From an uncultured Oscillospiraceae bacterium (lineage in GTDB: Bacteria; Bacillota; Clostridia; Oscillospirales; Oscillospiraceae), in contig CALWXF010000001.1 of the NCBI GenBank assembly GCA_944385445.1, forward strand, positions 1 to 64,000: 64,000 bases of DNA, written 5' to 3'. How positions within the stretch are numbered: position 1 is the stretch's first letter; every line of letters begins with the position of its first letter. The translations under genes and the position numbers were made by a program. Under the pieces are notes generated by a model that made no database searches, had not been told where the DNA came from, and saw only the letters and a list, made by a program, of their open reading frames with translations. This document shows positions 1 through 64,000 of this stretch, piece by piece.

Positions 1-14
1 CTCCATAAAGCACA

Positions 15-54
15 CCCCCACATCTGATACCATTTTACCAGATGCGGGGGCGTT
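15..54 (+). terminator. Rho-independent terminator of a gene left of the window
   Basis: Stem CCCCC-A-CATCTG (15-26) pairs with CAGATG-C-GGGGG (39-50), with one A/C mismatch, and CGTTTT follows. The gene it ends lies outside the window. Confidence 0.6.
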
Positions 55-79
55 TTGGAAGTTTTTCGACAGTCTGATC

Positions 80-111
80 AAGCCCGGGCAGCGTATATGC
101 TGCCCGGGCTT
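80..111. terminator. 13-bp hairpin downstream of the surface-protein gene
   Basis: A perfect inverted repeat AAGCCCGGGCAGC / GCTGCCCGGGCTT surrounds a 6-nt loop. It lies 29 nt beyond the stop of the minus-strand gene ending at 140. It lacks a clean T tract on either strand, so it may be a weak terminator or a 3' stabilising hairpin. Confidence 0.5.
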
Positions 112-139
112 GTCTTCTCTATGTTCGAGGGAAAATGGC

Positions 140-2590
140 TTAGCTTCTCTTCCGCTGCCGCACCACCACCACGGCGGCCAGTCCGCCGGAGAGGGCCAGG
201 GCCAACATCCACATGGTCAGATTGCTGAAATCTCCCGTCTGAGGAGGCTGGCTAGGCTTCTGGGTGGGGGCAGGTGTCGGTGCGGGGGTGGGAGTAGGAG
301 TAGGAGTGGGCTTGGGATCATTGGGGTCAGCGGCTCCGCAGGCGGTGCACACGCCGTTGACATAGTGGTGTGCCAGCTTGGGGATGGCTCTGCCATGCTC
401 CAGCACGGTGCCACAATCCTTGCACACCTTGTCCCCGGTGTACCCTTCGGCGGTACAGGTGGCCTCTTTGGCGTTCTTCAGCTCGGTTTCACCGTGGCCC
501 TTGGGGGCAAGGACGGTGTCTTCCAGGGTGATCTCCTGGGTCAAGGCTTCGTCGTCGAAGTAGAGGCCGCAGACCGGACAGTGCCAGTACTCCTTGTTGC
601 CAGGTTCGGTACAAGTGGGGGCCTTGGCCTCCACCTTGGTGGCGGTGTGGCCCAGGGCGCTGTCCGCCTTCTCCCGGGTGTCGGTGGCGTCGCAGCGGTC
701 GCACTGGGCGGTTTCGGTGCCGTTCTGGGTGCAGGTGGCGTCGTGATTGTACTCGTAGTGGGTGAAGCTGTGGCCCAGAGCGGGTACTTCCTGGGTGTCG
801 GTGGTGGCGTCACAGAACTGGCAGTGGATGGACTGGCTGCCCGCCTGGGTGCAGGTGGGGGCCACGTCTACGGTGTAGGTGTCCTCCCAGACGTGGTTGT
901 TGGGGTTCAGTTCGCCATAGGCCCGGCCACAGTCGTCACACACGGCTAGGTCATGGCAGGTGGCGGTGCCGCCGGCATGGACGTGGGTACCCACCCGGAT
1001 GGTGATAGCGTCGGCCAGAAGCTGGAGGGCCTGGGCGTCCAGCTCCACGGTGGCGTCATAGGGAGAACCGGGGAGGTGGGCGTCATTCGCCTTCACCTCC
1101 AGCAAGGTCCCGCTGGCGTGGGTGAAGCTCAGGGAGGCCCCATCTGCCAGGCGCACACCGCCCTGGGCGGTGAGATTGCCTGCCTGGGTGCCTTGGATGA
1201 TGAGGGAGGAGGCGGAATCCACGGCAAGGCCGATGGAGGAGATGGTGTTGGTGCCCTCCAGACGGATGGTGAGAGCCTGATCGAACTGGCCCACGGAAAT
1301 GGCGCTGTCTTCTTGGGTCTGGTTCAGCGTGGCACCGTTCAGGGTCAGGGTGTGGGTGGCGGGGTCATAGGTGACGGTACCATCCCCCAACACATCCGAG
1401 GCGTTGTCACTGGTGACCTGGGTGCCGCAAATCCACACGTTGTAGGGGTCTGCCAGGGAGATGGGGACCAGAGCGCTGGCGTAGTCGGTGAGCTTGGTGT
1501 CGTCGTTGGCCCCGCCGTTGTATTGCTCGTTGAAGACATAGAGGGTCTTCCCGGACAGGTCCAGGCCGGAGAGGTCCAGATTCACCGTCCCGCTGGCGCC
1601 GTTGGTGGTGCCGTCCAGGTGGAGCATGCGGCCATAGTGGGTGTAGCTGCCGTCTGCGTCGGCAATCATCACCGAGAGATACTCGTTGGCTCCGGTGACG
1701 GCGTTTTCATAGGAGATGGTGATGGTGTCCCCCTGTTTGGCGGTGGCCTTGGCGGTGAAGCTGCTGCGGGTATCGTCCAGCAGGGTCAGCTTCCACTCGC
1801 TGCCCGTATAGGCGGCGATGGGGGAGATGGTGCCCTGGGACACCTTGCCGCCCACGGCGGCGGAGGTGAAGAGCACGGAGTCGGTGTCCAGGTTGAAGGC
1901 GGGACGTGCCATGTTATCAGAGCCCACCCACTGATAGTAGGTGAAGCCGCCGCCGTTGATGTACCCGACGCTGTCGGAGGAATTGGCTCTGGGGGAGCGC
2001 AGCCACCACAGACCGTTGCCGTTGGAGTATTTGGCCACCCGGGAGGCGTCGTCGATAAAGCCATAGGCGGGGGTCTCCGCCTCCTTGGCGGAGAGGAAGA
2101 ACACCTTGTCCCCGTTCAGGATGTGTTCCACCGCATCAAAGGAGGGCTTGAATGTTGTGGAGACGCTGTCATAGGCATCGTCGCTCTTGGTGGTAGCCAG
2201 CACAGCCCCCTGCTCTCCGGCGGTGAAGTGGTCGGTGTAGAGGGTGGTACACCAGGCCTGGGCGTTGCTGCCCTGCCAGTCCTTGGTCAGGGGGCGGGTG
2301 GTGTCAAAATCAATGCCGCCCCAGTTGCCCGTGCCCAGACAGCCCTCGGAGAGGACAAACAGGCCCTCTTCTCCGGTGTTGGTCTGGTCATCCAGGACCC
2401 GCCACTGAATGGGGGCGTCCTCCCACTGGCCGTAGTAGAGGTAGTCGTAGCTGTTCTGGCTGTCGTAGCCGGAAATGCCACTGGTGCCGGGTAGGATGGC
2501 TTTGTCGGTTTCTGCGGCAAATGCCCCCATGGGAAGCAGGGTTGCCGCCATGCATAGGGATAGGAATGATACCGCGAGTTGTTTTTTCAT
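140..2590 (-). CDS. Sortase-anchored surface protein with DUF6273 domain and CxxC repeats
   Basis: An 816-aa secreted wall protein of unknown function. The start at 2590 is set by GGAGGAG 8-10 nt upstream; the open frame runs about 120 codons further upstream, but that part is spurious. Residues 1-26 form a signal peptide (MKKQLAV...AFA). Residues about 35-250 resemble DUF6273 (YGQWEDAPIQWRVL, WWLRSP). A beta-rich part follows, then about 200 residues of repeated Cx2C/Gly-His units (CQFC, CDRC, CPVC, CKDC, CTAC) that look like small zinc-ribbon stalk repeats. A Pro-Thr stretch, PPQTGD (residue 782 on), a hydrophobic helix and RQRKRS form the sorting signal. The sortase is not in the window. 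The domain calls are from memory of the families; ligand unknown. Confidence 0.85.
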   Translation of the reverse strand: MKKQLAVSFLSLCMAATLLPMGAFAAETDKAILPGTSGISGYDSQNSYDYLYYGQWEDAPIQWRVLDDQTNTGEEGLFVLSEGCLGTGNWGGIDFDTTRPLTKDWQGSNAQAWCTTLYTDHFTAGEQGAVLATTKSDDAYDSVSTTFKPSFDAVEHILNGDKVFFLSAKEAETPAYGFIDDASRVAKYSNGNGLWWLRSPRANSSDSVGYINGGGFTYYQWVGSDNMARPAFNLDTDSVLFTSAAVGGKVSQGTISPIAAYTGSEWKLTLLDDTRSSFTAKATAKQGDTITISYENAVTGANEYLSVMIADADGSYTHYGRMLHLDGTTNGASGTVNLDLSGLDLSGKTLYVFNEQYNGGANDDTKLTDYASALVPISLADPYNVWICGTQVTSDNASDVLGDGTVTYDPATHTLTLNGATLNQTQEDSAISVGQFDQALTIRLEGTNTISSIGLAVDSASSLIIQGTQAGNLTAQGGVRLADGASLSFTHASGTLLEVKANDAHLPGSPYDATVELDAQALQLLADAITIRVGTHVHAGGTATCHDLAVCDDCGRAYGELNPNNHVWEDTYTVDVAPTCTQAGSQSIHCQFCDATTDTQEVPALGHSFTHYEYNHDATCTQNGTETAQCDRCDATDTREKADSALGHTATKVEAKAPTCTEPGNKEYWHCPVCGLYFDDEALTQEITLEDTVLAPKGHGETELKNAKEATCTAEGYTGDKVCKDCGTVLEHGRAIPKLAHHYVNGVCTACGAADPNDPKPTPTPTPTPAPTPAPTQKPSQPPQTGDFSNLTMWMLALALSGGLAAVVVVRQRKRS

Positions 2591-2641
2591 GGGTTCTTCT
2601 CCTCCTCTGCTTGTTAGACGTGGACGACCTTCTGTTTCGTC

Positions 2642-2670
2642 ATTATATATAAAGTAGATGGAGGTGTCAA
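2642..2670 (-). promoter_or_regulatory. Sigma-A promoter of the DUF6273 surface-protein gene
   Basis: On the minus strand, TTGACA (2670-2665) and TATAAT (2647-2642) are separated by 17 nt, a perfect consensus. The gene therefore has its own strong promoter rather than depending on the upstream MATE gene. Confidence 0.8.
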
Positions 2671-2705
2671 ACCGGGGAATGGCAATAGTGCCGACGCGTT
2701 GCAGG

Positions 2706-4016
2706 TCAAGCCGGCCGGGGATCGGGGGCGCCCAGCCCCTGGGGTCTGCCCAGCACCAGGCCCAGCAGCAGGGTGAACAGCTCGGCGGCGGGGAAGGCCA
2801 GCCACACCCCGGTGATGCCAAACAGGTGGGAGAGGAGGAAGGCGAAGGCCACAATGGCCACCACGCCCCGGCACAGGGCCAGGATGGAGGACTCTCTGCC
2901 CCGGCCTGTGGCGCTGTAGAAGCCGGATTTGACAATGTTGGCCCCGGCAAAGAGGAAGCCCAGGAAGTACAGGCGCAGGCCGGGGATGGCGTAGTCGGCC
3001 AGCTGGGCGGAGTGCTGGCTGTTGAACACCGCCACCAGGGTCCCGGCGAAGGTCACCACCACCGCCACCACCACCGCGGACACACACAGGCCGATGAACA
3101 TGGAGTGGCGGTAGATGCGGCTCTGGCCCTGGGTGTCGCCGGAGCCGTGGCAGGCGCTGGCCAGGGGCTGGAGCCCCTGGGAGATGCCGTTGAAGAGGGC
3201 GACCCCCACCAGGGCGATGTTGGCCACAATGCCGTAGGCGGCTACCGCCGCATTGCCCGCCAGGTGTAGGAGGATGAAGTTGAAGACCATGGTGGTCACG
3301 CCGCTGGACATCTCCCCCACAAAGGCCACCACCCCCAGCTGGCAGGCGGAGAGCAGGCGGCGCAGAGAGGGCAGGGTGGGGGTGAGGCGGATGGTGTTGC
3401 GGGGGGAGAGGTAGTGGAGCAGGCAGATGGACATGCTCACCACCGGGGAGAAGCCGGTGGCCAGGGCGGCCCCGGTCATGCCCAGCCCTAAGGGGAACAT
3501 GAGCAGGTAGTCAAAGAGGATGTTGAACAGGCCGCTGAGGAGGGTGGCGGCCATGGCAATGCGGGGGGCGCCGTCGTTGCGCACAAAGGCGGTACAGGTG
3601 AAGTTGAGCATGAACAGAGGGGCAAAACACAGCACAATGCGGATGTAATTGTGGCCCACCTGTAAGATGGTCTCGTCCGCCCCCATCAGCCGCAGCACTC
3701 CGTCGGGCACGGCCACACCCAGAGCCACAAACACCGCCCCCACCAACAGAGTCCAGATGATGGAGTTGGAGAAGTAGAGGTGGTAATCGGGGGCGTTGCT
3801 CCCCTTGCCTAAGGCGTAGCGGGTGGCGGAGCCGATGCCGATCATGGAGCCCAGGGCGAAGATGAGCCCGTAGAGGGGGAGCACCAGGTTCAGAGCGGTG
3901 ATGCCGTTGGGGCCCTGGGACAGGGAGATAAAAAAGGTGTCGGCCAGGATGTAGCAGGAGGTGCCGATCATGGCCAGAATGTTGGGAAGCAGATAGCGTC
4001 TGAGCTGTTTTTCCAT
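2706..4016 (-). CDS. MATE family efflux transporter
   Basis: A 436-aa, 12-TM-type inner-membrane exporter of the MATE family, which extrudes cationic drugs or metabolites using a Na+ or H+ gradient. It opens with MEKQLRRYLLPNILAMIG and has the two-halved hydrophobic pattern of the family, including GSATRYALGKG after the second helix pair. ATG at 4016 is preferred (AAAGGATG 6 nt upstream); an in-frame start at 4055 would add 13 residues with no RBS. It is monocistronic, ends about 115 nt before the next gene, and has no clear terminator. The substrate cannot be inferred. Confidence 0.88.
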   Translation of the reverse strand: MEKQLRRYLLPNILAMIGTSCYILADTFFISLSQGPNGITALNLVLPLYGLIFALGSMIGIGSATRYALGKGSNAPDYHLYFSNSIIWTLLVGAVFVALGVAVPDGVLRLMGADETILQVGHNYIRIVLCFAPLFMLNFTCTAFVRNDGAPRIAMAATLLSGLFNILFDYLLMFPLGLGMTGAALATGFSPVVSMSICLLHYLSPRNTIRLTPTLPSLRRLLSACQLGVVAFVGEMSSGVTTMVFNFILLHLAGNAAVAAYGIVANIALVGVALFNGISQGLQPLASACHGSGDTQGQSRIYRHSMFIGLCVSAVVVAVVVTFAGTLVAVFNSQHSAQLADYAIPGLRLYFLGFLFAGANIVKSGFYSATGRGRESSILALCRGVVAIVAFAFLLSHLFGITGVWLAFPAAELFTLLLGLVLGRPQGLGAPDPRPA

Positions 4017-4178
4017 GTTTCTTTCATCCTTTCGCACGTTCGCAAAAAAATGCACCCTTGTCTACGGCTTCTAAGACCTAACGCCGCAAACCAAGAATGC
4101 ATGCTACATTCCACTACCCGGTGGCAGTTGATATCCAAGAAAGTATACCCCAGAATGGTGGAGAAGGCAAGGGGGAGT

Positions 4179-4206
4179 TTGCCGGAGGGGCAAGGTGTGG
4201 TATAAT
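4179..4206 (+). promoter_or_regulatory. Promoter of the TIM-barrel gene
   Basis: TTGCCG (4179-4184), a 16-nt spacer, then TATAAT (4201-4206) with an extended TGG in front of the -10. Confidence 0.65.
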
Positions 4207-4237
4207 GAACGTATTCCAACGACAAGGAGAGACTGTC

Positions 4238-5158
4238 ATGAAACGACTGCTTGACTGTACCGCCTCGGACTTTCGCACCATGAACAAGGAGGAGCTGCTG
4301 GCCTCCATTGCCGGCTCGGAGGGCCGGGTGCTGGCCTGCGAGTCCATCGGCTATATCCAGCCTATGCTGGGCAACGTCACCAACGCCGAGTTTACCGCCG
4401 CCATGGGGGCGGATATTCTGCTGTTGAACATGTTTGACGTACAAAAACCCGTCATCCAGGGCCTGCCCAAGTGCGAGCCCAGGTCGGTGGTGGCCAAACT
4501 CAAGGCCCTCACCGGCCGCCCCATCGGCATCAACCTGGAGCCGGTGGACCAGCCCCTGGAGCAGGAGGAGGGGGACCTGTGGGCCATGACCGACGGGCGG
4601 AAGGCCACCCTGGAAAATGCCCGCCGGGCCGCAGACATGGGGGTGAACTTCATCCTCCTCACCGGAAATCCCGGGGTGGGTGTGACCAATGAGGCCATTG
4701 TGCGCACCTTGAAGGAGTACAAGGCGGAGCTGGGGGACCGGCTCATTCTGGCCGCTGGCAAGATGCACGCCTCCGGCATCCTCACCGAGGGGGCCGAGCA
4801 CATCATCACCACCGCCGACATTGACGCCTTCGCCCAGGCCGGGGCGGACATCATCCTTCTGCCCGCCCCCGGCACCGTCCCCGGCATCACCATGGAGTAT
4901 GTCAGAGGCCTGGTCACCCACGCCCACTCCCTGGGCTGCCTGACCATCACCGCCATCGGCACCTCTCAGGAGGGGGCGGACGTGGACACCATTCGCCAGC
5001 TTGCCCTGATGTGCAAGATGACCGGCACCGATATTCACCATTTGGGGGATGCGGGCTACGCAGGTATGTCCCTGCCGGAGAACATCCAGGCCTATTCTGT
5101 GGCCATCCGTGGCATCCGCCACACCTATCACCGCATGGCCTGTTCCGTGAACCGCTGA
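4238..5158 (+). CDS. TIM-barrel protein of the DUF7916 / PEP-phosphonomutase-like group
   Basis: A 306-aa cytoplasmic protein. The start at 4238 has AAGGAGA at 4224-4230; the longer open frame from 4097 has none. Motifs such as LACESIGYIQP, GADILLLNMFDVQ, GINLEPVD, GVNFILLTGNPGVGV, IILLPAPGTVPG and GDAGYAG suggest a (beta/alpha)8 barrel with phosphate-binding loops. Relatives have been annotated variously as PEP phosphonomutase-like, HAD-like or DUF7916, often beside sugar PTS genes. No catalytic activity is established. Here it stands alone between its own promoter and a strong terminator. Confidence 0.7.
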   Translation: MKRLLDCTASDFRTMNKEELLASIAGSEGRVLACESIGYIQPMLGNVTNAEFTAAMGADILLLNMFDVQKPVIQGLPKCEPRSVVAKLKALTGRPIGINLEPVDQPLEQEEGDLWAMTDGRKATLENARRAADMGVNFILLTGNPGVGVTNEAIVRTLKEYKAELGDRLILAAGKMHASGILTEGAEHIITTADIDAFAQAGADIILLPAPGTVPGITMEYVRGLVTHAHSLGCLTITAIGTSQEGADVDTIRQLALMCKMTGTDIHHLGDAGYAGMSLPENIQAYSVAIRGIRHTYHRMACSVNR

Positions 5159-5165
5159 CCCCTCG

Positions 5166-5214
5166 CCGCCGTTTCCGTCCCCCATGGTGGGGGCGGGAAC
5201 GGCGGTATTTTTTT
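5166..5214 (+). terminator. Rho-independent terminator after the TIM-barrel gene
   Basis: A long stem, CCGCCGTTTCC-GTCCCCC paired with GGGGGC-GGGAACGGCGG, is followed by TATTTTTTT (5206-5214). It marks the upstream edge of the GH20 remnant. Confidence 0.9.
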
Positions 5215-6000
5215 GTGGCATCTGTGGAATGCAACCCCAACGCCACCGTGGAGATTGCCAAGAAGGCCTACTCCGGCTTCCGTCTGGAGTCCACCATCAA
5301 GGAGGGCGGCCTGAACCAGGCTGACCTGACCAGCAAGGACATGTACTACACCAAGGATCAGATGCGCTCCCTCATCCAGGAGTGCCGGGCTCTGGGCATT
5401 GACATCGTGCCCGAGTTCGACACCCCCGCCCACTCTCTGGCCCTGACCAAGGTGCGCCCCGACCTGATCTATGAGGAGACCCTGGCCGGTGTGGACCACC
5501 TGAACCTCCACACCAAGTATGACGAGACCATTTCCTTCGTCCAGTCCATTTTCAACGAGTACATGACCGGCGAGGACCCCGTGTTTGACCAGGACACCAT
5601 CATCCATGTGGGCACCGACGAGTACGACGAGAAGTACAAAGAGGACTTCCGCAAGTACACCGACGATATGCTGAAGTTTATCCAGGACTCTGGCCGCACT
5701 GTGCGTCTGTGGGGCAGCCTGTCCATGCGGCCCGGCACCACCCCCGTGCGCAGCGAGGGCGTGCAGATGAACGTGTGGAACGTGGGCTGGGCCAATCCCA
5801 ACGCCATCATCCAGGCGGGCTATGACATCATCAACACCGACGACACCATGCTCTATATTGTCCCCGGTGTGACCCGTCCCGGCCTGGTGGGTCCCTACTA
5901 CCACGACTATCTGGACACCCAGTGGCTGTACAACAACAGCCTCACCGAGGACGATCAGGCCAAGGTGGATGCCGCTGTGGCTCGCAAGCGCAGAGGCTAA
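5212..6000 (+). pseudogene. GH20 beta-N-acetylhexosaminidase remnant fused to a FIVAR tail
   Basis: An open frame without start codon or RBS encodes the middle and C-terminal half of a GH20 barrel. Seen are AYSGFRLES, GLNQADLTSKD, IVPEFDTPAHSLALTKVRPDL, and the family's Asp-Glu catalytic pair in HVGTDEYDE. The signal peptide and the N-terminal half of the barrel are missing; homology begins straight after the T tract of the preceding terminator. After QWLYNN the frame jumps to NSLTEDDQAKVDAAVA, a FIVAR stalk sequence also found in the GH2 gene (DNA match at about 10941-10972), and ends RKRRG-stop. It looks like a wall-anchored hexosaminidase that lost its 5' end and its middle by deletion. 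Confidence 0.85.
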
Positions 6001-6035
6001 GCCTACGGCCCATTCCGCACAGGTGAAATGTTCGA

Positions 6036-6070
6036 CCCCGAGACCGGGAAAACCCGGTCTCGGGGGTTTT
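6036..6070 (+). terminator. Rho-independent terminator after the GH20 remnant
   Basis: CCCCGAGACCGGG (6036-6048), loop AAAA, CCCGGTCTCGGGG (6053-6065), then GTTTT. Confidence 0.85.
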
Positions 6071-6188
6071 ACGTTACCTCTTAGGTACAACATTTTCTTT
6101 TATGAGGGGTAAAAAAGTTTTGTAAAAACGTGCAAGAATTCGTGTATTATATACGAATAACGGGATTTTATTTTTAGTAAAAAGCGAA

Positions 6189-6217
6189 TTGAAGGGGACA
6201 GGGGGATGTGGTAGAAT
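6189..6217 (+). promoter_or_regulatory. Likely promoter of the GH2 surface glycosidase
   Basis: TTGAAG (6189-6194), 17 nt, TAGAAT (6212-6217) with TGG before the -10. A second, weaker candidate lies upstream (TTGTAA 6120-6125 with TGTATT/TATTAT at 6143-6150), overlapping an AT-rich imperfect palindrome that could be an operator. The 6001-6316 gap holds only these sites and the terminator. Confidence 0.55.
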
Positions 6218-6316
6218 TGCATAAAGTATCGGTTGTAGTTTGGGAGAAGAAGGAAGGGGACGGAGAATCACTCCCACCGCACCGAAAGATATGGATACAA
6301 GGAAAGGAGAACAGAC

Positions 6317-9300
6317 ATGCGACGCTTTGCAAAACGATTCCTGGCACTGGCCCTCACTGCGGTGATGCTCTTGGGGATGCTCCCCGCCGTCACCACCGCT
6401 TCGGCCCAGAGTGGTGCCGCCGCCCAGAGCGGCACCAGCCAGGGCGGGAGAACCGTTCTCAGCTTCAACAACGACTGGCGATTCTACGATGGAGACTGGA
6501 CGGGTGCTGACCAGGTGGACGCCGACGACAGCCAGTGGCTGTACGTCAACGCTCCCCACAGCACCATCCAGTATACCCCGGAAAACTACCTCCAGAAGGA
6601 CCTTGGTATTTTCTGGTATCGCCGTCACTTCACCATGGACCCCGCCATGGAGGGCCAGCAGATCATCCTCACCTTTGAGGGTGCCATGCAGGAGGCCACC
6701 GTGTGGCTCAACGGCGAAGAGCTGGGCGTCCACCAGGGCGGCTACACCGAATTCGCCTTTGACATCTCCGACAAGGTGAAGTTTGACGGGGAGAACGTGC
6801 TGGCGGTGAAGCTGGACACCCGTCCCAACACCTCCTTTGCCCCCGGCAAGACCAACCCCGACTTCCAGTATTTTGGCGGCCTGTACCGGGACGTGTATGT
6901 CACCGTCACCGGGGATGTGCACATCACCGACGCCATCGAGTCCGACACCGTGGCCGGTGGCGGCGTGTTCCTCACCTCTCCCAGCGTGGCCAAAGATTCC
7001 GCCACCGTCAACGCCAAGACCCAGGTGGAGAACAGCGGCTCTGAGGACGCTTCTGTGACCATGGTCACCGAGATCGTGGACGGGGACAGCGTGGTGGCCT
7101 CCAAGGAGGACACCCAGACCGTGGCCGGCGGTGAGAAGTACACCTTCAACCAGGACCTCACCGTGTCCAACCCCCGCCTGTGGTCTGTGGACACCCCCGA
7201 GCTGTACACCGTGCGCTCTGTCCTGAAGATGGACGGCGCTGTCATCGACACCGTGGAGACCACCTACGGCATCCGCAAGGTGGAGTGGAAGCGGGACGGC
7301 TGCTACATCAACGACGAGCGTGTGGAGCTGGTGGGTACCAACCTCCACTCCGAGACCTACATGCTGGGCAACGCCCAGAGCAACGACTCCATTTTTGAAG
7401 ATGTGAAGCGGCTCCGTGAGTACGGCTTCAACTTCATCCGCATGAGCCACTACCCCCACGACCCCGCCTTCTACGAGGCCTGCGACCGCTACGGCGTGGC
7501 GGTGCTGGACTGCCTGGCGGGCTGGCAGTACTACAACGACTCTGACGCATTCAAAAACAACACCTACGATCAGATGCGGGACCAGATGCGGGTCAACCGC
7601 AACCACTGCTCCGTGGTGGCTTGGGAGCCCAGCCTCAATGAGAGTGGCTTCACCGCCGCCTGGGCCCAGAGCATGCACAACCTGGTGAAGGAAGAGTACC
7701 CCGAGGTGGGCGACTCCAAGGCCTACACCAGCGGCTGGACCAACTGGAACATCTTTGACGTCGGCGTGGGCACTCCCCAGGCCAACGTGGTGGGCGACGC
7801 TTCCCGATATCCCAACAAGGCTGTCATCGTCAGCGAGTACGGCGACTGGAACTTCGGCGGCTTTGACTCCACCACCCGTGTCACCCGGGAGCCCAAGCAT
7901 TACCCGGACGCCGAGGGCGGCGACAAGGGAATGCTCACCCAGTGTGACAACATCCAGTCCTCCTTTGCCTTTAACCGTGGCCAGTCCTGGTACGGCGCTA
8001 CTGCCTACTGGGATTACGCCGACTACGCCGGCTTTGACGTGGACAAGCTCACCTTCTGCGGCGTGGTAGACGTGGCCCGCATTGCCAAGCACGGCGCCTA
8101 CTTCTTCCAGTCCCAGACTGACCCCAACCTGGACATGTCCAAGTACGGTCTGGACACCGGCGCCATGGTGTACATCGCCAACACTTGGGCCAGCGATTCC
8201 CCCGACCAGGTGCGGGTGTACTCCAACTGTGACGAGGTGGAGCTGTATCTGGACGACCAGCTCATCGCCCGTCAGACCCCCGACACCGAGATGTGGGCGC
8301 CCCACGGTGACACCGACAACCCCACCGGCTATCCCACGGCCGACTCCGGTGCCTATGTGTCCACCGAGAATCTGGAGCATCCCCCCTTCACCTTCGATCT
8401 CAGCGGCTACACCCCCGGCAAGGGCACCCTGAAAGCGGTGGCCTACCTCAACGGTGAGGCTGTGGAGACCTACATCCGCCAGGCCCCCGGCACCGCCTCC
8501 CAGATCACCCTCACCGCCGAGAACGACGAGGCCCTGAAGCTGGACGGCAGCACCGCCAAGCTGGTGTGGGTGGACGTGCGGGATGAAAACGGCACCGTGG
8601 TCAACACCGCCAACCACACCATCAACTTCACCACCGAGGGCCCCGGCTTCGTCATCGGCGAGAAGGCCGTCCAGGTGCGGGGCGGTCAGTGGGCCGTGTG
8701 GGTGCGCTCCACCCGTGGCGAGGGTGACATCACCCTGAAGGCCACCTGTGACGGGCTCACCGCCGCCACCATCACCATCCCCACCCAGACCGTGGAGGGC
8801 CTGCCCGAAGTGCCCGAGGGCGGCGACGCCGACGAGACCGGCTTTGTGCATCCCGAGCCCCCCGCCGCTCCCGTGAACATCTTCCTGAACAAGACCGCCT
8901 CTGCCAGCTCCATCAACATCAACGCCCAGGGCGAGGAGAAGGCGGAGTGGGCCAACGACGGCGACACCTCCACCAAGTGGTGCGCCAAGAACCCCAGCCC
9001 CAGCGACCCCTTCGGCACCCACTGGTGGCAGGTGGACCTGGGCCGCGACTACACCGTGGAAGAGATGGAGATCATCTTTGACGCCGCTGGTGACTGGAAG
9101 TTCCATGTGGCCGTGTCCGATGACCCCAACTTTGAGGGCTACACCATCCCCGACGACGGCATTCTCACCACCAGCGCCGACCGTGCCACTGTGACCGTGG
9201 GTCAGCAGGGCCGCTATGTGCGCATCTACCTCAACTGCCCCAAGAGCAACCTGTGGCCCTGCCTGCGTGAGGTCAGCGGCACCGGCTACACCGACAACGT

Positions 9301-11218
9301 GGCCCTGGGCAAGACCGCCAAGGCTTCCACCACCAATGCCGGGTCCGATCCCGCTCTGGCCGTGGACGGCAACGTGGAGACCTTCTGGAACTCCGGCGCC
9401 ATGAGCCCCGCCTGGTATCAGGTGGACCTGGGCCAGGCCTACCAGCTCACTGGGGCCTCCCTCACCTTCGCCTGGGCCAATCCCGGCGACACCGGCGGAA
9501 TCCCCATTCGCCACTCCTTCACCATCCAGGGCTCTCTGGACGGTACCACCTGGTATGACATGGCCACTTGGTCCGACATGGACCAGGGGGACAACAACCC
9601 CAACGTCACCGCCACCGTGGAGCTCAGCGGCGCTGCCCGCTACGTGAAGGTCAACAACCTGAAGGCCTACAAGGGCGGCACCTCCAACCAGTGGGCGGAG
9701 ATCGCCGAGCTGGAAGTGTACGGCAAGGTTCTGGGCGAGGCCATCCGTCTGGACTACGGCGCTCCCACCTCTGCCACCTCTTCTGCTGAGGGCTCTGACC
9801 CCGCCTACGGCAACGACGGCGATCCCGCCAAGTACTGGATTCCCGCTGCGGACGACCAGGCTCCTGCCTGGCAGTTCGACGCCGAAGGCCTGTACAACAT
9901 CGCCGCTGTGTCCCTGACCTGGAACAACGACGGCACCCACAAGTACGCCATCGACCTGTCCACCGACGGCCAGAACTGGACCACCGCTGTGGACCATCTG
10001 ACCAATGGCGTGGCAGGCACCACCACCAACGACGCTCTCAGCGGCCTGACCCGCTATGTGCGCATCCGCCTCACCGCCGGCACCACCGACGGTCTGTGGA
10101 TCAACTCCACCGGCTTTGCCCTGGGCACCGCCCTGGAGGCTGTCTCTGTGGCCGACCAGCAGGGCGTGACCGCCGCCGTGGGCACCGCCTTTGACCAGCT
10201 GGGTCTGCCCGGCACCGTCCTGGTCACTCTGGACGGCGAGGTCAAGACTCCTCTGGCTGTGACTTGGAATGAGGAGGGCTATGACCCCGCCTCCACCCAG
10301 GCTCAGACCATCACCGGCACTCTCACCGCCATCCCCGGCGTCACCGTGCCCGAGACCCTCACCGCCTCCGTCACCGTGACCCTGGAGGGCAGCGCTCAGG
10401 AGGCCAACAAGGTTCTGCTGCAAAAGACCTATGACTACGCCGTGAAGCTGGACACCACCGGTGTGGTGCAGGCCGCTGTGGACGCCTTCCAGAAGGCCCT
10501 GGATGAGGCCAAGGCCGTGCTGGACAACCCCAACGCCACCCAGGAGCAGGTGAACACCGCTTGGGACAACCTGCTGGAGGGCATCTGGGCTCTGGGCCTG
10601 AAGCAGGGCGACAAGACCATGCTGGAGCTGCTCATCGCCCGTGCTGACCACATGGTGGCCAACGCCGACAAGTACGTCCAGGCCAACTGGCAGCAGCTGG
10701 TGGACGCTCTGGAGGCGGCTAAGGCTGTGATGGCCGACGGCGACGCCCTTCAGAACGATGTGGACCAGGCCGCCGATGCTCTGCTGAACGCCATCCTGGC
10801 CCAGCGCTTCAAGGCGGACAAGTCCATCCTGGAAGAGCTGGTCAACCAGGCTGAGAGCATGGACCTGTCCGGCTACACCGCCCAGTCCGTGGCCACCTTC
10901 CGTGTGGCTCTGGCCAACGCCCAGGCTGTGATGGCTGACAACAGCCTCACCGAGGACGATCAGGCCAAGGTCAATGACGCCGTGGCTGCTCTCACCGCCG
11001 CCATGGACGGGCTCACCGCCGGTGGCGCTCCCGAGACCACCGACAAGCCCGAGACCTCTCAGAAGCCTGAGACTACCGACAAGCCTCAGACCACTGAGAA
11101 GCCCGAGAACGTGCCTCAGACCGGGGACAGCGCCCAGCTGATGGTTTATGTGGCCGCTCTGGCCGCCGCTGCACTGCTGATGGGTACCACCGTGGTGGTG
11201 CGCCGTCGCCGCAGCTAA
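6317..11218 (+). CDS. Wall-anchored GH2 beta-galactosidase-like glycosidase
   Basis: A 1,633-aa exported enzyme, RBS AAAGGAG. Residues 1-31 are a signal peptide. Residues about 46-325 are the GH2 jelly-roll and Ig-like domains; 330-600 are the TIM barrel with predicted acid/base E442 (in AWEPSLNES) and nucleophile E507 (in IVSEYGDW). Three F5/8-type carbohydrate-binding domains follow (about 850-990, 993-1135, 1140-1270), then an Ig-like domain, FIVAR stalk repeats (about 1370-1590), a Thr/Lys/Pro spacer, VPQTGD near 1598, a hydrophobic helix and RRRRS. It probably removes terminal beta-linked galactose or a similar sugar from host or diet glycans at the cell surface; the exact substrate is inferred only from the family. 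A terminator follows. Confidence 0.9.
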   Translation: MRRFAKRFLALALTAVMLLGMLPAVTTASAQSGAAAQSGTSQGGRTVLSFNNDWRFYDGDWTGADQVDADDSQWLYVNAPHSTIQYTPENYLQKDLGIFWYRRHFTMDPAMEGQQIILTFEGAMQEATVWLNGEELGVHQGGYTEFAFDISDKVKFDGENVLAVKLDTRPNTSFAPGKTNPDFQYFGGLYRDVYVTVTGDVHITDAIESDTVAGGGVFLTSPSVAKDSATVNAKTQVENSGSEDASVTMVTEIVDGDSVVASKEDTQTVAGGEKYTFNQDLTVSNPRLWSVDTPELYTVRSVLKMDGAVIDTVETTYGIRKVEWKRDGCYINDERVELVGTNLHSETYMLGNAQSNDSIFEDVKRLREYGFNFIRMSHYPHDPAFYEACDRYGVAVLDCLAGWQYYNDSDAFKNNTYDQMRDQMRVNRNHCSVVAWEPSLNESGFTAAWAQSMHNLVKEEYPEVGDSKAYTSGWTNWNIFDVGVGTPQANVVGDASRYPNKAVIVSEYGDWNFGGFDSTTRVTREPKHYPDAEGGDKGMLTQCDNIQSSFAFNRGQSWYGATAYWDYADYAGFDVDKLTFCGVVDVARIAKHGAYFFQSQTDPNLDMSKYGLDTGAMVYIANTWASDSPDQVRVYSNCDEVELYLDDQLIARQTPDTEMWAPHGDTDNPTGYPTADSGAYVSTENLEHPPFTFDLSGYTPGKGTLKAVAYLNGEAVETYIRQAPGTASQITLTAENDEALKLDGSTAKLVWVDVRDENGTVVNTANHTINFTTEGPGFVIGEKAVQVRGGQWAVWVRSTRGEGDITLKATCDGLTAATITIPTQTVEGLPEVPEGGDADETGFVHPEPPAAPVNIFLNKTASASSININAQGEEKAEWANDGDTSTKWCAKNPSPSDPFGTHWWQVDLGRDYTVEEMEIIFDAAGDWKFHVAVSDDPNFEGYTIPDDGILTTSADRATVTVGQQGRYVRIYLNCPKSNLWPCLREVSGTGYTDNVALGKTAKASTTNAGSDPALAVDGNVETFWNSGAMSPAWYQVDLGQAYQLTGASLTFAWANPGDTGGIPIRHSFTIQGSLDGTTWYDMATWSDMDQGDNNPNVTATVELSGAARYVKVNNLKAYKGGTSNQWAEIAELEVYGKVLGEAIRLDYGAPTSATSSAEGSDPAYGNDGDPAKYWIPAADDQAPAWQFDAEGLYNIAAVSLTWNNDGTHKYAIDLSTDGQNWTTAVDHLTNGVAGTTTNDALSGLTRYVRIRLTAGTTDGLWINSTGFALGTALEAVSVADQQGVTAAVGTAFDQLGLPGTVLVTLDGEVKTPLAVTWNEEGYDPASTQAQTITGTLTAIPGVTVPETLTASVTVTLEGSAQEANKVLLQKTYDYAVKLDTTGVVQAAVDAFQKALDEAKAVLDNPNATQEQVNTAWDNLLEGIWALGLKQGDKTMLELLIARADHMVANADKYVQANWQQLVDALEAAKAVMADGDALQNDVDQAADALLNAILAQRFKADKSILEELVNQAESMDLSGYTAQSVATFRVALANAQAVMADNSLTEDDQAKVNDAVAALTAAMDGLTAGGAPETTDKPETSQKPETTDKPQTTEKPENVPQTGDSAQLMVYVAALAAAALLMGTTVVVRRRRS

Positions 11219-11236
11219 TTCCCAACTGCATACCCA

Positions 11237-11272
11237 AAAGTACGGTCAGTTTCGGCTGACCGTACTTTTTTG
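11237..11272 (+). terminator. Terminator of the GH2 gene
   Basis: AAAAGTACGGTCAG, loop TTTCGG, CTGACCGTACTTTTTT. The same stem AGTACGGTCAG recurs at 63052-63088 beside the GH3-like anchored gene. Confidence 0.9.
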
Positions 11273-11326
11273 CTGTTTTGAGAGATGTTTTCTTCTCCAA
11301 TTTCCTGGGCAGAAACCAGCGCCCCC

Positions 11327-11842
11327 GGTGGGGACGCTCCGCTGGGGCCCATTTTGACTGGCCAAAATGGGCAAAAAGCCACTTAGGGCGTTCCCCCCTA
11401 AGGACCCCCCTTGGGGTACGAGGCTGGAACTGCGTCAAGGCTATGGTCGGCCCGTCACCCTTGCTGTGGCTCCTGTTTGTGCCACCACACCAAGCTATCT
11501 TGGGCAGCTGGCCCTATGGCTGGGTGGTTTCCATGTCCGGGCCTACCTTGGAGAAGCGGCGTTCCCGCCGCCGGGAGCCAGGCTTCCGGCAACTTGGAAC
11601 AGTTGCACACCGGGGTAAGGACCCGGCAATAGAAGGACAGCCACACAGAGGAGTAGGTACTTTCGGTAGAATTTCCACGCCATCTATGTGACGCCACCAG
11701 GCCAGGGGCCGAACAGAGGAAGGTGCACGCTCCGACCAGTACCGGCGGGGTGGATTCCACAAGGCGGGGGAAGGCCCCGCCTTTGGCGGTCTTTGGTGAC
11801 TTTCTGGCGGCAGAAAGTCACCCCAGCGGAGCGCGTCTCCCC
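11327..11842. repeat. About 515-bp intergenic element, copy B1
   Basis: A non-coding repeat in opposite orientation to copy B2 (27821-28334). Both ends carry an imperfect terminal inverted repeat around GGGGACGCTCCGCTGGGG followed by a hairpin: CCCATTTT/AAAATGGG at 11348-11371 and GGTGACTTTCTG/CAGAAAGTCACC at 11795-11822. The interior shares blocks with B2, such as CTTAGGGCGTTCCCCCCTA and AAGGCGGGGG-AAGGCCCCGCCTT. The short open frames inside are not conserved as proteins. No transposase was found, so it is best read as a MITE-like or structured intergenic element. It fills most of the 11219-11940 gap. Confidence 0.75.
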
Positions 11843-11887
11843 TCGCCAGGGGAGGAAACCTGCGCCTGAGGAATCATTGCAGCACAC

Positions 11888-11937
11888 AAAAAAGAGCCAA
11901 CACAGACCCTTTGGGCCTGCATTGGCTCTCGTTTTTT
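11888..11937 (-). terminator. Terminator of citrate synthase
   Basis: On the minus strand, GAGAGCCAA...TTGGCTC forms the stem of an interrupted hairpin followed by TTTTTTG. It directly follows the gene that ends at 11941. Confidence 0.75.
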
Positions 11938-11940
11938 GTA

Positions 11941-13323
11941 TTAGCGATTTTCCAGGGGCACATAGTCCCGCATGGGACACACCGCCTTGTAGGCGGGACG
12001 GATGATGCGGCCGGAGGGGTTGTAGACCTCCTCCACCCGGTGGGCACACCAGCCCACAATGCGGGCGATGGCAAACAGGGGGGTGTACAGCTCGGGGGGA
12101 ATGCCCATCATCTTGTACACCAGGCCGGAGTATAGGTCCACGTTGGCGCACATGACCTTGTTCTGGCCGGTAACCCGGTGGAACACCTCGGGGGCCAGCT
12201 TTTCCACCCGCTCAAACAGCTCCAGCTCCTCCACAAAGCCCCGCTCCTCGGCCACTTCCCGGGCAAAGCGCTTGAGCATCACAGCACGGGGGTCGGAGAG
12301 GGTGTAGATGGCGTGGCCCATGCCGTAGATGAGCCCCGAGCGGTCTCCCGCCTCCTTCTTGAGAATCTTCTCTAAGTAGGCGGCCACCTCGTCGTCGCTG
12401 GACCAGTCCTTCACATCCCGCTCAATGTGGCCGAACATCTCCATGACCTTCTTGTTGGCGCCGCCGTGTCGGGGGCCTTTCAGAGAGCCTACGGCGGCGG
12501 CAATGGCGGAATAGATGTCGGTGCCGGAGGAGGAGAGGACACGGCAGGCGAAGGCGGAGTTGTTGCCGCCGCCGTGGTCCATGTGCAGCACCAGGCACAG
12601 GTCCAGCAGCCGGGCCTCGGCCTCGCTGAACTTCTTGTCCGGGCGGATGGAGCACAGGAAGTTCTCCGCCACGCTCAGCCCGTCCTGGGGCCGGTGGAGC
12701 ACCAGGGACTCGTTGTCGAAGTAGTGGCGCTTACAGGCGTAGGCGTGGGCTACAATGACAGGGAACCGGGCGATGAGCTGGATGGCCTGGAACAGCTCCA
12801 CGTCCAGGTTGTTGTTGTCCGGGTCCGGGTCGTAGCAGTACAGGGACAGGGTGGAGCGGGCCAGCTTGTTCATCAGGTCCCGGCTGGGCCCCTTCAAAAT
12901 CATGTCCTCGGTGAAGCCCGGGGGCAGATTGCGGTAGTGGTTGAGCATACCGCAGAAGGTGGACAGCTCCTCCTTGGAGGGCAGAGAGCCGAAGAGGAGC
13001 AGATAGGCGGTCTCCTCGTAGCCGAAGCGGCCCTCTTTTAAAAAGCCCTCAATGAGCTGGCACACGTCAATGCCACGGTAGATGAGCTGACCGGGGGCGG
13101 GAACACGCTCGCCGTCCTGGAGGTAGTAGCCACGGACGTTGGCGATGTTGGTAATGCCCGCCATGACACCGGTGCCGTCGGCGTTGCGCAGCCCCCGCTT
13201 CACCCCGTACTTCTCATACAGAGAGGCAGGGATCTGGTGCTGAGGGGCATACTCGCCGCATATATGTTGAAGGAAGGACAGGGAACGCCCGTCCATGAGG
13301 TCAAAGGAATTGATGGAATACAT
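11941..13323 (-). CDS. gltA: Citrate synthase
   Basis: A 460-aa cytosolic enzyme condensing acetyl-CoA with oxaloacetate to citrate, the entry step to the oxidative TCA branch that feeds 2-oxoglutarate and glutamate synthesis. The family's active-site histidines are visible in HMDHGGGNNSAF and GPRHGGAN, along with GMGHAIYTLSDPRA and CANVDLYSGLVYKMMG. The N-terminal extension and length fit the long clostridial form rather than the short 2-methylcitrate synthase type. ATG at 13323 has AGGAGGT 7 nt upstream. It is monocistronic and divergent from spoIID, with a strong terminator. No aconitase or isocitrate dehydrogenase gene is adjacent. Confidence 0.93.
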   Translation of the reverse strand: MYSINSFDLMDGRSLSFLQHICGEYAPQHQIPASLYEKYGVKRGLRNADGTGVMAGITNIANVRGYYLQDGERVPAPGQLIYRGIDVCQLIEGFLKEGRFGYEETAYLLLFGSLPSKEELSTFCGMLNHYRNLPPGFTEDMILKGPSRDLMNKLARSTLSLYCYDPDPDNNNLDVELFQAIQLIARFPVIVAHAYACKRHYFDNESLVLHRPQDGLSVAENFLCSIRPDKKFSEAEARLLDLCLVLHMDHGGGNNSAFACRVLSSSGTDIYSAIAAAVGSLKGPRHGGANKKVMEMFGHIERDVKDWSSDDEVAAYLEKILKKEAGDRSGLIYGMGHAIYTLSDPRAVMLKRFAREVAEERGFVEELELFERVEKLAPEVFHRVTGQNKVMCANVDLYSGLVYKMMGIPPELYTPLFAIARIVGWCAHRVEEVYNPSGRIIRPAYKAVCPMRDYVPLENR

Positions 13324-13439
13324 GGTGCACCTCCTAAATCGCCGGGGGGTGGAATGGCCCGGAGTGGGCCGTGGGCGGTTTCTATTCAGTATAGCGGATT
13401 AAAGTGCAACAGTCAAGACGAAACGAGGAGGAGAGGCAT

Positions 13440-14483
13440 GTGGGACGATGGCCCATAGACCGGGAGGCCACCCGGATTTTCGCTGCAGGGGTACTGATGG
13501 GAGTTGCAACCCTGTTTTTATTTCCCCTTTTGGCCCTGGGACAGGCTGGGGGGGAGCAGGGGAAGCTGGAGACTCTGCCCGCCAACCCCACCCCGGTGGT
13601 GTCCCAGACCGCCCAGGCAGAGGAGACTTGGGACAACAGCCAGAAGGTGCGGGTGCTGGTGGGGGAGGGGAAGGTGGAGGAGATGACCATGGCCGACTAC
13701 CTGTGGCGGGTGGTGGCCGCCGAGATGCCCGCCTCCTTTGAGCCCCAGGCTCTGCGGGCCCAGGCGGTGTGTGCTCGCACCTACTCCCTGTGGAAAATGG
13801 GGTCCAACTCCCACAAGGACCAGAAAGCGGACATCTGCGCCGACTCCGGGTGCTGTCAGGCCTACATAGACCCCCAGAAGGCCAAAGAGAATTGGAAAGA
13901 CAACGCCCAGAGCTATACCGAGAAGATCACCCAGGCGGTCTCCGACACCGCCGGGCAGGTGATGACCTACGACGGCAAGCCTATTCAGGCGGTGTTCTTC
14001 TCCTCCTCCACTGCCTCCACCGAGGACGCCCAGGCGGTGTGGGGCAACAGCCTGCCCTACCTGGTGTCCGTGTCCAGCCCTGAGGGGGAGGAGGTGCCCA
14101 ACTACTACTCCACTGTCACCCTCACCCGGGAGGAGGTGGAGAAGAAGGTGAAGGAGGCCTACCCCGATGCCGACCTCTCCGGGGACCCGGCGGGGTGGCT
14201 GTCGGGGATGACCCTCACCGCCTCGGGGCGGGTGGGGAGCATGAAGGTGGGGGGTGTGGAGCTGTCCGGGGGGGCGGTGCGCACCCTGTTCGGCCTGCGC
14301 TCGGCCTGCTTTCAGGTCACCTATCAGGGGGACAAATTCACCTTTTCCGTCACTGGGTATGGCCACGGGGTGGGCATGAGCCAGTACGGGGCCAACGCCA
14401 TGGCCGCAGAGGGGAGCGGGTGGCAGGATATCCTGACCCACTACTACACCGGGGTGAACATTGAGACGAAAAACGGAAAATAG
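13440..14483 (+). CDS. spoIID: Stage II sporulation protein D (SpoIID), lytic transglycosylase
   Basis: A 347-aa membrane-anchored peptidoglycan enzyme of the SpoIID-SpoIIM-SpoIIP engulfment complex, which cleaves glycan strands stripped of stem peptides. The GTG at 13440 is chosen because GAGGAGGAG (13425-13433) lies just upstream; an in-frame GTG at 13404 has no RBS. A TM helix follows (FAAGVLMGVATLFLFPLLAL, residues about 12-31). The catalytic Glu sits in VVAAEMPASFEPQALRAQAV, and the family end motif is GYGHGVGMSQYGA. A Cys-rich loop ADICADSGCCQAY is present as in other family members. spoIIP is 14 kb away at 28.4 kb; spoIIM is not in the window. Confidence 0.93.
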   Translation: MGRWPIDREATRIFAAGVLMGVATLFLFPLLALGQAGGEQGKLETLPANPTPVVSQTAQAEETWDNSQKVRVLVGEGKVEEMTMADYLWRVVAAEMPASFEPQALRAQAVCARTYSLWKMGSNSHKDQKADICADSGCCQAYIDPQKAKENWKDNAQSYTEKITQAVSDTAGQVMTYDGKPIQAVFFSSSTASTEDAQAVWGNSLPYLVSVSSPEGEEVPNYYSTVTLTREEVEKKVKEAYPDADLSGDPAGWLSGMTLTASGRVGSMKVGGVELSGGAVRTLFGLRSACFQVTYQGDKFTFSVTGYGHGVGMSQYGANAMAAEGSGWQDILTHYYTGVNIETKNGK

Positions 14484-14513
14484 CCCATTGCATCGGCTGC
14501 AACAGGCTATTTT
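14477..14513. terminator. Bidirectional terminator between spoIID and the PTS gene
   Basis: AAAATAGCC / GGCTATTTT with a nested TTGCA/TGCAA stem. It can end both the plus-strand spoIID and the minus-strand PTS gene ending at 14531. Confidence 0.8.
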
Positions 14514-14530
14514 CACAGGAGAGGGAGTGA

Positions 14531-15964
14531 TTACTCCTCCGCAGCTTTGTTGAAGCGGGAGGACTTGGACATAACCAGGGTAATGAGGAAGGCAGATATC
14601 AGAGAGATCATGACGCCGATGATACAGTTGACCATGCACTGAGGCAGCACGCAGATAAAGCCGATGATGCCAGCAGCGCCCGGAGAGATGTTCACCACGT
14701 TGGTCAGGGTGACGTAGGCGCAGCCCAGGGCAGAGCCCAGCATGGCGCTGTAGAAGGGGTAGCGCAGTTTCAGGTTGACGCCAAACATGGCGGGCTCGGT
14801 GATGCCCAGCAGAGCGGACACGCCAGCGGTACCGGCCATGCTCTTGAGCTTCTTATCCCGGGAGCGCAGCATCACACACAGAGCTGCGCCGCCCTGGGCC
14901 ACATTGTTGCAGCAGGCAATGCCCATGAGGAAGGAGCCTCCCGCTGCAATGAGTTGAATCTCAATGGGAAGCAGGCTGTGGTGCATCCCGGTGAGGGTGA
15001 GGGGAGCGTACAGCAGACCGAAGATCATGCCGCCTACAACGCCCAGAGTGTCGTGGAGCCACAGCAGGCCGGTGGTGAGCAGGTCGCCGGCGGTGCGCAT
15101 GATGCCGCCCACCAGGGTGAAGGTGACAAAGCCGGTGATCATGATGGTGAGCAGGGGGGTGAGCAGGTTGTCCAGAGCCTCGGGAATGACTTTGTGCAGC
15201 CGCTTTTCAATCCAGGCCAGGATGAAGGATGCGGCCAGCACTGGCAGGACGGTGCCCTGATAGCCCACCTTTTCGATGGCCAGACCGAAGATATTCCAGT
15301 AGGGGATGGTGCCCTCGGTGACAGCGGTACCATAGCTGTAGGCGTTGAGCAGGTCGCCGGAGACCATGATCATGCCCATGACGGCGCCCAGATAGGGGTT
15401 TCCGCCAAACATTTTGGTGGCAGAGAAGCCGATCAGGATGGGCAGGAAGGCGTAGGCTGCGCTGGCGAAGGTGTTGATCATGGAGGCCACGTCCGCCAGG
15501 TTGGGGTAGGCCTGGACCAGGGACTGGTCGGGGAAGAACAGGCCGGTGGCGGTCAGCACGTTATTCAGACCCATGAGCAGACCGCTGGCCACCAGGGCGG
15601 GGATGAGGGGGACGAACACGTCGGACAGGGCCTTGATGAGCCGCTGCACCGGGTTCATTTTCTGGTCAGCGTCCTTTTTGACCTCACTTTTGGTGGACTC
15701 AGACAGCTGCGCCACCTGGATGAAGCGCTTGTACACCTCGTCTACGGTACCGCTGCCGATGATGATCTGGAACTGTCCGCCGCTGGCAAACTGGCCCTTC
15801 ACCAGATCCAGCTTGAGGATCTCTTCCACGTTTGCTCGGCTCTCATCCTTCAGCACCAGTCGCAGACGGGTGGCGCAGTGGGCTGCGCTGACGACGTTCT
15901 CTTTGCCGCCTACCAATTCCAGCAACTGCTGCGCTGTGGACAGGTAGCTCTCTTCCTTTGTCAT
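14531..15964 (-). CDS. PTS sugar transporter EIIBC (trehalose/sucrose type)
   Basis: A 477-aa permease that phosphorylates its sugar during import. Residues 1-85 are the EIIB domain with phosphorylated Cys30 in AAHCATRLRL; the rest is the glucose-superfamily EIIC domain (about 10 TM), including the sugar-binding LLGITEPAMFGV motif. It has no EIIA domain, so a separate EIIA must donate phosphate. The start ATG at 15964 overlaps the stop of the upstream GH13 gene as ATGA, indicating translational coupling and a joint substrate. Trehalose (imported as trehalose 6-phosphate) is the most likely substrate; sucrose or another alpha-glucoside is possible. Confidence 0.88.
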   Translation of the reverse strand: MTKEESYLSTAQQLLELVGGKENVVSAAHCATRLRLVLKDESRANVEEILKLDLVKGQFASGGQFQIIIGSGTVDEVYKRFIQVAQLSESTKSEVKKDADQKMNPVQRLIKALSDVFVPLIPALVASGLLMGLNNVLTATGLFFPDQSLVQAYPNLADVASMINTFASAAYAFLPILIGFSATKMFGGNPYLGAVMGMIMVSGDLLNAYSYGTAVTEGTIPYWNIFGLAIEKVGYQGTVLPVLAASFILAWIEKRLHKVIPEALDNLLTPLLTIMITGFVTFTLVGGIMRTAGDLLTTGLLWLHDTLGVVGGMIFGLLYAPLTLTGMHHSLLPIEIQLIAAGGSFLMGIACCNNVAQGGAALCVMLRSRDKKLKSMAGTAGVSALLGITEPAMFGVNLKLRYPFYSAMLGSALGCAYVTLTNVVNISPGAAGIIGFICVLPQCMVNCIIGVMISLISAFLITLVMSKSSRFNKAAEE

Positions 15965-17607
15965 AGGGATTCCTCGCTTTCTTGAATTTGATATATTGCC
16001 GCCTCGTAGGGGCGGAGGGATACATGGTTCAAATCCCGGGTTTCCGGCTGGGAGTAGTTGGACAGGATGGTCTTACCCTGTCCGGGGTAGGAGAAGGAAG
16101 CGGTGGTCTCATGGAAGTTGCACAGGATGAGCCAGGTCTGACCCAGCCAACGGCGCAAGTAGGCGTACACGTCCGGGTCCTGGGGGCAGAGCAGTTCATA
16201 GCTGCCCTGGGTGAGGATGGGGGCGTGTTTGCGCAGAGCCACCAGCTTTTGATAGTAATAGAAGATGGAATCGGGGTCATCCAGAGCTTGTTGGGCGTTG
16301 ATGTGGGTGTAATTGGGGTTGACCGGGAACCAGGGGGTGCCGGTGGTAAACCCGGCCTGGGGCTCCTGGGACCACTGCATGGGGGTACGGGCGTTGTCCC
16401 GGGCCTTGGCGCGCAGGGAGGTGAGAATGTCCTCTTCTGAGTAACCAGCTGCCCGCCGCTCCCGGCAGATGTTGCGGCTTTCGATGTCGGTGAAATCGTC
16501 GGGGGAGGCAAAGGGCATGTTGGTCATGCCCAGTTCTTCTCCCTGGTAGATATACGGGGTGCCCTTCATGCCGTGGAGCACCGTGGCCAGCATTTTGGCC
16601 GACGCCTCCCGGTATGCCCCGTCGTTGCCCCAGCGGGAGACGATGCGGGGCAGGTCGTGGTTGCTCCAAAACAGGCTGTTCCAGCCGTGGCCATCCAATT
16701 CCTTTTGCCACTTGGTGAACACCGCCTTCAAATCGGGCAGCTCCAGGGGCTTCAAATCCCAGCGGTGGCCGCCGGGCTGTTTGTCCAGCTGAATTTGCTC
16801 AAACTGGAAGATCATGCTCAGCTCGTGGCGGTCCGGGTCGGAATAGAGCCGCCCGATGTCCGGGGTGGCCCCCCAGCACTCGCCCACCGTCAGCAGGTCG
16901 TGTTTGCCGAAGGTCTCCCGGTTCATCTCCTGGAGATATTCGTGGAGCTTGGGGCCGTTTTCCCGGATACCCTGGTCGGGGTCCTTGCCAATGAGGTCGA
17001 TGACGTCCATGCGGAACCCGCCGATGCCCAGGTCGATCCAGAAATTCATCATCTTCCAAATCTCCTGACGCAGCCGGGGATTGCTCCAGTTGAGATCCGG
17101 TTGCTTTTTGCCGTAAAAATGAAGGTAATACTCCTGGGTCTCCGGGTCGTACTCCCAGGCGCTGCCCCCAAAGTTGGAGGACAAATCGTTGGGAGGGCCG
17201 CCGTCCTTCCCCGGCCGCCAGATGTAAAAGTCCCGGTAGGGGTTGGTCTTGCTGCTGCGGGACTGCTGAAACCAGGTGTGCTCGTCGGAGGTATGGTTGA
17301 CCACCAGGTCCATAATGACCCGCATACCCCGTTGGTTGCACTCATCCAGCAGCTGTTTCATGTCCTCCATGGTGCCGTATTCGGGCTGAATGTCGTAGTA
17401 GTCGGAGATGTCATATCCGTTGTCTGCGTTGGGAGAGCAGTACACGGGACTCAGCCAGAGTACGTCCACACCCAGCTGTTCCAAATACCACAATTTTGAC
17501 CGTATTCCGTTGAGGTCACCCACGCCGTCCCCATTGCTGTCACAGAAGCTTCTGGGGTAAATCTGATAAACTACACTGTTTTTCCACCAGTTATACTCCA
17601 AATTCAT
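15961..17607 (-). CDS. GH13 alpha-glucosidase / phosphotrehalase-like
   Basis: A 548-aa cytosolic alpha-glycosidase. The start at 17607 (MNLEYNWWKNSVVYQIYP) fits the family; the longer upstream frame runs through the promoter. The catalytic triad is D201 (GFRMDVIDL), E243 (TVGECWG) and D318 (WSNHDLPR). The overall order matches TreC/oligo-1,6-glucosidase. The residues after the catalytic Glu (CWGATPD) look closer to alpha-glucosidases than to the GEMSST of classical trehalose-6-phosphate hydrolases, so activity on a phosphorylated disaccharide is inferred from the coupled PTS gene. It is first gene of the operon, transcribed away from the AraC regulator. The RBS is weak (GAGAGCGGG). Confidence 0.85.
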   Translation of the reverse strand: MNLEYNWWKNSVVYQIYPRSFCDSNGDGVGDLNGIRSKLWYLEQLGVDVLWLSPVYCSPNADNGYDISDYYDIQPEYGTMEDMKQLLDECNQRGMRVIMDLVVNHTSDEHTWFQQSRSSKTNPYRDFYIWRPGKDGGPPNDLSSNFGGSAWEYDPETQEYYLHFYGKKQPDLNWSNPRLRQEIWKMMNFWIDLGIGGFRMDVIDLIGKDPDQGIRENGPKLHEYLQEMNRETFGKHDLLTVGECWGATPDIGRLYSDPDRHELSMIFQFEQIQLDKQPGGHRWDLKPLELPDLKAVFTKWQKELDGHGWNSLFWSNHDLPRIVSRWGNDGAYREASAKMLATVLHGMKGTPYIYQGEELGMTNMPFASPDDFTDIESRNICRERRAAGYSEEDILTSLRAKARDNARTPMQWSQEPQAGFTTGTPWFPVNPNYTHINAQQALDDPDSIFYYYQKLVALRKHAPILTQGSYELLCPQDPDVYAYLRRWLGQTWLILCNFHETTASFSYPGQGKTILSNYSQPETRDLNHVSLRPYEAAIYQIQESEESL

Positions 17608-17642
17608 CCCGCTCTCTTGTTTGATTTTTGTAAATATAGTAT

Positions 17643-17697
17643 AATATATGGCAGTAGGTAATACTTTCACAATATTGCCCATAAATAACACAATATT
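17643..17697 (-). promoter_or_regulatory. GH13-PTS promoter with two AraC-type direct repeats
   Basis: Minus-strand TTGTGA (17672-17667), 18 nt, TATATT (17648-17643). The 9-mer CACAATATT occurs at 17668-17676 and again at 17689-17697, 21 bp apart (two helical turns). The first overlaps the -35 and the second lies just upstream, the arrangement expected for a class II AraC-family activator encoded divergently at 17719. Confidence 0.6.
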
Positions 17698-17718
17698 ACG
17701 ATTATGAGAGGATGCTAC

Positions 17719-18594
17719 ATGGCCATGAATCTCCGGGAAAAACGCACCCACGGCACAACCTTTTATCCGCTGCATGTCTATTCCCACCACGATAAGGATG
17801 GTTTTTATAGTGTTGCTCCCCATTGGCATGAGGAATTGGAGTGGATTTATGCCGAAACCGGCGTGTTGGACCTGCGGATACAGGGAAAAAGCTACACCTT
17901 GCAGGAGGGAGAGTTCTGCTTCATCAATGCCGAGGAACTCCACGAGATCCGCTCGGAAGGGGAGTCGCTGCACCACGCCATCGTGTTTCGGGCAGAGTTT
18001 CTGGATTTTGAGCGGTACGACTCCTGTGAGCATCAGTTTATTCGACCCATCACCAACCGCTTGCTGGCCTTTCCCACCCTGTCCAAGGATTTGCCTGTGG
18101 AGACCAGGGGGGACATTGCCGCCTGCCTGCGGGAGCTCATCCAGTGCTACCATGCCAAGCCCCCGTGCTACGCCCTGCACATCAAAATTCAGATTTTACA
18201 GGTGCTGGAGCAGCTGTATCAGGCCCAGGCCTTCACAGATGTGGCCCACTCCAGCCGACAGGAGGAGAGCTGGACCAAGCTCAAGCGGGTGATCAGCTAT
18301 ATGCAGGACAACTATGCCCAGCCGCTGACGTTGCAGGAGCTGGCCCAGCAGGCCTATCTCAGCCCTCCTTATTTCTGTCACTTTTTCCACAAGGCAACGG
18401 GGATGTCCCCCATTGCCTTTTTGAACTGTTACCGCATCCAGCGGGCAGCGCAGATGCTGGCCCAGCAGGACACCTCCATTGCCCAAATCGCCATGGAGGT
18501 GGGCTTTGACAACCAGAGCTACTTCATCCGGAAATTCCGGGAGTATAAGCGGGTGTCGCCCCGGGAATACCGTCGGCAGGTTCGGCAGGCCTGA
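17719..18594 (+). CDS. AraC family transcriptional regulator of the GH13-PTS operon
   Basis: A 291-aa regulator. ATG 17719 is preferred because GAGAGGA (17706-17712) precedes it by 6 nt; an earlier in-frame ATG at 17704 lies upstream of that RBS. The N-terminal cupin domain has HWHEELEWIYAETG, typical of sugar-sensing AraC proteins. The C-terminal tandem HTH contains LTLQELAQQAYLSPPYFCHFF and SIAQIAMEVGFDNQSYFIRKF. It is divergent from the GH13 gene with about 110 bp between them, so it most likely activates that operon on sugar binding. Trehalose operons in Firmicutes are more often run by the GntR-type TreR. Confidence 0.9.
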   Translation: MAMNLREKRTHGTTFYPLHVYSHHDKDGFYSVAPHWHEELEWIYAETGVLDLRIQGKSYTLQEGEFCFINAEELHEIRSEGESLHHAIVFRAEFLDFERYDSCEHQFIRPITNRLLAFPTLSKDLPVETRGDIAACLRELIQCYHAKPPCYALHIKIQILQVLEQLYQAQAFTDVAHSSRQEESWTKLKRVISYMQDNYAQPLTLQELAQQAYLSPPYFCHFFHKATGMSPIAFLNCYRIQRAAQMLAQQDTSIAQIAMEVGFDNQSYFIRKFREYKRVSPREYRRQVRQA

Positions 18595-18603
18595 GAGGGA
18601 GGA

Positions 18604-20793
18604 TTACTCTGCTACCTTTTCAAAGACGGAGAGCACATGGACAAAATCCTGGCGCACCGGCTGGTCACTGAGCCCGGCGTACATCAGCTCATCTCCGCCA
18701 AAGCACACCCCGTCGGACTGGCGGCGGTAGGTGGCCTCTGGGTCCAGACCTTGCAGATGCACCACGGTGGTGCGCCGCAGGGGGTCGGCCAGGATGCGAT
18801 ACTGGCAGCACACCACGGTGTTGCCGTCCTGGGAGACGATGTTCCATCCCCCGTCGTTGTGCTGCTGGGGGTCCAGAAGGCGGTAAAAGGTGCCATGCTG
18901 CACCGTCTCCCGCAGGGCTTTATAGGTGTGAATCTGCCCTTTGACCTCCTCCTGCTCCTCCGGGGTCAGGGTGCGGATGTCCATCTCATAGCCCAGATTG
19001 CCGCCCAGGGCTGCGGCAAATCGGGTTTGCAGGGAGGTCACCCGCCCGGTCTGGTGGTTGGGCACGGCGGACACATGGCAGCCCATGGTGACAGGGGGGA
19101 AGAGCAGGCTGGTGCCTGCTTGAATTTGGAGGCGACATACCGCATCCGTGTTGTCGCTGGCCCAGGTCTGGGGCATGTAGTGGAGCATACCGGCGTCGAA
19201 CCGTCCGCCGCCACTGGAGCAGCCCTCAAAGAGCACCTGGGGGAAGCGCTGGTTCAGCTGATCCAGCACCTGGTACAGACCCAGCATGTACCGGTGGGAC
19301 AGCTCCCGCTGCTGACCCGTGGACAGCCAGGCCGAGCCCAGGTCGGTGATGTGTCGGTTCATATCCCACTTGACATAGCTGGCCTGCGTCTCCTCCAGCA
19401 CCGCCGACACCGCCTGGACCAGGTAATCGCACACCGCAGGGTTGGACAAATCCAGCACCAGCTGGGAGCGGCTGAGTACCGGGTCGTAGAAGGGGCTGCG
19501 GATGACCCAGTCCGGGTGGCTGCGGTACAAATCGCTGTCATAGCTTACCATTTCCGGCTCAAACCAGATGCCAAAGTCCACCCCGGCATCCCGCACTCCC
19601 TGGGCCAGGGAGCCAAGACCGTGGGGAAATTTCACCGGGTCTGCCACCCAGTCCCCCAGGGCACGGCGGTCATCCACTCGGTTTTTGAACCAGCCGTCGT
19701 CCAACACAAAGAGCTCCATACCCAGCTCAGCTGCCTGTTTGGCCAGGGAGATGCACTTTCCCTCGTCAATGGAGAAGGTAAAGGCCTCCCAGCTGTTGAG
19801 CAGGATGGGGCGAACCCGGTCCCGCCAGGGGCCCCGGCACAGCCGCTGGGTGTACAGGCGGTGGAAGGTATGAGACATACCGTTGAGTCCGGCGCTGGAG
19901 TAGACCAGTACGCACTCGGGGCTGACAAAACGCTGTCCCGGCTCCAAATTCCAGCCAAAGGTCAGAGGGTTTAGCCCCATCTGCACCCGCACATCGCCGT
20001 ATTGGCTGGTCTGCACCACACCCTGGAAGTCTCCGCTGTACACAAAGTTCACCCCCCATACCTGGCCTTGGTGCTCGTTGGTCTGGGGATCGGTGAGAAT
20101 GACACAGGGGGTCTGCTGGGGACTGCTGGCTCCCCGGCAGCTGTCCAACACCACGGTATCTGCGGTCAGAGGGCGGCGGCTGACCACTTTCTCCATCAGG
20201 TGGGAGCCGGATAGGGTGAGCAAATCGTAGGTTCCCCTGGGCAGGTCCATGCTCATGGCCATCAGCCGCTCCAGCCACAGGGGGTGGGAGCCGTCGTTGA
20301 CCACTTCCACATGGCGGCAAATGGCATCATAGTCCTGGAATATGGTGTAATAGAGGTGAATTTGGGCCCTCGTGTGGGCATCTGCCAGATGCACCACCAG
20401 GGTCTGCGCCTCCTGGGAGTGCTCCACATAGGTGGCAGGCAGACCGGGAAGGGGCGGTTTGCCCTGAAAAATCTCATACCCTTGGTACAAAAAGCGGGTA
20501 ACCCGTCTGCCGTCGTCGGTCTGTATCACATAGGCAGGGGAGCGGAAGTCCCCCTGATTCATCCCGGGATATTCCTGGGGCAGGGTGTCCAGGGAGAACC
20601 GCTTGTCCTGGGGGTCCGGGTTGGAGCAGAAGCCCCGGTCAAAATAAGAGGGGCGGGCGCTGCCCTGGCAGCGGCGGATATGCCGACCAAAATACCGGCA
20701 CTCCAAATACCCCTCTTTGACCACACCAAAACAGTAGGTGATACGGCCATTGTCCAAGTAAAATGCATTTTCTTGTGCATCAAATCGAATCAT
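18604..20793 (-). CDS. GH36 alpha-galactosidase
   Basis: A 729-aa cytosolic enzyme removing terminal alpha-1,6-galactose from raffinose-family oligosaccharides and galactomannan fragments. The order is an N-terminal beta-sandwich, a (beta/alpha)8 barrel with nucleophile D477 (YVKWDMNR) and acid/base D547 (SDNTDA), and a C-terminal beta domain. Length and spacing of the two Asp residues match the bacterial GH36 group I enzymes. The start at 20793 has AAGGTG upstream; upstream in-frame ATGs would extend it into the promoter. No signal peptide is present, so the substrate must be imported; no transporter is adjacent. It is divergent from an AraC gene. Confidence 0.93.
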   Translation of the reverse strand: MIRFDAQENAFYLDNGRITYCFGVVKEGYLECRYFGRHIRRCQGSARPSYFDRGFCSNPDPQDKRFSLDTLPQEYPGMNQGDFRSPAYVIQTDDGRRVTRFLYQGYEIFQGKPPLPGLPATYVEHSQEAQTLVVHLADAHTRAQIHLYYTIFQDYDAICRHVEVVNDGSHPLWLERLMAMSMDLPRGTYDLLTLSGSHLMEKVVSRRPLTADTVVLDSCRGASSPQQTPCVILTDPQTNEHQGQVWGVNFVYSGDFQGVVQTSQYGDVRVQMGLNPLTFGWNLEPGQRFVSPECVLVYSSAGLNGMSHTFHRLYTQRLCRGPWRDRVRPILLNSWEAFTFSIDEGKCISLAKQAAELGMELFVLDDGWFKNRVDDRRALGDWVADPVKFPHGLGSLAQGVRDAGVDFGIWFEPEMVSYDSDLYRSHPDWVIRSPFYDPVLSRSQLVLDLSNPAVCDYLVQAVSAVLEETQASYVKWDMNRHITDLGSAWLSTGQQRELSHRYMLGLYQVLDQLNQRFPQVLFEGCSSGGGRFDAGMLHYMPQTWASDNTDAVCRLQIQAGTSLLFPPVTMGCHVSAVPNHQTGRVTSLQTRFAAALGGNLGYEMDIRTLTPEEQEEVKGQIHTYKALRETVQHGTFYRLLDPQQHNDGGWNIVSQDGNTVVCCQYRILADPLRRTTVVHLQGLDPEATYRRQSDGVCFGGDELMYAGLSDQPVRQDFVHVLSVFEKVAE

Positions 20794-20820
20794 AGTTGGT
20801 TCACCTTCTTCTAAAATCAT

Positions 20821-20848
20821 ATTATATTCTGAAATTTGTTTGCGTAAA
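20821..20848 (-). promoter_or_regulatory. Promoter of the GH36 gene
   Basis: On the minus strand, TTTACG (20848-20843), 16 nt, TATAAT (20826-20821). Confidence 0.6.
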
Positions 20849-20878
20849 TGGTAAGAGCGTGGCTGAGATGGTAAAATA

Positions 20879-20908
20879 TTGACATAATACCGGACGCTGT
20901 GCCACAAT
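20879..20908 (+). promoter_or_regulatory. Promoter of the second AraC gene
   Basis: TTGACA (20879-20884), 18 nt, CACAAT (20903-20908), 33 nt before the start codon. Confidence 0.55.
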
Positions 20909-20940
20909 GGAGACACGCAACCATACAGGAGGGAAAGACC

Positions 20941-21852
20941 ATGCATCCACTACCACACAAGTCCGTAGGGTTCCGTTTTCGCTCAGACCTACCTCTGCTC
21001 ACGCTGCGAGGTGTGGGACTGCAACGGGTGGAGACCCACAGCTATTGCTGGGACAACCGGGGACGACGGGATGAGCACTGCCTGATTCAATTCTGCCTGG
21101 AGGGAGAGGGGGCGGTGGTGGTGGATGATATCCGGTACTCGGTCCGACCTGGGGAGGCCTTTTTGGTGGATATTCCCGGGAACAGCCGCTATTATCTGCC
21201 TCAAGATTCCCCCTGCTGGGAATTTTTCTATTTTGAATTCAGTAAGGAGTGCCTGCCCCTGTTGCGCAGCATTTATGGCCACACCGGCCCGGTAGTGTGG
21301 GTGGGACTGGACACCCCGCTGGCCCGACAGATGGAGCAGTTGTACCGAGATGGGGTGGAACAGGGGATGGTCACGCAATATGAGAACTCCCGCCTGGCCT
21401 ATGGGCTTTGGATGCACCTGATGGAATGCGCTCTGGCAGAAGCCAAGGAGGAGCGGTCCAAGGTGGATGAGGCCCGGGCCTACATCGACCAGCACTTTGA
21501 CCAGGAGAGTCTGAACCTAGATGAGATTGCAGAGCATGTGGGACTGTCCAAGTATTATTTGTGCAAGGAGTTTCATCGAAAGTTTGGCACCACGCCGGGG
21601 AAATACATCCGGGAGGTGCGTATGGCCAAGGCCTGTGCCCTATTGCGGACCAACCAGGACTGGACCATGGAAGAAATCGCCCATCGGGTGGGATACAGCA
21701 ACAACAATTACTTTGGCAAGGTATTTCGGGCAGAAAAAGGACTGCCTCCTGATCAGTACAAGAGGCAGTCTTCTCATTACGATATTGTACGCACGGTATA
21801 CGACATTCCCAAGCAGAAGGGAAATGGGGGATCAGCCCAGGATGACCCATAG
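20941..21852 (+). CDS. AraC family transcriptional regulator of the alpha-galactosidase
   Basis: A 303-aa regulator with start ATG 20941, preceded by AGGAGGG at 20929-20935; an in-frame ATG at 20899 has none. The N-terminal AraC_binding cupin contains CLEGEGAVVVDDIRYSVRPGEAFLVDIPG. The C-terminal HTH pair contains LNLDEIAEHVGLSKYYLCKEFHRKFG and TMEEIAHRVGYSNNNYFGKVF. The divergent arrangement with the GH36 gene suggests it controls it in response to a galactoside. The last 21 bp overlap the 3' end of the convergent permease gene. The C-terminal tail of about 25 residues after the HTH is longer than usual and may be a read-through into that region. Confidence 0.88.
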   Translation: MHPLPHKSVGFRFRSDLPLLTLRGVGLQRVETHSYCWDNRGRRDEHCLIQFCLEGEGAVVVDDIRYSVRPGEAFLVDIPGNSRYYLPQDSPCWEFFYFEFSKECLPLLRSIYGHTGPVVWVGLDTPLARQMEQLYRDGVEQGMVTQYENSRLAYGLWMHLMECALAEAKEERSKVDEARAYIDQHFDQESLNLDEIAEHVGLSKYYLCKEFHRKFGTTPGKYIREVRMAKACALLRTNQDWTMEEIAHRVGYSNNNYFGKVFRAEKGLPPDQYKRQSSHYDIVRTVYDIPKQKGNGGSAQDDP

Positions 21853-22950
21853 TACCAGCAGCACCGCCAGGAAGGCCACATTGAGGGCGGTAAACTGGCC
21901 CAGATACTTCCCCTTCTTCTCGGGGAAGGTGCGGGCGATGTACTTGTAGGAGATCAGGCTGGCCATGGAGGCGATGAGGGTGCCCAGGCCGCCCAGGTTC
22001 ACCCCCAGCAGCAGCCCGGCGCCGTTGTCCGTGAACCCGGACAGGAGCAGGGCGGCGGGGACATTGGAAATAACCTGGCTGGCCACCACCCCGCACAGCA
22101 CCTCCTGGCCCTGGATGAGGGACTGAAAGAGAGCGGTGAGGGCGGGGATGCGGCCCAGATTTCCCACAAAGAGGAAGAAGCCCACAAAGGTGGCCAGCAG
22201 GGCGTAGTCCACATGGAGCAGCACCTTTTTGTCGGCGATCAGCACCACCACCAGCACCAGGGGACACAGCACATACAGGGGCACCGCCTTGGCCACGCCG
22301 CCCAGACACAAAGCGAAGAGCACGCCGTAGGCGGCCACCCGGGCCCCGGACAGGGGGCGTACCTCCCCGGACACCTGGGGCACCTCCAGGGGCTGGGAGG
22401 GGCGCACCATCAAGAACACCGCCAGCAGCACCAGACAGGCCCCGGCATAGGGGAGCACCGTGGCGAAAAAGGACCCCAGGTCCATCTCATAGCAGGAGTA
22501 CAGGTACAGGTTTTGAGGGTTGCCGATGAGGGTGGCCATGCTGCCCAGGTTGGCGGCGATGGTCTGCATCACCACCACCGGCACCACCCGCTGGGTCTGG
22601 CCCGCCAGGGACAGCACCTCCAGGGCGAAGGGGACGAAGGTGATGAGGGCCACGTCGTTGGTCACCGCCATGCTCACAAAAAAGGGCAGCAGGATGAGCA
22701 CCCCCTCCAGCTGCCGGGTGGTGTGGGTACGCTCCAGCATGGCCCGGCCCAGGCGGAAGAAGAGGCCCTGCCGCTGGAGACCTGCCATCACTGCCATGAG
22801 GGCAAAGAGCATTCCCAGGGTGTGCAGGTCCACATAGTCGATATATTGGGCATCGGGGGGGACGATGAGGGCGGTGACCAGGGCCAAGACCCAGGCCACA
22901 CACAGTACCGTCTCCCCACGCAGCCATTGCAGTATTCGCTTCACAGTCAA
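21832..22950 (-). CDS. SLC13/ArsB-NhaD superfamily anion permease
   Basis: A 372-aa membrane protein with about 10 TM helices of the ion-transporter superfamily. The motifs MAVTNDVALITFVPFAL and ANLGSMATLIGNPQNLYLYS are typical of the first half, and SQVISNVPAALLLSGF and GVNLGGLGTLIASMASLISYK of the second. Likely substrates are dicarboxylates, citrate or another oxyanion, coupled to Na+ or H+. The start is uncertain: TTG at 22950 has AAAAGGAG 5 nt upstream, while ATG at 22974 has no RBS and GTG 22944 is also possible. It converges on, and overlaps by 21 bp, the AraC gene. It stands alone. Confidence 0.78.
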   Translation of the reverse strand: MTVKRILQWLRGETVLCVAWVLALVTALIVPPDAQYIDYVDLHTLGMLFALMAVMAGLQRQGLFFRLGRAMLERTHTTRQLEGVLILLPFFVSMAVTNDVALITFVPFALEVLSLAGQTQRVVPVVVMQTIAANLGSMATLIGNPQNLYLYSCYEMDLGSFFATVLPYAGACLVLLAVFLMVRPSQPLEVPQVSGEVRPLSGARVAAYGVLFALCLGGVAKAVPLYVLCPLVLVVVLIADKKVLLHVDYALLATFVGFFLFVGNLGRIPALTALFQSLIQGQEVLCGVVASQVISNVPAALLLSGFTDNGAGLLLGVNLGGLGTLIASMASLISYKYIARTFPEKKGKYLGQFTALNVAFLAVLLVLWVILG

Positions 22951-23048
22951 ACACGCTCCTTTTGCGTCTGACATGGTAGCACAGGCGGAGAGAAAATGCA
23001 ATGTTTTCCAGGAAGAGTGGAAAAGAAAACGAAAATATTTGTCAAAGA

Positions 23049-23077
23049 TTGCAAAACTTTGTCTATCGTGGTAAAGT
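23049..23077 (+). promoter_or_regulatory. Promoter of the LTA-synthase-like gene
   Basis: TTGCAA (23049-23054), 17 nt, TAAAGT (23072-23077), with TGG before the -10. Confidence 0.45.
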
Positions 23078-23127
23078 GTAAAATATAGAGTTCCCGTGCT
23101 GGAACGGTGCAGAGAAGGAAATGAGGG

Positions 23128-25317
23128 ATGGAAATGGCAGACTCCAAACGGCAGGCTCTCCAGGAGCCGGAGATGGTGTCCCGAAGGAGGGAACGGCGGA
23201 AGGGGGAGCGACCGTCAATTTTGAATTTTTGCAGTGTCGCCAAGCTTCGGCGGAGACGGCGGCGGGTGAGTGGTTCGCCGCTGTTCTCGGCGGCCTGTTT
23301 TCCCCTGATGCTGCTCTACCACGAGGTGCTGCTGCGGCTGTTTGACGGAGACAGCCACTTCTTCGCCATGGGACTGATACGCATCCTGCTGTTCTCCCTG
23401 GCGGCGGGGCTGGCGGTGTTTTTGCTGCTGGACCTCATTGGCAACCGGAAGGTGGCCCGCATTGTGGGCGGCGTGCTGGTGGGCGGGTGGACGGTGTTCA
23501 CCTGCGTGGAGTACTGCTGCAAGAGCTTTTTCAAAATCTACTTCGGCCTGGGGTACATGCAGGGCATGGCTGGACAGGTGGTGGGGGACTTCAGCGGTAC
23601 CATTGTAGAAGTGGTGCTGGCCCGCATCCCCTTTATCCTGCTCTCCCTCATCCCCTTTGTGGTCTATCTGCGCATGTGCGCCGTCATCCTCTATGACAAG
23701 GGCCAGCGGGCCCCGGTGCGGGTGATGCTGGCGGTGCTCATGGTGGTGCTCCAGTTGGTGGGGGTGCTCACCGCCCGACTGGGAGCGGAGAAAAACTACT
23801 ACACCTACGACTACTCGGTGAATACGGCGGTGCCTCACTTCGGCCTGTTCACCGCCCTGCGCCTGGAGCTGAGCTATGCCATCACGGGCATCCCCGAGAC
23901 TCCGCTGGATGCCTTGCTCCCCGACGACCCCCTGCCCACCGTCACCGTGGACCCCAGCGCTGACCCGGAGGCCAGCGACACCCCCGCCATCCCTACGGGG
24001 GACAACGTGCTGGACATTGACTTCCAGGCCCTGGCAGATGGCACGTCGGACGAAACTCTCAAGGCCATGCACCAGTTCTTCGGGACCAAGAGTCCCACCA
24101 ATAAAAATGAGTACACCGGGTATTTTAAGGGGAAAAACCTCATTTTGATCACTGCCGAGGCATTTTCTCCCTATGTCATCGACCAGGAGCTCACCCCAAC
24201 CCTGTACAAACTGTCCCACGAGGGCTTTGTCTTTGAAAACTACTACCAGCCCGACTGGACCCAGTCCACCACCGGGGGAGAGTTTGCGGTGATGACGGGG
24301 CTCATTCCCACCTGGATCGGGGGCAGCAATCTGTCCTTCCGGGTCAGTGCCAACGACTCCATGCCCATTGCCCTGGGCTGGCAGTTTGAGAAGGTGGGCT
24401 ATCACGCCCTGGCCTACCACAACAACACCTACACCTACTATGGCCGGGACAAGACCCACCCCAACCTGGGGTATGAGTATCACGGCATTGGCAACGGCCT
24501 GGAACTGAAAAGCAACCTGTGGCCCTGCTCCGATTTGGAGATGATGGAGGCCACGGTGGACGGGTACATCCAGGACTATGTGAAAAATGGCACTCCCTTC
24601 CACACCTACTACATGACGGTGAGCGGCCACTGCAACTACACCTGGTCGGGAAACGCCATGTCCCGGAAGAACCAGGCGGTGATTCAGGAGAAGTATCCCA
24701 ACGCCTCGGAGCAGGTACAGGCCTATCTGGCCTGCAACCTGGAGCTGGAGTACGCCATGGACTACCTGGTGAAGGCGCTGGAGGAGGCGGGGATTGCCGA
24801 CGACACGGTGATCGCCCTCACTGCCGACCACTACCCCTACGCTCTGGCGGAGGGAGGCACCGACTACTACAAGGAGCTGTCCGGGGTGGACGACACCGAG
24901 CGGGACACCTCCCGCTACCGCAACACGTTCATCCTGTGGAGCGGGTGCATGGAAGAACCGGTGGTGGTGGACACCCCCTGCTCCGCCATCGACATCGTGC
25001 CCACCCTGTCCAACCTCTTCGGGCTGGAGTACGACTCCCGGCTCTACTCTGGCCGGGACATCTTTGCCACCAACTACCAGGCCAATCAGTATTCCAGCAA
25101 CATGCCCCTGGTGGTGTTTGCCAACAAGGGGTATGGCAACAGCTGGATCACCGCTGCGGGCACCTATGAGGCCTCCACCGGGACCTTTACCCCCCGGGAG
25201 GGCGTGACGGTGGACGACAAGTATGTGGGGCGGGTCAAGAGCCTGGTGGGCGCCAAGTACGCCTATGCAAAATTGGTCATCGAGCGGGACTATTACTCCC
25301 TGGTTTGGCCCAAATGA
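23128..25317 (+). CDS. LTA synthase family protein (LtaS-like sulfatase-fold transferase)
   Basis: A 729-aa polytopic protein: a basic cytoplasmic N-terminus (about 50 residues), five TM helices (about 55-240), then an extracellular alkaline-phosphatase/sulfatase-fold domain. Predicted metal and catalytic residues match LtaS: E344 (ITAEAF), nucleophile T382 (QSTTGGEF), D567-H568 (TADHYPY). Such enzymes transfer glycerol phosphate from phosphatidylglycerol to build polyglycerol-phosphate polymer, or modify other envelope glycans. ATG 23128 has AAGGAA upstream; ATG 23134 is an alternative. It is monocistronic. The diacylglycerol-kinase-like gene at 25.7 kb (opposite strand) could recycle the diacylglycerol that LTA synthesis releases. 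Confidence 0.88.
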   Translation: MEMADSKRQALQEPEMVSRRRERRKGERPSILNFCSVAKLRRRRRRVSGSPLFSAACFPLMLLYHEVLLRLFDGDSHFFAMGLIRILLFSLAAGLAVFLLLDLIGNRKVARIVGGVLVGGWTVFTCVEYCCKSFFKIYFGLGYMQGMAGQVVGDFSGTIVEVVLARIPFILLSLIPFVVYLRMCAVILYDKGQRAPVRVMLAVLMVVLQLVGVLTARLGAEKNYYTYDYSVNTAVPHFGLFTALRLELSYAITGIPETPLDALLPDDPLPTVTVDPSADPEASDTPAIPTGDNVLDIDFQALADGTSDETLKAMHQFFGTKSPTNKNEYTGYFKGKNLILITAEAFSPYVIDQELTPTLYKLSHEGFVFENYYQPDWTQSTTGGEFAVMTGLIPTWIGGSNLSFRVSANDSMPIALGWQFEKVGYHALAYHNNTYTYYGRDKTHPNLGYEYHGIGNGLELKSNLWPCSDLEMMEATVDGYIQDYVKNGTPFHTYYMTVSGHCNYTWSGNAMSRKNQAVIQEKYPNASEQVQAYLACNLELEYAMDYLVKALEEAGIADDTVIALTADHYPYALAEGGTDYYKELSGVDDTERDTSRYRNTFILWSGCMEEPVVVDTPCSAIDIVPTLSNLFGLEYDSRLYSGRDIFATNYQANQYSSNMPLVVFANKGYGNSWITAAGTYEASTGTFTPREGVTVDDKYVGRVKSLVGAKYAYAKLVIERDYYSLVWPK

Positions 25318-25327
25318 GCAAAATAAA

Positions 25328-25358
25328 ATCCCTCCGGCCTGGGCCGGAGGGATTTTTT
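25328..25358 (+). terminator. Terminator of the LTA-synthase-like gene, first copy
   Basis: TCCCTCCGGCC-TG-GGCCGGAGGGA followed by TTTTTT. The same hairpin recurs at about 25636-25668 on the other side of element A1. Confidence 0.88.
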
Positions 25359-25631
25359 AGCGTGTCGAAAAAGTTCGACACGCTTCTCAAAAATGCCAGC
25401 ATTTTTTCGAGGAGTTGCAGCCCGCTGCATGCATAATCGGGTCAAAGGGCGACCCGATTCCACACTGGCGGGCTGAGATGTGTTTTTTCCGATGCACATG
25501 TCCCCGGAAAAAACAGTTTTTAATTTATTTTCCCGCCTCCGGGCGGGAAAACTCTGCCGAGGGCTTTTTGGATGATGCAAGAAAATATATCCTATCCTTC
25601 TTGCATGCACATGATGTTCTTTGACAGTCTG
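25359..25631. repeat. 273-bp structured intergenic element, copy A1
   Basis: It appears identical, by eye, to the reverse complement of 38228-38500. It starts with the perfect palindrome AGCGTGTCGAA-AAAG-TTCGACACGCT and ends TTTGACAGTCTG. Inside are several nested hairpins: CAGCCCGC/GCGGGCTG enclosing AATCGGGTC/GACCCGATT, TGTTTTTTCCG/CGGAAAAAACA, CCCGCC/GGCGGG, and TTGCAT near both ends of an AT-rich section. The 69-codon frame across it is interrupted by these palindromes and has no RBS. No transposase is present. It may be a MITE-like element or a structured RNA. It accounts for the 25318-25669 gap. Confidence 0.85.
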
Positions 25632-25635
25632 TAAA

Positions 25636-25668
25636 CTCCCTCCGGCCTGGGCCGGAGGGATTTTTATC
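25636..25668. terminator. Second copy of the same terminator, shared with the lipid-kinase gene
   Basis: CTCCCTCCGGCC-TG-GGCCGGAGGGATTTTT. It abuts the stop of the minus-strand gene at 25670 and can act in both directions. Confidence 0.8.
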
Positions 25669-25669
25669 G

Positions 25670-26569
25670 TTAGTTTCCGCAGGCGATGGTGAGCACCCGG
25701 GAGCGGTTGGAGATGGTCAAATCGGTGTAATCCCCGCCAAACTCCCCGTCCACCGTCCAGGCCAGGGGCTTGGGGCTGGTAAAATGGGCCTGGGAGCAGG
25801 TGAAGCCCACCACGCTGCCGTCCTCGGGCAGTTTCTGTGTGGTGAGGGCGGTGAGAATGGACTGCCAGTCCTTGGCGGTCTTGGGGGTGCGGATGAGCAG
25901 GGCTTCGAACTGTCCGTCGTCCAGGTACACCAGGTCCCGGGGCAGGTTGACCATGCCGCCGATGGACACGGTGTTGGACACCATGCCATAGATGAACTCC
26001 CCCTCGATGTCCAGCCCCTGGTCGGTGGTGACCTTTACCTGGTAGCTGGGGAAATTCACCAGCCGCCCCGCCCCCTCCAGCACATAGGCCAGGTGGCCCA
26101 GCAGGTTTTTGGAGGCCTGGGGGGTGGAGTAGGACACGTCGGTGAACAGGCCGAAGGCGGCGATGTAGAGAAATTGCCGCCCGCCCAGGTCCCCCACGTC
26201 GATGGACCGGGGCACCCCGCCGCAGGCCACCCGGGCCAGCTCCTGGGTGGAGCGGGGCAGGTTGATGTTCCGGGAAAAGTCGTTGGTGGTGCCCGCCGGG
26301 ATGTAGCCCAGTATGGGCCGGGCCTCCTGGGGCAGGGTGAGCAGTCCGCCCACCGTCTCGTTGAGGGTGCCGTCCCCGCCGCAGCACACCACCCGGTCAT
26401 ACCCCGCCCCGGTGTCTGCCACCACCTGGGTGGCATCCCCCCGACCCAGCGTGGGGCGCACGGTAATCTGATACCCCTCCTGGGCGAACACCATGAGTAC
26501 GTCGGAGAGCATGGCTTTCGCCCGCTGGCGGCCCGCCTTGGGATTGTAGATAAAGAGCAGCTGTTTCAT
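25670..26569 (-). CDS. Diacylglycerol kinase family lipid kinase (YegS/DgkB-like)
   Basis: A 299-aa cytoplasmic lipid kinase. The N-terminal catalytic domain starts FIYNPKAGR and has the nucleotide-binding GGDGTLNE motif and PAGTTNDFSR; the C-terminal beta-sandwich contains DDGQFEALLIR. DgkB-type members phosphorylate diacylglycerol to phosphatidate, which recycles the diacylglycerol left by LTA synthesis. Other members of the family act on different lipids, so the substrate is inferred. The RBS is GAAGGTG before ATG 26569. It is convergent with the LTA-synthase-like gene. Confidence 0.88.
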   Translation of the reverse strand: MKQLLFIYNPKAGRQRAKAMLSDVLMVFAQEGYQITVRPTLGRGDATQVVADTGAGYDRVVCCGGDGTLNETVGGLLTLPQEARPILGYIPAGTTNDFSRNINLPRSTQELARVACGGVPRSIDVGDLGGRQFLYIAAFGLFTDVSYSTPQASKNLLGHLAYVLEGAGRLVNFPSYQVKVTTDQGLDIEGEFIYGMVSNTVSIGGMVNLPRDLVYLDDGQFEALLIRTPKTAKDWQSILTALTTQKLPEDGSVVGFTCSQAHFTSPKPLAWTVDGEFGGDYTDLTISNRSRVLTIACGN

Positions 26570-26651
26570 ACATGCACCTTCTTCTCAGTCTTGCCTCTCA
26601 GTATACCCAAAATGCGGCGGGGAAACAAGGTGGATTCTGTGAACACTTCCC

Positions 26652-26680
26652 TTGCCAAATGCCAAATACTTTCATATAAT
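26652..26680 (+). promoter_or_regulatory. Promoter of azlCD
   Basis: TTGCCA (26652-26657), 17 nt, TATAAT (26675-26680), about 36 nt before azlC. Confidence 0.75.
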
Positions 26681-26716
26681 AGCGTACAAAAGAGACTCGC
26701 AAGGAAGTGACCCCAT

Positions 26717-27415
26717 ATGAACCGTAAGACCATCGCCGCCGCCTTCCCCTACACCGTTCCGGTGCTCATGGGCTACCTGTCCATTGGCATCGTCTTTGGG
26801 TGGATGATGTCGGCGGCGGGGTATGTGCCCCTGTGGTCGGCCCTGATGTCCATGACCATCTACGCCGGAAGCGGCCAGTATCTGGGGGTGAGCCTGCTGT
26901 CCTCGGCGGCCCCTCTGGCGGACGTGGCTCTGCTCACCCTCATCATCAATTTCCGTCACCTGGTGTACGGCCTGTCCATGCTGGAGAAGTTCCGAGGCAT
27001 GGGGGCACGGAAGTGGTACATGATGTTTTCCCTCACCGACGAGACCTACGCCCTGCTGGCGGGGGTGGATGCGCCGGAGGGGGTGGAGGCCCGGGACTTC
27101 TACTTTGCCATCGCCCTGCTGGACCAGCTGTATTGGATTGCCGGGTCGGTGATTGGGGCGGTGGCGGGCGCCCTCATCACCATCAACACCCAGGGCATTG
27201 ACTTTGCCATGACCGCCCTGTTTTTGGTCATCGCCGTGGAGCAGTGGCAGTCTGCCTCCCGGCACCTGCCGGTGTTTCTGGGGGCTGGAGGCACCCTGGT
27301 GTGCCTGCTGGCGCTGGGGGCGGAGAACGGACAGTTTCTCATCCCTGCCCTGGGCATTTTGGTGGCGGGGCTGCTGCTGCGCCCCTATTTGGAGAGAGAA
27401 GGAGAGCAAGCATGA
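26717..27415 (+). CDS. azlC: Branched-chain amino acid exporter, large subunit AzlC
   Basis: A 232-aa membrane protein. With AzlD it forms an exporter of leucine, isoleucine, valine and analogues. Family features are PYTVPVLMGYLSIGIVFG, MSMTIYAGSGQYLGVSLL, LTLIINFRHLVYGLSM and FSLTDETYALL. The RBS is AAGGAAG 10 nt before ATG. Its stop overlaps the azlD start as ATGA, the standard arrangement for this pair. No Lrp-type regulator is adjacent. Confidence 0.93.
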   Translation: MNRKTIAAAFPYTVPVLMGYLSIGIVFGWMMSAAGYVPLWSALMSMTIYAGSGQYLGVSLLSSAAPLADVALLTLIINFRHLVYGLSMLEKFRGMGARKWYMMFSLTDETYALLAGVDAPEGVEARDFYFAIALLDQLYWIAGSVIGAVAGALITINTQGIDFAMTALFLVIAVEQWQSASRHLPVFLGAGGTLVCLLALGAENGQFLIPALGILVAGLLLRPYLEREGEQA

Positions 27416-27738
27416 GTATCGCCCAAACTGCCGCCGCCATTGCCGTAATGGCAGTGGTGACCTTTCTCACCCGAGCCCTGCCCTTTTTCCTCTTTGACCG
27501 GGGGGGCAAGCCGCCCCGGGTGGTGCTCTATCTGGGCAAATACCTCCCCGCCGGGGTCATTGCCATGCTCATTGTGTACTGCCTGAAAGGCGTGGGATTT
27601 GAGAGTACCGACCAGTGGCTGCCCTCTCTGCTGGCCTGCGCTGCCGTGGTGGGGCTGCACCTGTGGAAGCGCAACAATATGCTCTCCATCATGGGGGGGA
27701 CCATTTTCTATATGGTGCTGGTACAGGTCATATTTTAA
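27412..27738 (+). CDS. azlD: Branched-chain amino acid exporter, small subunit AzlD
   Basis: A 108-aa protein with 3-4 TM helices and the family features VVTFLTRALPFFLF, LGKYLPAGVIAMLIVYCL and a C-terminal GTIFYMVLVQ. The start at ATG 27412 overlaps the azlC stop, with GAAGGAGA 6 nt upstream; the longer frame from 27244 lies inside azlC. It needs AzlC for function. Confidence 0.92.
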   Translation: MSIAQTAAAIAVMAVVTFLTRALPFFLFDRGGKPPRVVLYLGKYLPAGVIAMLIVYCLKGVGFESTDQWLPSLLACAAVVGLHLWKRNNMLSIMGGTIFYMVLVQVIF

Positions 27739-27820
27739 TCTGTCTATGTGGCACGGCGAAGGCCGTGACGGGCAGGGCCTGTCCTTCTCCGATTTGTCAG
27801 GCGGAGACCAGCGCCCCCGC

Positions 27821-28334
27821 CGGGGACGCTCCGCTGGGGTAACTTTCTGACTGGGCAGAAAGTCACCAAAGACCCACCAAAGGCGGGGCCTTCCCCCGCC
27901 TTGTGGAATCCACCCCGCGGTACGGGGTGTGCCTGCGTCCTCCGCTTTTCGGCCCTGGACTGGTTCATGTCACATAGATGGCGTAGACATTCTGTGGGTC
28001 GTGCCTGCTCCTCTGTATGATGGTACTTCTATTCCCAGGACCTTACCCTGGTGAGCCGCTGTTCCCAGCTATCAGGGCCTGGCTCCCAGCGGCGGAAACG
28101 CCGCTTCTCCAGGGTAGGCCCGGAGGTGGAAATCGCCCAGCCATAGGGCCAGCTGCCCAGGGTCGCCTGGTGTGGTGGAACAAACAGGGGCCACAGCAAA
28201 GGTGACGGGCCGAATATAGCCTTGACGCAGGCCCAGCCTCGTACCCCAGGGAGGTCCTTAGGGGGGAACGCCCTAAGCGGGTTTTGGTTTCTTTTGCCCG
28301 CTCAAAAGAAACCCCCAGCGGGAAGCGTCCCCAC
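27821..28334. repeat. About 515-bp intergenic element, copy B2
   Basis: The same family as B1 in inverse orientation and B3 in direct orientation. The left end has GGGGACGCTCCGCTGGGG then hairpin TAACTTTCTG/CAGAAAGTCA (27840-27865). The right end has hairpin GGTTTCTTTT/AAAAGAAACC (28286-28313) then the inverted terminal repeat CCCCAGCGGGAAGCGTCCCC. The interior shares AAGGCGGGGCCTTCCCCCGCCTT and CTTGACGCAGGCCCAGCCTCGTACC-type blocks with the other copies. It is non-coding and fills the 27739-28365 gap. Confidence 0.75.
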
Positions 28335-28365
28335 CAAGCCAGAGGGCTTGAAAAGAGAAAAGAGA

Positions 28366-28405
28366 AGGTGGAAGTGGCCTGGTTCAGACCGCTTCCACCT
28401 TTTTC
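28366..28405. terminator. Terminator of spoIIP
   Basis: GGTGGAAGTGG / CCGCTTCCACC hairpin, one G-T/A-C type mismatch, flanked by A/G- and T-rich runs on either side. It lies directly downstream of the spoIIP stop at 28409 on the minus strand. Confidence 0.7.
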
Positions 28406-28408
28406 AGG

Positions 28409-29569
28409 CTATTGCTTTTGAAACAGGTCCGCAATGGTGCGGGCAAACAGCCGCCCGGCGGTGATGGCCTCCTGAAGGGTGTTGCCGTGGCTGCCGATCT
28501 CCACCAACAGGCACCCGGTGGAATAGTGCTGGTTGAACCGGGAGGTGCGCAGGGAGATGGGCCGGGCCAGGGTGGACCACTTATCCGCCAGGGCCTTCTG
28601 GATGGAGGTGGCCAGGGACAGGTTGACCCGCCAGTTGGGGTGGGTCTGGCCCAGGGAGTCGGTGCCCATGACCAGCATCACCTGGGCGCAGTTGTCCACG
28701 GTGCCTGCCACCGTCTTATAGATGGTGCCATCATTGGCCACCAGGGCGTCCCGGTGCACGTCGATGACCAGGCGGATGGAGGGGTATTTGTCCAGCGTCT
28801 CCTTCACCGCCCGGGAGGAGCGGTTGTAGGCGTCGTTGTAGTCGGGGTAGTCGTAGAGGGTGGTGTCGTGGAGGACCTCCAGTCCCGCCGCCTCCAAAAT
28901 CTTGGTCATCTCGGTGCCCACCCGCACCATGTTCTGCTCGGTGTTCAACGTGCGGTAGCTGTCGCTCTCCTCATACATGTCGGTGCCGTCCATGGTATAG
29001 GCCTCGGTGGCGTGGGAATGATAGATGAGAATATCCGGGCCCTCCTGAGCCGGAGTGAGCTTGGGGGCGGCCTCCAACAGGGCCTTGATGTCCAGAGCGT
29101 AATCGGTGTAGTTGCGGATGCTCACATTGCCCTGGGTGGTGTAGACGGGGGAGTTGGTGGCCTTCAGAGTGCTGGGAATGATGCCGTCCGGGGCGGTGGT
29201 GGTCTTGGCAGGCGGCTCTTCGGGGGTTTTATCCTGTTCCTCCGGTTTCGGTTCCGGGGTGGCCGTGGGCTGGGGCGCCTCGGTGGCCACAGGAGCCGGG
29301 GTGGCCTGGGCGGCTCCGGCCAGCAGGGAGGACTGGCCCAGAATCACCTGCTGCCACAGGGGGGTGGCGGGCTGGGTGTCCCAGGGCAGCTCCAAATTCA
29401 CAAGAGCGGCGGTCAGCTGGTCCAGTTGGGCCAGCTGTTTGAGTTTTTCAAGGGCCACCGCGGGGTCGGCGGTGAGATAGACGATCCACAGGGCCACAGC
29501 TGTCAGGAAGAGGGCGATGCCCTGCCGGACGCCGCGCAGCAGGGGGGCACTTGTCCTGTTCTTTTGCAT
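28409..29569 (-). CDS. spoIIP: Stage II sporulation protein P (SpoIIP), amidase/endopeptidase
   Basis: A 386-aa membrane-anchored peptidoglycan hydrolase. In the engulfment complex it removes stem peptides so that SpoIID can cut the glycan. ATG 29569 has GAGAGGTG 8 nt upstream; the frame extends beyond it but without RBS. An N-terminal TM helix (about 15-33) and a long Pro/Ala/Glu linker (about 85-125) precede the catalytic domain. Zinc-site motifs typical of amidase_3-like SpoIIP are ILIYHSHATEAY, VIDVHRDAL and LLVEIGSHGNTLQEA. It is monocistronic; spoIID is elsewhere in the window. Confidence 0.93.
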   Translation of the reverse strand: MQKNRTSAPLLRGVRQGIALFLTAVALWIVYLTADPAVALEKLKQLAQLDQLTAALVNLELPWDTQPATPLWQQVILGQSSLLAGAAQATPAPVATEAPQPTATPEPKPEEQDKTPEEPPAKTTTAPDGIIPSTLKATNSPVYTTQGNVSIRNYTDYALDIKALLEAAPKLTPAQEGPDILIYHSHATEAYTMDGTDMYEESDSYRTLNTEQNMVRVGTEMTKILEAAGLEVLHDTTLYDYPDYNDAYNRSSRAVKETLDKYPSIRLVIDVHRDALVANDGTIYKTVAGTVDNCAQVMLVMGTDSLGQTHPNWRVNLSLATSIQKALADKWSTLARPISLRTSRFNQHYSTGCLLVEIGSHGNTLQEAITAGRLFARTIADLFQKQ

Positions 29570-29629
29570 AGCATTCACCTCTCCACAACCTATGCCGAGG
29601 AGCGGGGGGATAGAACCGTGGGTGAGCGG

Positions 29630-29658
29630 TTGCAATTGCTGCCAATTTAGGATATGAT
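29630..29658 (+). promoter_or_regulatory. Promoter of nadE
   Basis: TTGCAA (29630-29635), 17 nt, TATGAT (29653-29658). Confidence 0.6.
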
Positions 29659-29696
29659 ATTTCCCGATGTATTGTGAAGAAGGAGGCTGTTTTCCC

Positions 29697-31622
29697 ATGA
29701 AAGACGGCTTGATATGCGTGGCGGCGGGCACCCCCTCCATTCGGGTGGCCGACTGCGCCCACAACGGGGCGGAAATTGTCCGCCTGATGGAGGAGGCCCA
29801 GGAGCAGGGGGTCAAAATTCTCGTCCTGCCCGAGTTGTGCCTCACCGGCTATACCTGCGGCGACCTGTTTTTGCAGGACACCCTGCTGGACGGGGCCCTG
29901 GAGGCTCTGCGCAGCGTGATGCAGGCCACCCAGCATCTGGAGGTGCTCTGCGCCCTGGGTATGCCCCTGCGGGCGGGAGGCAAGCTGTACAACTGCGCCG
30001 TGGTCATCCAGTACGGCCAGGTGGTGACGGTGGTGCCCAAAACCCATATCCCCAACTATGGGGAGTTCTACGAACAGCGGTGGTTTGCCTCGGGGGAGGG
30101 GCTGTTCTTTGACCACAGCTTTTTGGTGCGCCTGCCCCACCTGGAAGAGGGCTGGCAGGAGCTGTACGGGGCCTCGCCCCTGGTGGAGTGCCCCGATGTG
30201 CCGGGGCTGCGCATTGGCGTGGAGCTGTGCGAGGACCTGTGGGTGTCCGACCCGCCCTCCCGCACCCTGGCCGAGTACGGGGCCACGGTGATTTTGAATC
30301 TGTCTGCCAGCAATGAGGTGGTGGGCAAGAGCGATTACCGCCGCAACCTGGTGGTGGGCCAGTCCGGGCGGCTGTGCTGCGGCTATGTGTACGCCGACGC
30401 CGGGGAAGGGGAGTCCACCACCGACCTGGTGTTCTCGGCCCACAACCTAATTGCGGAAAACGGCACTCTGCTGGCCGAGCGCCGCTTCGGAACCGGGCTG
30501 ACCATCTCCCAGCTGGACATTGGCCGGCTGTGCCACGAGCGGCAACGGCTGACCACCTTCCAGAGCCGCCACCCCGAGGGGTGGGCGGAGGTGCGCTTCA
30601 TCCTGTCCGAGACCCGCCTCACCCGGCCCATCTCTCCCACCCCCTTTGTGCCCCAGGATGAGGCGGGACGGGCCCAGCGGTGCCAGGAGATTTTGACCCT
30701 GGCCGCTCTGGGTCTTGCCAAGCGGTTGGAGCACACCCACGCCGCCACCGCCGTGGTGGGGCTGTCCGGAGGACTGGACTCCACCCTGGCTCTGCTCATC
30801 ACCGCCCGGGCCTTCGACCTGCTGGGCCGGGACAAAAAGGACATTCTGGCCATCACCATGCCCTGCTTCGGCACCACCGCCCGCACCCGCTCCAATGCGG
30901 AGATTCTGGCGGGAGAGCTTGGCACCGGATTCCAGGAAGTGAACATCGGGGACGCCGTGCGCCAGCACTTTGCCGACATCGGCCAGTCCATGGCCGACCA
31001 CTCCGTCACCTTTGAAAACGGACAGGCCCGGGAGCGCACCCAGGTGCTCATGGACATCGCCAACCGCACCGGCGGCCTGGTCATCGGCACCGGGGATCTG
31101 TCCGAGCTGGCCCTGGGCTGGGCCACCTACAACGGGGACCACATGTCCATGTACGGGGTCAACGGCTCCATCCCCAAGACTCTGGTGCGCCATCTGGTGG
31201 ACTATGTGGCCCGGGAGGAGGGGGGCAAGCTGGGTCAAGTGCTCCAGGACATTCTGGACACCCCCGTCTCCCCCGAGCTGCTTCCCCCCAAGGACGGGGA
31301 GATCGCCCAGAAGACCGAGGACTTGGTGGGCCCCTATGAGCTCCACGACTTCTTCCTCTACTACGCCATCCGCTGGGGCTTCTCCCCCCGGAAGGTGCTG
31401 CGTCTGGCGGTGTACGCCCTGGGCGACCGCTATGACAAGGCTACCCTCCACCGCTGGCTGGGCAACTTCTACCGCCGCTTCTTCGCCCAGCAGTTCAAGC
31501 GCTCCTGTCTGCCCGACGGGCCCAAGGTGGGCTCGGTCACCCTCTCCCCCCGGGGAGACTGGCGGATGCCCAGTGACGCAGTGGCCCGCCTGTGGCTGGA
31601 CGAGTGGGAGGACCTGCTGTGA
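29697..31622 (+). CDS. nadE: Glutamine-dependent NAD+ synthetase
   Basis: A 641-aa cytosolic two-domain enzyme converting nicotinic acid adenine dinucleotide to NAD+ with glutamine as nitrogen donor. The N-terminal nitrilase-type glutaminase has the triad E46 (LPELCLTGY), K115 (VPKTHIPNY) and C178 (VELCEDLW). The C-terminal ATP-pyrophosphatase synthetase domain has VVGLSGGLDSTLAL and GTGDLSELALGW. The start at 29697 has AAGGAGG; the upstream ATG at 29667 has none. Its stop overlaps the GTG of the first chromate-transporter gene, so the three genes form one transcription unit. Confidence 0.95.
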   Translation: MKDGLICVAAGTPSIRVADCAHNGAEIVRLMEEAQEQGVKILVLPELCLTGYTCGDLFLQDTLLDGALEALRSVMQATQHLEVLCALGMPLRAGGKLYNCAVVIQYGQVVTVVPKTHIPNYGEFYEQRWFASGEGLFFDHSFLVRLPHLEEGWQELYGASPLVECPDVPGLRIGVELCEDLWVSDPPSRTLAEYGATVILNLSASNEVVGKSDYRRNLVVGQSGRLCCGYVYADAGEGESTTDLVFSAHNLIAENGTLLAERRFGTGLTISQLDIGRLCHERQRLTTFQSRHPEGWAEVRFILSETRLTRPISPTPFVPQDEAGRAQRCQEILTLAALGLAKRLEHTHAATAVVGLSGGLDSTLALLITARAFDLLGRDKKDILAITMPCFGTTARTRSNAEILAGELGTGFQEVNIGDAVRQHFADIGQSMADHSVTFENGQARERTQVLMDIANRTGGLVIGTGDLSELALGWATYNGDHMSMYGVNGSIPKTLVRHLVDYVAREEGGKLGQVLQDILDTPVSPELLPPKDGEIAQKTEDLVGPYELHDFFLYYAIRWGFSPRKVLRLAVYALGDRYDKATLHRWLGNFYRRFFAQQFKRSCLPDGPKVGSVTLSPRGDWRMPSDAVARLWLDEWEDLL

Positions 31623-32212
31623 AACAGTATCTGGATCTCTTTTTCACCTTTTCCAAAATCGGCGTGTGTACCTTCGGCGGCGGCTACGCCATGCTCCCAA
31701 TCTTGCAGCGGGAGCTGGTGGACAACAAAGGGTGGGCCACCGAGGAGGAGCTGGCGGACTACTACGCCGTGGGCCAGTGTACCCCCGGCGTCATCGCCGT
31801 GAATACCGCCACCTTTGTGGGCTATAACCAGATGGGCTGGCTGGGCGGCGTTGTGGCTACCCTGGGGGTGGTGTTCCCCTGCCTGGTGATTATCATGGCC
31901 ATTGCCGCTTTTTTGAGTAACTTTATGCACCTGGACGTGGTGGTTCACGCCTTCAACGGGGTGCGAGCGGGTGTGGTGGCCCTCATTTTCTCCAGCATTT
32001 TGAAGCTGCTGAAAACCTCCCTGGTGGACTGGAAAACCCGGCTCATCTATGTGGTGGTGCTCCTTCTGGGCGCTGTGGGGGTGTGGGCCCCCATGCCCGG
32101 CGGAGCCCTGGGCCAGGTGCTGGGGGCTCTGTGCTCCCCGGTGTTCCTGGTGGTGGTGTCCGGCCTGGTGGGGCTGGCCATCTACGGTAAGAAGGGAGGG
32201 GAGAAGGCATGA
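31619..32212 (+). CDS. Chromate transporter half-protein, first subunit
   Basis: A 197-aa membrane protein of the short (single-domain) CHR family. The family signature is FSKIGVCTFGGGYAMLPILQREL with a following VGQCTPGVIAVNTATFVGY. Short CHR proteins work as pairs with opposite topology. The start is taken as GTG 31619, inside the nadE stop (GTGA), with GGGAGG 7 nt before it. The real substrate in gut anaerobes is not known and may be an oxyanion such as sulfate rather than chromate. Confidence 0.88.
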   Translation: MKQYLDLFFTFSKIGVCTFGGGYAMLPILQRELVDNKGWATEEELADYYAVGQCTPGVIAVNTATFVGYNQMGWLGGVVATLGVVFPCLVIIMAIAAFLSNFMHLDVVVHAFNGVRAGVVALIFSSILKLLKTSLVDWKTRLIYVVVLLLGAVGVWAPMPGGALGQVLGALCSPVFLVVVSGLVGLAIYGKKGGEKA

Positions 32213-32760
32213 TCTACCTGCGCCTCTTCTTCGAATTTTTCAAGGTGGGCCTGTTCTCCGTGGGTGGCGGCCTGGCTACCATCCCCTTCCTCACCGACCT
32301 GGGCCAGCGCACGGGCTGGTTTACCTCGGGGCAGCTGGCGGACATGATTGCCATCTCCGAGTCCACCCCCGGCCCCCTGGGGGTGAACATGTCCACCTAC
32401 GTGGGCTTCCACACCGCCGGACTGCTGGGTAGCATTGTGTCCACCCTGGGCCTGGTGACCCCCTCCATTCTGGTAATTCTCCTCATCGCCCGGATTTTGA
32501 AGCAGTTCCGCCAGTCCCGGGTGGTGAACGCCATTTTCTACGGCCTGCGGGCGGCCTCGGTGGCCCTGATTACCGTGGCTCTACTGGAAGTGGCGGTGAT
32601 TGCCCTGGCCAAAGAGGGCAGCCCCCTGGGGGTGCACTGGATGGGCGTGGCCCTGGCGGCCCTGGTGTTCGTGCTCATGCGCTACACTCCCGCCAAGAAG
32701 CTACACCCCATTGTGTTCATCGCCTTTTCTGCGGTGGTGGGCGTGATTTTTCAGATGTAA
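32209..32760 (+). CDS. Chromate transporter half-protein, second subunit
   Basis: A 183-aa partner of the preceding gene, with FFKVGLFSVGGGLATIPFL and AISESTPGPLGVNMSTYVGF, the same motif pair as its neighbour in diverged form. ATGA overlap with the upstream gene shows coupled translation, as expected for a heterodimer. A strong terminator follows the stop. Confidence 0.88.
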   Translation: MIYLRLFFEFFKVGLFSVGGGLATIPFLTDLGQRTGWFTSGQLADMIAISESTPGPLGVNMSTYVGFHTAGLLGSIVSTLGLVTPSILVILLIARILKQFRQSRVVNAIFYGLRAASVALITVALLEVAVIALAKEGSPLGVHWMGVALAALVFVLMRYTPAKKLHPIVFIAFSAVVGVIFQM

Positions 32761-32763
32761 TAC

Positions 32764-32812
32764 AAACAGGGTCTGTTGCAAAGTTGAACTTCGCAGCAGA
32801 CCCTGTTTTATC
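32764..32812 (+). terminator. Terminator of nadE-chr-chr
   Basis: AAACAGGGTCTG / CAGACCCTGTTTTAT hairpin with an inner TTGC/GCAG section. Confidence 0.85.
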
Positions 32813-32876
32813 TAAGGGGTATGGCTCCCTCCCTGGGGGAGGCTTTGAGTCTGGCAATCATCGAAAGCCGGACGTT

Positions 32877-33124
32877 CGGCGGCGGGAACGCCGCTGCTCC
32901 AGGGTAGGCCCGGAGGTGGAAACCACCCGGCCATAGGGCCAGCTGCCCAGGGTGGCCTAGTGTGGTGGCACAAACAGGGGCCACAGCAAGGGTGACGGGC
33001 CGAATACAGACTTGACGCAGGCCCAGCCTCGTACCCCAGGGAGGTCCTTAGGGGGGAACGCCCTAAGCGGGTTTTGGTGCCTTTTGCCCGCCCAAAAGGC
33101 ACCCCCAGCGGGGAGCGTCCCCAC
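32877..33124. repeat. Half copy (B3) of the intergenic element
   Basis: About 250 bp matching the right half of B2 in direct orientation, ending with hairpin GGTGCCTTTT/AAAAGGCACC (33076-33103) and the terminal repeat CCCCAGCGGGGAGCGTCCCC. The left half is missing. The remaining sequence of the 32813-33220 gap shows no gene. Confidence 0.7.
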
Positions 33125-33224
33125 CAGGCTGGCAAGCCGGAACCTTGGGTGGTTAGACGGTCAACCCCTTGCACAAGGAAGTCATTGGCGAGCTGTTTTT
33201 GGGGAACTGACAGGTTATCGCAAG

Positions 33225-33265
33225 AAAAACAGAGATGATGCTCCAATGGTTGACCATCTCTGTTT
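33225..33265 (-). terminator. Terminator of the feo operon
   Basis: On the minus strand, AAACAGAGATG...CATCTCTGTTTTTC: an 11-bp stem with a long loop and a T tract. Confidence 0.75.
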
Positions 33266-33274
33266 GACTCTTTT

Positions 33275-33433
33275 TCACTTATGACAGTGGCAGGAGCCGC
33301 CTCCCTGGCAGTGGGAACAGCTGTGCCCGTCGGGACAGCCGATGCAATGGGCCCCGGACTTTTTCTTTTTCACAATGTACCCGATGGCAGCGGCCAGAAT
33401 GACCACCACGACAGCGAGGATGATGTAGTCCAT
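33275..33433 (-). CDS. FeoB-associated Cys-rich membrane protein
   Basis: A 52-aa protein: one TM helix (residues about 3-20, DYIILAVVVVILAAAIGYIV), KKKK, then a Cys/His-rich tail (CIGCPDGHSCSHC, CHCHK). This matches the small proteins commonly encoded after feoB (Pfam FeoB_associated), thought to help FeoB but not biochemically defined. The ATG overlaps the feoB stop by one base (TAATG) and AAGGTG precedes it, so it is translationally coupled. The Cys/His tail could bind Fe(II). Confidence 0.88.
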   Translation of the reverse strand: MDYIILAVVVVILAAAIGYIVKKKKSGAHCIGCPDGHSCSHCQGGGSCHCHK

Positions 33434-35448
33434 TACGCGGTCACCTTGCCTTTCCCGGTGCCGCTCAGGGTGTACTCCTGAGCCATGTGCTTCTGAGTGC
33501 GCAGGATGAGGGCCACCACAATGCCCACCATACAGGCCACGGCGATGAGCCCGGGGACAAACCCGGCGCCCACGCTGCCGGTGGTGACCAGGGTGCCGAT
33601 CTGGTAGACCAGGAAGGAGAGGGTGTAGCCAGTGCCCAGCTGGAGGGCAATGCCGCCGAACAGCCACTTTTTGCTGTGCATCTCCGAGTTCATAGCGCCA
33701 ATGGCGGCAAAGCAGGGGGGCGTGTACAGGTTGAACATGAGATAGGCCAGGGCGGCCACGGTGGTCAACCCCATGGTGGCGGCCACTTCGTTGGCCCCGC
33801 CCACCAGTTCCAAGGCGTCCACATCAATGAAGGAGGTCAGGCCGTACACCACAGCCAGAGTGCCCACCACGTTCTCCTTGGCGATGAAGCCGGTGACCGC
33901 GGCGGCGGCCAGCTGCCACACGCCAAAGCCCAGGGGAATCATGAGAATGGCGAAGGGGTGGGCGATGGTGGCCAGAATGGAGGTGGACTCCATGCCCTCC
34001 TCCACCAGCTGGAGGGACCAGTTGAAATTCTGCATGATGTGTACGGCGGCGTTGCACACCAGAATGATGGTGCCCGCCTTGATGATGAAGGCCTTGGCCC
34101 GGCCCAGCATGGACAGCACCGCCCGTTTCAGGCTGGGCACCTTGTACTCGGGCAGCTCCATGATAAAGAAGGACTTGCGGTACTTGTGCCCGGTGATCTT
34201 CTGCACCAGCAGAGCCCCCAGGATGATGAGGACAATGCCCACAAAGTACATCAGGGTGCCCACCCAGGAGGCGTCGGAGAAGAACACCCCGGCAAACAGG
34301 GCAATGACGGGCAGCTTGGCCCCGCAGGGCATGAAGGGGGTGAGCATGGCGGTGGTGCGCCGCTCCCGCTCATTGCGGATGGTGCGGCAGGCCATGACGC
34401 CGGGGATGGCGCAGCCGGTGCCGATGATCATGGGGATGATGGACTTGCCGGACAGACCCACCTTCTTAAAGAAGGGGTCCATGACCACGCTGACCCGGGC
34501 CATATAGCCGCAGTCCTCCAGCAGGGCGATGAGGAAGTACATCACCATCACCAGGGGCAGGAAGCCCACCACGGCGCCCACGCCGCCGATGATGCCGTCC
34601 ACCAGCAGAGACTGGAGGAAGGGATTGGCGGAGGAAATCTGTTCCCCCACCCAGCCCTGGAAGGTCTCGATCCAGCCCACCAGGAAGTCGGCAATAAAGG
34701 GGCCTAAGCGGGACTGGGAGATGTCAAAGACCAGGAACATCACCACCGCGAAGATGGGGATGCCCAGCCAGCGGTTGGCCAGCACCCGGTCGATGCGGTC
34801 CTGGGTGTTGCTCTGGCGGGTGAGCACCTTGCGCTGCTCCACCTGCTCCACCAACTTGCCCACAAAGGCAAAGCGCTGGCGGTCGGCCTGCTCCACAGCG
34901 GCCTTGTCGGTGAGGTCCACCTCCTTCTGGGTGTAGGGGGCCAGCTGGCCGTGGCCATACTGGGTGGCGGCGGCCTGGATGACCTGGGCCAAACCCTTCT
35001 GAGAGGTGGACACCGTCTCCACCACCGGACAGTTCAGGGCCTTGGACAGGGCGGAGATGTCAATTTTGGTGCCCTTCTTTTCGTTTAAGTCCTGCTTGTT
35101 CAGGGCCACCACCACGGGGATGCCCAGCTCCAGCAGCTGGGTGGTGAAGAACAGGGAGCGGCTCAAGTTGGTGGCGTCCACAATGTTCACGATGACATCG
35201 GGCCGCTCCTGGCGGACGTAGCTGCTGGTGATGCTCTCCTCGGACGTGAAGGGGGACATGGAATAGGCCCCGGGCAGGTCCACCGCCACCAGGTCCAGCC
35301 CCCGGGGGTTGAACTGCTTCTTGACGGGACTCTCCTTCTTGTCCACCGTCACCCCCGCCCAGTTGCCCACTCGTTCCGAGCGGCCGGTGAGGGCGTTGTA
35401 CATGGTGGTCTTTCCGCTGTTGGGGTTGCCTGTGAGTGCAATGCGCAT
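33433..35448 (-). CDS. feoB: Ferrous iron transporter FeoB
   Basis: A 671-aa inner-membrane Fe(II) transporter. The N-terminal G domain has G1 GNPNSGKTT (residues 7-15), G3 DLPGAYS and G4 NKQD; the helical spacer spans about 170-215. The membrane core then has two Gate motifs (GTGCAIPGVMACRTI and the later repeat with TPPCFAAIGAMNSE). The RBS is GAGGAGG before ATG 35448. Middle gene of the feoA-feoB-Cys-rich operon. A terminator-like hairpin and a GTTAG palindrome sit between feoA and feoB, so feoB may be regulated separately. Confidence 0.96.
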   Translation of the reverse strand: MRIALTGNPNSGKTTMYNALTGRSERVGNWAGVTVDKKESPVKKQFNPRGLDLVAVDLPGAYSMSPFTSEESITSSYVRQERPDVIVNIVDATNLSRSLFFTTQLLELGIPVVVALNKQDLNEKKGTKIDISALSKALNCPVVETVSTSQKGLAQVIQAAATQYGHGQLAPYTQKEVDLTDKAAVEQADRQRFAFVGKLVEQVEQRKVLTRQSNTQDRIDRVLANRWLGIPIFAVVMFLVFDISQSRLGPFIADFLVGWIETFQGWVGEQISSANPFLQSLLVDGIIGGVGAVVGFLPLVMVMYFLIALLEDCGYMARVSVVMDPFFKKVGLSGKSIIPMIIGTGCAIPGVMACRTIRNERERRTTAMLTPFMPCGAKLPVIALFAGVFFSDASWVGTLMYFVGIVLIILGALLVQKITGHKYRKSFFIMELPEYKVPSLKRAVLSMLGRAKAFIIKAGTIILVCNAAVHIMQNFNWSLQLVEEGMESTSILATIAHPFAILMIPLGFGVWQLAAAAVTGFIAKENVVGTLAVVYGLTSFIDVDALELVGGANEVAATMGLTTVAALAYLMFNLYTPPCFAAIGAMNSEMHSKKWLFGGIALQLGTGYTLSFLVYQIGTLVTTGSVGAGFVPGLIAVACMVGIVVALILRTQKHMAQEYTLSGTGKGKVTA

Positions 35449-35469
35449 GGGTATACCTCCTCAATCTCT

Positions 35470-35521
35470 CCACGGGTTAGCAAACACTAACCCGTGGGCT
35501 TAAAAACCCCGGAATCCGGGG
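35470..35521 (-). promoter_or_regulatory. Attenuator-like hairpin pair between feoA and feoB
   Basis: In transcription order: CCCCGG-ATT-CCGGGG followed by TTTTTAAG (35521-35502), a short intrinsic terminator, then the 11-bp inverted repeat CCACGGGTTAG/CTAACCCGTGG (35470-35497) just before the feoB RBS. The second palindrome resembles DtxR/IdeR-type boxes (GGTTAG...CTAACC); that link is an inference. Confidence 0.55.
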
Positions 35522-35528
35522 GAAGTTC

Positions 35529-35741
35529 CTAAATGGAGATGGCTTCCGCCAGATCCCGGTTGATGTTGTACCGGCCGTCCTTCACTGACACCACATAGCT
35601 GCCGTTGAGTTGGGACACCACGGTGATGGGCTCTCCGGTGTAGCAGCCCAGGGTGAAGAGAAAGTTGTCCAGCTCCTCATCGTCGGTGTCAATGCCGGTG
35701 ATGGTGTACTCCTGCCCCAGCTGGGCATGGGTCAAATTCAT
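35529..35741 (-). CDS. feoA: Ferrous iron transport protein FeoA
   Basis: A 70-aa cytoplasmic SH3-like protein required for or modulating FeoB transport. The sequence has the usual short beta-barrel pattern with LGCYTGEPITVV and a C-terminal NINRDLAEAISI. GAGGAGGA precedes ATG 35741. First gene of the operon, 80 nt upstream of feoB. Confidence 0.92.
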   Translation of the reverse strand: MNLTHAQLGQEYTITGIDTDDEELDNFLFTLGCYTGEPITVVSQLNGSYVVSVKDGRYNINRDLAEAISI

Positions 35742-35777
35742 GAGGGCGTTCCTCCTCTTTTATATCGGTTGCTTTTA

Positions 35778-35816
35778 GCTAACTCATAAGATAGCACTGG
35801 CTAACTCTCTTGTCAA
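35778..35816 (-). promoter_or_regulatory. feo promoter with GAGTTAGC direct repeats
   Basis: Minus-strand TTGACA (35816-35811), 17 nt, TATCTT (35793-35788). The octamer GAGTTAGC occurs at 35807-35800 (within the spacer) and at 35785-35778 (just past the -10), 22 bp apart. This looks like a pair of repressor half-sites; with the GTTAG palindrome before feoB it suggests one iron-responsive regulator. Confidence 0.6.
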
Positions 35817-35952
35817 GAGGGAGCTCAAGAAAAATTTTTTCATCCGGGGCAGCCCCTTTCCAAAGCTGGAAAGCTATGCTATCATAGAGATGGCTTCCGG
35901 GAGCGGAGCCGTAAGCAACCAGATCAGTACCCCGTGAGATGAGGAAACATCC

Positions 35953-36372
35953 ATGAACATTGCAAAGATTATGATCCCCAAGGCCTGCACCATCGTGCTC
36001 CACCAGGACAACACGGTGCGGCAGGGCCTGGAAACCATGTGCCACAACAGCTACACCGCCATCCCCGTGCTGGACGGGCAGGGGGGCTATGTGGGCTGTG
36101 TCACCGAGGGAGATTTTCTCCGCCATATCCTGGCGGTGAACTCCACCGACAAAAAGAAGCTGGAACAGACCAAAATCCGGGACATTATGCGCAGCGATTT
36201 CTGCCCAGCGGTGAGCATCCGGGCCTCCTTCCAGGAGGTGATGGACCTGGCCATGGAGCAGAACTTTGTCCCCGTGGTGGACGACCGCAACGCCCTGTGC
36301 GGCATTGTCACCCGGCGCAACCTGCTGGGGGCGGTGGGCAAGGAGCTGGAGCGGCAGCTGCAGCTGGTATGA
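35953..36372 (+). CDS. CBS-domain protein
   Basis: A 139-aa cytoplasmic protein made only of a tandem CBS pair: PKACTIVLHQDNTVRQGLETM and a second start at RDIMRSDFCPAVSI. Such pairs bind adenosine nucleotides and sense energy state, but stand-alone members have no assigned target. GATGAGGA precedes ATG. It is monocistronic, divergent from feoA, with a terminator at 36385-36432. Confidence 0.85.
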   Translation: MNIAKIMIPKACTIVLHQDNTVRQGLETMCHNSYTAIPVLDGQGGYVGCVTEGDFLRHILAVNSTDKKKLEQTKIRDIMRSDFCPAVSIRASFQEVMDLAMEQNFVPVVDDRNALCGIVTRRNLLGAVGKELERQLQLV

Positions 36373-36384
36373 GGCCATAGGTGA

Positions 36385-36432
36385 AGGCAGCGGAGAGAGA
36401 GGATTGTACGTCCTCTTCCTCCGCTGTCTTTT
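36385..36432 (+). terminator. Terminator of the CBS gene
   Basis: GCAGCGGAGAGAGAGGA / TCCTCTTCCTCCGCTGT hairpin with some mismatches, then CTTTTTTT. Confidence 0.88.
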
Positions 36433-36469
36433 TTTACCTGGACAAAATATCCATGGAAACAAACTCCTA

Positions 36470-36498
36470 TTGAAATGATAGAAATAATGTGGTATATT
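36470..36498 (+). promoter_or_regulatory. Promoter of the transglutaminase-like secreted protein
   Basis: TTGAAA (36470-36475), 17 nt, TATATT (36493-36498), with TGG before the -10. Confidence 0.7.
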
Positions 36499-36550
36499 TC
36501 ATGACCGTATGGACCTGCCAAAGCGGAAAAAGAGACAATTGGAGGTACAA

Positions 36551-38191
36551 ATGAAGATAAAACTCAGCAAAATTGTCAGTTGTACCCTGGTTTGCACCGG
36601 CGTATTCAGCGCCATTGGCGCAGGAATGTACGCCAGGACCCAGGCATCCGACTCCGACCTGGATGTGTCCCTGAGCGCTGTGACGCCCACAGCCGCCAGC
36701 TGTCAGGCCTTCCTGGTCAATCACGATGCCAGAGGAGGCCAGCTGGCCCTGCTTCAGGATGGACGGGAGGTGGTCTACTCCAACGCCCTGTTCACCTTTC
36801 CCGCCGACAACTCCTATGCCAGCCTCTACTTTGTGGACGTGCAGGAGAACGGCTATCTGCGGTTCCAGGCTGACGTGGGCCTGCACTCTGCTGTGCGCAG
36901 CAAGGGGGGCGAGGTGGAGTTCAAGGTCTTTGCCGACGGCGTGCAGGTGTATGCCAGCGGCACAGTGACCCATGAGACCGAAGCCCAGAGTGTGGATGTG
37001 GACCTGGAGGGGGTGGAGGTGCTGCAGTTGGTGGTGGATGCCAAGGGCTCCAACACCAACGACCAGGCGGTGTGGGGCAACGCCCGCTTCACCACGGCAG
37101 GCAGCACCCCCTATCTGGCGGTGGACGATCTGGAGTTTAACCAGAGCTGGCAGGTCACCCCGGAGAACCTTCTGGAGTATGTGTCCGCCCGGGACGCCCA
37201 CGGCAACGATATCACCGACTCCGTGACCTATGAGACCGACTACCGGGGCCAGGAAAGCGGCACCTTCTCCGTCACCTACACCGCCGCCGACCAGGCGGGC
37301 AACACCCACTCCCGCACCGTGGACCTGGTGGTCACCGGGGAGGACTACACGGGTGAGCTGTCTGTGGACCGCCTGCGCAAGCCCTGGGCCAGCTACCTCT
37401 ACCATGGCCGGGGCACTCTGGGTACCCAGGGCAAGAAGGCCTGGGACCTGATGTTGGCCCAGGTGCTGGACTTTGACCCCAGCCAGTGGACTCTCACCAC
37501 CCGCTGGAATGAGGAGGTATATGAGATGGACGTGGACCTGCAGGCCCACGGCATCTTCACCACCACGGAGGAGATGCGGGCCCTGTCCTCCATGTTCCTG
37601 GACGACGAGCCCCGCACCTTCATCCTCAAGGACTGGAGCTGTGAGCTGACCACCAAGGACGGCCTGGTCTCCCATGTGAAGATGTGGGCCAAGAAGTCCC
37701 AGGCGGACCAGTACGACGCCATGCTCACCCAGATCGAGGGCAACACCCAGCGGATGCTGGCCGAGTATCAGCCCGACATGACCGAGGCCCAGGGGCTGTA
37801 CTATGTGTCCAACGCCTATAAGCGTTGGGTGAAGTACGGCAACAACGGGCAGCTGCTCTCGGACTCCCTGGGCAACGGTGTGGCCGTGTGCGGCGGCAAC
37901 GCCCGAGGCTACATCTACCTGTCCCAGCGCCTGGGCTCCAAGAGCGTGTGGGGCCGCAGCGGCTCCCACGCCTGGTCCTTCACCAAGCTGGTGGATGAGA
38001 AGGCGTGGTTCAAGACCGACCTGCTCTCCGGGGCGTTCTTGGCCCCCGGCGTCAACGGCGAGGGCAACCTGAGCGTGGGCGGCAGCTATAAGCCCCGCCA
38101 CTACAAGTGGTTTGTCTTTGGCCGGGAGCAGTACGACAAGAGCCTGCTGCGCTACCCTGCTGTGTCTGAGCCAGGCCCTGGTGCGGTCTAA
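36551..38191 (+). CDS. Secreted NPCBM and transglutaminase-like cysteine protein
   Basis: A 546-aa protein. The start at 36551 has GGAGG; the upstream ATG 36509 has none. An N-terminal signal peptide (KIVSCTLVCTGVFSAIGAGMYA) is followed by an NPCBM-like carbohydrate-binding domain (about 40-160), an Ig-like domain (HYR/DUF5011 style, GTFSVTYTAADQAGN) and a C-terminal transglutaminase-like domain with a Cys-His-Asp order: AVCGGNARGY, SHAWSFTKL, FKTDLLS. It could be a protease, amidase or cross-linking enzyme acting on wall or surface protein. It lacks a sorting signal and membrane anchor, unlike the other surface proteins here. Confidence 0.8.
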   Translation: MKIKLSKIVSCTLVCTGVFSAIGAGMYARTQASDSDLDVSLSAVTPTAASCQAFLVNHDARGGQLALLQDGREVVYSNALFTFPADNSYASLYFVDVQENGYLRFQADVGLHSAVRSKGGEVEFKVFADGVQVYASGTVTHETEAQSVDVDLEGVEVLQLVVDAKGSNTNDQAVWGNARFTTAGSTPYLAVDDLEFNQSWQVTPENLLEYVSARDAHGNDITDSVTYETDYRGQESGTFSVTYTAADQAGNTHSRTVDLVVTGEDYTGELSVDRLRKPWASYLYHGRGTLGTQGKKAWDLMLAQVLDFDPSQWTLTTRWNEEVYEMDVDLQAHGIFTTTEEMRALSSMFLDDEPRTFILKDWSCELTTKDGLVSHVKMWAKKSQADQYDAMLTQIEGNTQRMLAEYQPDMTEAQGLYYVSNAYKRWVKYGNNGQLLSDSLGNGVAVCGGNARGYIYLSQRLGSKSVWGRSGSHAWSFTKLVDEKAWFKTDLLSGAFLAPGVNGEGNLSVGGSYKPRHYKWFVFGREQYDKSLLRYPAVSEPGPGAV

Positions 38192-38227
38192 AAAACCTCA
38201 TATCCATGAAAAATGCTGGCATGTTTT

Positions 38228-38500
38228 CAGACTGTCAAAGAACATCATGTGCATGCAAGAAGGATAGGATATATTTTCTTGCATCATCCAAAAAGCCCTC
38301 GGCAGAGTTTTCCCGCCCGGAGGCGGGAAAATAAATTAAAAACTGTTTTTTCCGGGGACATGTGCATCGGAAAAAACACATCTCAGCCCGCCAGTGTGGA
38401 ATCGGGTCGCCCTTTGACCCGATTATGCATGCAGCGGGCTGCAACTCCTCGAAAAAATGCTGGCATTTTTGAGAAGCGTGTCGAACTTTTTCGACACGCT
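38228..38500. repeat. 273-bp structured intergenic element, copy A2 (inverted)
   Basis: Reverse complement of A1 (25359-25631) with equal length and no difference found by eye. Its outer edge (38475-38500) is the AGCGTGTCGAA palindrome. The inner edge CAGACTGTCAAAG is preceded by AAAAATGCTGGCATGTTTT, which repeats an internal palindrome of the element. On the far side lies a complete terminator (38502-38541) and on the near side its A-tract and half-stem AAAAAACCTCAT (38190-38201). It fills the 38192-38585 gap. Confidence 0.85.
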
Positions 38501-38502
38501 AT

Positions 38503-38542
38503 AACCTCATCCCTCCCAGTTGCGGAGGGATGAGGTTTTTTG
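38503..38542. terminator. Bidirectional terminator beyond element A2
   Basis: AACCTCATCCCTCCC-AGTT-GCGGAGGGATGAGGTTTTTT. The left arm AACCTCAT is also present before the element. Confidence 0.8.
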
Positions 38543-38585
38543 CATGAAATGAGAGGGGATGCACACACTAACCCGGGGTGATACT

Positions 38586-38945
38586 GTGAAAAAGCGCACC
38601 AAATACATGATAACCGGGCTGCTGGCCGGGGTGGCCAACGGCTTTTTCGGGGCCGGGGGCGGGCTGTTTCTGGTGCCCCTGTTTGTGGGCTGGGTGGGGC
38701 TGGAACAGCGGAAAGCCTTTGCCACCTCGGTGGCGGTGGTGCTGCCCCTGTGTGTGGCGGCTCTGGTGAGCTACGTCAGAAAGGGCGGGGTGGACCTTGC
38801 CACGGCCCTGCCCTACCTGGCCGGGGGCCTGGTGGGGGGCCTGCTGGCGGGGCGGGTGTTTGACAACGTGCCCGTGACCTGGCTGCACCGGGGATTCGGA
38901 CTGCTGATGCTATATGGAGGATTACGGGCGGTGTTGCTGTTGTGA
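38586..38945 (+). CDS. TSUP family permease, half-size, first gene
   Basis: A 119-aa membrane protein of the TauE/SafE (TSUP) family, about four TM helices, with GLLAGVANGFFGAGGGLFLVPLF, the family's N-half motif. The usual TSUP protein is 240-270 aa with two such halves; here the halves are separate genes. GTG 38586 (GGGGTG 5 nt upstream) is preferred over ATG 38559, whose purine run leaves no spacer. Overlaps the next gene as GTGA. Substrates of the family include sulfite, sulfoacetate and other organosulfur anions. Confidence 0.82.
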   Translation: MKKRTKYMITGLLAGVANGFFGAGGGLFLVPLFVGWVGLEQRKAFATSVAVVLPLCVAALVSYVRKGGVDLATALPYLAGGLVGGLLAGRVFDNVPVTWLHRGFGLLMLYGGLRAVLLL

Positions 38946-39313
38946 GTATGTTGGGATTTTTGGTGGGAGTGGCCACCGGGGTGCTCAGCGGCTGCGGCGT
39001 GGGGGGCGGCACCCTGCTGGTGCTCTATCTCACGGCGGTGGTGGGTCTGGAGCAGTACCAGGCCGGGGGCATCAACCTGATGTATTTTCTGGCCTGCGCC
39101 GCCCCGGCCCTGGTGTCCCACGCCAGAAAGGGACGGGTGGAGTGGAGGGGCGTGCTGTGGTGTGTGGTGGCGGGGATTCCCACCGCATTCCTGGGTGCGG
39201 CCCTGGCTGGACAGCTGGACGTGGGACTGCTCCGCCGCCTGTTTGGGGTGCTGCTGCTCTATGTGGGTGTACAGGAACTGGGGAAACGCCAGCAGGACCG
39301 AAGGAAAGAGTGA
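38942..39313 (+). CDS. TSUP family permease, half-size, second gene
   Basis: A 123-aa partner with LVGVATGVLSGCGVGGGTLLVLYL, the same glycine-rich motif, and a C-terminal basic tail. The start is GTG 38942 in the stop of the first gene, or ATG 38948. The two half-proteins probably pair to form one permease. A hairpin (39291-39328) overlaps the end of the gene. Confidence 0.82.
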   Translation: MSMLGFLVGVATGVLSGCGVGGGTLLVLYLTAVVGLEQYQAGGINLMYFLACAAPALVSHARKGRVEWRGVLWCVVAGIPTAFLGAALAGQLDVGLLRRLFGVLLLYVGVQELGKRQQDRRKE

Positions 39314-39328
39314 GCCTTCGGTCCTGCT
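39291..39328. terminator. Hairpin between the TSUP and lipoprotein genes
   Basis: AGCAGGACCGAAGG / CCTTCGGTCCTGCT, a 14-bp perfect stem with a 10-nt loop lying at the end of the plus-strand TSUP gene and just after the minus-strand lipoprotein gene. No clear T tract. Confidence 0.55.
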
Positions 39329-39366
39329 GGTAGTTCTAAGGGGAGAGGTAGAGGCTGAGTTTATGC

Positions 39367-40467
39367 TCAGTCGTCCTGATCGTCGTCCTGGTCGTCGTCC
39401 TGGTCGTCGTCCCGGTCGTCGTCCCGGTCGTCGTCCTGGTCGTCGTCCCGGTCGTCGTCCTGGTCGTCGTCCCGGTCGTCATCCCGGTCGTCGTCCCGGT
39501 CGTCATCCTGGTCGTCGTCCCAGTCATCGTCCTGGTCGTCGTCCCAGTCATCGTCTTGGTCGTCATCCCAGTCATCGTCCCGGTCGTCGTCCCAATCATC
39601 ATACTGGTCGTCGTCCCAGTCATCGTCCTGGTCGTCGTCCCAGTCATCGTCCTGGTCGTCGTCCCAGTCATCATACTGGTCGTCGTCCCAGTCATCGTCC
39701 TGGTCGTCATCCCAGTCATCATACTGGTCGTCGTCCCAGTCATCATACTGGTCATCGTCCCAGTCGTCATCGCCCTCTGCCTGCTCGGCATCCATCTCCG
39801 TGACCTTGCCGGTGGAGGCGTTTACTTCATACTCATACTCCACGCCGTCCAGCACAAAGGAAATCTCATACTCCCCATCGGACAGGTCGTATTCCTTTTC
39901 CACAAACTGAAGGTCCGAGCGGTTGAGCTGAGCGGCCAGCAGCTCCTGGGCGGCCTTGGCGCTGATGTAGCCCTGCTGGGCGTAGGCGGGGTCGTAGTCG
40001 TCATCGTCCAGGGTCATGGTCTGGGAGCCGATGTGGTCGTCATCCACCACCGCCTGCACCGCCACAGCCAGCTGGTTGAGGAAATCATCGGAGGGGTACT
40101 CGGAGCCTCGCTCCAGCTTGAGGATGATGTTTTTCTCGTTGCCGTCGATGGTGTCATCGAAGTAGCCGTCCTCATGGATGCGCTCCACCAGAGCGGGGAC
40201 CACTTTCTCACAGGGCTGGCCCTTGGCCTCCTGGAAGGCGGACACCACTTGCTTGCCGTCCTCGTTCTGGCCGGTGAGGGCCACCACGTTGCCCTCATCA
40301 TCGTAGCTGATCTGGATTTCCGGGTTGACGCTGAGCAGCAGGGTGCCCACCCCTTGGGGGGTGTCCTGGGTGCTCTGGGCGGAGGGGGTGGAGCAGGCGG
40401 TGAGCAGAGTCAGGGAGAATACAGCGGTCAGGGAGAGAGCCAGCCATTTGTTGTTCATCTTTTTCAT
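39367..40467 (-). CDS. RsgI-like/PepSY-like lipoprotein with Asp-rich repeat tail
   Basis: A 366-aa protein. A lipobox (LLTAC, Cys at about residue 25) makes it an exported lipoprotein. Residues about 40-145 (GTLLLSVNPEIQISYDDEG) resemble the extracellular core of RsgI anti-sigma factors; about 160-230 is a PepSY-like module (YISAKAAQELLAAQL, EYEYEVNASTGKVTEMD). The last 130 residues are WDDDQYDD-type octads grading into DDDR/DDDQ tetrads. The RBS is AAAGGAG. It follows rsgI but has its own promoter, whose sequence matches the sigI promoter. Likely a sensor or partner in the SigI circuit; function otherwise unknown. Confidence 0.75.
   Translation of the reverse strand: MKKMNNKWLALSLTAVFSLTLLTACSTPSAQSTQDTPQGVGTLLLSVNPEIQISYDDEGNVVALTGQNEDGKQVVSAFQEAKGQPCEKVVPALVERIHEDGYFDDTIDGNEKNIILKLERGSEYPSDDFLNQLAVAVQAVVDDDHIGSQTMTLDDDDYDPAYAQQGYISAKAAQELLAAQLNRSDLQFVEKEYDLSDGEYEISFVLDGVEYEYEVNASTGKVTEMDAEQAEGDDDWDDDQYDDWDDDQYDDWDDDQDDDWDDDQYDDWDDDQDDDWDDDQDDDWDDDQYDDWDDDRDDDWDDDQDDDWDDDQDDDWDDDQDDDRDDDRDDDRDDDQDDDRDDDQDDDRDDDRDDDQDDDQDDDQDD
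39369..39780. repeat. Tandem repeats coding the acidic tail of the lipoprotein
   Basis: 12-nt (GTCGTCCTG/CGG-type) and 24-nt units over about 410 bp, encoding DDDQ/DDDR and WDDDQYDD. It is prone to slippage, so the length is probably variable between strains and between assemblies. Confidence 0.9.
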
Positions 40468-40513
40468 ATTATTGATCTCCTTTCATGCCCTGTGTGGGCC
40501 TTGTTTTCGTTGG

Positions 40514-40547
40514 TAGAATACGGGGGGCGGTGGGGGAAACCGGGGTG
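40514..40547 (-). promoter_or_regulatory. Putative SigI promoter of the lipoprotein gene
   Basis: Minus-strand CACCCCG (40547-40541), 18 nt, CGTATTCTA (40522-40514), 47 nt before the start codon. The identical pair with the identical spacing precedes sigI. No TTGACA/TATAAT pair is seen here. Confidence 0.7.
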
Positions 40548-40592
40548 AGGGGAAAATATTTTTAAAAAATTTTTTCTTGAGGAAAGGATGGG

Positions 40593-41462
40593 TCAGGAGT
40601 CGTCCTCCTGGTCATCCTCCTGGTCATCCTCCTGGTCATCGTCTTGGTCATCGTCTTGGTCATCGTCTTGGTCATCGTCTTGGTCGTCGTCTTGGTCGTC
40701 GTCTTGGTCGTCGTCCCCATCGTCCTCCCAGTCATGGCCTTGGTGGTCATCGTCCCCATCATCGTCCTGGGGTTCGTTGTCATCGTCATCGTCGTCTGGA
40801 GGGATATAAGGGGTGGGGGTGGGCGGCGCAGGCGTGGGAGGAGGAGCGGTGGGGGCGGGGGTCGCCGGGGCAGGGGTGGATGGATTTATGGGGATGATGA
40901 CGGTATCTCCACGCTGGACGGTGATGGTGTCCCCATATTGGCTGTGGAGCAGATCCATGACATAGTCGGTTTCGCTGTCCTGCCACTGAGTGTCCGAGCT
41001 GTCCACGGTAATGGAGATGGTGTCCCCGTCGGACAGGTACCCCATCTCAATGGCCCGATCCACCAGCTCCTGGGCCACGGTGTCCTGGTCTTTGTTGTGG
41101 TAAGAGTACCCTTCGATCAGATCCCAGCCATCCTGGTTCAGGCCCTCCAGGTCCAGCACCCGTTGGGTGCGGCTGAGGGTCATCTGCACATCCGGGTTGA
41201 TCTGAATGCGCAAGGTGCCGTAGGGGGAGAAGTTGGGACGGTAGTATCCAAAGAACACCAGGCACAGGCAGGCGGCCAGAGAGGCCAATCCCACCAGGGG
41301 CTTCCAGGGCTGGCGGTGGGACTGGGCTGAGTCGGGCATGGTGACCACTCGGTCTACCTGTTGGCCCACCTGATAGTTCCGGTTGGCAACCTTGAGAAAA
41401 CGCCCTTGGGAGTCCAACACCACTGCATAGGCAGGGTGTACTTCCATGACAAGGTAGGTCAC
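40593..41462 (-). CDS. rsgI: Anti-sigma-I factor RsgI-like protein
   Basis: A 289-aa single-pass membrane protein holding SigI inactive. The N-terminal cytoplasmic RsgI domain (VMEVHPAYAVVLDSQGRFLKV, residues 5-40), TM helix at about 55-74, and extracellular domain (YGTLRIQINPDVQMTLS) match the family. It ends in a Pro/Thr linker and a long (DDDQ)n tail. In related clostridia the extracellular end of RsgI proteins carries carbohydrate-binding modules that sense polysaccharides; here an acidic repeat replaces them. Its ATG overlaps the sigI stop (ATGA). Confidence 0.85.
   Translation of the reverse strand: MTYLVMEVHPAYAVVLDSQGRFLKVANRNYQVGQQVDRVVTMPDSAQSHRQPWKPLVGLASLAACLCLVFFGYYRPNFSPYGTLRIQINPDVQMTLSRTQRVLDLEGLNQDGWDLIEGYSYHNKDQDTVAQELVDRAIEMGYLSDGDTISITVDSSDTQWQDSETDYVMDLLHSQYGDTITVQRGDTVIIPINPSTPAPATPAPTAPPPTPAPPTPTPYIPPDDDDDDNEPQDDDGDDDHQGHDWEDDGDDDQDDDQDDDQDDDQDDDQDDDQDDDQEDDQEDDQEDDS
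40596..40735. repeat. Tandem repeats coding the acidic tail of RsgI
   Basis: A 12-nt unit (GTCATCCTC / GTCATCGTCTTG type) repeated about 12 times, encoding DDDQ then EDDQ. Probably length-variable. Confidence 0.85.
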
Positions 41463-42196
41463 TGTCCATCTCCTCCTTTCTCCGTGTGGATGTGACAGAG
41501 GTGTCCCCGGATGATCTCGTAGCCATTGGTGAAGGCCAGCAGAATGGCCACCAGGTACTTTCGGTGCCGTTCCAAGGTCTTGCGCTCTACCTTGGCGCCT
41601 TGGGACAGCTCTGCCAGGGGCAGCCGCTTGGTGGCCACCATCTGGTCCAGCAGCTGGGGGGCAGTCCGGGCATACGCCAGCACCTGCCTGCAGGCCTGCA
41701 GAGTGCGCTCCTGCTTGGGGCAGTTGTCCGCCACCTGGGAGAAGGTGATGCCGAAGGTCTCCAGCTGGGCGGAAAACTCTGCGATTTCCTCCTGGCTGGC
41801 CATGCGCTGCTGATGACTGGCCATGTCCGCCCCGTGGTCGGGAATCTGCTCCAGCAATGGGACCTCTTCCTCCTGGCTTTGGGGTTGATAGAGGGAGATC
41901 ACACCGCTGTGCCGCTGTTGCTTACGGTACTCATCAATGAGGCGGTGTCGGATGATGCGGGCGGCATAGGCCAGGAAAGGGCCCTTGATGCGCTGATAGC
42001 TGAGCATGGCCTGATAGAAGGCGAACATGGCGATGCTCAGCTCGTCCTCATGGCCATACTCCGGTGGGGCATGGGTGAATTTGATGGTTTCGTTGCGAAT
42101 AAAGGGCATATATTGGGCAATCAGGGCGTCGGCGGCCTGGGAATCTACTTTTGCTGCCATGACCTGATCCACAAGCTCCGGGGATGGTGCAGTCAT
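41459..42196 (-). CDS. sigI: RNA polymerase sigma factor SigI
   Basis: A 245-aa sigma-70-family factor. Region 2 reads IAQYMPFIRNETIKF, EDELSIAMFAFYQAMLSY and RIIRHRLIDEYRKQQRH; the C-terminal SigI-specific domain includes ETFGITFSQVADNCPKQERT and ERKTLERHRKYLVAILLAFTNGYEIIRGHL. In Bacillus, SigI responds to heat; in cellulolytic clostridia, paralogues switch on glycoside hydrolases. It is co-transcribed with rsgI and preceded by a promoter motif shared with the downstream lipoprotein gene, so it is probably autoregulated. Confidence 0.9.
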   Translation of the reverse strand: MTAPSPELVDQVMAAKVDSQAADALIAQYMPFIRNETIKFTHAPPEYGHEDELSIAMFAFYQAMLSYQRIKGPFLAYAARIIRHRLIDEYRKQQRHSGVISLYQPQSQEEEVPLLEQIPDHGADMASHQQRMASQEEIAEFSAQLETFGITFSQVADNCPKQERTLQACRQVLAYARTAPQLLDQMVATKRLPLAELSQGAKVERKTLERHRKYLVAILLAFTNGYEIIRGHLCHIHTEKGGDGQ

Positions 42197-42223
42197 AAAG
42201 CTCCCTCCAGTCTCCTCTGTCTC

Positions 42224-42257
42224 TAGAATACGAATGCACGGTTCCAGTTTCGGGGTG
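42224..42257 (-). promoter_or_regulatory. Putative autoregulated SigI promoter
   Basis: Minus-strand CACCCCG (42257-42251), 18 nt, CGTATTCTA (42232-42224), 28 nt before sigI. The C-rich -35 agrees with the ACCCCC type known for Bacillus SigI. Confidence 0.7.
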
Positions 42258-42370
42258 TCTGAGAAAAAAGTTATAAAACAGGCATTCTACCACCTAAGTG
42301 TAACGGATTGCCCGCTACCCTTCCTCCAAGTAAGGGTCAAATCTCTGTCAAGATTGTGTAAAGAGGGAGA

Positions 42371-42419
42371 AAACACAGAGAAGGCCGACGGCAATTTGCC
42401 GTCGGCCTTCTCTGTGTTT
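42371..42419. terminator. Strong terminator of the six-hairpin glycosidase gene
   Basis: AACACAGAGAAGGCCGACGGC-AATT-GCCGTCGGCC... gives a perfect stem of about 20 bp with TTT following on the minus strand. Confidence 0.88.
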
Positions 42420-42441
42420 GATAAGGAGGTATGCAGCAAAG

Positions 42442-45400
42442 TTAGCTGCGCTCTTTGCGCCGCACCACCCACAGGGCGGCAGCGCCGGACAGAGCCAGAG
42501 CGGCGGCCCAGGGCAGCAGGGAGGCGGAGTCCCCGGTCTGGGGCACGTTCTCCGGCTTCTGGGTGGCCTCGGGCTTCTGAGAAGCCTCGGGTTTGTCGGT
42601 GGTCTGGGGCTTGTCGCTGGGCTGGGCCTCGCCTTCAGCGGTGAGGCCGTCCATGGCGGCATTCAGAGCGTCCACAGCGGCGTCCACGGTGTCCTGGTCG
42701 TCCTCGGTGAGGGTGTCATCGGCCAGCACAGCCTGGGCCTGGGCCAGAGCAGTGCGGAACACGGCCACGGACTGGGCGGTGTAGCCTTCCAGGTTGAGGT
42801 TCTCAGCCTTGTGAATGAGGTCTTCCAGGATGGACTTATCTGCCTTGAACCGCTGGGCCAGGATGGCATTCAGCAGAGCCTGGGCGGCGGTCTGTACGTC
42901 CTCCTCCATGGCATTGCCGTCGTCCATGACTTCATTGGCCTTGGCCAGAGCGTCCACCAGCTGCTGCCAGGTATCGGTGACGTACTTGTCGGCACTCTCT
43001 ACCATGCCCTCGGCCCGGGCAATGAGCAGTTCCAGCATGGTCTTGTCTCCCTTGGTGAAGCCCAGCATGTGGATGGCCTTCACCAGCTGGTCAAAGGCGG
43101 CGTCCACCTCAGCCTGAGTGGCGCTTTCCTTGTCCAGAACGGCCTTGGCGTTGTCCATAGCGGCCTGGAACTTCTCAGCCACAGTGGGGATGAGGTTGGA
43201 GGTGTCCTGCTCCAGGGCGTAGTGGTAGGCGTACTCCAGCAGGGACTTGTCCGCTTGGGCGGGGGTGTTGCTGTCGTCCATCCGGTCCAGCTGGAGATAG
43301 TCCAGATAGATGGTTTGGTTATTCTTGTGCTGCAATTTATTGATGTTTGTATCGTACCAGTTAGCGGTATCCTCGGCCACAATGCGAATGGTGTGAACGC
43401 CAGCATCCAGATTCAACGTCAGGTGGGTGCTTCTGGTCCAGTCGAAATACATTACGGGGAAGAGAAGGGTTCCCACATCTTCGCCGTCCACATAGACAGA
43501 GCGAATGGCACAGTAATCGCCACTGGGGGCATCGCCGCGGTTGGAATAGCAGACGCTGAGGGAATAGGTGCCTGCCTGTGCAACCTCCATCTCCACCACC
43601 AGATCGTGGGTGGAGTCCAAGTTAGCGTTGCTGATCACAGCACCCTGGCCGGAGAAGCCTTCTGTGCCTGTGTAGAACAGATTTTCCTGGTACACGCCAT
43701 CCTCTGCTTCCACTAGAACGGTGCTCCCTTCGGGCCGGATGGTGATGGGCTGGGACAACTCAGATTCAATGCCATCGGCGGCCACAGCCACCAGGCTGTA
43801 TACGCCATAGCGGGTGGTGTCGGGGGTGTAGCTGCCGCCGCTGACGGGGATGTACTCCTGACCGTTCCACAGTTTGTAGGTATAGCGGCTGTCTTCTTCC
43901 CAGGTGAATACGCCATTTTCATAGGTCATCACCGGCATATCCGGGCAAGCCACATAGTTGTAGTCACTGAGGTTGATGGGGCTGCGCACGCCGCTGTCTT
44001 CCACCACCAGCTCCAGGGTGTGCTCGCCGGTCAGGGTGGTGGGAAGCACATAATCTGTGCCCATTTCCACACCGTCCAACTTCACAGAGGTGAGGGTGTC
44101 ACCGGAGCCCCGGAGGGTGATGTCCAAGGTGGCGTCCCGGTAGGGGTAGTTGGTCAGGTGGAAGGGGCCGTCCATCCACTCAGGTACATAGGGACGGAAG
44201 ACGATGCCTTGTTCTGTGTACTCCATGCCGAAGAGAATGCGATAATACCCAGACAGAGTTCCGGCGATGGACCACAGCTGATTCCGGGAAGCCACGCCTT
44301 CACCGGTGGTGAAATTAATGACCTCATAGTTGGTCAGGGTCATGGCGCAGCCACGCAGGCAGGACTTCCAGATCTCTTCGGCCAACTGGTTGTTGCCCTC
44401 CTGGCCAGCGCCGATCATCAAGGTGGCTTCCCAGCCGGGCCACACGCCCCGGTTGTGGTAGATGGTACCAGCTTGACGACCATTCTTCTGAGGATAAACG
44501 GTGTCTGCTCCGTACAGCACCAGGGGGTAATTTTCCATGATGGCCTGGCACTGTTCCGGGTTGGCGATGCCATACATCACAGCGTAGCCATTGGAGATGA
44601 CGTCGTATTTATAAGCATCCGGCGCCCCCATGTAGTTGGGGTACTCCCAGGACACATACAGACCTCTCTCCTCATCCCAGAAGTGTTCGTTGACACGCTG
44701 GACCAAGTCTGCCTTTCGCTGCTGCCACATGGACACCACGTCGTCCCCATAGCCCAGGATATCCGCAGAACGGGCCATGATTTCATAGACCTGGCAATAG
44801 ATGATGTTGACGATGGAGGATTTGGACTCGGCAATGTTGGCCAAGCTGTCCTGGGCATGTTCGCTCATCCAGTCAGGATAGGTCTTATCCCGGTGATCCA
44901 GTCCGCCGGTCTCACCCTTAAACAATCCGGTTTCAGGATCGTAGGCCACATGGAGATCCTGCTGGATGGTATGTTGGGTGTAGGGATAGAATTCTTCCAG
45001 AAGTTCCACGTCTCCGGTGGTGAGATACTGTTCCCAGATGGATAGAGCTGTGATGATTCGATCCACAGAGACGGGGTAAGAGCCGCCGGTACCGGTGTCC
45101 TGCTGATAGACGGGGTGATCGGTATCGGTTCCCACCAGCTTTTCCAAGGCGCAGTTCTTGGACTCCTGGGGATAGATCCAGGCCAGAGAGTACTGCACCG
45201 ACATGGCAGTGTCTCGGGTCCAGACATAGTTCCAGTTGGTACCTGTGTTGAAAACGGGGCCATATTTCCCGTCAAAGGTGTTCTCGAAGGTCTCCTCCAT
45301 GGTGCGGTTGTAAACCGCCTCGATGATGGGCATGTTGGGGGCCTCGAAGATGGGCTTGGAGGAGATGTCCTGTTTCAGCGTCCAGGTCTGGTCCACGCCG

Positions 45401-47943
45401 CCATAGTTGGTGGTGATGGAGGTGCCGTCGTTGGAGATGGCACGGTAGCCGGTGTCATCCACCCGGTTTGCACCAATGGTGTACCAGCGTTGGGCAGGGG
45501 TCAAAATCCAGTTGGCGCTGTGCCAGTGGCTCTGGGCTCCAGAGATCTCCACCCGGCCCGTTTCGTTTTCCATGTGCAGCGTGGTGCTGGAGTCGGTGGC
45601 ATTGGTAATGGAAACGGCAGAAGTACCGCTGACGTGGGTAATGACCCACGCCGCTTCGGGCTTTTGGGCATCCTGGCTGGTGCCGCAGACCACCCGGCTG
45701 TCCCCTTGATCCAGCAGCAGGTATCCGCCGGACTGGACGTGGCGGATGTGGTAGGTATCCCCGCCGGCCATGGGGATCACATCAAAGGCGGTGGCCTCTT
45801 TGTCCGCCTCACTCATGCCGTTGGAAGAGACATAGCCCAGGGTACCATCCTCCAGGATGGCAAAGACCTTGTCCGAGTTTTCATTCCAGCGGCACTGAAT
45901 CTGCACCCCGGTGTACTCGGTGGCGGTAGAGGTGGCTTGGGAGCCCGGAATGACCACGGCGTCTACAGACCACGCATCCACGCCTTCTGCCGAGAAGGTG
46001 ATGAATTCCGAGCGGATGGGCTGCTCAAAGGTCCATTCTGCCCGGCGCAGCTGATCCTGGCTGATGGGGGCCGAGATGGTTTGGGTGGAGCCGTCGCTGA
46101 AGGTCAGGGTTGCGTTGAGGGTCTCGCCAAGAGAAGCGGGCAACCCATAGAGGAAGATGGACTGGAACTCCGTAGCCTGGTCGAAGCTTATCTGCAGCTT
46201 TGAGCCGGCAGTGGTGAAGCCACCCAGCAGCTGGTCCATGGGCTGGAAGCCGTCTTTGGTGGATGCATAGGCCTGGAGGGCACAGTCTGTCACTTCAGAT
46301 GCACCAAACTCACCGTGGAGTTCCATCTCCCACACAGAGCCTTGGTTCTCAGTGGGTTCAAACCGGGCCCAGTAGATCTGGGAATTTTCGCCCAGGCTGA
46401 CTTCGGTGCCCTGGGGGGTGGGGGTCACGTCGGGAATGATGGAACCATCACTGCATACCAGTGTGCCGGTGATGCCGTCTCCAAACAGCACCGCTTTGTG
46501 GACTTGGTAGGAGCGGTCAAAGCGAATACCAACAAACCGGTTTGCCTCTGCGGGGGTCCACACAGCCTGGTTGTCGTCGGTAATGCCGTCGTTGATGTAG
46601 GCGGCCTGGGAAGAACCGGACTGATCAAACCCCACGCCATCCCAGGCAATGTTGCTCATGGGTGACAGATAGGTCAAAGTGAAATCGGCCAGATTCCACC
46701 CCTCATAGTCGGCCATAAAGGTCAATCTCTGCTGGCCGGCTACCAGCCGCACCTTGGTGGAGACCTCTTGATAGGTCTGCCATCCGCCCGTTACAGGGAC
46801 AGACACCACGGATGCGCCGGTCTGCTGGGTTACGATGCGCACGCCGCGCTCTGCGCCCACGTCGTTGCCACAGGCCACCCGCAAAGTGATCTCATACACG
46901 CCTGCGTCCTGTACCGAGAGAGGATAGTCAAACCAATCGCCGTCATCCACATTGCCCACGTTGTTGGGTTCGTTGACAATACCGGCACCCTGTTCCCACT
47001 GGGTGGCCGGGATGGTGACGGGGGTGTCTGCACTGACGGTGTAGCTTCCGGTGTGCTCCAGCGGAGACACCTCCAGATAGTCCAGATTCCAGGTGTTTTT
47101 CTGGTTGTGGATCACCACATGGTGATAACCGGGCTCCAGTTCCACTGCAGTACCGGCCAGAATATAGTTCTGCCAGTCCTCTGTGGTGGGGAAGGTCATA
47201 TCATAGGAGGTTCCGTCTACTTCCAGGCGGTAGGAGCCTCCGTCCTGAATGGTGGATACTCCTGCGCAAAAACGATACAGCCCGGACTGTGTGGCATACA
47301 CTCCGAATTCCACACGGTCACCCGCATCAAAGTCGCCGATATATCGGCCTGCACTGGCCGAAGGGCTCTCCAGGATCTTGGCGCCCTGCTGATCGACATA
47401 TGCTTCCGCTTCGTAACGATGGGCGTGCTCTTTAGAAATGTAGCTTTCCGCCCCTGTGAGTACCAGACAGTCCAGGTTCCAAGTGGCTCCCGTATTGGAC
47501 ACCGTCAAGGTGTGATCCCCTTCTTCCAGTGTCACAAGGGCCCGGGTATAGGTGTATGTCTGCCAATCTCCGGAGTTGGGAATGGTGAGCTCAGCCATAG
47601 GGGTGTCGTTGAGCAGGATTTGGGCGGCACCACCATCCTGGATGGTGCCAGTGCGTACCAATACCTGATATTTCCCGGATTCAGACACATGAATGGGGAA
47701 GGACGCCTGGCTTCCCTCATAAAAGTCTCCCACATATCCGGTGCCAGAGTAGCTGGTGCCATTGGTAAGGATTTTACCGCCGGACAGCTGGGCTTGTTCC
47801 GCCTCCAGGTTGACGGTCTGTCCTAGTGATAAGGAGTGGTTTGGAGCGGCGTTGGCAGGCGCTACAGCGGCGGCCCAAGGCACCAGGCCCAAGGTTATGG
47901 CCCCTGCCAGGCAGGTTGACAAAACTCTCTGTCGTGCTTTCAT
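42442..47943 (-). CDS. Wall-anchored multidomain (alpha/alpha)6 glycosidase
   Basis: A 1,833-aa exported protein, RBS AAGGAGG, signal peptide about 1-32. Two to three CBM6/CBM35-like modules (about 38-165, 172-295, 310-430; VNLEAEQAQL, RYEAEAYVDQQG) are followed by beta-sandwich domains and a possible beta-trefoil (700-870). The catalytic six-hairpin domain spans about 870-1290 (NWNYVWTRDTAMSVQYSL at about 905, then GSYPVSVDRIITAL, GLDHRDKTYPDWM). An Ig-like region, a further CBM6-like module (about 1405-1545; VEAEDGVYQENL), FIVAR stalk repeats (1555-1770), VPQTGD near 1799 and a basic tail complete it. The catalytic part recalls GH15/GH63/debranching-type enzymes; the exact family and substrate are not established. 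It is probably cotranscribed with the ROK gene upstream. Confidence 0.82.
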   Translation of the reverse strand: MKARQRVLSTCLAGAITLGLVPWAAAVAPANAAPNHSLSLGQTVNLEAEQAQLSGGKILTNGTSYSGTGYVGDFYEGSQASFPIHVSESGKYQVLVRTGTIQDGGAAQILLNDTPMAELTIPNSGDWQTYTYTRALVTLEEGDHTLTVSNTGATWNLDCLVLTGAESYISKEHAHRYEAEAYVDQQGAKILESPSASAGRYIGDFDAGDRVEFGVYATQSGLYRFCAGVSTIQDGGSYRLEVDGTSYDMTFPTTEDWQNYILAGTAVELEPGYHHVVIHNQKNTWNLDYLEVSPLEHTGSYTVSADTPVTIPATQWEQGAGIVNEPNNVGNVDDGDWFDYPLSVQDAGVYEITLRVACGNDVGAERGVRIVTQQTGASVVSVPVTGGWQTYQEVSTKVRLVAGQQRLTFMADYEGWNLADFTLTYLSPMSNIAWDGVGFDQSGSSQAAYINDGITDDNQAVWTPAEANRFVGIRFDRSYQVHKAVLFGDGITGTLVCSDGSIIPDVTPTPQGTEVSLGENSQIYWARFEPTENQGSVWEMELHGEFGASEVTDCALQAYASTKDGFQPMDQLLGGFTTAGSKLQISFDQATEFQSIFLYGLPASLGETLNATLTFSDGSTQTISAPISQDQLRRAEWTFEQPIRSEFITFSAEGVDAWSVDAVVIPGSQATSTATEYTGVQIQCRWNENSDKVFAILEDGTLGYVSSNGMSEADKEATAFDVIPMAGGDTYHIRHVQSGGYLLLDQGDSRVVCGTSQDAQKPEAAWVITHVSGTSAVSITNATDSSTTLHMENETGRVEISGAQSHWHSANWILTPAQRWYTIGANRVDDTGYRAISNDGTSITTNYGGVDQTWTLKQDISSKPIFEAPNMPIIEAVYNRTMEETFENTFDGKYGPVFNTGTNWNYVWTRDTAMSVQYSLAWIYPQESKNCALEKLVGTDTDHPVYQQDTGTGGSYPVSVDRIITALSIWEQYLTTGDVELLEEFYPYTQHTIQQDLHVAYDPETGLFKGETGGLDHRDKTYPDWMSEHAQDSLANIAESKSSIVNIIYCQVYEIMARSADILGYGDDVVSMWQQRKADLVQRVNEHFWDEERGLYVSWEYPNYMGAPDAYKYDVISNGYAVMYGIANPEQCQAIMENYPLVLYGADTVYPQKNGRQAGTIYHNRGVWPGWEATLMIGAGQEGNNQLAEEIWKSCLRGCAMTLTNYEVINFTTGEGVASRNQLWSIAGTLSGYYRILFGMEYTEQGIVFRPYVPEWMDGPFHLTNYPYRDATLDITLRGSGDTLTSVKLDGVEMGTDYVLPTTLTGEHTLELVVEDSGVRSPINLSDYNYVACPDMPVMTYENGVFTWEEDSRYTYKLWNGQEYIPVSGGSYTPDTTRYGVYSLVAVAADGIESELSQPITIRPEGSTVLVEAEDGVYQENLFYTGTEGFSGQGAVISNANLDSTHDLVVEMEVAQAGTYSLSVCYSNRGDAPSGDYCAIRSVYVDGEDVGTLLFPVMYFDWTRSTHLTLNLDAGVHTIRIVAEDTANWYDTNINKLQHKNNQTIYLDYLQLDRMDDSNTPAQADKSLLEYAYHYALEQDTSNLIPTVAEKFQAAMDNAKAVLDKESATQAEVDAAFDQLVKAIHMLGFTKGDKTMLELLIARAEGMVESADKYVTDTWQQLVDALAKANEVMDDGNAMEEDVQTAAQALLNAILAQRFKADKSILEDLIHKAENLNLEGYTAQSVAVFRTALAQAQAVLADDTLTEDDQDTVDAAVDALNAAMDGLTAEGEAQPSDKPQTTDKPEASQKPEATQKPENVPQTGDSASLLPWAAALALSGAAALWVVRRKERS

Positions 47944-48017
47944 AAATATCCTCCTTTTCGTCAGTTGAAAATGAAAATATATCGGATTGATTTGTATGAA
48001 TCCCTCCTTTATTTTGT

Positions 48018-49235
48018 TTAGAGCTCCGCATTGAGATAACCAAAGGGGTCTTGTAAAATAGAGCGGGCCGCCATGGCCGCCGCCCCCATGGCGATGGAGT
48101 TGTGCTCCATGGTGTCAATTTCAATGTGCAGCTCCGCCCAGATGGCGGGGCGCAGGCGGTCCTTCAGCTGGCGGCATATGGTGTCCATCAACACCTTGGG
48201 GGCCATTTGGGCCAGCTGGTCCCCGATGACGATGGTGCCCGGGTCGAACTGGTTGATGAGGCTGACAATGCCCACGGCCAGGTACTCGCAGTTTTTCCGG
48301 TACTCCTCCAGGGCCAGCGGGTCCTGGGCACGGATGGCGGCGGTGAGCTCCTGAGTGGAGAAGTTCTCTCCCAAGCAGCTGGATGCACCCTCTTGCAGCC
48401 GCTGCCTCACCCGTTTTTCCAGGGCCAGGGAGGAGCAGTACAGCTCCAGACAGCCCCGGTTGCCGCACTCGCATTTGGGGCCGTTGTAGTCGATGGAGGT
48501 GTGGCCGATCTCCCCGGCGATGCCCATGGCCCCCTGGACCAGCTCGCCGTCGAAGAGCAGGCCGCAGCCGATGCCCTGCCCGGCCACGATGTAGGCCAGA
48601 TTGCGCCGGGTGTCGTCCTCGGAGGAAAACCAGTACTGGGCGTAGGCGGCGGCGTTGGCGTCGTTGACCAGCAGCACCGGGATGTCAAAGGCATCCTGAA
48701 ACCGGGCGCTGATGGGGAAGCCGTCCCAGCCGATGCGGTTGGTGACAAACACCACTTCCCCCTCCCGCTGGAGATAGGGGCCTGGTACTGCCACCCCAAT
48801 GGCCATGATGCGGCTCTCGTGGTTTTCCTCGATCATGTGCTTGATGCTTCGCTCCATGTCCAGGATCAGCTCGTCCACCCCCAGGTGGGGGGGAATGCTC
48901 TGGCTCTGCACCTCGTACACTTCCCCGGAAAGCCCGATGCGCACCAGACTGTAGGAGGTACGGGTCACCATGACCCCGATGACCTGGTAGCGGTGTCCGT
49001 TGATGCGCAGGCCGATGGAGCGGTGGCCTTTGGTGCCGTTGAGAATCTCGGTCTCCACCACCAGCCCCGAGTCGATGAGCTCGCCGATGATGTTGGTAAT
49101 GGTGGCCCGCTTCAGGTTGGCCATCCGGGCCAGCTCCGCCCGGGAGCAGCACTGCTGACGGCGCAGAGAGTCGATCACCAGGGCGCGGTTGAGTTTGAGT
49201 TGTTTGGCGTGGTTGATTCCACTGGTGACTGACAT
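48018..49235 (-). CDS. ROK family transcriptional repressor
   Basis: A 405-aa regulator of the NagC/XylR type. An N-terminal winged helix (CSRAELARMANLKRATITNIIGELIDSGLV) is followed by the ROK sugar-kinase fold with AIGVAVPGP, GEIGHTSI and the zinc motif CECGNRGCLE. It has GAAGGGGA before ATG. It lies 75 nt upstream of the six-hairpin glycosidase on the same strand without a terminator between, so it most likely controls that gene and itself in response to a released sugar. Confidence 0.9.
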   Translation of the reverse strand: MSVTSGINHAKQLKLNRALVIDSLRRQQCCSRAELARMANLKRATITNIIGELIDSGLVVETEILNGTKGHRSIGLRINGHRYQVIGVMVTRTSYSLVRIGLSGEVYEVQSQSIPPHLGVDELILDMERSIKHMIEENHESRIMAIGVAVPGPYLQREGEVVFVTNRIGWDGFPISARFQDAFDIPVLLVNDANAAAYAQYWFSSEDDTRRNLAYIVAGQGIGCGLLFDGELVQGAMGIAGEIGHTSIDYNGPKCECGNRGCLELYCSSLALEKRVRQRLQEGASSCLGENFSTQELTAAIRAQDPLALEEYRKNCEYLAVGIVSLINQFDPGTIVIGDQLAQMAPKVLMDTICRQLKDRLRPAIWAELHIEIDTMEHNSIAMGAAAMAARSILQDPFGYLNAEL

Positions 49236-49285
49236 AGGCAGGTCCCCTTCTCATATGGAGTATCAGCAATCTCGCTATGTTTCGC

Positions 49286-49320
49286 ATGATATCATAGGGT
49301 CATTTTTGTGTCAAATGACA
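49286..49320 (-). promoter_or_regulatory. Promoter of the ROK-glycosidase operon with a palindrome at the -35
   Basis: TTGACA (49314-49309), 17 nt, TATCAT (49291-49286). The -35 lies within TGTCATTTGACA (49309-49320), a perfect inverted repeat that may be an operator. Confidence 0.75.
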
Positions 49321-49355
49321 CCAAAAGCGTAAAAAATGCACAAAACTATCAGAAA

Positions 49356-49470
49356 TGAACAAAATTCACCGGTGCAATTTGAACACAGACACGCAAGATA
49401 CAGTTTTTTACTTTGTCAATTAAATGAACAATATAATTTTCCGACAACTATTCGAGGAGTGAACAAATTT
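49356..49470. promoter_or_regulatory. Cluster of TGAACA motifs upstream of the ROK promoter
   Basis: TGAACAAAATT (49356), TTGAACAC (49379), TGAACAATATAATT (49425) and TGAACAAATTT (49460) lie in an AT-rich stretch. They could be repeated binding sites; no further gene is seen in the 49236-49724 gap, which otherwise holds small hairpins (CCTGTC-AA-GACAGG near 49510; CATAAAAC-TGCT-GTTTTATG near 49550). Confidence 0.4.
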
Positions 49471-49666
49471 ACGCAGTGTTTTTCTCTACTTTGCTGAAAG
49501 AAAAATAATGCCTGTCAAGACAGGGCGAGGAGACCAAAAAGGAGCGCATAAAACTGCTGTTTTATGTAATTTTAAGCTAATAAAGGATAAATCTGGCCAA
49601 AATAGGTGGAAATGCTCTGGGCTTCTAGGAGGCAATGGTTGCGAAAATTTGCGGGAAAGGGTGGCC

Positions 49667-49695
49667 TTGCGGGAATGGTGGCGCTTTGGTAGAAT
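49667..49695 (+). promoter_or_regulatory. Likely promoter of the Nudix operon
   Basis: TTGCGG (49667-49672), 17 nt, TAGAAT (49690-49695). Confidence 0.4.
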
Positions 49696-49724
49696 AAAGA
49701 AAAAGAAAATGGGAGGGAACCGGG

Positions 49725-50159
49725 ATGCAAGTGAACTTTTATGAGAAGGTGGACGACCATTTGCTGCGATTTGCGGTGATTGTGGCACGGCACAGGGGAA
49801 AGTGGGTGTTCTGTAAGCACCGGGAGCGGGACACCTATGAGCTGCCCGGGGGACACCGGGAGCCGGGGGAGAGCATTCTGGAGGCCGCCAGAAGAGAGCT
49901 CCAGGAGGAGACGGGAGCGGCGGCCTTTTCCATACGCCCGGTGTGTGTGTACTCGGTGATCGGCAAAAACCGGGTCAATCAGTCGGGAGAGGAGTGCCAC
50001 GGGATGCTGTATGCCGCTGAAATTGAGACCTTTCAGGGAGAGCTGCACAGCGAGATGGAGCGGGTGCTGCTGTTGGACCAGCTGCCCACCCGGTGGACCT
50101 ATCCCGAAATCCAGCCGTTGTTGGTGGAGGAGTATGTAAGAAGGAAGAATAACATATGA
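49725..50159 (+). CDS. Nudix hydrolase
   Basis: A 144-aa cytosolic pyrophosphohydrolase. The Nudix box is complete: GGHREPGESILEAARRELQ then EETGA, giving the GX5EX7REUXEEXGU pattern. Such enzymes hydrolyse nucleoside diphosphate derivatives; the substrate is not evident. GGGAGGGA precedes ATG. Its stop overlaps the next start as ATGA. Confidence 0.9.
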   Translation: MQVNFYEKVDDHLLRFAVIVARHRGKWVFCKHRERDTYELPGGHREPGESILEAARRELQEETGAAAFSIRPVCVYSVIGKNRVNQSGEECHGMLYAAEIETFQGELHSEMERVLLLDQLPTRWTYPEIQPLLVEEYVRRKNNI

Positions 50160-50506
50160 ATGAAGAGTTTTGGACCATGTTAGAGGATTTGGTGGAGCAG
50201 TCAGAAGTGGTCATTGATCGCCCAAAAGGTTCGGCACACCCCCAATTTCCCCACACGATCTATCCGGTAGACTACGGCTATTTGCAACACACCACCTCCA
50301 TGGACGGGGAAGGCATTGACGTATGGGTGGGAACGGCGCCGGAGCAGACCGTGGACGCCATTGTGTGCGTGGTGGATGCGTGGAAGCGGGATTCGGAGAT
50401 GAAGATTCTGATTGGATGCACCCAGCAGGAACATGATTTGATCTATGGGTTCCACAACCGTTCCCAGTATATGAAAGGTATTTTGATTCCCAGAGAAAGG
50501 ATATAG
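50156..50506 (+). CDS. Inorganic-pyrophosphatase-like small protein
   Basis: A 116-aa protein resembling a truncated family I soluble pyrophosphatase: VVIDRPKGSAHPQFPHTIYPVDYGYL and GEGIDVWVG correspond to the strand with conserved Tyr and the first Asp cluster. It is shorter than the usual 170-180 aa and has V-W in place of part of the D-x-D-P-x-D metal site, so true pyrophosphatase activity is doubtful. It is translationally coupled to the Nudix gene, which would release pyrophosphate or monophosphates. Confidence 0.7.
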   Translation: MNEEFWTMLEDLVEQSEVVIDRPKGSAHPQFPHTIYPVDYGYLQHTTSMDGEGIDVWVGTAPEQTVDAIVCVVDAWKRDSEMKILIGCTQQEHDLIYGFHNRSQYMKGILIPRERI

Positions 50507-50510
50507 AACC

Positions 50511-50993
50511 ATGCATTTGGACACACCACGGCTGACCATCCGCAACTTTATACCGGAGGATGCCGCCGACTTGCAGGAGATTCTGGGCGATGCCCAGACC
50601 ATGGAGTACAGTGAGCCACCCTACGACCTGGAGAGGACAAAGCAATTTCTGGCCTCCTTTTGCATTGACCGGGGCGGCGGAGTGGCAGCGGTGAACAGGG
50701 AGACAAACAAGGTGATCGGGTACATCCTGTTTCATCAAATCCAGCCTGGAGAGTATGAGTTGGGCTGGTTTTTCAATCGGCAGTTTTGGCGGCAAGGTTA
50801 CGCCTTTGAAGCCTGCCACGCTGTGATCCAGTACGCTTTTGACACCCTGGGCGCAAAAAAGATCTTTTCAGAGACCATTGACGGGGTAAAATCGGTTGCC
50901 CTTATGGAGAAGCTGGGGATGAAATTGGAGGAAGTTCAGCGGGACCCGGAGCACGGCTGGCAGTGGTACGTCTATGGGATACACAGGGAGTAG
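50511..50993 (+). CDS. GNAT family N-acetyltransferase (RimJ/RimL type)
   Basis: A 160-aa acetyl-CoA-dependent transferase: an N-terminal LDTPRLTIRNF, the acetyl-CoA loop in FNRQFWRQGYAFEAC and the C-terminal SVALMEKLGMKLEE. The substrate may be ribosomal-protein N-termini, an antibiotic or a metabolite. It lies 4 nt after the PPase-like gene with AGAAAGGA, third gene of the operon. Confidence 0.88.
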   Translation: MHLDTPRLTIRNFIPEDAADLQEILGDAQTMEYSEPPYDLERTKQFLASFCIDRGGGVAAVNRETNKVIGYILFHQIQPGEYELGWFFNRQFWRQGYAFEACHAVIQYAFDTLGAKKIFSETIDGVKSVALMEKLGMKLEEVQRDPEHGWQWYVYGIHRE

Positions 50994-51030
50994 ACCGTGT
51001 TTCCACGCTGATGCAATAAATTTATGAATA

Positions 51031-51075
51031 AACATGGCCTGTTGCGGCGCAATCACGCTGCAACAGGCCATGTTG
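51031..51075. terminator. Bidirectional terminator at 51.05 kb
   Basis: AACATGGCCTGTTGC / GCAACAGGCCATGTT, a 15-bp perfect stem that separates the convergent GNAT and transglutaminase genes. Confidence 0.8.
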
Positions 51076-51091
51076 GCATGTATAGAAGTTT

Positions 51092-53311
51092 TTATCGGGC
51101 CCGTCTCCCGGTCCCCACAGGGAAGAGCAGCCAAAGCAGCCAGCGCTTCCAGATGGGGACGGACTGCCTGAGTCGCACCACCTCATCCCGGAACTGGCCC
51201 AGCACCAGGCTGCGCTCCTGCTGGGTGAGGGAGTGCTGGCTGAATCGGGCCTTGCGGGCCAGGGCCTCGGTCTCAGCCCCGGCCTTGCCGCCCCAGCGCT
51301 CCAGCTGTCCAAACCAGCGGTATGCCCTCAGCACAGCGGCGTTGGTATCCTTGTCCTGGCCCATCTTGCGCCAGTGTCGGTACCGGAGATGGCGCATCAG
51401 CCACAGCCCCGCCGCCAACACCACAACGGGCACCGCCCACACCAGCCATATGAGATGCACCTGGGTGCCGCTCTGGTCCGGGGCCTCCGGGGCGGCGGTG
51501 GGTGTGGAGGTGGGTGTGGCAGGGGCAGAGGTAACGGTGGGCGTGGGGGTGGGAGCCGTAGAGGCCACAGGAGGCAGGCTCTGGTCGGGGGTATCTCCCG
51601 TGGAGGCGGGAGTCACCTCCACCGGGTACCAGCCATAGCCGTATAGGTAGATTTCCACCCAGGCGTGGGCGTTGAAGTCCGCCACACGGGTGGTGTATTT
51701 TCCTGTGCTGGGGTCCTGGGTGGAGGGGATGGTGGTGGCGTATCCACTGACATACCGGGCGGGGATGCCCTGGGTGCGCAGCAGCAGGACGGCCGCAGAG
51801 GCAAAGTGGACGCAGTAGCCCCGGTGGCTCTCCTCCAAAAAGTAGACCACAAAGTCCGAATCGGAGGGGGTGCGGGGGGTGCGCAGGTCATAGGTGGCAT
51901 TGCGCTCCAGCAGCTGGGCGATGAGAGAGGCGGTGTTCAGCTCACCGGCGTATTGCCCCGTGGCATCCGCCCGGATGGACTCGCCGCTGTTCTCCAGCTC
52001 CTCCATGGCCTGAGTGTACCAGTCCAGCAGGTTGTCGGAGAGCTCCTCCGGCACGGCCAGATAGGTGCTGTAAATTTCCTCCCGCTGGGATAGAGAGGGA
52101 ATGATACCCTTGGCGGAGGGGGAGTCATCCAGAGGGTTATACCCCACCGTATAGCTCTGCTGGGGCTGGGGAAATGCCACAAGCGAGTCACGGAACAGCA
52201 GCTTATCCTCCACCATGATGGCCTGGTAGGGCAGATAGACCATGGTGTTGGGGGAGGTGAGGTTGGTGATGGTGGCGGAACGGGAGTAGTAGCTAAACTG
52301 GGGGTCAAAATTGGAGAGATTTTCCGTGGAACCGGGGGCCACTCCCATCCAGGCCTGGGCGGTGTAGTCCCGGTACACCTCTCCCCGCAGATACAGGGAG
52401 CCGGGCTGCGTGGCGGCTACCTCCAGGATGGGCTGCCCGGTATAGTACCGGGGCCCGGCAGAGGAGAAGCTCATGCGAGGGGCGCCCGGCTCCGGATCAG
52501 GGATGGTGGGCCCGCCGCCCAGCTCCTCCCCCGAGGGGAACCAGTCCAGGCCCTTGAGCTGCTCCTGAAGGTATGCGGCCCAAGTGGGCTGGGTGTAGCG
52601 GTGGAAGGGGAAGAGAAGGAGAATGCCCCAGAGAATGGCCAGGGACACCGGCAGGGTCACCAGGGTGATGCGGGCGCCCCCGCTGGGATTCCACGGGGCG
52701 GCCAGGCTGGACAGCAGCAGGGCGGTCCAACAGGCACATATGACCAGTAAGGCAGGCCAGTCCAGCTCCACCTCCGCCAGAAAGGCGGGCAGAAGCCAGG
52801 GCAGGGTGAGGGCAAAGACGAGCCAGAAGGCCCGCAGGCGGTGGATGGCCCAGCCCACAGGCAGCGCCAGCAGGGCAAAGACCGTGCCCAGGAACATCTG
52901 GGTGACGGCCTGCTGCTGGAGGGTGGACAGGGAGTGGGGCATGGTATAGGAGATGGAGAAATAGGTGTTCTCTGACCAGAAGTCGGTGAGGGTCTCCCAA
53001 CAGGACTGGGCTCCATAGACAAACAGGGCCTGATCGTAGAGGAGAAAGGCTCCGGTAAGCCCTAAGGCCAGGAGCACCAGGCCCTTCCGGTGTCGGGGCA
53101 GAGCCCAGATCACCGTGGACACCGCCACTCCCAGCAGGCCCATCACCAGCACGGGGGTGAAGCCCACGGGGAACTGGTAGACGGCGATGGAGAACCGGAG
53201 GATGGAGGCCAGCAGCAATACCTGCACCAGGACCCCCGCCGTCAGGGACAGGGGGGTGGGGGGCTCAGATTGCCGCACCGAGGGGGCTTTGCCCAGGGGT
53301 TGGCTGCTCAT
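51092..53311 (-). CDS. Transglutaminase-domain membrane protein
   Basis: A 739-aa protein. The start is ATG 53311 (GAGGAGG upstream), overlapping the DUF58 stop as ATGA; the frame opens further upstream but in the shadow of DUF58. The N-terminus holds about six TM helices (about 25-240), then an extracellular region with a transglutaminase-like core: Cys in RGYCVHFASAAVLLLR, His in NAHAWVEIYL, and VEVTPA where the third residue would lie. A Pro/Thr linker, a final TM helix and a C-terminal cytoplasmic DUF4129-like tail follow. Third gene of the moxR-DUF58-TGase operon, a widespread set of unclear function connected with the envelope. Confidence 0.88.
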   Translation of the reverse strand: MSSQPLGKAPSVRQSEPPTPLSLTAGVLVQVLLLASILRFSIAVYQFPVGFTPVLVMGLLGVAVSTVIWALPRHRKGLVLLALGLTGAFLLYDQALFVYGAQSCWETLTDFWSENTYFSISYTMPHSLSTLQQQAVTQMFLGTVFALLALPVGWAIHRLRAFWLVFALTLPWLLPAFLAEVELDWPALLVICACWTALLLSSLAAPWNPSGGARITLVTLPVSLAILWGILLLFPFHRYTQPTWAAYLQEQLKGLDWFPSGEELGGGPTIPDPEPGAPRMSFSSAGPRYYTGQPILEVAATQPGSLYLRGEVYRDYTAQAWMGVAPGSTENLSNFDPQFSYYSRSATITNLTSPNTMVYLPYQAIMVEDKLLFRDSLVAFPQPQQSYTVGYNPLDDSPSAKGIIPSLSQREEIYSTYLAVPEELSDNLLDWYTQAMEELENSGESIRADATGQYAGELNTASLIAQLLERNATYDLRTPRTPSDSDFVVYFLEESHRGYCVHFASAAVLLLRTQGIPARYVSGYATTIPSTQDPSTGKYTTRVADFNAHAWVEIYLYGYGWYPVEVTPASTGDTPDQSLPPVASTAPTPTPTVTSAPATPTSTPTAAPEAPDQSGTQVHLIWLVWAVPVVVLAAGLWLMRHLRYRHWRKMGQDKDTNAAVLRAYRWFGQLERWGGKAGAETEALARKARFSQHSLTQQERSLVLGQFRDEVVRLRQSVPIWKRWLLWLLFPVGTGRRAR

Positions 53312-54291
53312 GGGGCATCCTCCTCTCCGAGGGTGACGTGTACCCGGGGCGCTGGCCCCAGGTGGGACAGGTCCAGGGGGACAGTGGGGGGCTGGGTGGG
53401 GGCGGGACAGGAGAGCAGGTAGGCCATGGCAGCCAGGAGCTGGCCCTGGGAGGCCACGGTCTCCTGCTGCTGTGTCTGGTCCCGGTCCAGCCACAGGATG
53501 GTGTGGGGGACCTCCCGGCCCAGCAGGTGCAAAGAGATGGTCCACAGACGGCCCAGCACCTGGTCCAGGCGGTCCCCGTCTCCAAACAGGTCCACGGTGA
53601 CAGCCGCCTGGGGCAGGCCGTTTTTCACCGGCTCCCGTACCACCAGACTGTCGTGTTTGGAGGAGAGCTTCCAGTGGATGGAGCGCAGAGGGTCCCCGGG
53701 GCGGTATTCCCGCAGGTCATAGTTCTCCAGGTCGGGGGTGCCCCGCCAGTTCCCATGGTCCCCGGCGGGCATCGGAGGCAGGGGGGGCAGGTCCTGGGGG
53801 GGAGCGGGCTGGGGGAGGACCAGGGCATGGGCAGGGGCGGGAACCGACACGGGAAAGGCGAAGAGGCCCAGCAAATCCAGGGCTCTCACCCGGTGGAGCT
53901 GGCAGGTGAGCTGGCCACAGTGGGAGGCGTCCATGGGCAGGGTGCGCACCATCCCCGTGGACAGGCCGGAGGCGTTGAGCCGCTGCCGCTGCCTGGCCCC
54001 GGTGAGGCGGTTTTCCAAGGTGAGAACCATGGTCAGCCGGGCCACCGGGAGGAAGGAGCGGGTGTGGGCGGTGATCTGCCACTGGCCGCTCTCCCCCAGC
54101 ACCAGCTGGGACACCGAGGGGGTCAGCTCCAGGCGCATCCCCACAGCCCCCCGCAGGCTCAGGGCCAGGGAGAGCAGGGGGAGGACGATGATGCCAATCA
54201 GAAGAAACTGGGCCAGATAGCCGTCGTAGAAGACTTGAAGGGCCAGGGCGGCCAGCAGTGCCACCCCGTAGACGATGCGCCGGCCGAGCAT
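53308..54291 (-). CDS. DUF58 domain protein
   Basis: A 327-aa protein with two N-terminal TM helices (about 5-45) and a beta-sandwich, followed by the DUF58 core with ENYDLREYRPGDPLRSIHWKLSSK, the family signature. It commonly pairs with a MoxR ATPase and a transglutaminase, as here: 3 nt after moxR and overlapping the downstream gene by 4 nt. It is thought to act with the MoxR chaperone on membrane or envelope targets. Confidence 0.9.
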   Translation of the reverse strand: MLGRRIVYGVALLAALALQVFYDGYLAQFLLIGIIVLPLLSLALSLRGAVGMRLELTPSVSQLVLGESGQWQITAHTRSFLPVARLTMVLTLENRLTGARQRQRLNASGLSTGMVRTLPMDASHCGQLTCQLHRVRALDLLGLFAFPVSVPAPAHALVLPQPAPPQDLPPLPPMPAGDHGNWRGTPDLENYDLREYRPGDPLRSIHWKLSSKHDSLVVREPVKNGLPQAAVTVDLFGDGDRLDQVLGRLWTISLHLLGREVPHTILWLDRDQTQQQETVASQGQLLAAMAYLLSCPAPTQPPTVPLDLSHLGPAPRVHVTLGEEDAP

Positions 54292-54294
54292 GGC

Positions 54295-55236
54295 TTATCT
54301 CAGCCGGGGGGCTTTGACCCCCTGCATCACCCGGGCCATCAGCTCCTTTTGGGCCTGGGGGGTCTCCGCCGCCCTGGGGGCGAAGATGAGTCGATGGGCG
54401 ATGACGTCGTAGAACATGGCCTGTACGTCCTCGGGAATCACATAGTCCCGGTCCGAGGCCAGGGCCATGGCCTGGCTGATGTGGGTCAGGGCCAGGGTAG
54501 CACGGGGGCTGGCCCCCTGGAGAATCTGGGGGTCCCGGCGGGTGGCCTCGATGAGCTCCAACAGGTAGTTCAGCACGTCGTCGGACACATGAACCTGACC
54601 CACTGACCGGCGCAGCCCGGCCAGCCCGGCGTGGTCCACCGCCTGCTCCACCTGGCTCAGGGGGTTGCCCCCCTGGCGGTCCCGAACCATCTCGAACTCC
54701 GCCTGATGGGAGGGATAGCCCAGGGAGAGGCGGATGGTGAAGCGGTCCAGCTGGGAGTCGGGGAGGGGCTGGGTCCCGGCGGCGCCCACAGGGTTCTGGG
54801 TGGCGATGACCACAAAGGGCTGGGGAATGGGGCGGGACACCCCGTCCACCGTCACCTGGCCCTCCTCCATGGCCTCCAGCAGGGCCGACTGGGTGCGGCT
54901 GGTGGCCCGGTTGAGCTCGTCGGCCAAAAACAGGTTGCACATCAGGGCCCCGGGCTGGTATTCAAAGCCCTGGCGCTCCCGATGGTAGACGGAAAATCCG
55001 GTGAGGTCGGAAGGCATCACATCCGGGGTGAACTGCACCCGCTGACAGCGCAGGCCCAGGGCCTTGGAGAAGGCCAGGGCCATGGTGGTCTTGCCCACGC
55101 CGGGGATGTCCTCCAGCAAAATGTGGCCCTGCGCCAGAATGGACAGCAGGACCCGGGCCAATACCTGGTCTTTGCCCCGCACCGCCTTGCGGACTTGGGC
55201 GAGAATGCTGCGAATGGCCATCTGTTCGGTTTGCAT
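54295..55236 (-). CDS. MoxR family AAA ATPase
   Basis: A 313-aa cytosolic AAA+ ATPase. ATG 55236 is preferred (AAAGGGGA upstream); the frame open to 55386 has no RBS and crosses the promoter. Walker A GVGKTT (preceded by LLEDIP), Walker B LFLADELNRA, and sensor 1 ATQNP match MoxR. Members act as chaperones for maturation of partner complexes. First gene of the operon. Confidence 0.93.
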   Translation of the reverse strand: MQTEQMAIRSILAQVRKAVRGKDQVLARVLLSILAQGHILLEDIPGVGKTTMALAFSKALGLRCQRVQFTPDVMPSDLTGFSVYHRERQGFEYQPGALMCNLFLADELNRATSRTQSALLEAMEEGQVTVDGVSRPIPQPFVVIATQNPVGAAGTQPLPDSQLDRFTIRLSLGYPSHQAEFEMVRDRQGGNPLSQVEQAVDHAGLAGLRRSVGQVHVSDDVLNYLLELIEATRRDPQILQGASPRATLALTHISQAMALASDRDYVIPEDVQAMFYDVIAHRLIFAPRAAETPQAQKELMARVMQGVKAPRLR

Positions 55237-55315
55237 GTGGCGGTCCCCTTTCTCATGTATGTGAAGGTTGTAAACCTGGGAGATGTCTCCCAGTGTTGGA
55301 AGTCTGTTCTCTGTA

Positions 55316-55344
55316 AGAATACACCACGGGGCGGGGAGCGTCAA
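55316..55344 (-). promoter_or_regulatory. Promoter of the moxR operon
   Basis: TTGACG (55344-55339), 17 nt, TATTCT (55321-55316) on the minus strand. Confidence 0.6.
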
Positions 55345-55428
55345 TGAAATTTGGAGATAGAACAAGCCGGCTGTCCATACAGACAACTGGATTGTTTTAG
55401 AAAACCTGGTAATGTCTGTTCCATGTGG

Positions 55429-55434
55429 TATAAT
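55429..55434 (+). promoter_or_regulatory. Extended -10 of the DUF1835-like gene
   Basis: TGGTATAAT with the -10 at 55429-55434; no good -35. Confidence 0.5.
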
Positions 55435-55472
55435 GATGGAAATTAAGTGATGTAAAAAGCAGGGGGGTTAAT

Positions 55473-56216
55473 ATGATAGAAATTGTATTTAGCCGCAGTG
55501 CATATGGCAGCCTGAAAGTGGGACAGAGCTATGGGGTTGGACCATATCGTGGCGGCGCTGCCGTGGCATTTGTGGAGGGCGGTCAACCCACACAGGAAGA
55601 ACTCCATGCCGCACAGATGCGGGCGGAAGAAAAGGCCCGCCGGGATTGGGAAAATGCTGTGCCCCTAGAACAGAAAAATGATATTTACTATTTTGATCTG
55701 GCGCTGAGTGTGGGAGAAATTGCCGAGACCGAACTGGGGGCACAGAGATGGGCGGCTTTGAAGAAACTCTCCTCGGTGTGGCCCAGGGAAGACTTGGAGC
55801 AAGAACTGGAGGAGGAGCTGCAAAACGCCCGGCGGGACTTGGCCTCCGTCTTGGCCCGTTGCGCCGAGGGAGAAGACGTGCGGGTATGGTATAGCCACAA
55901 CCCGGATGAGATGTGTGGAATGTACTGGATGATGGCTCAGCTGCACACCTTGAAACAGCGGGGGGCGGTCTATTTGGTGAAGCTTCCAGCCTGGGACTAC
56001 CAGGACAATGCCACCATTCGCACCTATCAAGGCTGTGGAGAATTAGGTCCCGGTGAATGGGGAAAACTTCTCTCTTTGCAACAGAAGGGGAAACCTGCGC
56101 TGGTAGAGGCCTGTGCCCAGCGGTGGCGAGCGCTTCAGAAGGAGAATGCACCCCTGCGGATTTACCTCTATGCCCCGCACATCTGCACGGCCCAGCGTGG
56201 GACATCCTTGACATAG
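55473..56216 (+). CDS. DUF1835-like protein, C-terminally truncated
   Basis: A 247-aa cytosolic protein of unknown function. The beginning MIEIVFSRSAYGSLKVGQ, the DLALSVGEI segment and RVWYSHNPDEMCGMYWMM are typical of DUF1835-containing proteins in Firmicutes, which usually continue to a DUF3658 domain at about 300-350 aa. Here the sequence stays family-like up to RWRALQKENAPLR and then ends in 18 residues without similarity (IYLYAPH...GTSLT). It therefore looks like a gene cut at its 3' end by a deletion or frameshift. The RBS is AGGGGGG. The family function is not known. Confidence 0.7.
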   Translation: MIEIVFSRSAYGSLKVGQSYGVGPYRGGAAVAFVEGGQPTQEELHAAQMRAEEKARRDWENAVPLEQKNDIYYFDLALSVGEIAETELGAQRWAALKKLSSVWPREDLEQELEEELQNARRDLASVLARCAEGEDVRVWYSHNPDEMCGMYWMMAQLHTLKQRGAVYLVKLPAWDYQDNATIRTYQGCGELGPGEWGKLLSLQQKGKPALVEACAQRWRALQKENAPLRIYLYAPHICTAQRGTSLT

Positions 56217-56322
56217 AGTATGGCTTTGGCCTAAAATCAAACCAACGGTATTTCCATCTCATAGGTGTTGAAATACAAATTCAGAACAGAAAGGGTGATT
56301 TTTATGAAGATGAATCGTGTAT

Positions 56323-56356
56323 GGAGGGTGCACGCTTCCTAACCCTCCGAATCATT
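56323..56356 (+). terminator. Weak terminator upstream of the tandem GNAT gene
   Basis: GGAGGGT / ACCCTCC with a 12-nt loop, then GAATCATTTTTT. Confidence 0.45.
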
Positions 56357-56372
56357 TTTTGGAGGAGTACCC

Positions 56373-57302
56373 ATGAAACATGAAATCACCATTGGAGAAG
56401 CAGTCACAGAATTTGAGGTTATAGCCTTTTGGGAGCAACTCCGTGCCTATTACAGGCGGGATATCTTCCCCAATCCAAAGGATACGGACCGAGAGTTTTT
56501 CCTGAGCCGGGAGCGCCAGGCACAGATGCAGCAAATCTATGACAGACCGCAGGACCCGTGCTACTATCTGTTCTTTCACAGAGATGGCCAGGATATTGGG
56601 TTTGCTTTGCCGGTGATCTTTACGTCTGAGGACGGCAAGTGCTTTATTCTGGAATTCTGTGTCTATCCTGAGTTCCGTGGAAATGGCACGGGAAAGGCGT
56701 GTGCCCAAGCGCTTCTGGCCTGGGCCAAAGCCCACGGGGCACACTATGCCGAGTTGAACTACGGCGGGGACCAGCGGCGGTGCCGATTTTGGGAGCGCGT
56801 GGGGTTTGTCAAAAACGGTGTGGACGAATGGGGGGATGCCCTGATGCTGCTTCCCCCGAAAGAGGAGGTCCCCATTACCGTTGAGATCCTCACCGATCCC
56901 GAGGATTGGCAACTGAAAAAGCTGGAAAACGGATTTTTGAAGGAAATTGGCGAGCAGACCTTGATGAAAGAAAAGCAGGAGCAACTAGCTCAGGCGATTC
57001 GAGCTGGGAAAATCACGTTCTTTATGGCAAGACGTGATGACCGGGCAGTTGGAATGTGCAGCGTCGTCAAATGCTTCTCTACCTTTTCCTGTGCAGACAC
57101 GGGGGTATTCGAGGACTTCTATGTGGAGCCGGCATTTCGCAAGAAAGGAATTGCTCGGCAGCTTGTCCAAGCTGCACAGGTGTGGAGTCGTGAGCAAGGC
57201 ATATCCAGCTTGACGGTTTGCTGTGCTCCTTGTGACGAAAAGATGTATCAATCCTTGGGTTTTGAAACCCAGTTAGGCACGACTTGGGCATATTTGAGGT
57301 AA
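56373..57302 (+). CDS. Tandem GNAT N-acetyltransferase
   Basis: A 309-aa protein with two GNAT domains: residues about 5-160 (acetyl-CoA loop EFCVYPEFRGNGTGKACAQALL) and about 168-309 (DFYVEPAFRKKGIARQLVQAAQ). Each carries the R/Q-x-x-G-x-G/A pattern. GGAGGA precedes ATG. Substrate unknown; fused GNATs often act on small molecules or antibiotics. A terminator follows. Confidence 0.88.
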   Translation: MKHEITIGEAVTEFEVIAFWEQLRAYYRRDIFPNPKDTDREFFLSRERQAQMQQIYDRPQDPCYYLFFHRDGQDIGFALPVIFTSEDGKCFILEFCVYPEFRGNGTGKACAQALLAWAKAHGAHYAELNYGGDQRRCRFWERVGFVKNGVDEWGDALMLLPPKEEVPITVEILTDPEDWQLKKLENGFLKEIGEQTLMKEKQEQLAQAIRAGKITFFMARRDDRAVGMCSVVKCFSTFSCADTGVFEDFYVEPAFRKKGIARQLVQAAQVWSREQGISSLTVCCAPCDEKMYQSLGFETQLGTTWAYLR

Positions 57303-57307
57303 AGCAA

Positions 57308-57358
57308 AGCGGGGTTGCCACACTTGGATTCTGTGTGGCAACCCCGCTGCACTTTTTT
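57308..57358 (+). terminator. Terminator of the tandem GNAT gene
   Basis: AGCGGGGTTGCCACAC / GTGTGGCAACCCCGCT, then TGCACTTTTTT. Confidence 0.9.
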
Positions 57359-57472
57359 GTGGGTGAAAGCGCCATGTGTCAAAATTTGCGTTGCACAAAC
57401 AAAGATAAAAGACCCACCGTGTGATAAAATGAAGAATCCCATTCCCACTTGGTATAAAGGAGTAATAAAACG

Positions 57473-58072
57473 ATGAAGAACCGAATCATAACAGATATTT
57501 CAAATTACATATTTGTTGCCGATGAGCCCGAAAAGGCAGATGCTATTTTTCTACCCGGTGGTTCACACCCGGAACAACCTGAATATGCAGCAGCACTTTA
57601 TCACAAAGGCTATGCGAAATGGCTTATACCTTCCGGTGGAATAAGTGTAAAAGCGGATAAATGGCAAGGGGTTCGCTCAAAGGCAGATATATACAATGGA
57701 GATTATCAGTCAGATTGTGAATTCTTTACGGATGTTTTGATCAAAAACGGTGTTCCTACCAATGCAATCATCGGAGAATACAAAGCAGGGCATACTCGGG
57801 ATAATGCTTTCTTTTCTCGAAAAATTATTGATGAAAAAGGAATAGAAATAAATTCGGCTATTATTGTCTGTAAAGCATTTCATGCCCGTAGATGTCTGAT
57901 GCTTTATCAAATGGCATTTCCCGAGGTTCGCATGAAAGTCTGCCCTGTTCATTGTTATAACATAACAAAAGATAATTGGTTTGAAACAGAACAAGGCATT
58001 GACCGTGTGCTTGGCGAACTTGCTCGGTGCGGAAATCAGTTTGTTGGAGATATTAAGAAATATTTGTTATGA
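57473..58072 (+). CDS. YdcF family protein (DUF218)
   Basis: A 199-aa protein of the ElyC/SanA/YdcF group: ADAIFLPGGSHPEQPEYAAALYH, PSGGISVKADK, and GHTRDNAFFS and AIIVCKAFHARRCLMLYQ near the C-terminus. Some members bind S-adenosylmethionine or act in envelope polymer metabolism; function here unknown. AAAGGAGT precedes ATG. The gene is clearly AT-richer than its neighbours and uses A/T-ending codons, which points to recent acquisition. Confidence 0.85.
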   Translation: MKNRIITDISNYIFVADEPEKADAIFLPGGSHPEQPEYAAALYHKGYAKWLIPSGGISVKADKWQGVRSKADIYNGDYQSDCEFFTDVLIKNGVPTNAIIGEYKAGHTRDNAFFSRKIIDEKGIEINSAIIVCKAFHARRCLMLYQMAFPEVRMKVCPVHCYNITKDNWFETEQGIDRVLGELARCGNQFVGDIKKYLL

Positions 58073-58228
58073 GCTGAAAATCATAAGCTGATTTGGCTTT
58101 AATAGGTGTTTTAGCCCTTTTCGCTCAGAATGTGTATGCTATTTAGCTCTGCGTGTTTCGTTGGCTCCACATAGTCCAGGCCCCGTATGGGTTAGGGGAT
58201 GGGTCAGGCGAAAAGGAAATTGTAGGAT
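58073..58228. other. Gap without a recognised feature
   Basis: AT-rich spacer between the YdcF gene and the convergent acetyltransferase-like gene; a GCTGAAAATCATAAGCTGATTT imperfect repeat is the only structure seen. Confidence 0.4.
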
Positions 58229-58939
58229 TCACTCCAAGACAAATGTGCAAAAACCTGTATCGCCTTGATTTACGAACAGATTTTTTAAAATCATTGCAGC
58301 TCTATCGCAATCATCACACTCAAAAATAATGCGATCATGCTCCGTAAACATTGACGATATGAGAGATTGTGCAAAGCGGTGAAAATGCTGCTCGTCTGAA
58401 CTACACACATAGGCAATCTCATTGGACTCGATAAATGCGATACTCAAAATAGAGTTATCTGTTTTAGCATATACGGCTGTTTTAGGAAGTTTGGCACAGA
58501 ATGTTTCATAATCTGCTGTCCAAGGATTGATTGCCTTGTGGGTGTCTAGATAATGATGATACATCGTCTGGCAGCAAGATTCGTAATCTTGATCACCTAC
58601 GGCACAATAACAGAAATCCATATCAACGATACCGCCAACATAGTCTGCAACACAGGCATCAACTTCATAACACTTGCGTTTACAAACAAAGCCACCAGCG
58701 GTTAAAAAATCAGTGATCGCCACATTGCTTGAATCTACCATAACCTGGAGTGGACGCCCGGCAATCTCTTTTAGCTTACGCCAAAGCTCCTCGCTGATGC
58801 TTGTTTCCCAGCTACTTAACTCCATTTTTACGTAACAGTTCGTTGTGTGTTGGGGATTGTCGTAAAGTTCTATAAACCCTAACTGCCGTCCTTTGTGATG
58901 CACACAGTATTTACCGTCCTGCTTCTGTATCGTAATCAT
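58229..58939 (-). CDS. GNAT-like acetyltransferase, hypothetical
   Basis: A 236-aa protein. The start MITIQKQDG at 58939 has AAAGGAAG 7 nt upstream; the frame to 59029 has none. Two weakly GNAT-like halves can be seen (ELYDNPQHTTNCYVKMEL, then NSILSIAFIESNEIAYVCSSDE), as in short acetyltransferase-related proteins, but the acetyl-CoA loop is poor. A/T-rich codons set it apart from the surrounding core. Function unknown. Confidence 0.6.
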   Translation of the reverse strand: MITIQKQDGKYCVHHKGRQLGFIELYDNPQHTTNCYVKMELSSWETSISEELWRKLKEIAGRPLQVMVDSSNVAITDFLTAGGFVCKRKCYEVDACVADYVGGIVDMDFCYCAVGDQDYESCCQTMYHHYLDTHKAINPWTADYETFCAKLPKTAVYAKTDNSILSIAFIESNEIAYVCSSDEQHFHRFAQSLISSMFTEHDRIIFECDDCDRAAMILKNLFVNQGDTGFCTFVLE

Positions 58940-59126
58940 AATGCTTCCTTTCGGCAACAAGTGCTGTCGTGGGAATAGATGTGCGTTTGGTCGAGATACC
59001 TTCTTTGCTTGCTGTGACCAGTGTATCATGACGGTACGTTGTTGACAACTCGAGTGAATAACCCTACATTAATGACCTTTAGCTCCTGTAATGCTGGGTT
59101 TATCCAGCTGGACACCTATGCCAACG

Positions 59127-59735
59127 TTACCCGCCAGCAAAGATATCATCACAAAAACGAAGCCACTGTTCTTCATATTCAGCATGGCTCACTAAGGCCA
59201 TATCTTTTGGGGTGTAGACTCCTCGGTTTTGCGCTTCTGCCACAAACTTGTACACCCAGTTATCAGAAGTCTCTACAACGGCACGGACGTACTCCCAGCC
59301 TTTCATAACGGCATAGTATAACCGGGTGTGCCCATCCAAGGAAATAAAACGGTTTTCGTGGGGAAGCACCTGGATGATAATATCCTGTGGTTTCTGAATG
59401 AATGCGCTGATAGCTGTAATCTTATCTGCGTCCACCAGAAACTGTGATGGCTGAACCTGATCCAGGTGTAGAGTCAATCGCTGTACCCGTGGATACTCTT
59501 TGATCATCTGTCCACCTTTTCCATAGAACCGTGTGATATGAGGAGCATAAAAGCGGAATTCGTTTATGAGCTCTGTGTACACAGCTTGATTTTCTCCGCA
59601 AACCACCGCCTCGTAATCGGAAATGATTTCTACCTCATAGGGCGCTCCATCCACGAAAAAGCAACCGTGCTGCTGTAGAGCTGTGTGGGAAAACCGATTG
59701 TCATCGTATGTGTTGATTCGTTGTATATCCATCAT
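59127..59735 (-). CDS. Hypothetical protein with ParB-like motif
   Basis: A 202-aa protein. The section LPHENRFISLDGHTRLYYAVMKGWEYV resembles the ParB/sulfiredoxin fold's GHTRL nucleotide loop, and HVD/DADKITAIS precedes it. Homologues of this type are usually small cytoplasmic proteins of unknown role. It starts ATG-ATG at 59735 or 59732 after GGTGGT. Codon use is A/T-rich. Confidence 0.55.
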   Translation of the reverse strand: MMDIQRINTYDDNRFSHTALQQHGCFFVDGAPYEVEIISDYEAVVCGENQAVYTELINEFRFYAPHITRFYGKGGQMIKEYPRVQRLTLHLDQVQPSQFLVDADKITAISAFIQKPQDIIIQVLPHENRFISLDGHTRLYYAVMKGWEYVRAVVETSDNWVYKFVAEAQNRGVYTPKDMALVSHAEYEEQWLRFCDDIFAGG

Positions 59736-59831
59736 TGGTCACCACCTAATGGTTTTCTGTGCAAGCTACGCTAGACCACTAAAAAATTCTGAAATTTTGG
59801 TAAAGTTAGTGAAAAGTGAAGAGTGAATAGG

Positions 59832-59870
59832 GAAAAAAGGAAATCCCAGATGCTTTCGCATCTGGGATTT
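59832..59870 (-). terminator. Terminator of the tRNA operon
   Basis: AAATCCCAGATGC-GAAA-GCATCTGGGATTT followed by CCTTTTTT on the minus strand. Confidence 0.88.
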
Positions 59871-59871
59871 A

Positions 59872-59948
<77 letters not shown>

Positions 59949-59959
59949 ATATAAACTTG

Positions 59960-60046
59960 TGGTGCCGGAGACCGGGATCGAACCGGCACGGGATTTCTCC
60001 CACGGGATTTTAAGTCCCGGGCGTCTGCCAATTCCGCCACTCCGGC
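59960..60046 (-). tRNA. tRNA-Leu(TAA)
   Basis: 87 nt including CCA, with acceptor GCCGGAG/CTCCGGC, anticodon TAA, a long variable arm (GTGGGAGAAATCCCGT) typical of class II tRNAs, and T arm GGTTCGATCCC. It lies 11 nt upstream of tRNA-fMet in the same transcript. Confidence 0.95.
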
Positions 60047-60061
60047 CCGTGGGCAAGAATT

Positions 60062-60090
60062 ATAATACCATGGTCCAGGGGCTGTGTCAA
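60062..60090 (-). promoter_or_regulatory. Promoter of the tRNA operon
   Basis: TTGACA (60090-60085), 17 nt, TATTAT (60067-60062) on the minus strand. Confidence 0.8.
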
Positions 60091-60174
60091 GAGAAAATTT
60101 TAAAATCGGGAAAAATTCTTCTTGACGGCAGGGCGGGGGTGTGCCAAACTGGGTGAGAATAGGAGGAAACCGCT

Positions 60175-60678
60175 ATGGGAAAGGAATTGACCGAAAAGGA
60201 CATTGAACTGATGCGCCAGGAGCTGTATCACCGCCGGTTTGAGCTGCGGCCCAAACTCATCGAGGCGGTGAAGGAGGCCCGGGCCTTTGGCGACCTCAGC
60301 GAGAACTTCGAGTACAAGGCCGCCAAGCAGGAGAAAAACCGCAACGACAGCCGGTGCCGCTACCTGGAAAACGTCATCCGCACCGCCACCATCATCTCGG
60401 ACAAATCCCAGGAGGGGACGGTGGGACTGTACGACAAAGTGACCCTCTATGTGGAAGACGACGAGGAGGAGATGGTCATCCAGATCGTCACCACCATGCG
60501 CCAGGATGCCCTCAAGGGCCTGGTGAGCAAGGAGTCCCCGGTGGGCCGGGCGGTGTTGGGCCGCCGGGTGGGGGACCGGGTGACGGTGCAGGTCAACGAC
60601 CACTACGGCTATGACGTGATCATCCGTGCCATTGAGCCGGGCGAGGACAACGGGGAGGCCCCCCTGGTGTCCTTCTAA
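60175..60678 (+). CDS. greA: GreA/GreB family transcript cleavage factor
   Basis: A 167-aa protein that rescues backtracked RNA polymerase by stimulating cleavage of the 3' end of the RNA. The N-terminal antiparallel coiled coil has ARAFGDLSENFEYKAAKQEK, with the acidic tip residues D and E needed for activity; the C-terminal FKBP-like domain has SPVGRAVLGRRVGDRVTVQ. GAGGA precedes ATG. It lies 23 nt before the ABC operon and may be cotranscribed. Confidence 0.93.
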   Translation: MGKELTEKDIELMRQELYHRRFELRPKLIEAVKEARAFGDLSENFEYKAAKQEKNRNDSRCRYLENVIRTATIISDKSQEGTVGLYDKVTLYVEDDEEEMVIQIVTTMRQDALKGLVSKESPVGRAVLGRRVGDRVTVQVNDHYGYDVIIRAIEPGEDNGEAPLVSF

Positions 60679-60701
60679 TTGGATAGAAAGGAAGAAGAAC
60701 C

Positions 60702-61730
60702 ATGATGAAGATGAAGACGCTACTTGCTGCGGTGCTGGCCGGGGCCCTGTCCCTGAGCCTGGCTGCTTGCTCCGGCCCCAAGACTGCTGAGCCCACCCAA
60801 CAGCCTACCCAGGAGGTATTCCAGGGGGAGGACGTGCGCTTGGCGGTGCTCTCCGGCCCCACGGGCATTGGAGCGGCCAAGCTGCTCACCGATAGCGACA
60901 AGGACGACACCGTCAACCACTACACCTACACCGTGGCCACCGACAACAACGAGGTGGTGGCAGGGCTCACCGCCGCCGACGGAGAGTACGACATCGCCAT
61001 GGTGGCCTCCAACGTGGCCGCCAACCTGTATAACAAGACCCAGGGGGATGTGAAGATCCTGGCCCTGGGCACCCAGGGTGTGCTCCACATCCTGGAGGGG
61101 AGCAACGGCATGGCTATCCAGTCCATGAAGGATTTGAAGGGCAAGACCATCTATGCCACCGGCCAGGGGGCCAACCCGGAGTACATTCTCCGCCACCTGC
61201 TCACGGAGAACGGCCTGGACCCGGACAAGGACGTGGAGATCGTCTTTGCTGACGCCACCGAGATCAGCGCCAAGCTCATCTCCGGGGAGATCGAGACGGC
61301 CATGCTCCCCGTGCCCGCCGCTACCGCTGCCATTGCCAAGAGCCAGGGCAGCGTCCGGGACGCCATCGACCTCACCAGTGCCTGGAACGACCTGGATAAT
61401 GGCAGCCAGCTCATCATGTCCGCCGTGGTGGCCCGGGCGGACTTCCTGGCCGAGCACCCCCAGGCGGTGGACGCCTTCCTGGAGGAGTACGAGGCCTCCG
61501 TCACCTATGTAAAGGAGAACCCGGAGCAGGCCGGGCAGCTGGTGGCAGATTTGGGCATTGCCCCCTCTGCCGCCATCGCCCAGAAGGCCATCCCCCAGTG
61601 CAATCTGGTGTTTCTGTCCGGGGCGGACATGAAGCCCGCCATCAGCGGCTATTATGAGGTGCTCTACTCCATCGACCCCACCGCAGTGGGTGGAAAGCTG
61701 CCGGACGACAATATCTACTATGTCCCCTAA
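60702..61730 (+). CDS. ABC transporter substrate-binding lipoprotein (NMT1/THI5-like)
   Basis: A 342-aa extracytoplasmic binding lipoprotein: lipobox LSLAAC (Cys about residue 23), then a bilobal NMT1-type fold with VRLAVLSGPTGIGAAKLL, YDIAMVASNVAANLYN, and KTIYATGQGANPEYILRHLL. The family binds sulfonates, nitrate, riboflavin- or thiamine-precursor pyrimidines; the three-gene set here resembles Ssu/Thi importers, but the ligand is open. AAAGGAAGAAG precedes ATG. Its last codons overlap the permease start. Confidence 0.85.
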   Translation: MMKMKTLLAAVLAGALSLSLAACSGPKTAEPTQQPTQEVFQGEDVRLAVLSGPTGIGAAKLLTDSDKDDTVNHYTYTVATDNNEVVAGLTAADGEYDIAMVASNVAANLYNKTQGDVKILALGTQGVLHILEGSNGMAIQSMKDLKGKTIYATGQGANPEYILRHLLTENGLDPDKDVEIVFADATEISAKLISGEIETAMLPVPAATAAIAKSQGSVRDAIDLTSAWNDLDNGSQLIMSAVVARADFLAEHPQAVDAFLEEYEASVTYVKENPEQAGQLVADLGIAPSAAIAQKAIPQCNLVFLSGADMKPAISGYYEVLYSIDPTAVGGKLPDDNIYYVP

Positions 61731-62475
61731 GCTCCGAAACATGCTGTTCCGGGTTGCCATACCCCTGGCCGTGTGGCTGGGGGTATGGCAGCTGGCGGCT
61801 TGGTGGGTGGGGCGGGATCTGCTGCTGCCCGCCCCGGCCTCGGTGGCGGCGTGCCTGGTGGAGCTGGGCCAGACGCCGGAGTTCTGGCTGTCGGCTTTGT
61901 CCACCCTGGCCCGGGTGGTGTGCGGCCTGGTGGGCGGGGTGGTATTGGGCACTCTTCTGGCCTTCCTCACCCACTTCTCCCTCTGGGCGGACCGGATTTT
62001 CTCCCCCGCCATCCGGGTGCTGCGGGCCACCCCGGTGGTGTGCTTTATTTTGCTGGTCTACTTATGGGTGGCCCGGGCCAACATCCCCGGCCTCATCGCC
62101 GGAATGATGGTGCTCCCGGTGGTGTGGGGCAGCCTGACGGCGGGGCTTAAAGCGGTGGACGGGCAGCTGCTGGAGCTGGCCCGTTCCTATGGCTTTTCCC
62201 GCCTCAAGACCCTGCGCCTCATTTACCTGCCCTCTCTGCGCCCCCACTTCACCGCCGCCCTCCTCAACGGCTTTGGTTTGGCCTGGAAGTCCGGGGTGGC
62301 CGCCGAGGTGCTCTGTCCGCCCAAATTCGCCATTGGCTCCAGCATTCAGCAGGCCCGGCAGGCCCTGGAGACCCCGGAGCTGTTTGCCTGGACAGCGGTG
62401 ATCGTGTTTCTCTCCCTGGTTTTGGAGGGGCTGCTGGGGCTGTGGCTGAAACCCAGAGGGGAGGGTGCGACATGA
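61720..62475 (+). CDS. ABC transporter permease (SsuC/ThiX-like)
   Basis: A 251-aa inner-membrane subunit with about six TM helices and the EAA loop [26 protein letters not shown] typical of binding-protein-dependent permeases of the nitrate/sulfonate/taurine type. The start ATG 61720 lies inside the 3' end of the binding-protein gene; no strong RBS, so coupling is likely. ATG 61741 is an alternative. Forms a transporter with its neighbours. Confidence 0.88.
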
Positions 62476-63032
62476 TACAGGTGGAACATCTCACAGTACG
62501 ATACGGGGACAAGGTGGCCTTGGATGACGTGAGCCTCTCCATTCCCCGCACCGGGGTCACTGCCCTGGTGGGCCCCTCCGGGTGCGGCAAGACCACCCTG
62601 CTGCGGGTGCTGGGCGGGCTGATGCAGCCCCAACAGGGGACCATTTCCGGCCTCACCCCCGCAGAGACCGCCTTTCTCTTTCAGGAAAACCGCCTGCTGC
62701 CCTGGCGCACAGTGCTCCAACACCTCACCGATGTGGCTCCCCGTCATCCTTCCGTGGAGCCCCAGCACTGGCTGTCCCTGGTGGAGCTGGAGTGGGAGGA
62801 GGGGAGCTACCCCACCGCGCTGTCCGGCGGTATGGCCCGGCGGCTGGCCCTGGGGCGGTGTCTGGCTTTGGAGCGGGACGTGCTGCTGCTGGACGAGCCC
62901 TTTACCGGGGTGGACCCCCAGCGGGCACAGCGCATTTTGCAGCGGCTGAGAGACTTGGGCAAGCCAGTGATTTTGGTGGCCCACGAGCCCCACTTGACCC
63001 AGAGCTGTGACCGGGTGGTGGAGCTCAAGTAA
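62472..63032 (+). CDS. ABC transporter ATP-binding protein
   Basis: A 186-aa ATPase, short for its type (usually 240-260 aa). Walker [11 protein letters not shown]-loop [11 protein letters not shown], signature LSGGMARR, Walker B VLLLDEPF and the switch His in LVAHEP are all present; the usual C-terminal extension is absent. The start at 62472 overlaps the permease stop (ATGA); GAGGG precedes. A frame from 62442 exists but without RBS. Confidence 0.9.
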
Positions 63033-63051
63033 ATAAAACGAGATTTATAGC

Positions 63052-63088
63052 AAAAAAGTACGGTCAGCTTTCGCTGACCGTACTTTTT
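63052..63088. terminator. Bidirectional terminator between ABC and GH3-like genes
   Basis: AAAAAAGTACGGTCAGC-TTTC-GCTGACCGTACTTTTTT. The stem equals that of the GH2 terminator at 11237-11272. Confidence 0.9.
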
Positions 63089-63101
63089 TGCCTATTAGGG
63101 A

Positions 63102-64000
63102 TTAGCGGCGGCTGCGCTTGTAGGCCATGGTGGCGGCTCCCAGGCACACCACAGCGGAGGCCAGAGCGACCACATACCACAGCACCTGAGCAGAGTCGCC
63201 AGTCTGAGGCACGTCGGGCTTCTCAGAGGGCTTGGCGGTGGGCTCCACGGTGGGCTCCACGGTAGGCTGAGCGGTGGGCTCCACAGTGGGAGTGACCACC
63301 TCTTCCAGAGCGGCAATGGCGTCGTTGAGCTTGGCCACCATAGCGGCCACCTCGTCGGTGGTCAGGGCGCTGTAGGTCAGCAGGTCGGAGGCCTCCTTCA
63401 CCACGCCCTGGAGAGCGGTCCAGGACTCCTGAGTGTACAGGGAGGAATCCATGCCGGCGATGCTGCCCAGCACAGCGGTGATCTCGCCCTTGTCGCCCAC
63501 AGAGAGAGCGTTGTAGCTCAGGCCGTAGCCGTTGGCATAGGTCTGGCCGTTGAGAGCAAAGACGTTGTCGGTGAAAGCGCCCTGCTCCTCGTCATACTCC
63601 ATGATGTTCACAGGCAGAGTGCCCTGGGCGGGGAAGATGCCGAAGGCCACTTCCACACCGGCGGGGACGTTGGGACCAAAGGCGGCGTCAGGCACCAGAC
63701 CCTCGGTGGGGTCCATGCCCTTGTTGCCGTACACGGCCATGATGGCGTCGGCATTGTCGTAGAACTGCACGTCATAGGGGTGGGAGATGCTCATGACCAC
63801 GGACTTCTTGCCCAGCTCGTGGGCGGTGTTCACGATCATTTCGGGCATGTCCCGCTTCCAGGTGCCCGGCTTCATGGAGGAGCCGCTGAGCTCGGAGATG
63901 ACGATGACGTAGTCGCTCTCGGCGATCTTATCCTTGATTTCAGCCTGGGTGGCCTCGTCGGCGTTGTAGTAGATGAGGGACTCATAGTCCACGCCGTCCA
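63102..64000 (-). CDS. Wall-anchored GH3-like protein, C-terminal part
   Basis: A gene cut by the right edge of the window; at least 299 codons are visible. The first section resembles the C-terminal (alpha/beta)6 domain of two-domain GH3 enzymes: DYVIVISELSGSSMKPG, SVVMSISHPYDVQFYDNADAIMAVYGNKG and AFGIFPAQGTLPVNI. It is followed by a FIVAR-like helical repeat, a Val-Glu-Pro-Thr spacer (PTVEPTVEPTAKPSEKP), VPQTGD, a hydrophobic helix and YKRSRR. Probably a wall-anchored beta-N-acetylglucosaminidase or beta-glucosidase; the catalytic domain lies outside. Confidence 0.85.
   Translation of the reverse strand, partial: DGVDYESLIYYNADEATQAEIKDKIAESDYVIVISELSGSSMKPGTWKRDMPEMIVNTAHELGKKSVVMSISHPYDVQFYDNADAIMAVYGNKGMDPTEGLVPDAAFGPNVPAGVEVAFGIFPAQGTLPVNIMEYDEEQGAFTDNVFALNGQTYANGYGLSYNALSVGDKGEITAVLGSIAGMDSSLYTQESWTALQGVVKEASDLLTYSALTTDEVAAMVAKLNDAIAALEEVVTPTVEPTAQPTVEPTVEPTAKPSEKPDVPQTGDSAQVLWYVVALASAVVCLGAATMAYKRSRR

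Follow-up and report, generated by a model that had tools for sequence, protein, structure and literature searches.

SigI-type sigma factors are known for their roles in stress responses and in the control of the cellulosome, and the SigI regulon of B. subtilis consists of cell wall genes. The promoters that they recognize combine a C-rich -35 element with a short CG-containing -10 element. Consensus sequences have been published for the Bacillales (ACCCCC--AA, N15, CGAA) and for SigI3 of C. thermocellum (CCCYYAAA/CGWA) (PMC4711584). The CGTA version of the -10 element is the SigI3 form and matters for SigI3 (PMC10575876; PMC6056542). In SigI3 promoter tests, single changes in the A-tract of the -35 element abolished activity (PMC6056542). 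T-tract -35 elements have been reported for ECF sigma factors, whose -35 element is AAC, and the A-tract has been proposed to help separate SigI promoters from the T-tract promoters of ECF factors (PMC6056542). In C. thermocellum, self-cleavage is the first step of signalling by the anti-sigma factor RsgI, followed by RseP and then by a ClpP-type protease. Self-cleavage is not needed in every RsgI, as RsgI8 is without the motif and B. subtilis RsgI was not fully stopped when self-cleavage was blocked (PMC12203970).

The locus described here comprises sigI, rsgI and a lipoprotein gene, and lies in the window, a stretch of 64,000 nucleotides from an uncultured Oscillospiraceae bacterium. Like Bacillales SigI promoters, the promoter before sigI has a C-run followed by an A-tract in the -35 element, a CG-A -10 element and near-equal spacing (PMC4711584); unlike them, all 78 sigI sites found in this clade have CGTA as the -10 element, and the -35 element is mostly CCCCG. 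The regulon also differs from that of Bacillales, as it holds a lipoprotein that mirrors the outside of RsgI and not wall genes. The C-run and the CGTA -10 element are shared with C. thermocellum SigI3 promoters (PMC10575876; PMC6056542), whereas the gap between the W-tract and CGTA is 14-15 nt here and 13-14 nt there, the lipoprotein promoters carry a T-tract, and the targets found here are not cellulosome enzymes. SigI autoregulation and the promoter logic were known already; the regulon, the mirror lipoprotein and the T-tract promoters appear to be new. Among the papers that our literature search covered, there was no report of a mirror-lipoprotein regulon and no link of PepSY to SigI or RsgI.

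The promoter pair and its genes

The preliminary description of this DNA pointed to two exact 34-bp matches to one promoter pattern, with equal spacing and different spacers. Both matches to CACCCCG-N18-CGTATTCTA are present on the minus strand at 42257-42224 and 40547-40514, with coordinates and strand as described (Table 1). The distances to the genes had each been given one nucleotide too long: the first site lies 27 nt, not 28 nt, from the sigI ATG at 42196, and the second 46 nt, not 47 nt, from the lipoprotein ATG at 40467. The pair had also been called hard to explain by chance, a view that the searches bear out. No match to the pattern occurs in 100 dinucleotide shuffles of the window, and no CACCCCG/CGTATTCTA match with a spacer of 16-20 nt occurs beyond these two in the bacterium's own genome (2,152,896 bases in 37 contigs, 91% complete). 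When up to three mismatches are allowed at spacer 18, the genome has 7 further sites compared with 9 for the reversed control, which is background.

Table 1. Features of the sigI locus in the window, in order of transcription
Feature	Position	Strand	Content or basis
sigI-rsgI promoter, SigI-type	42224..42257	-	-35 CACCCCG + A-tract (GAAA), 18-nt gap, -10 CGTATTCTA
sigI, sigma-I factor, 245 aa	41459..42196	-	Sigma70_r2 (PF04542) above cut-off; NCBIfam SigI models match best
rsgI, membrane anti-sigma-I factor	40593..41462	-	RsgI_N (PF12791) and RsgI_M/SEAL (PF23750) above cut-off
Acidic RsgI tail, DDDQ-type repeats	40596..40814	-	Translation
A/T-rich tract directly upstream of lipoprotein -35	40552..40580	-	Sequence
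Lipoprotein-gene promoter, SigI-type	40514..40547	-	-35 CACCCCG + T-tract (GGTTT), 18-nt gap, -10 CGTATTCTA
Mirror lipoprotein, 366 aa	39367..40467	-	Lipobox LTAC (Cys25, by eye), RsgI_M/SEAL, PepSY, Asp/Trp-rich tail
Asn48-Pro49 of lipoprotein	40321..40326	-	Corresponds to the self-cleavage position in RsgI
Acidic aromatic lipoprotein tail, DDDWDDDQ-type repeats	39370..39774	-	Translation

The window's sigI promoter, with CCCCGAAA, 15 nt and CGTA, fits the definition of a SigI-dependent promoter as specificity bases plus an A-tract in the -35 element and a CGWA -10 element 13-15 nt apart. Counted from the published SigI numbering (C-14, G-13, W-12, A-11; PMC10575876), transcription of sigI would start near 42218, and that of the lipoprotein gene probably near 40508. 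The A/T-rich tract upstream of the lipoprotein promoter may function as an UP-like element. Across 68 lipoprotein loci, the bin that covers positions 11-20 nt ahead of CCCC has an A+T content of 0.88, compared with a locus average of 0.43.

Both original gene calls, sigI and the lipoprotein, were right, and domain profiles confirm SigI and rsgI. NCBIfam SigI models cover most of the length of the sigma factor, its C-terminal half is of the SigI type, and rsgI is adjacent. Because the curated cut-offs are not reached (169.6 bits against 306 for NF006178; 153.8 against 185 for TIGR02895), the window sigma factor is read as a diverged SigI. RsgI is composed of RsgI_N, a transmembrane stretch recognized by eye, RsgI_M/SEAL with Asn89-Pro90, and an acidic C-terminal tail. 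The label of the lipoprotein stands, but its own RsgI_M and PepSY domains had gone unseen.

Two further sigma-70 family genes of the genome, one of which matches an ECF model, lie beside genes for RsgI_M proteins.

Conservation of the sites and extent of the regulon

Within a genus sample of 42 genomes, SigI is present in five, with identities of 100, 89, 61, 60 and 54%; a sixth match (G031; E 5.7e-4, 25% identity over about 100 residues) was not counted as an orthologue. The full-length lipoprotein occurs in the same five genomes and in none of the 37 others, where the next best matches are PepSY stretches at E 1e-13 or weaker. A site precedes both genes in all four genomes with an intact locus, and in G020, where the locus is seemingly split over two contigs, both pieces have a site. 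In the five sigI-bearing genomes, CCCCGR-N17-CGTATYCT has nine exact sites, all in the sigI locus, and 12 off-locus sites with one mismatch compared with 6 for the control. The wider pattern CCCCGNWWW-N14-CGTANNCT matches in five of five genus genomes with sigI versus four of 37 without it (controls total 5). These last four genomes have one match each: three lie inside long open frames (L157, L158, L161) and one before an ftsH-like gene (L160), and all were taken as background. The L157 site falls within the end of an open frame, and the GH31 gene that comes next is 55 nt away.

A wider scan, across public genomes, gave 165 relatives; the analysis used the best 80, which are 51-89% identical to the window SigI and include genus members G017, G015 and G002. 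Their titles name Oscillospiraceae, Lachnospiraceae and relatives, many from the chicken gut. A CCCC...CGTA site precedes sigI in 78 of these best 80 loci; at L097 the DNA upstream of sigI is missing, and the site of L076 is one C short. The lipoprotein gene is found in 69 of the 80 and is preceded by a site in 68. At the single miss, L099, the start had been called too far upstream, and a site is present at L099:6713-6743, 47 nt before an ATG that follows GGAG. When SigI sequences are clustered at 80% identity, the site is found in 33 of 34 sigI clusters and in 31 of 32 lipoprotein clusters. Eleven loci are without the lipoprotein gene: eight are cut by a contig end, and three (L076, L085, L094) are of the Faecalibacterium type, whose genomes have tail/PepSY proteins with a site on other contigs, as found by blind motif searches. 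In 11 further loci (nine Mediterraneibacter, one Merdimonas faecis, one Mordavella), sigI and the lipoprotein gene point away from each other, and the latter still has a site of its own. As read from these arrangements, the link between promoter and lipoprotein survives rearrangement, both in divergent and in unlinked genes.

Could the second site be a recent duplicate of the region upstream of sigI, or a chance match? The own genome holds two sites only, as that explanation would have it. The spacers differ, however, as do the A-tract of one site and the T-tract of the other, and the absence from shuffles and the presence in 68 of 69 lipoprotein loci stand against it, as does the site count across genomes given below. 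The site sequences are also diverse, with 72 distinct among 78 sigI sites and 91 among 100 lipoprotein sites, and they are thus not copies of one recent duplication. We rejected this explanation, whose probability is next to nil.

CCCC and CGTA are separated by 19 nt in 72 of the 78 sigI sites and in 94 of the 100 lipoprotein sites, and 32 of 68 lipoprotein genes have two sites, with 68-72 nt as the most frequent distance between them. CGTA is the -10 element in every one of the 78 sigI sites, in a search whose pattern also permitted CGAA. The early suggestion that a -10 element other than the classical CGAA might be specific to the clade therefore holds for this uniform use, but not for CGTA itself, which was known from SigI3. 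New, then, are the uniform CGTA and the T-tract variant of the -35 element at the lipoprotein gene. After CCCCG, the sigI sites have an A-tract in 54 cases, a T-tract in 17, a mixed tract in six and none in one, and 99 of 100 lipoprotein sites have a T-tract, so that an A-tract in the -35 element is not a feature of every target. Since SigI3 depends on the A-tract, the case for recognition of the lipoprotein promoters by the same sigma factor is carried by their conservation. The clade does not seem to follow the proposed A-tract/T-tract separation of SigI and ECF promoters, and if SigI reads both kinds of site, that proposal (PMC6056542) would be broken.

The extent of the regulon was assessed with CCCCGNWWW-N14-CGTANNCT in 59 genomes chosen for holding sigI. 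This search gave 138 sites compared with 5 for the reversed control: 121 at sigI loci, 11 before other PepSY/tail genes, one sigI-promoter copy and five background matches. The first 14 genomes (among them G049, which is the same genome as G002) contributed 32 sites against a control of 1, with 30 at sigI loci, two before PepSY lipoprotein genes and none in G051. The 45 further genomes contributed 106 against 4, with none in G097. Their 12 off-locus regions hold 15 sites, namely nine before six PepSY/tail protein genes (L193, L194, L198, L200, L201, L202), one copy (L196, 31 bases identical to the own genome's sigI site and then a contig end) and five background matches. The latter lie inside long open frames at L192, L195, L199 and L203, and at L197 before a frame of only 63 aa. 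Counted among the 11 is the off-locus site L131 of Flavonifractor An10, which precedes a PepSY lipoprotein gene and, by eye, seems to have served as promoter for a second sigI that has since decayed. In G058, G064, G070, G071 and G082, the site lies behind rsgI and the contig ends before the lipoprotein; these were counted as sigI loci, an assignment made throughout by reading contig and position, not by script. The regulon count is a lower bound, because weaker sites would be missed.

These results sort the expectations of the preliminary description. The motif does find a regulon, and its frequency within genes does not equal that ahead of gene starts. The wall or hydrolase genes that had been foreseen as targets did not turn up where SigI is present: in sigI-bearing genomes, no inspected off-locus site precedes a recognized hydrolase gene, and a wall-hydrolase regulon was set aside. 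The non-background off-locus sites in these genomes precede genes for PepSY/acidic-tail surface proteins, or are the sigI-promoter copy. A large clade of gut bacteria seems to use SigI chiefly to make surface proteins that are mirror versions of the SigI sensor, and the motif yields this regulon from sequence alone.

Both genes might instead share the promoter of another regulator, such as an ECF sigma factor or an activator. The T-tract -35 elements reported for ECF factors (PMC6056542) would suit such a regulator, as would the genome's two further sigma-70 family genes, one ECF-matching, beside RsgI_M proteins. Yet within the genus the site and the full-length lipoprotein follow the presence of sigI, the sites stay with sigI across rearrangements, and CCCC and CGTA match the SigI consensus (PMC4711584) and not the AAC -35 element of ECF factors (PMC6056542). 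We regard control by another regulator as improbable. The preferred reading, a shared SigI promoter with a dedicated mirror-lipoprotein regulon, is very probable, and it upholds the original proposal that SigI is autoregulated and drives the lipoprotein as well, which the conservation in 80 loci and the pattern searches of 59 genomes strongly support. At the level of sequence, the shared promoter, its conservation, a regulon that is narrow at the stringency used, the domain make-up and the matched tails described below are established, and SigI would act at both window sites.

The mirror lipoprotein

By its predicted domains, the lipoprotein is the outside half of an RsgI-type anti-sigma factor on a lipid anchor. 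Its profile scores in the window are 56.1 bits for PF23750 and 27.2 bits for PF03413 (cut-off 24). An AlphaFold2 model of its two domains (mean pLDDT 92.2) has B. subtilis RsgI 8t9n as its best fold match in the PDB (E 9.3e-6, TM 0.75 by target), with C. thermocellum RsgI2 periplasmic domains also among the best, and 8t9n, 8hep and the PepSY structure 9vy3 are matched by profile. According to the model, it thus has the same fold as the RsgI/SEAL anti-sigma factors (8t9n, 8hdj, 8hep), with the cleaved Asn-Pro kept. It differs from them in having a lipobox and a PepSY domain, and the profile search gave no match to RsgI_N, the cytoplasmic SigI-binding domain. Because of this and of its signal peptide with a lipobox (by eye), the lipoprotein is not an RsgI, although it resembles RsgI's outside half. 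A PepSY-type part on an exported protein is also seen in PepSY lipoproteins (C. difficile 4exr) and in Lanpepsy.

In the profile alignment, chain B of 8hep begins at the Pro that corresponds to Pro49 of the lipoprotein, which fits a self-cleaved fragment. By analogy, the lipoprotein may cleave itself at Asn-Pro. This pair is kept in 78 of 79 RsgI proteins, the exception being cut by a contig end, and in 63 of the 64 lipoproteins with RsgI_M.

Among the 69 lipoproteins, 50 have RsgI_M and PepSY by profile, 14 have RsgI_M only (all 11 divergent ones, L115, and the incomplete L049 and L116) and five have PepSY only (L087, L095, L100, L103, L122). PepSY scores fall short of the Pfam cut-off in L087, L138, L193 and L200, and L101 and L201 have no PepSY. 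The lipoprotein L201, of 94 aa, has an acidic tail and no Pfam match, neither RsgI_M nor PepSY, and L193 is an exported protein with an acidic tail and the sub-threshold PepSY match. The tail is almost missing in L100 and L122, and L202 has a short tail and is without a lipobox Cys. Judged from these profiles, no single part is universal among the regulon proteins.

The tails of RsgI and of the lipoproteins are mostly Asp-rich, often with Trp or Tyr, and 38 of 57 complete lipoproteins have WDD or YDD as their last residues. Measured by 3-mers, with relatedness not removed, the similarity of tails from one locus is 0.446, compared with 0.280 when loci are permuted (0 of 5000 permutations). This comparison covered 65 of the 69 lipoprotein loci, after removal of those whose tails are short, missing or cut by a contig end and of L116, whose frame has no acidic tail. 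Relatedness, low complexity or gene conversion between adjacent repeats, and not shared function, may account for the matched tails. A known repeat family was not recognized: searches of Pfam with five whole lipoproteins returned no repeat match up to E 10.

Proposed circuit and role of the lipoprotein

In the best explanation of these data, SigI would transcribe its own operon, sigI-rsgI, and, from the second promoter, the surface lipoprotein. RsgI would hold SigI at the membrane, with the self-cleaving SEAL/RsgI_M domain outside, followed by the acidic tail as the sensing part. A pull on the RsgI tail, or a change in it, would separate the cleaved halves and lead to regulated proteolysis that frees SigI; here the cleavage steps are transferred from C. 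thermocellum RsgI, and the tail is a putative trigger. Freed SigI would then make more SigI and more of the tail-bearing lipoprotein. Without an inside domain, the lipoprotein could not signal, but it would show the same kind of tail, usually on a self-cleaving domain, and would therefore bind the same signal, acting as a sponge or decoy that protects the cell and shuts the response off.

This last step, suggested by mirrored domains and tails under SigI control, is tentative. Its extended version is rather doubtful: self-cleaving, lipid-anchored copies of the RsgI ectodomain in gut Oscillospiraceae and Lachnospiraceae, with a similar acidic aromatic tail as bait, would compete with RsgI for the extracellular signal and be shed along with it when pulled, and SigI would accept both A-tracts and T-tracts. 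The lipoprotein offers a concrete case, open to experiment, in which an anti-sigma ectodomain may have been taken over as a decoy.

The regulon would hold equally if the lipoprotein were a plain SigI effector, either a surface binder of metals or other cations or a PepSY protease inhibitor, with no feedback on RsgI. Of 69 lipoproteins, 55 retain PepSY, five of them without RsgI_M; the PepSY part matches 9vy3 and C. difficile lipoprotein 4exr by profile, lanthanides are bound by a protein named Lanpepsy (PMC11845868), and Asp-rich tails could bind cations. An effector role alone leaves unexplained why the SEAL domain is kept in 64 of 69 lipoproteins, 63 of them with the self-cleavage NP, and why lipoprotein tails track the tail of RsgI; moreover, 14 lipoproteins are without a PepSY match, and L201 has none. 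A plain effector is a serious contender, at a little under an even chance, and about as likely as the decoy. Metal or other cations come into question as the tail ligand only through the acidic tails and, by analogy, through the metal-binding Lanpepsy (PMC11845868).

One of the two further RsgI_M proteins in the genome contains three PepSY stretches.

Surface protein gene upstream of sigI

The 1833-aa surface protein combines CBM6/CBM35 modules with FIVAR repeats, and it also contains a weak trehalase-like stretch and a weak C-terminal LPXTG-like match. A pattern search of the window found no exact SigI-type site ahead of its gene.

Locations of the features discussed
Feature	Location	Strand	Setting
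1833-aa surface protein	window 42442-47943	minus	directly upstream of sigI
RsgI_M protein, further one	L016:622-2280 (own genome, contig C31)		beside two-region sigma-70 gene, not SigI
RsgI_M protein, further one	L017:1312-2085 (own genome, contig C1 at 111236)		beside two-region sigma-70 gene, not SigI
SigI-type promoter region	L131, ~1501-1660 (Flavonifractor sp. An10)		
Small PepSY-like lipoprotein frame	L013:2431-2727 (G002, genus member)		upstream of sigI, opposite orientation
94-aa lipoprotein	L201:1289-1570 (Faecalibacterium-type genome G079)		

RsgI_M proteins beside other sigma factors

The sigma-70 gene beside the contig C31 protein passed the ECF model. Because this RsgI_M protein, with three PepSY stretches, adjoins such a gene, ectodomains combining SEAL and PepSY also occur beside non-SigI sigma factors.

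Lipoproteins behind SigI-type sites, and a similar frame in G002

In Flavonifractor sp. An10, the sequence after the promoter resembles, on inspection by eye, a decayed second sigI start, and a PepSY lipoprotein gene comes next. Judging from this sequence, the sigma factor was apparently lost and its promoter captured. The small G002 frame resembles, again by eye, the end of this lipoprotein.

The 94-aa lipoprotein, which carries a lipobox and WDDRYDDD repeats, had no match in a Pfam search; two SigI-type sites precede its gene.
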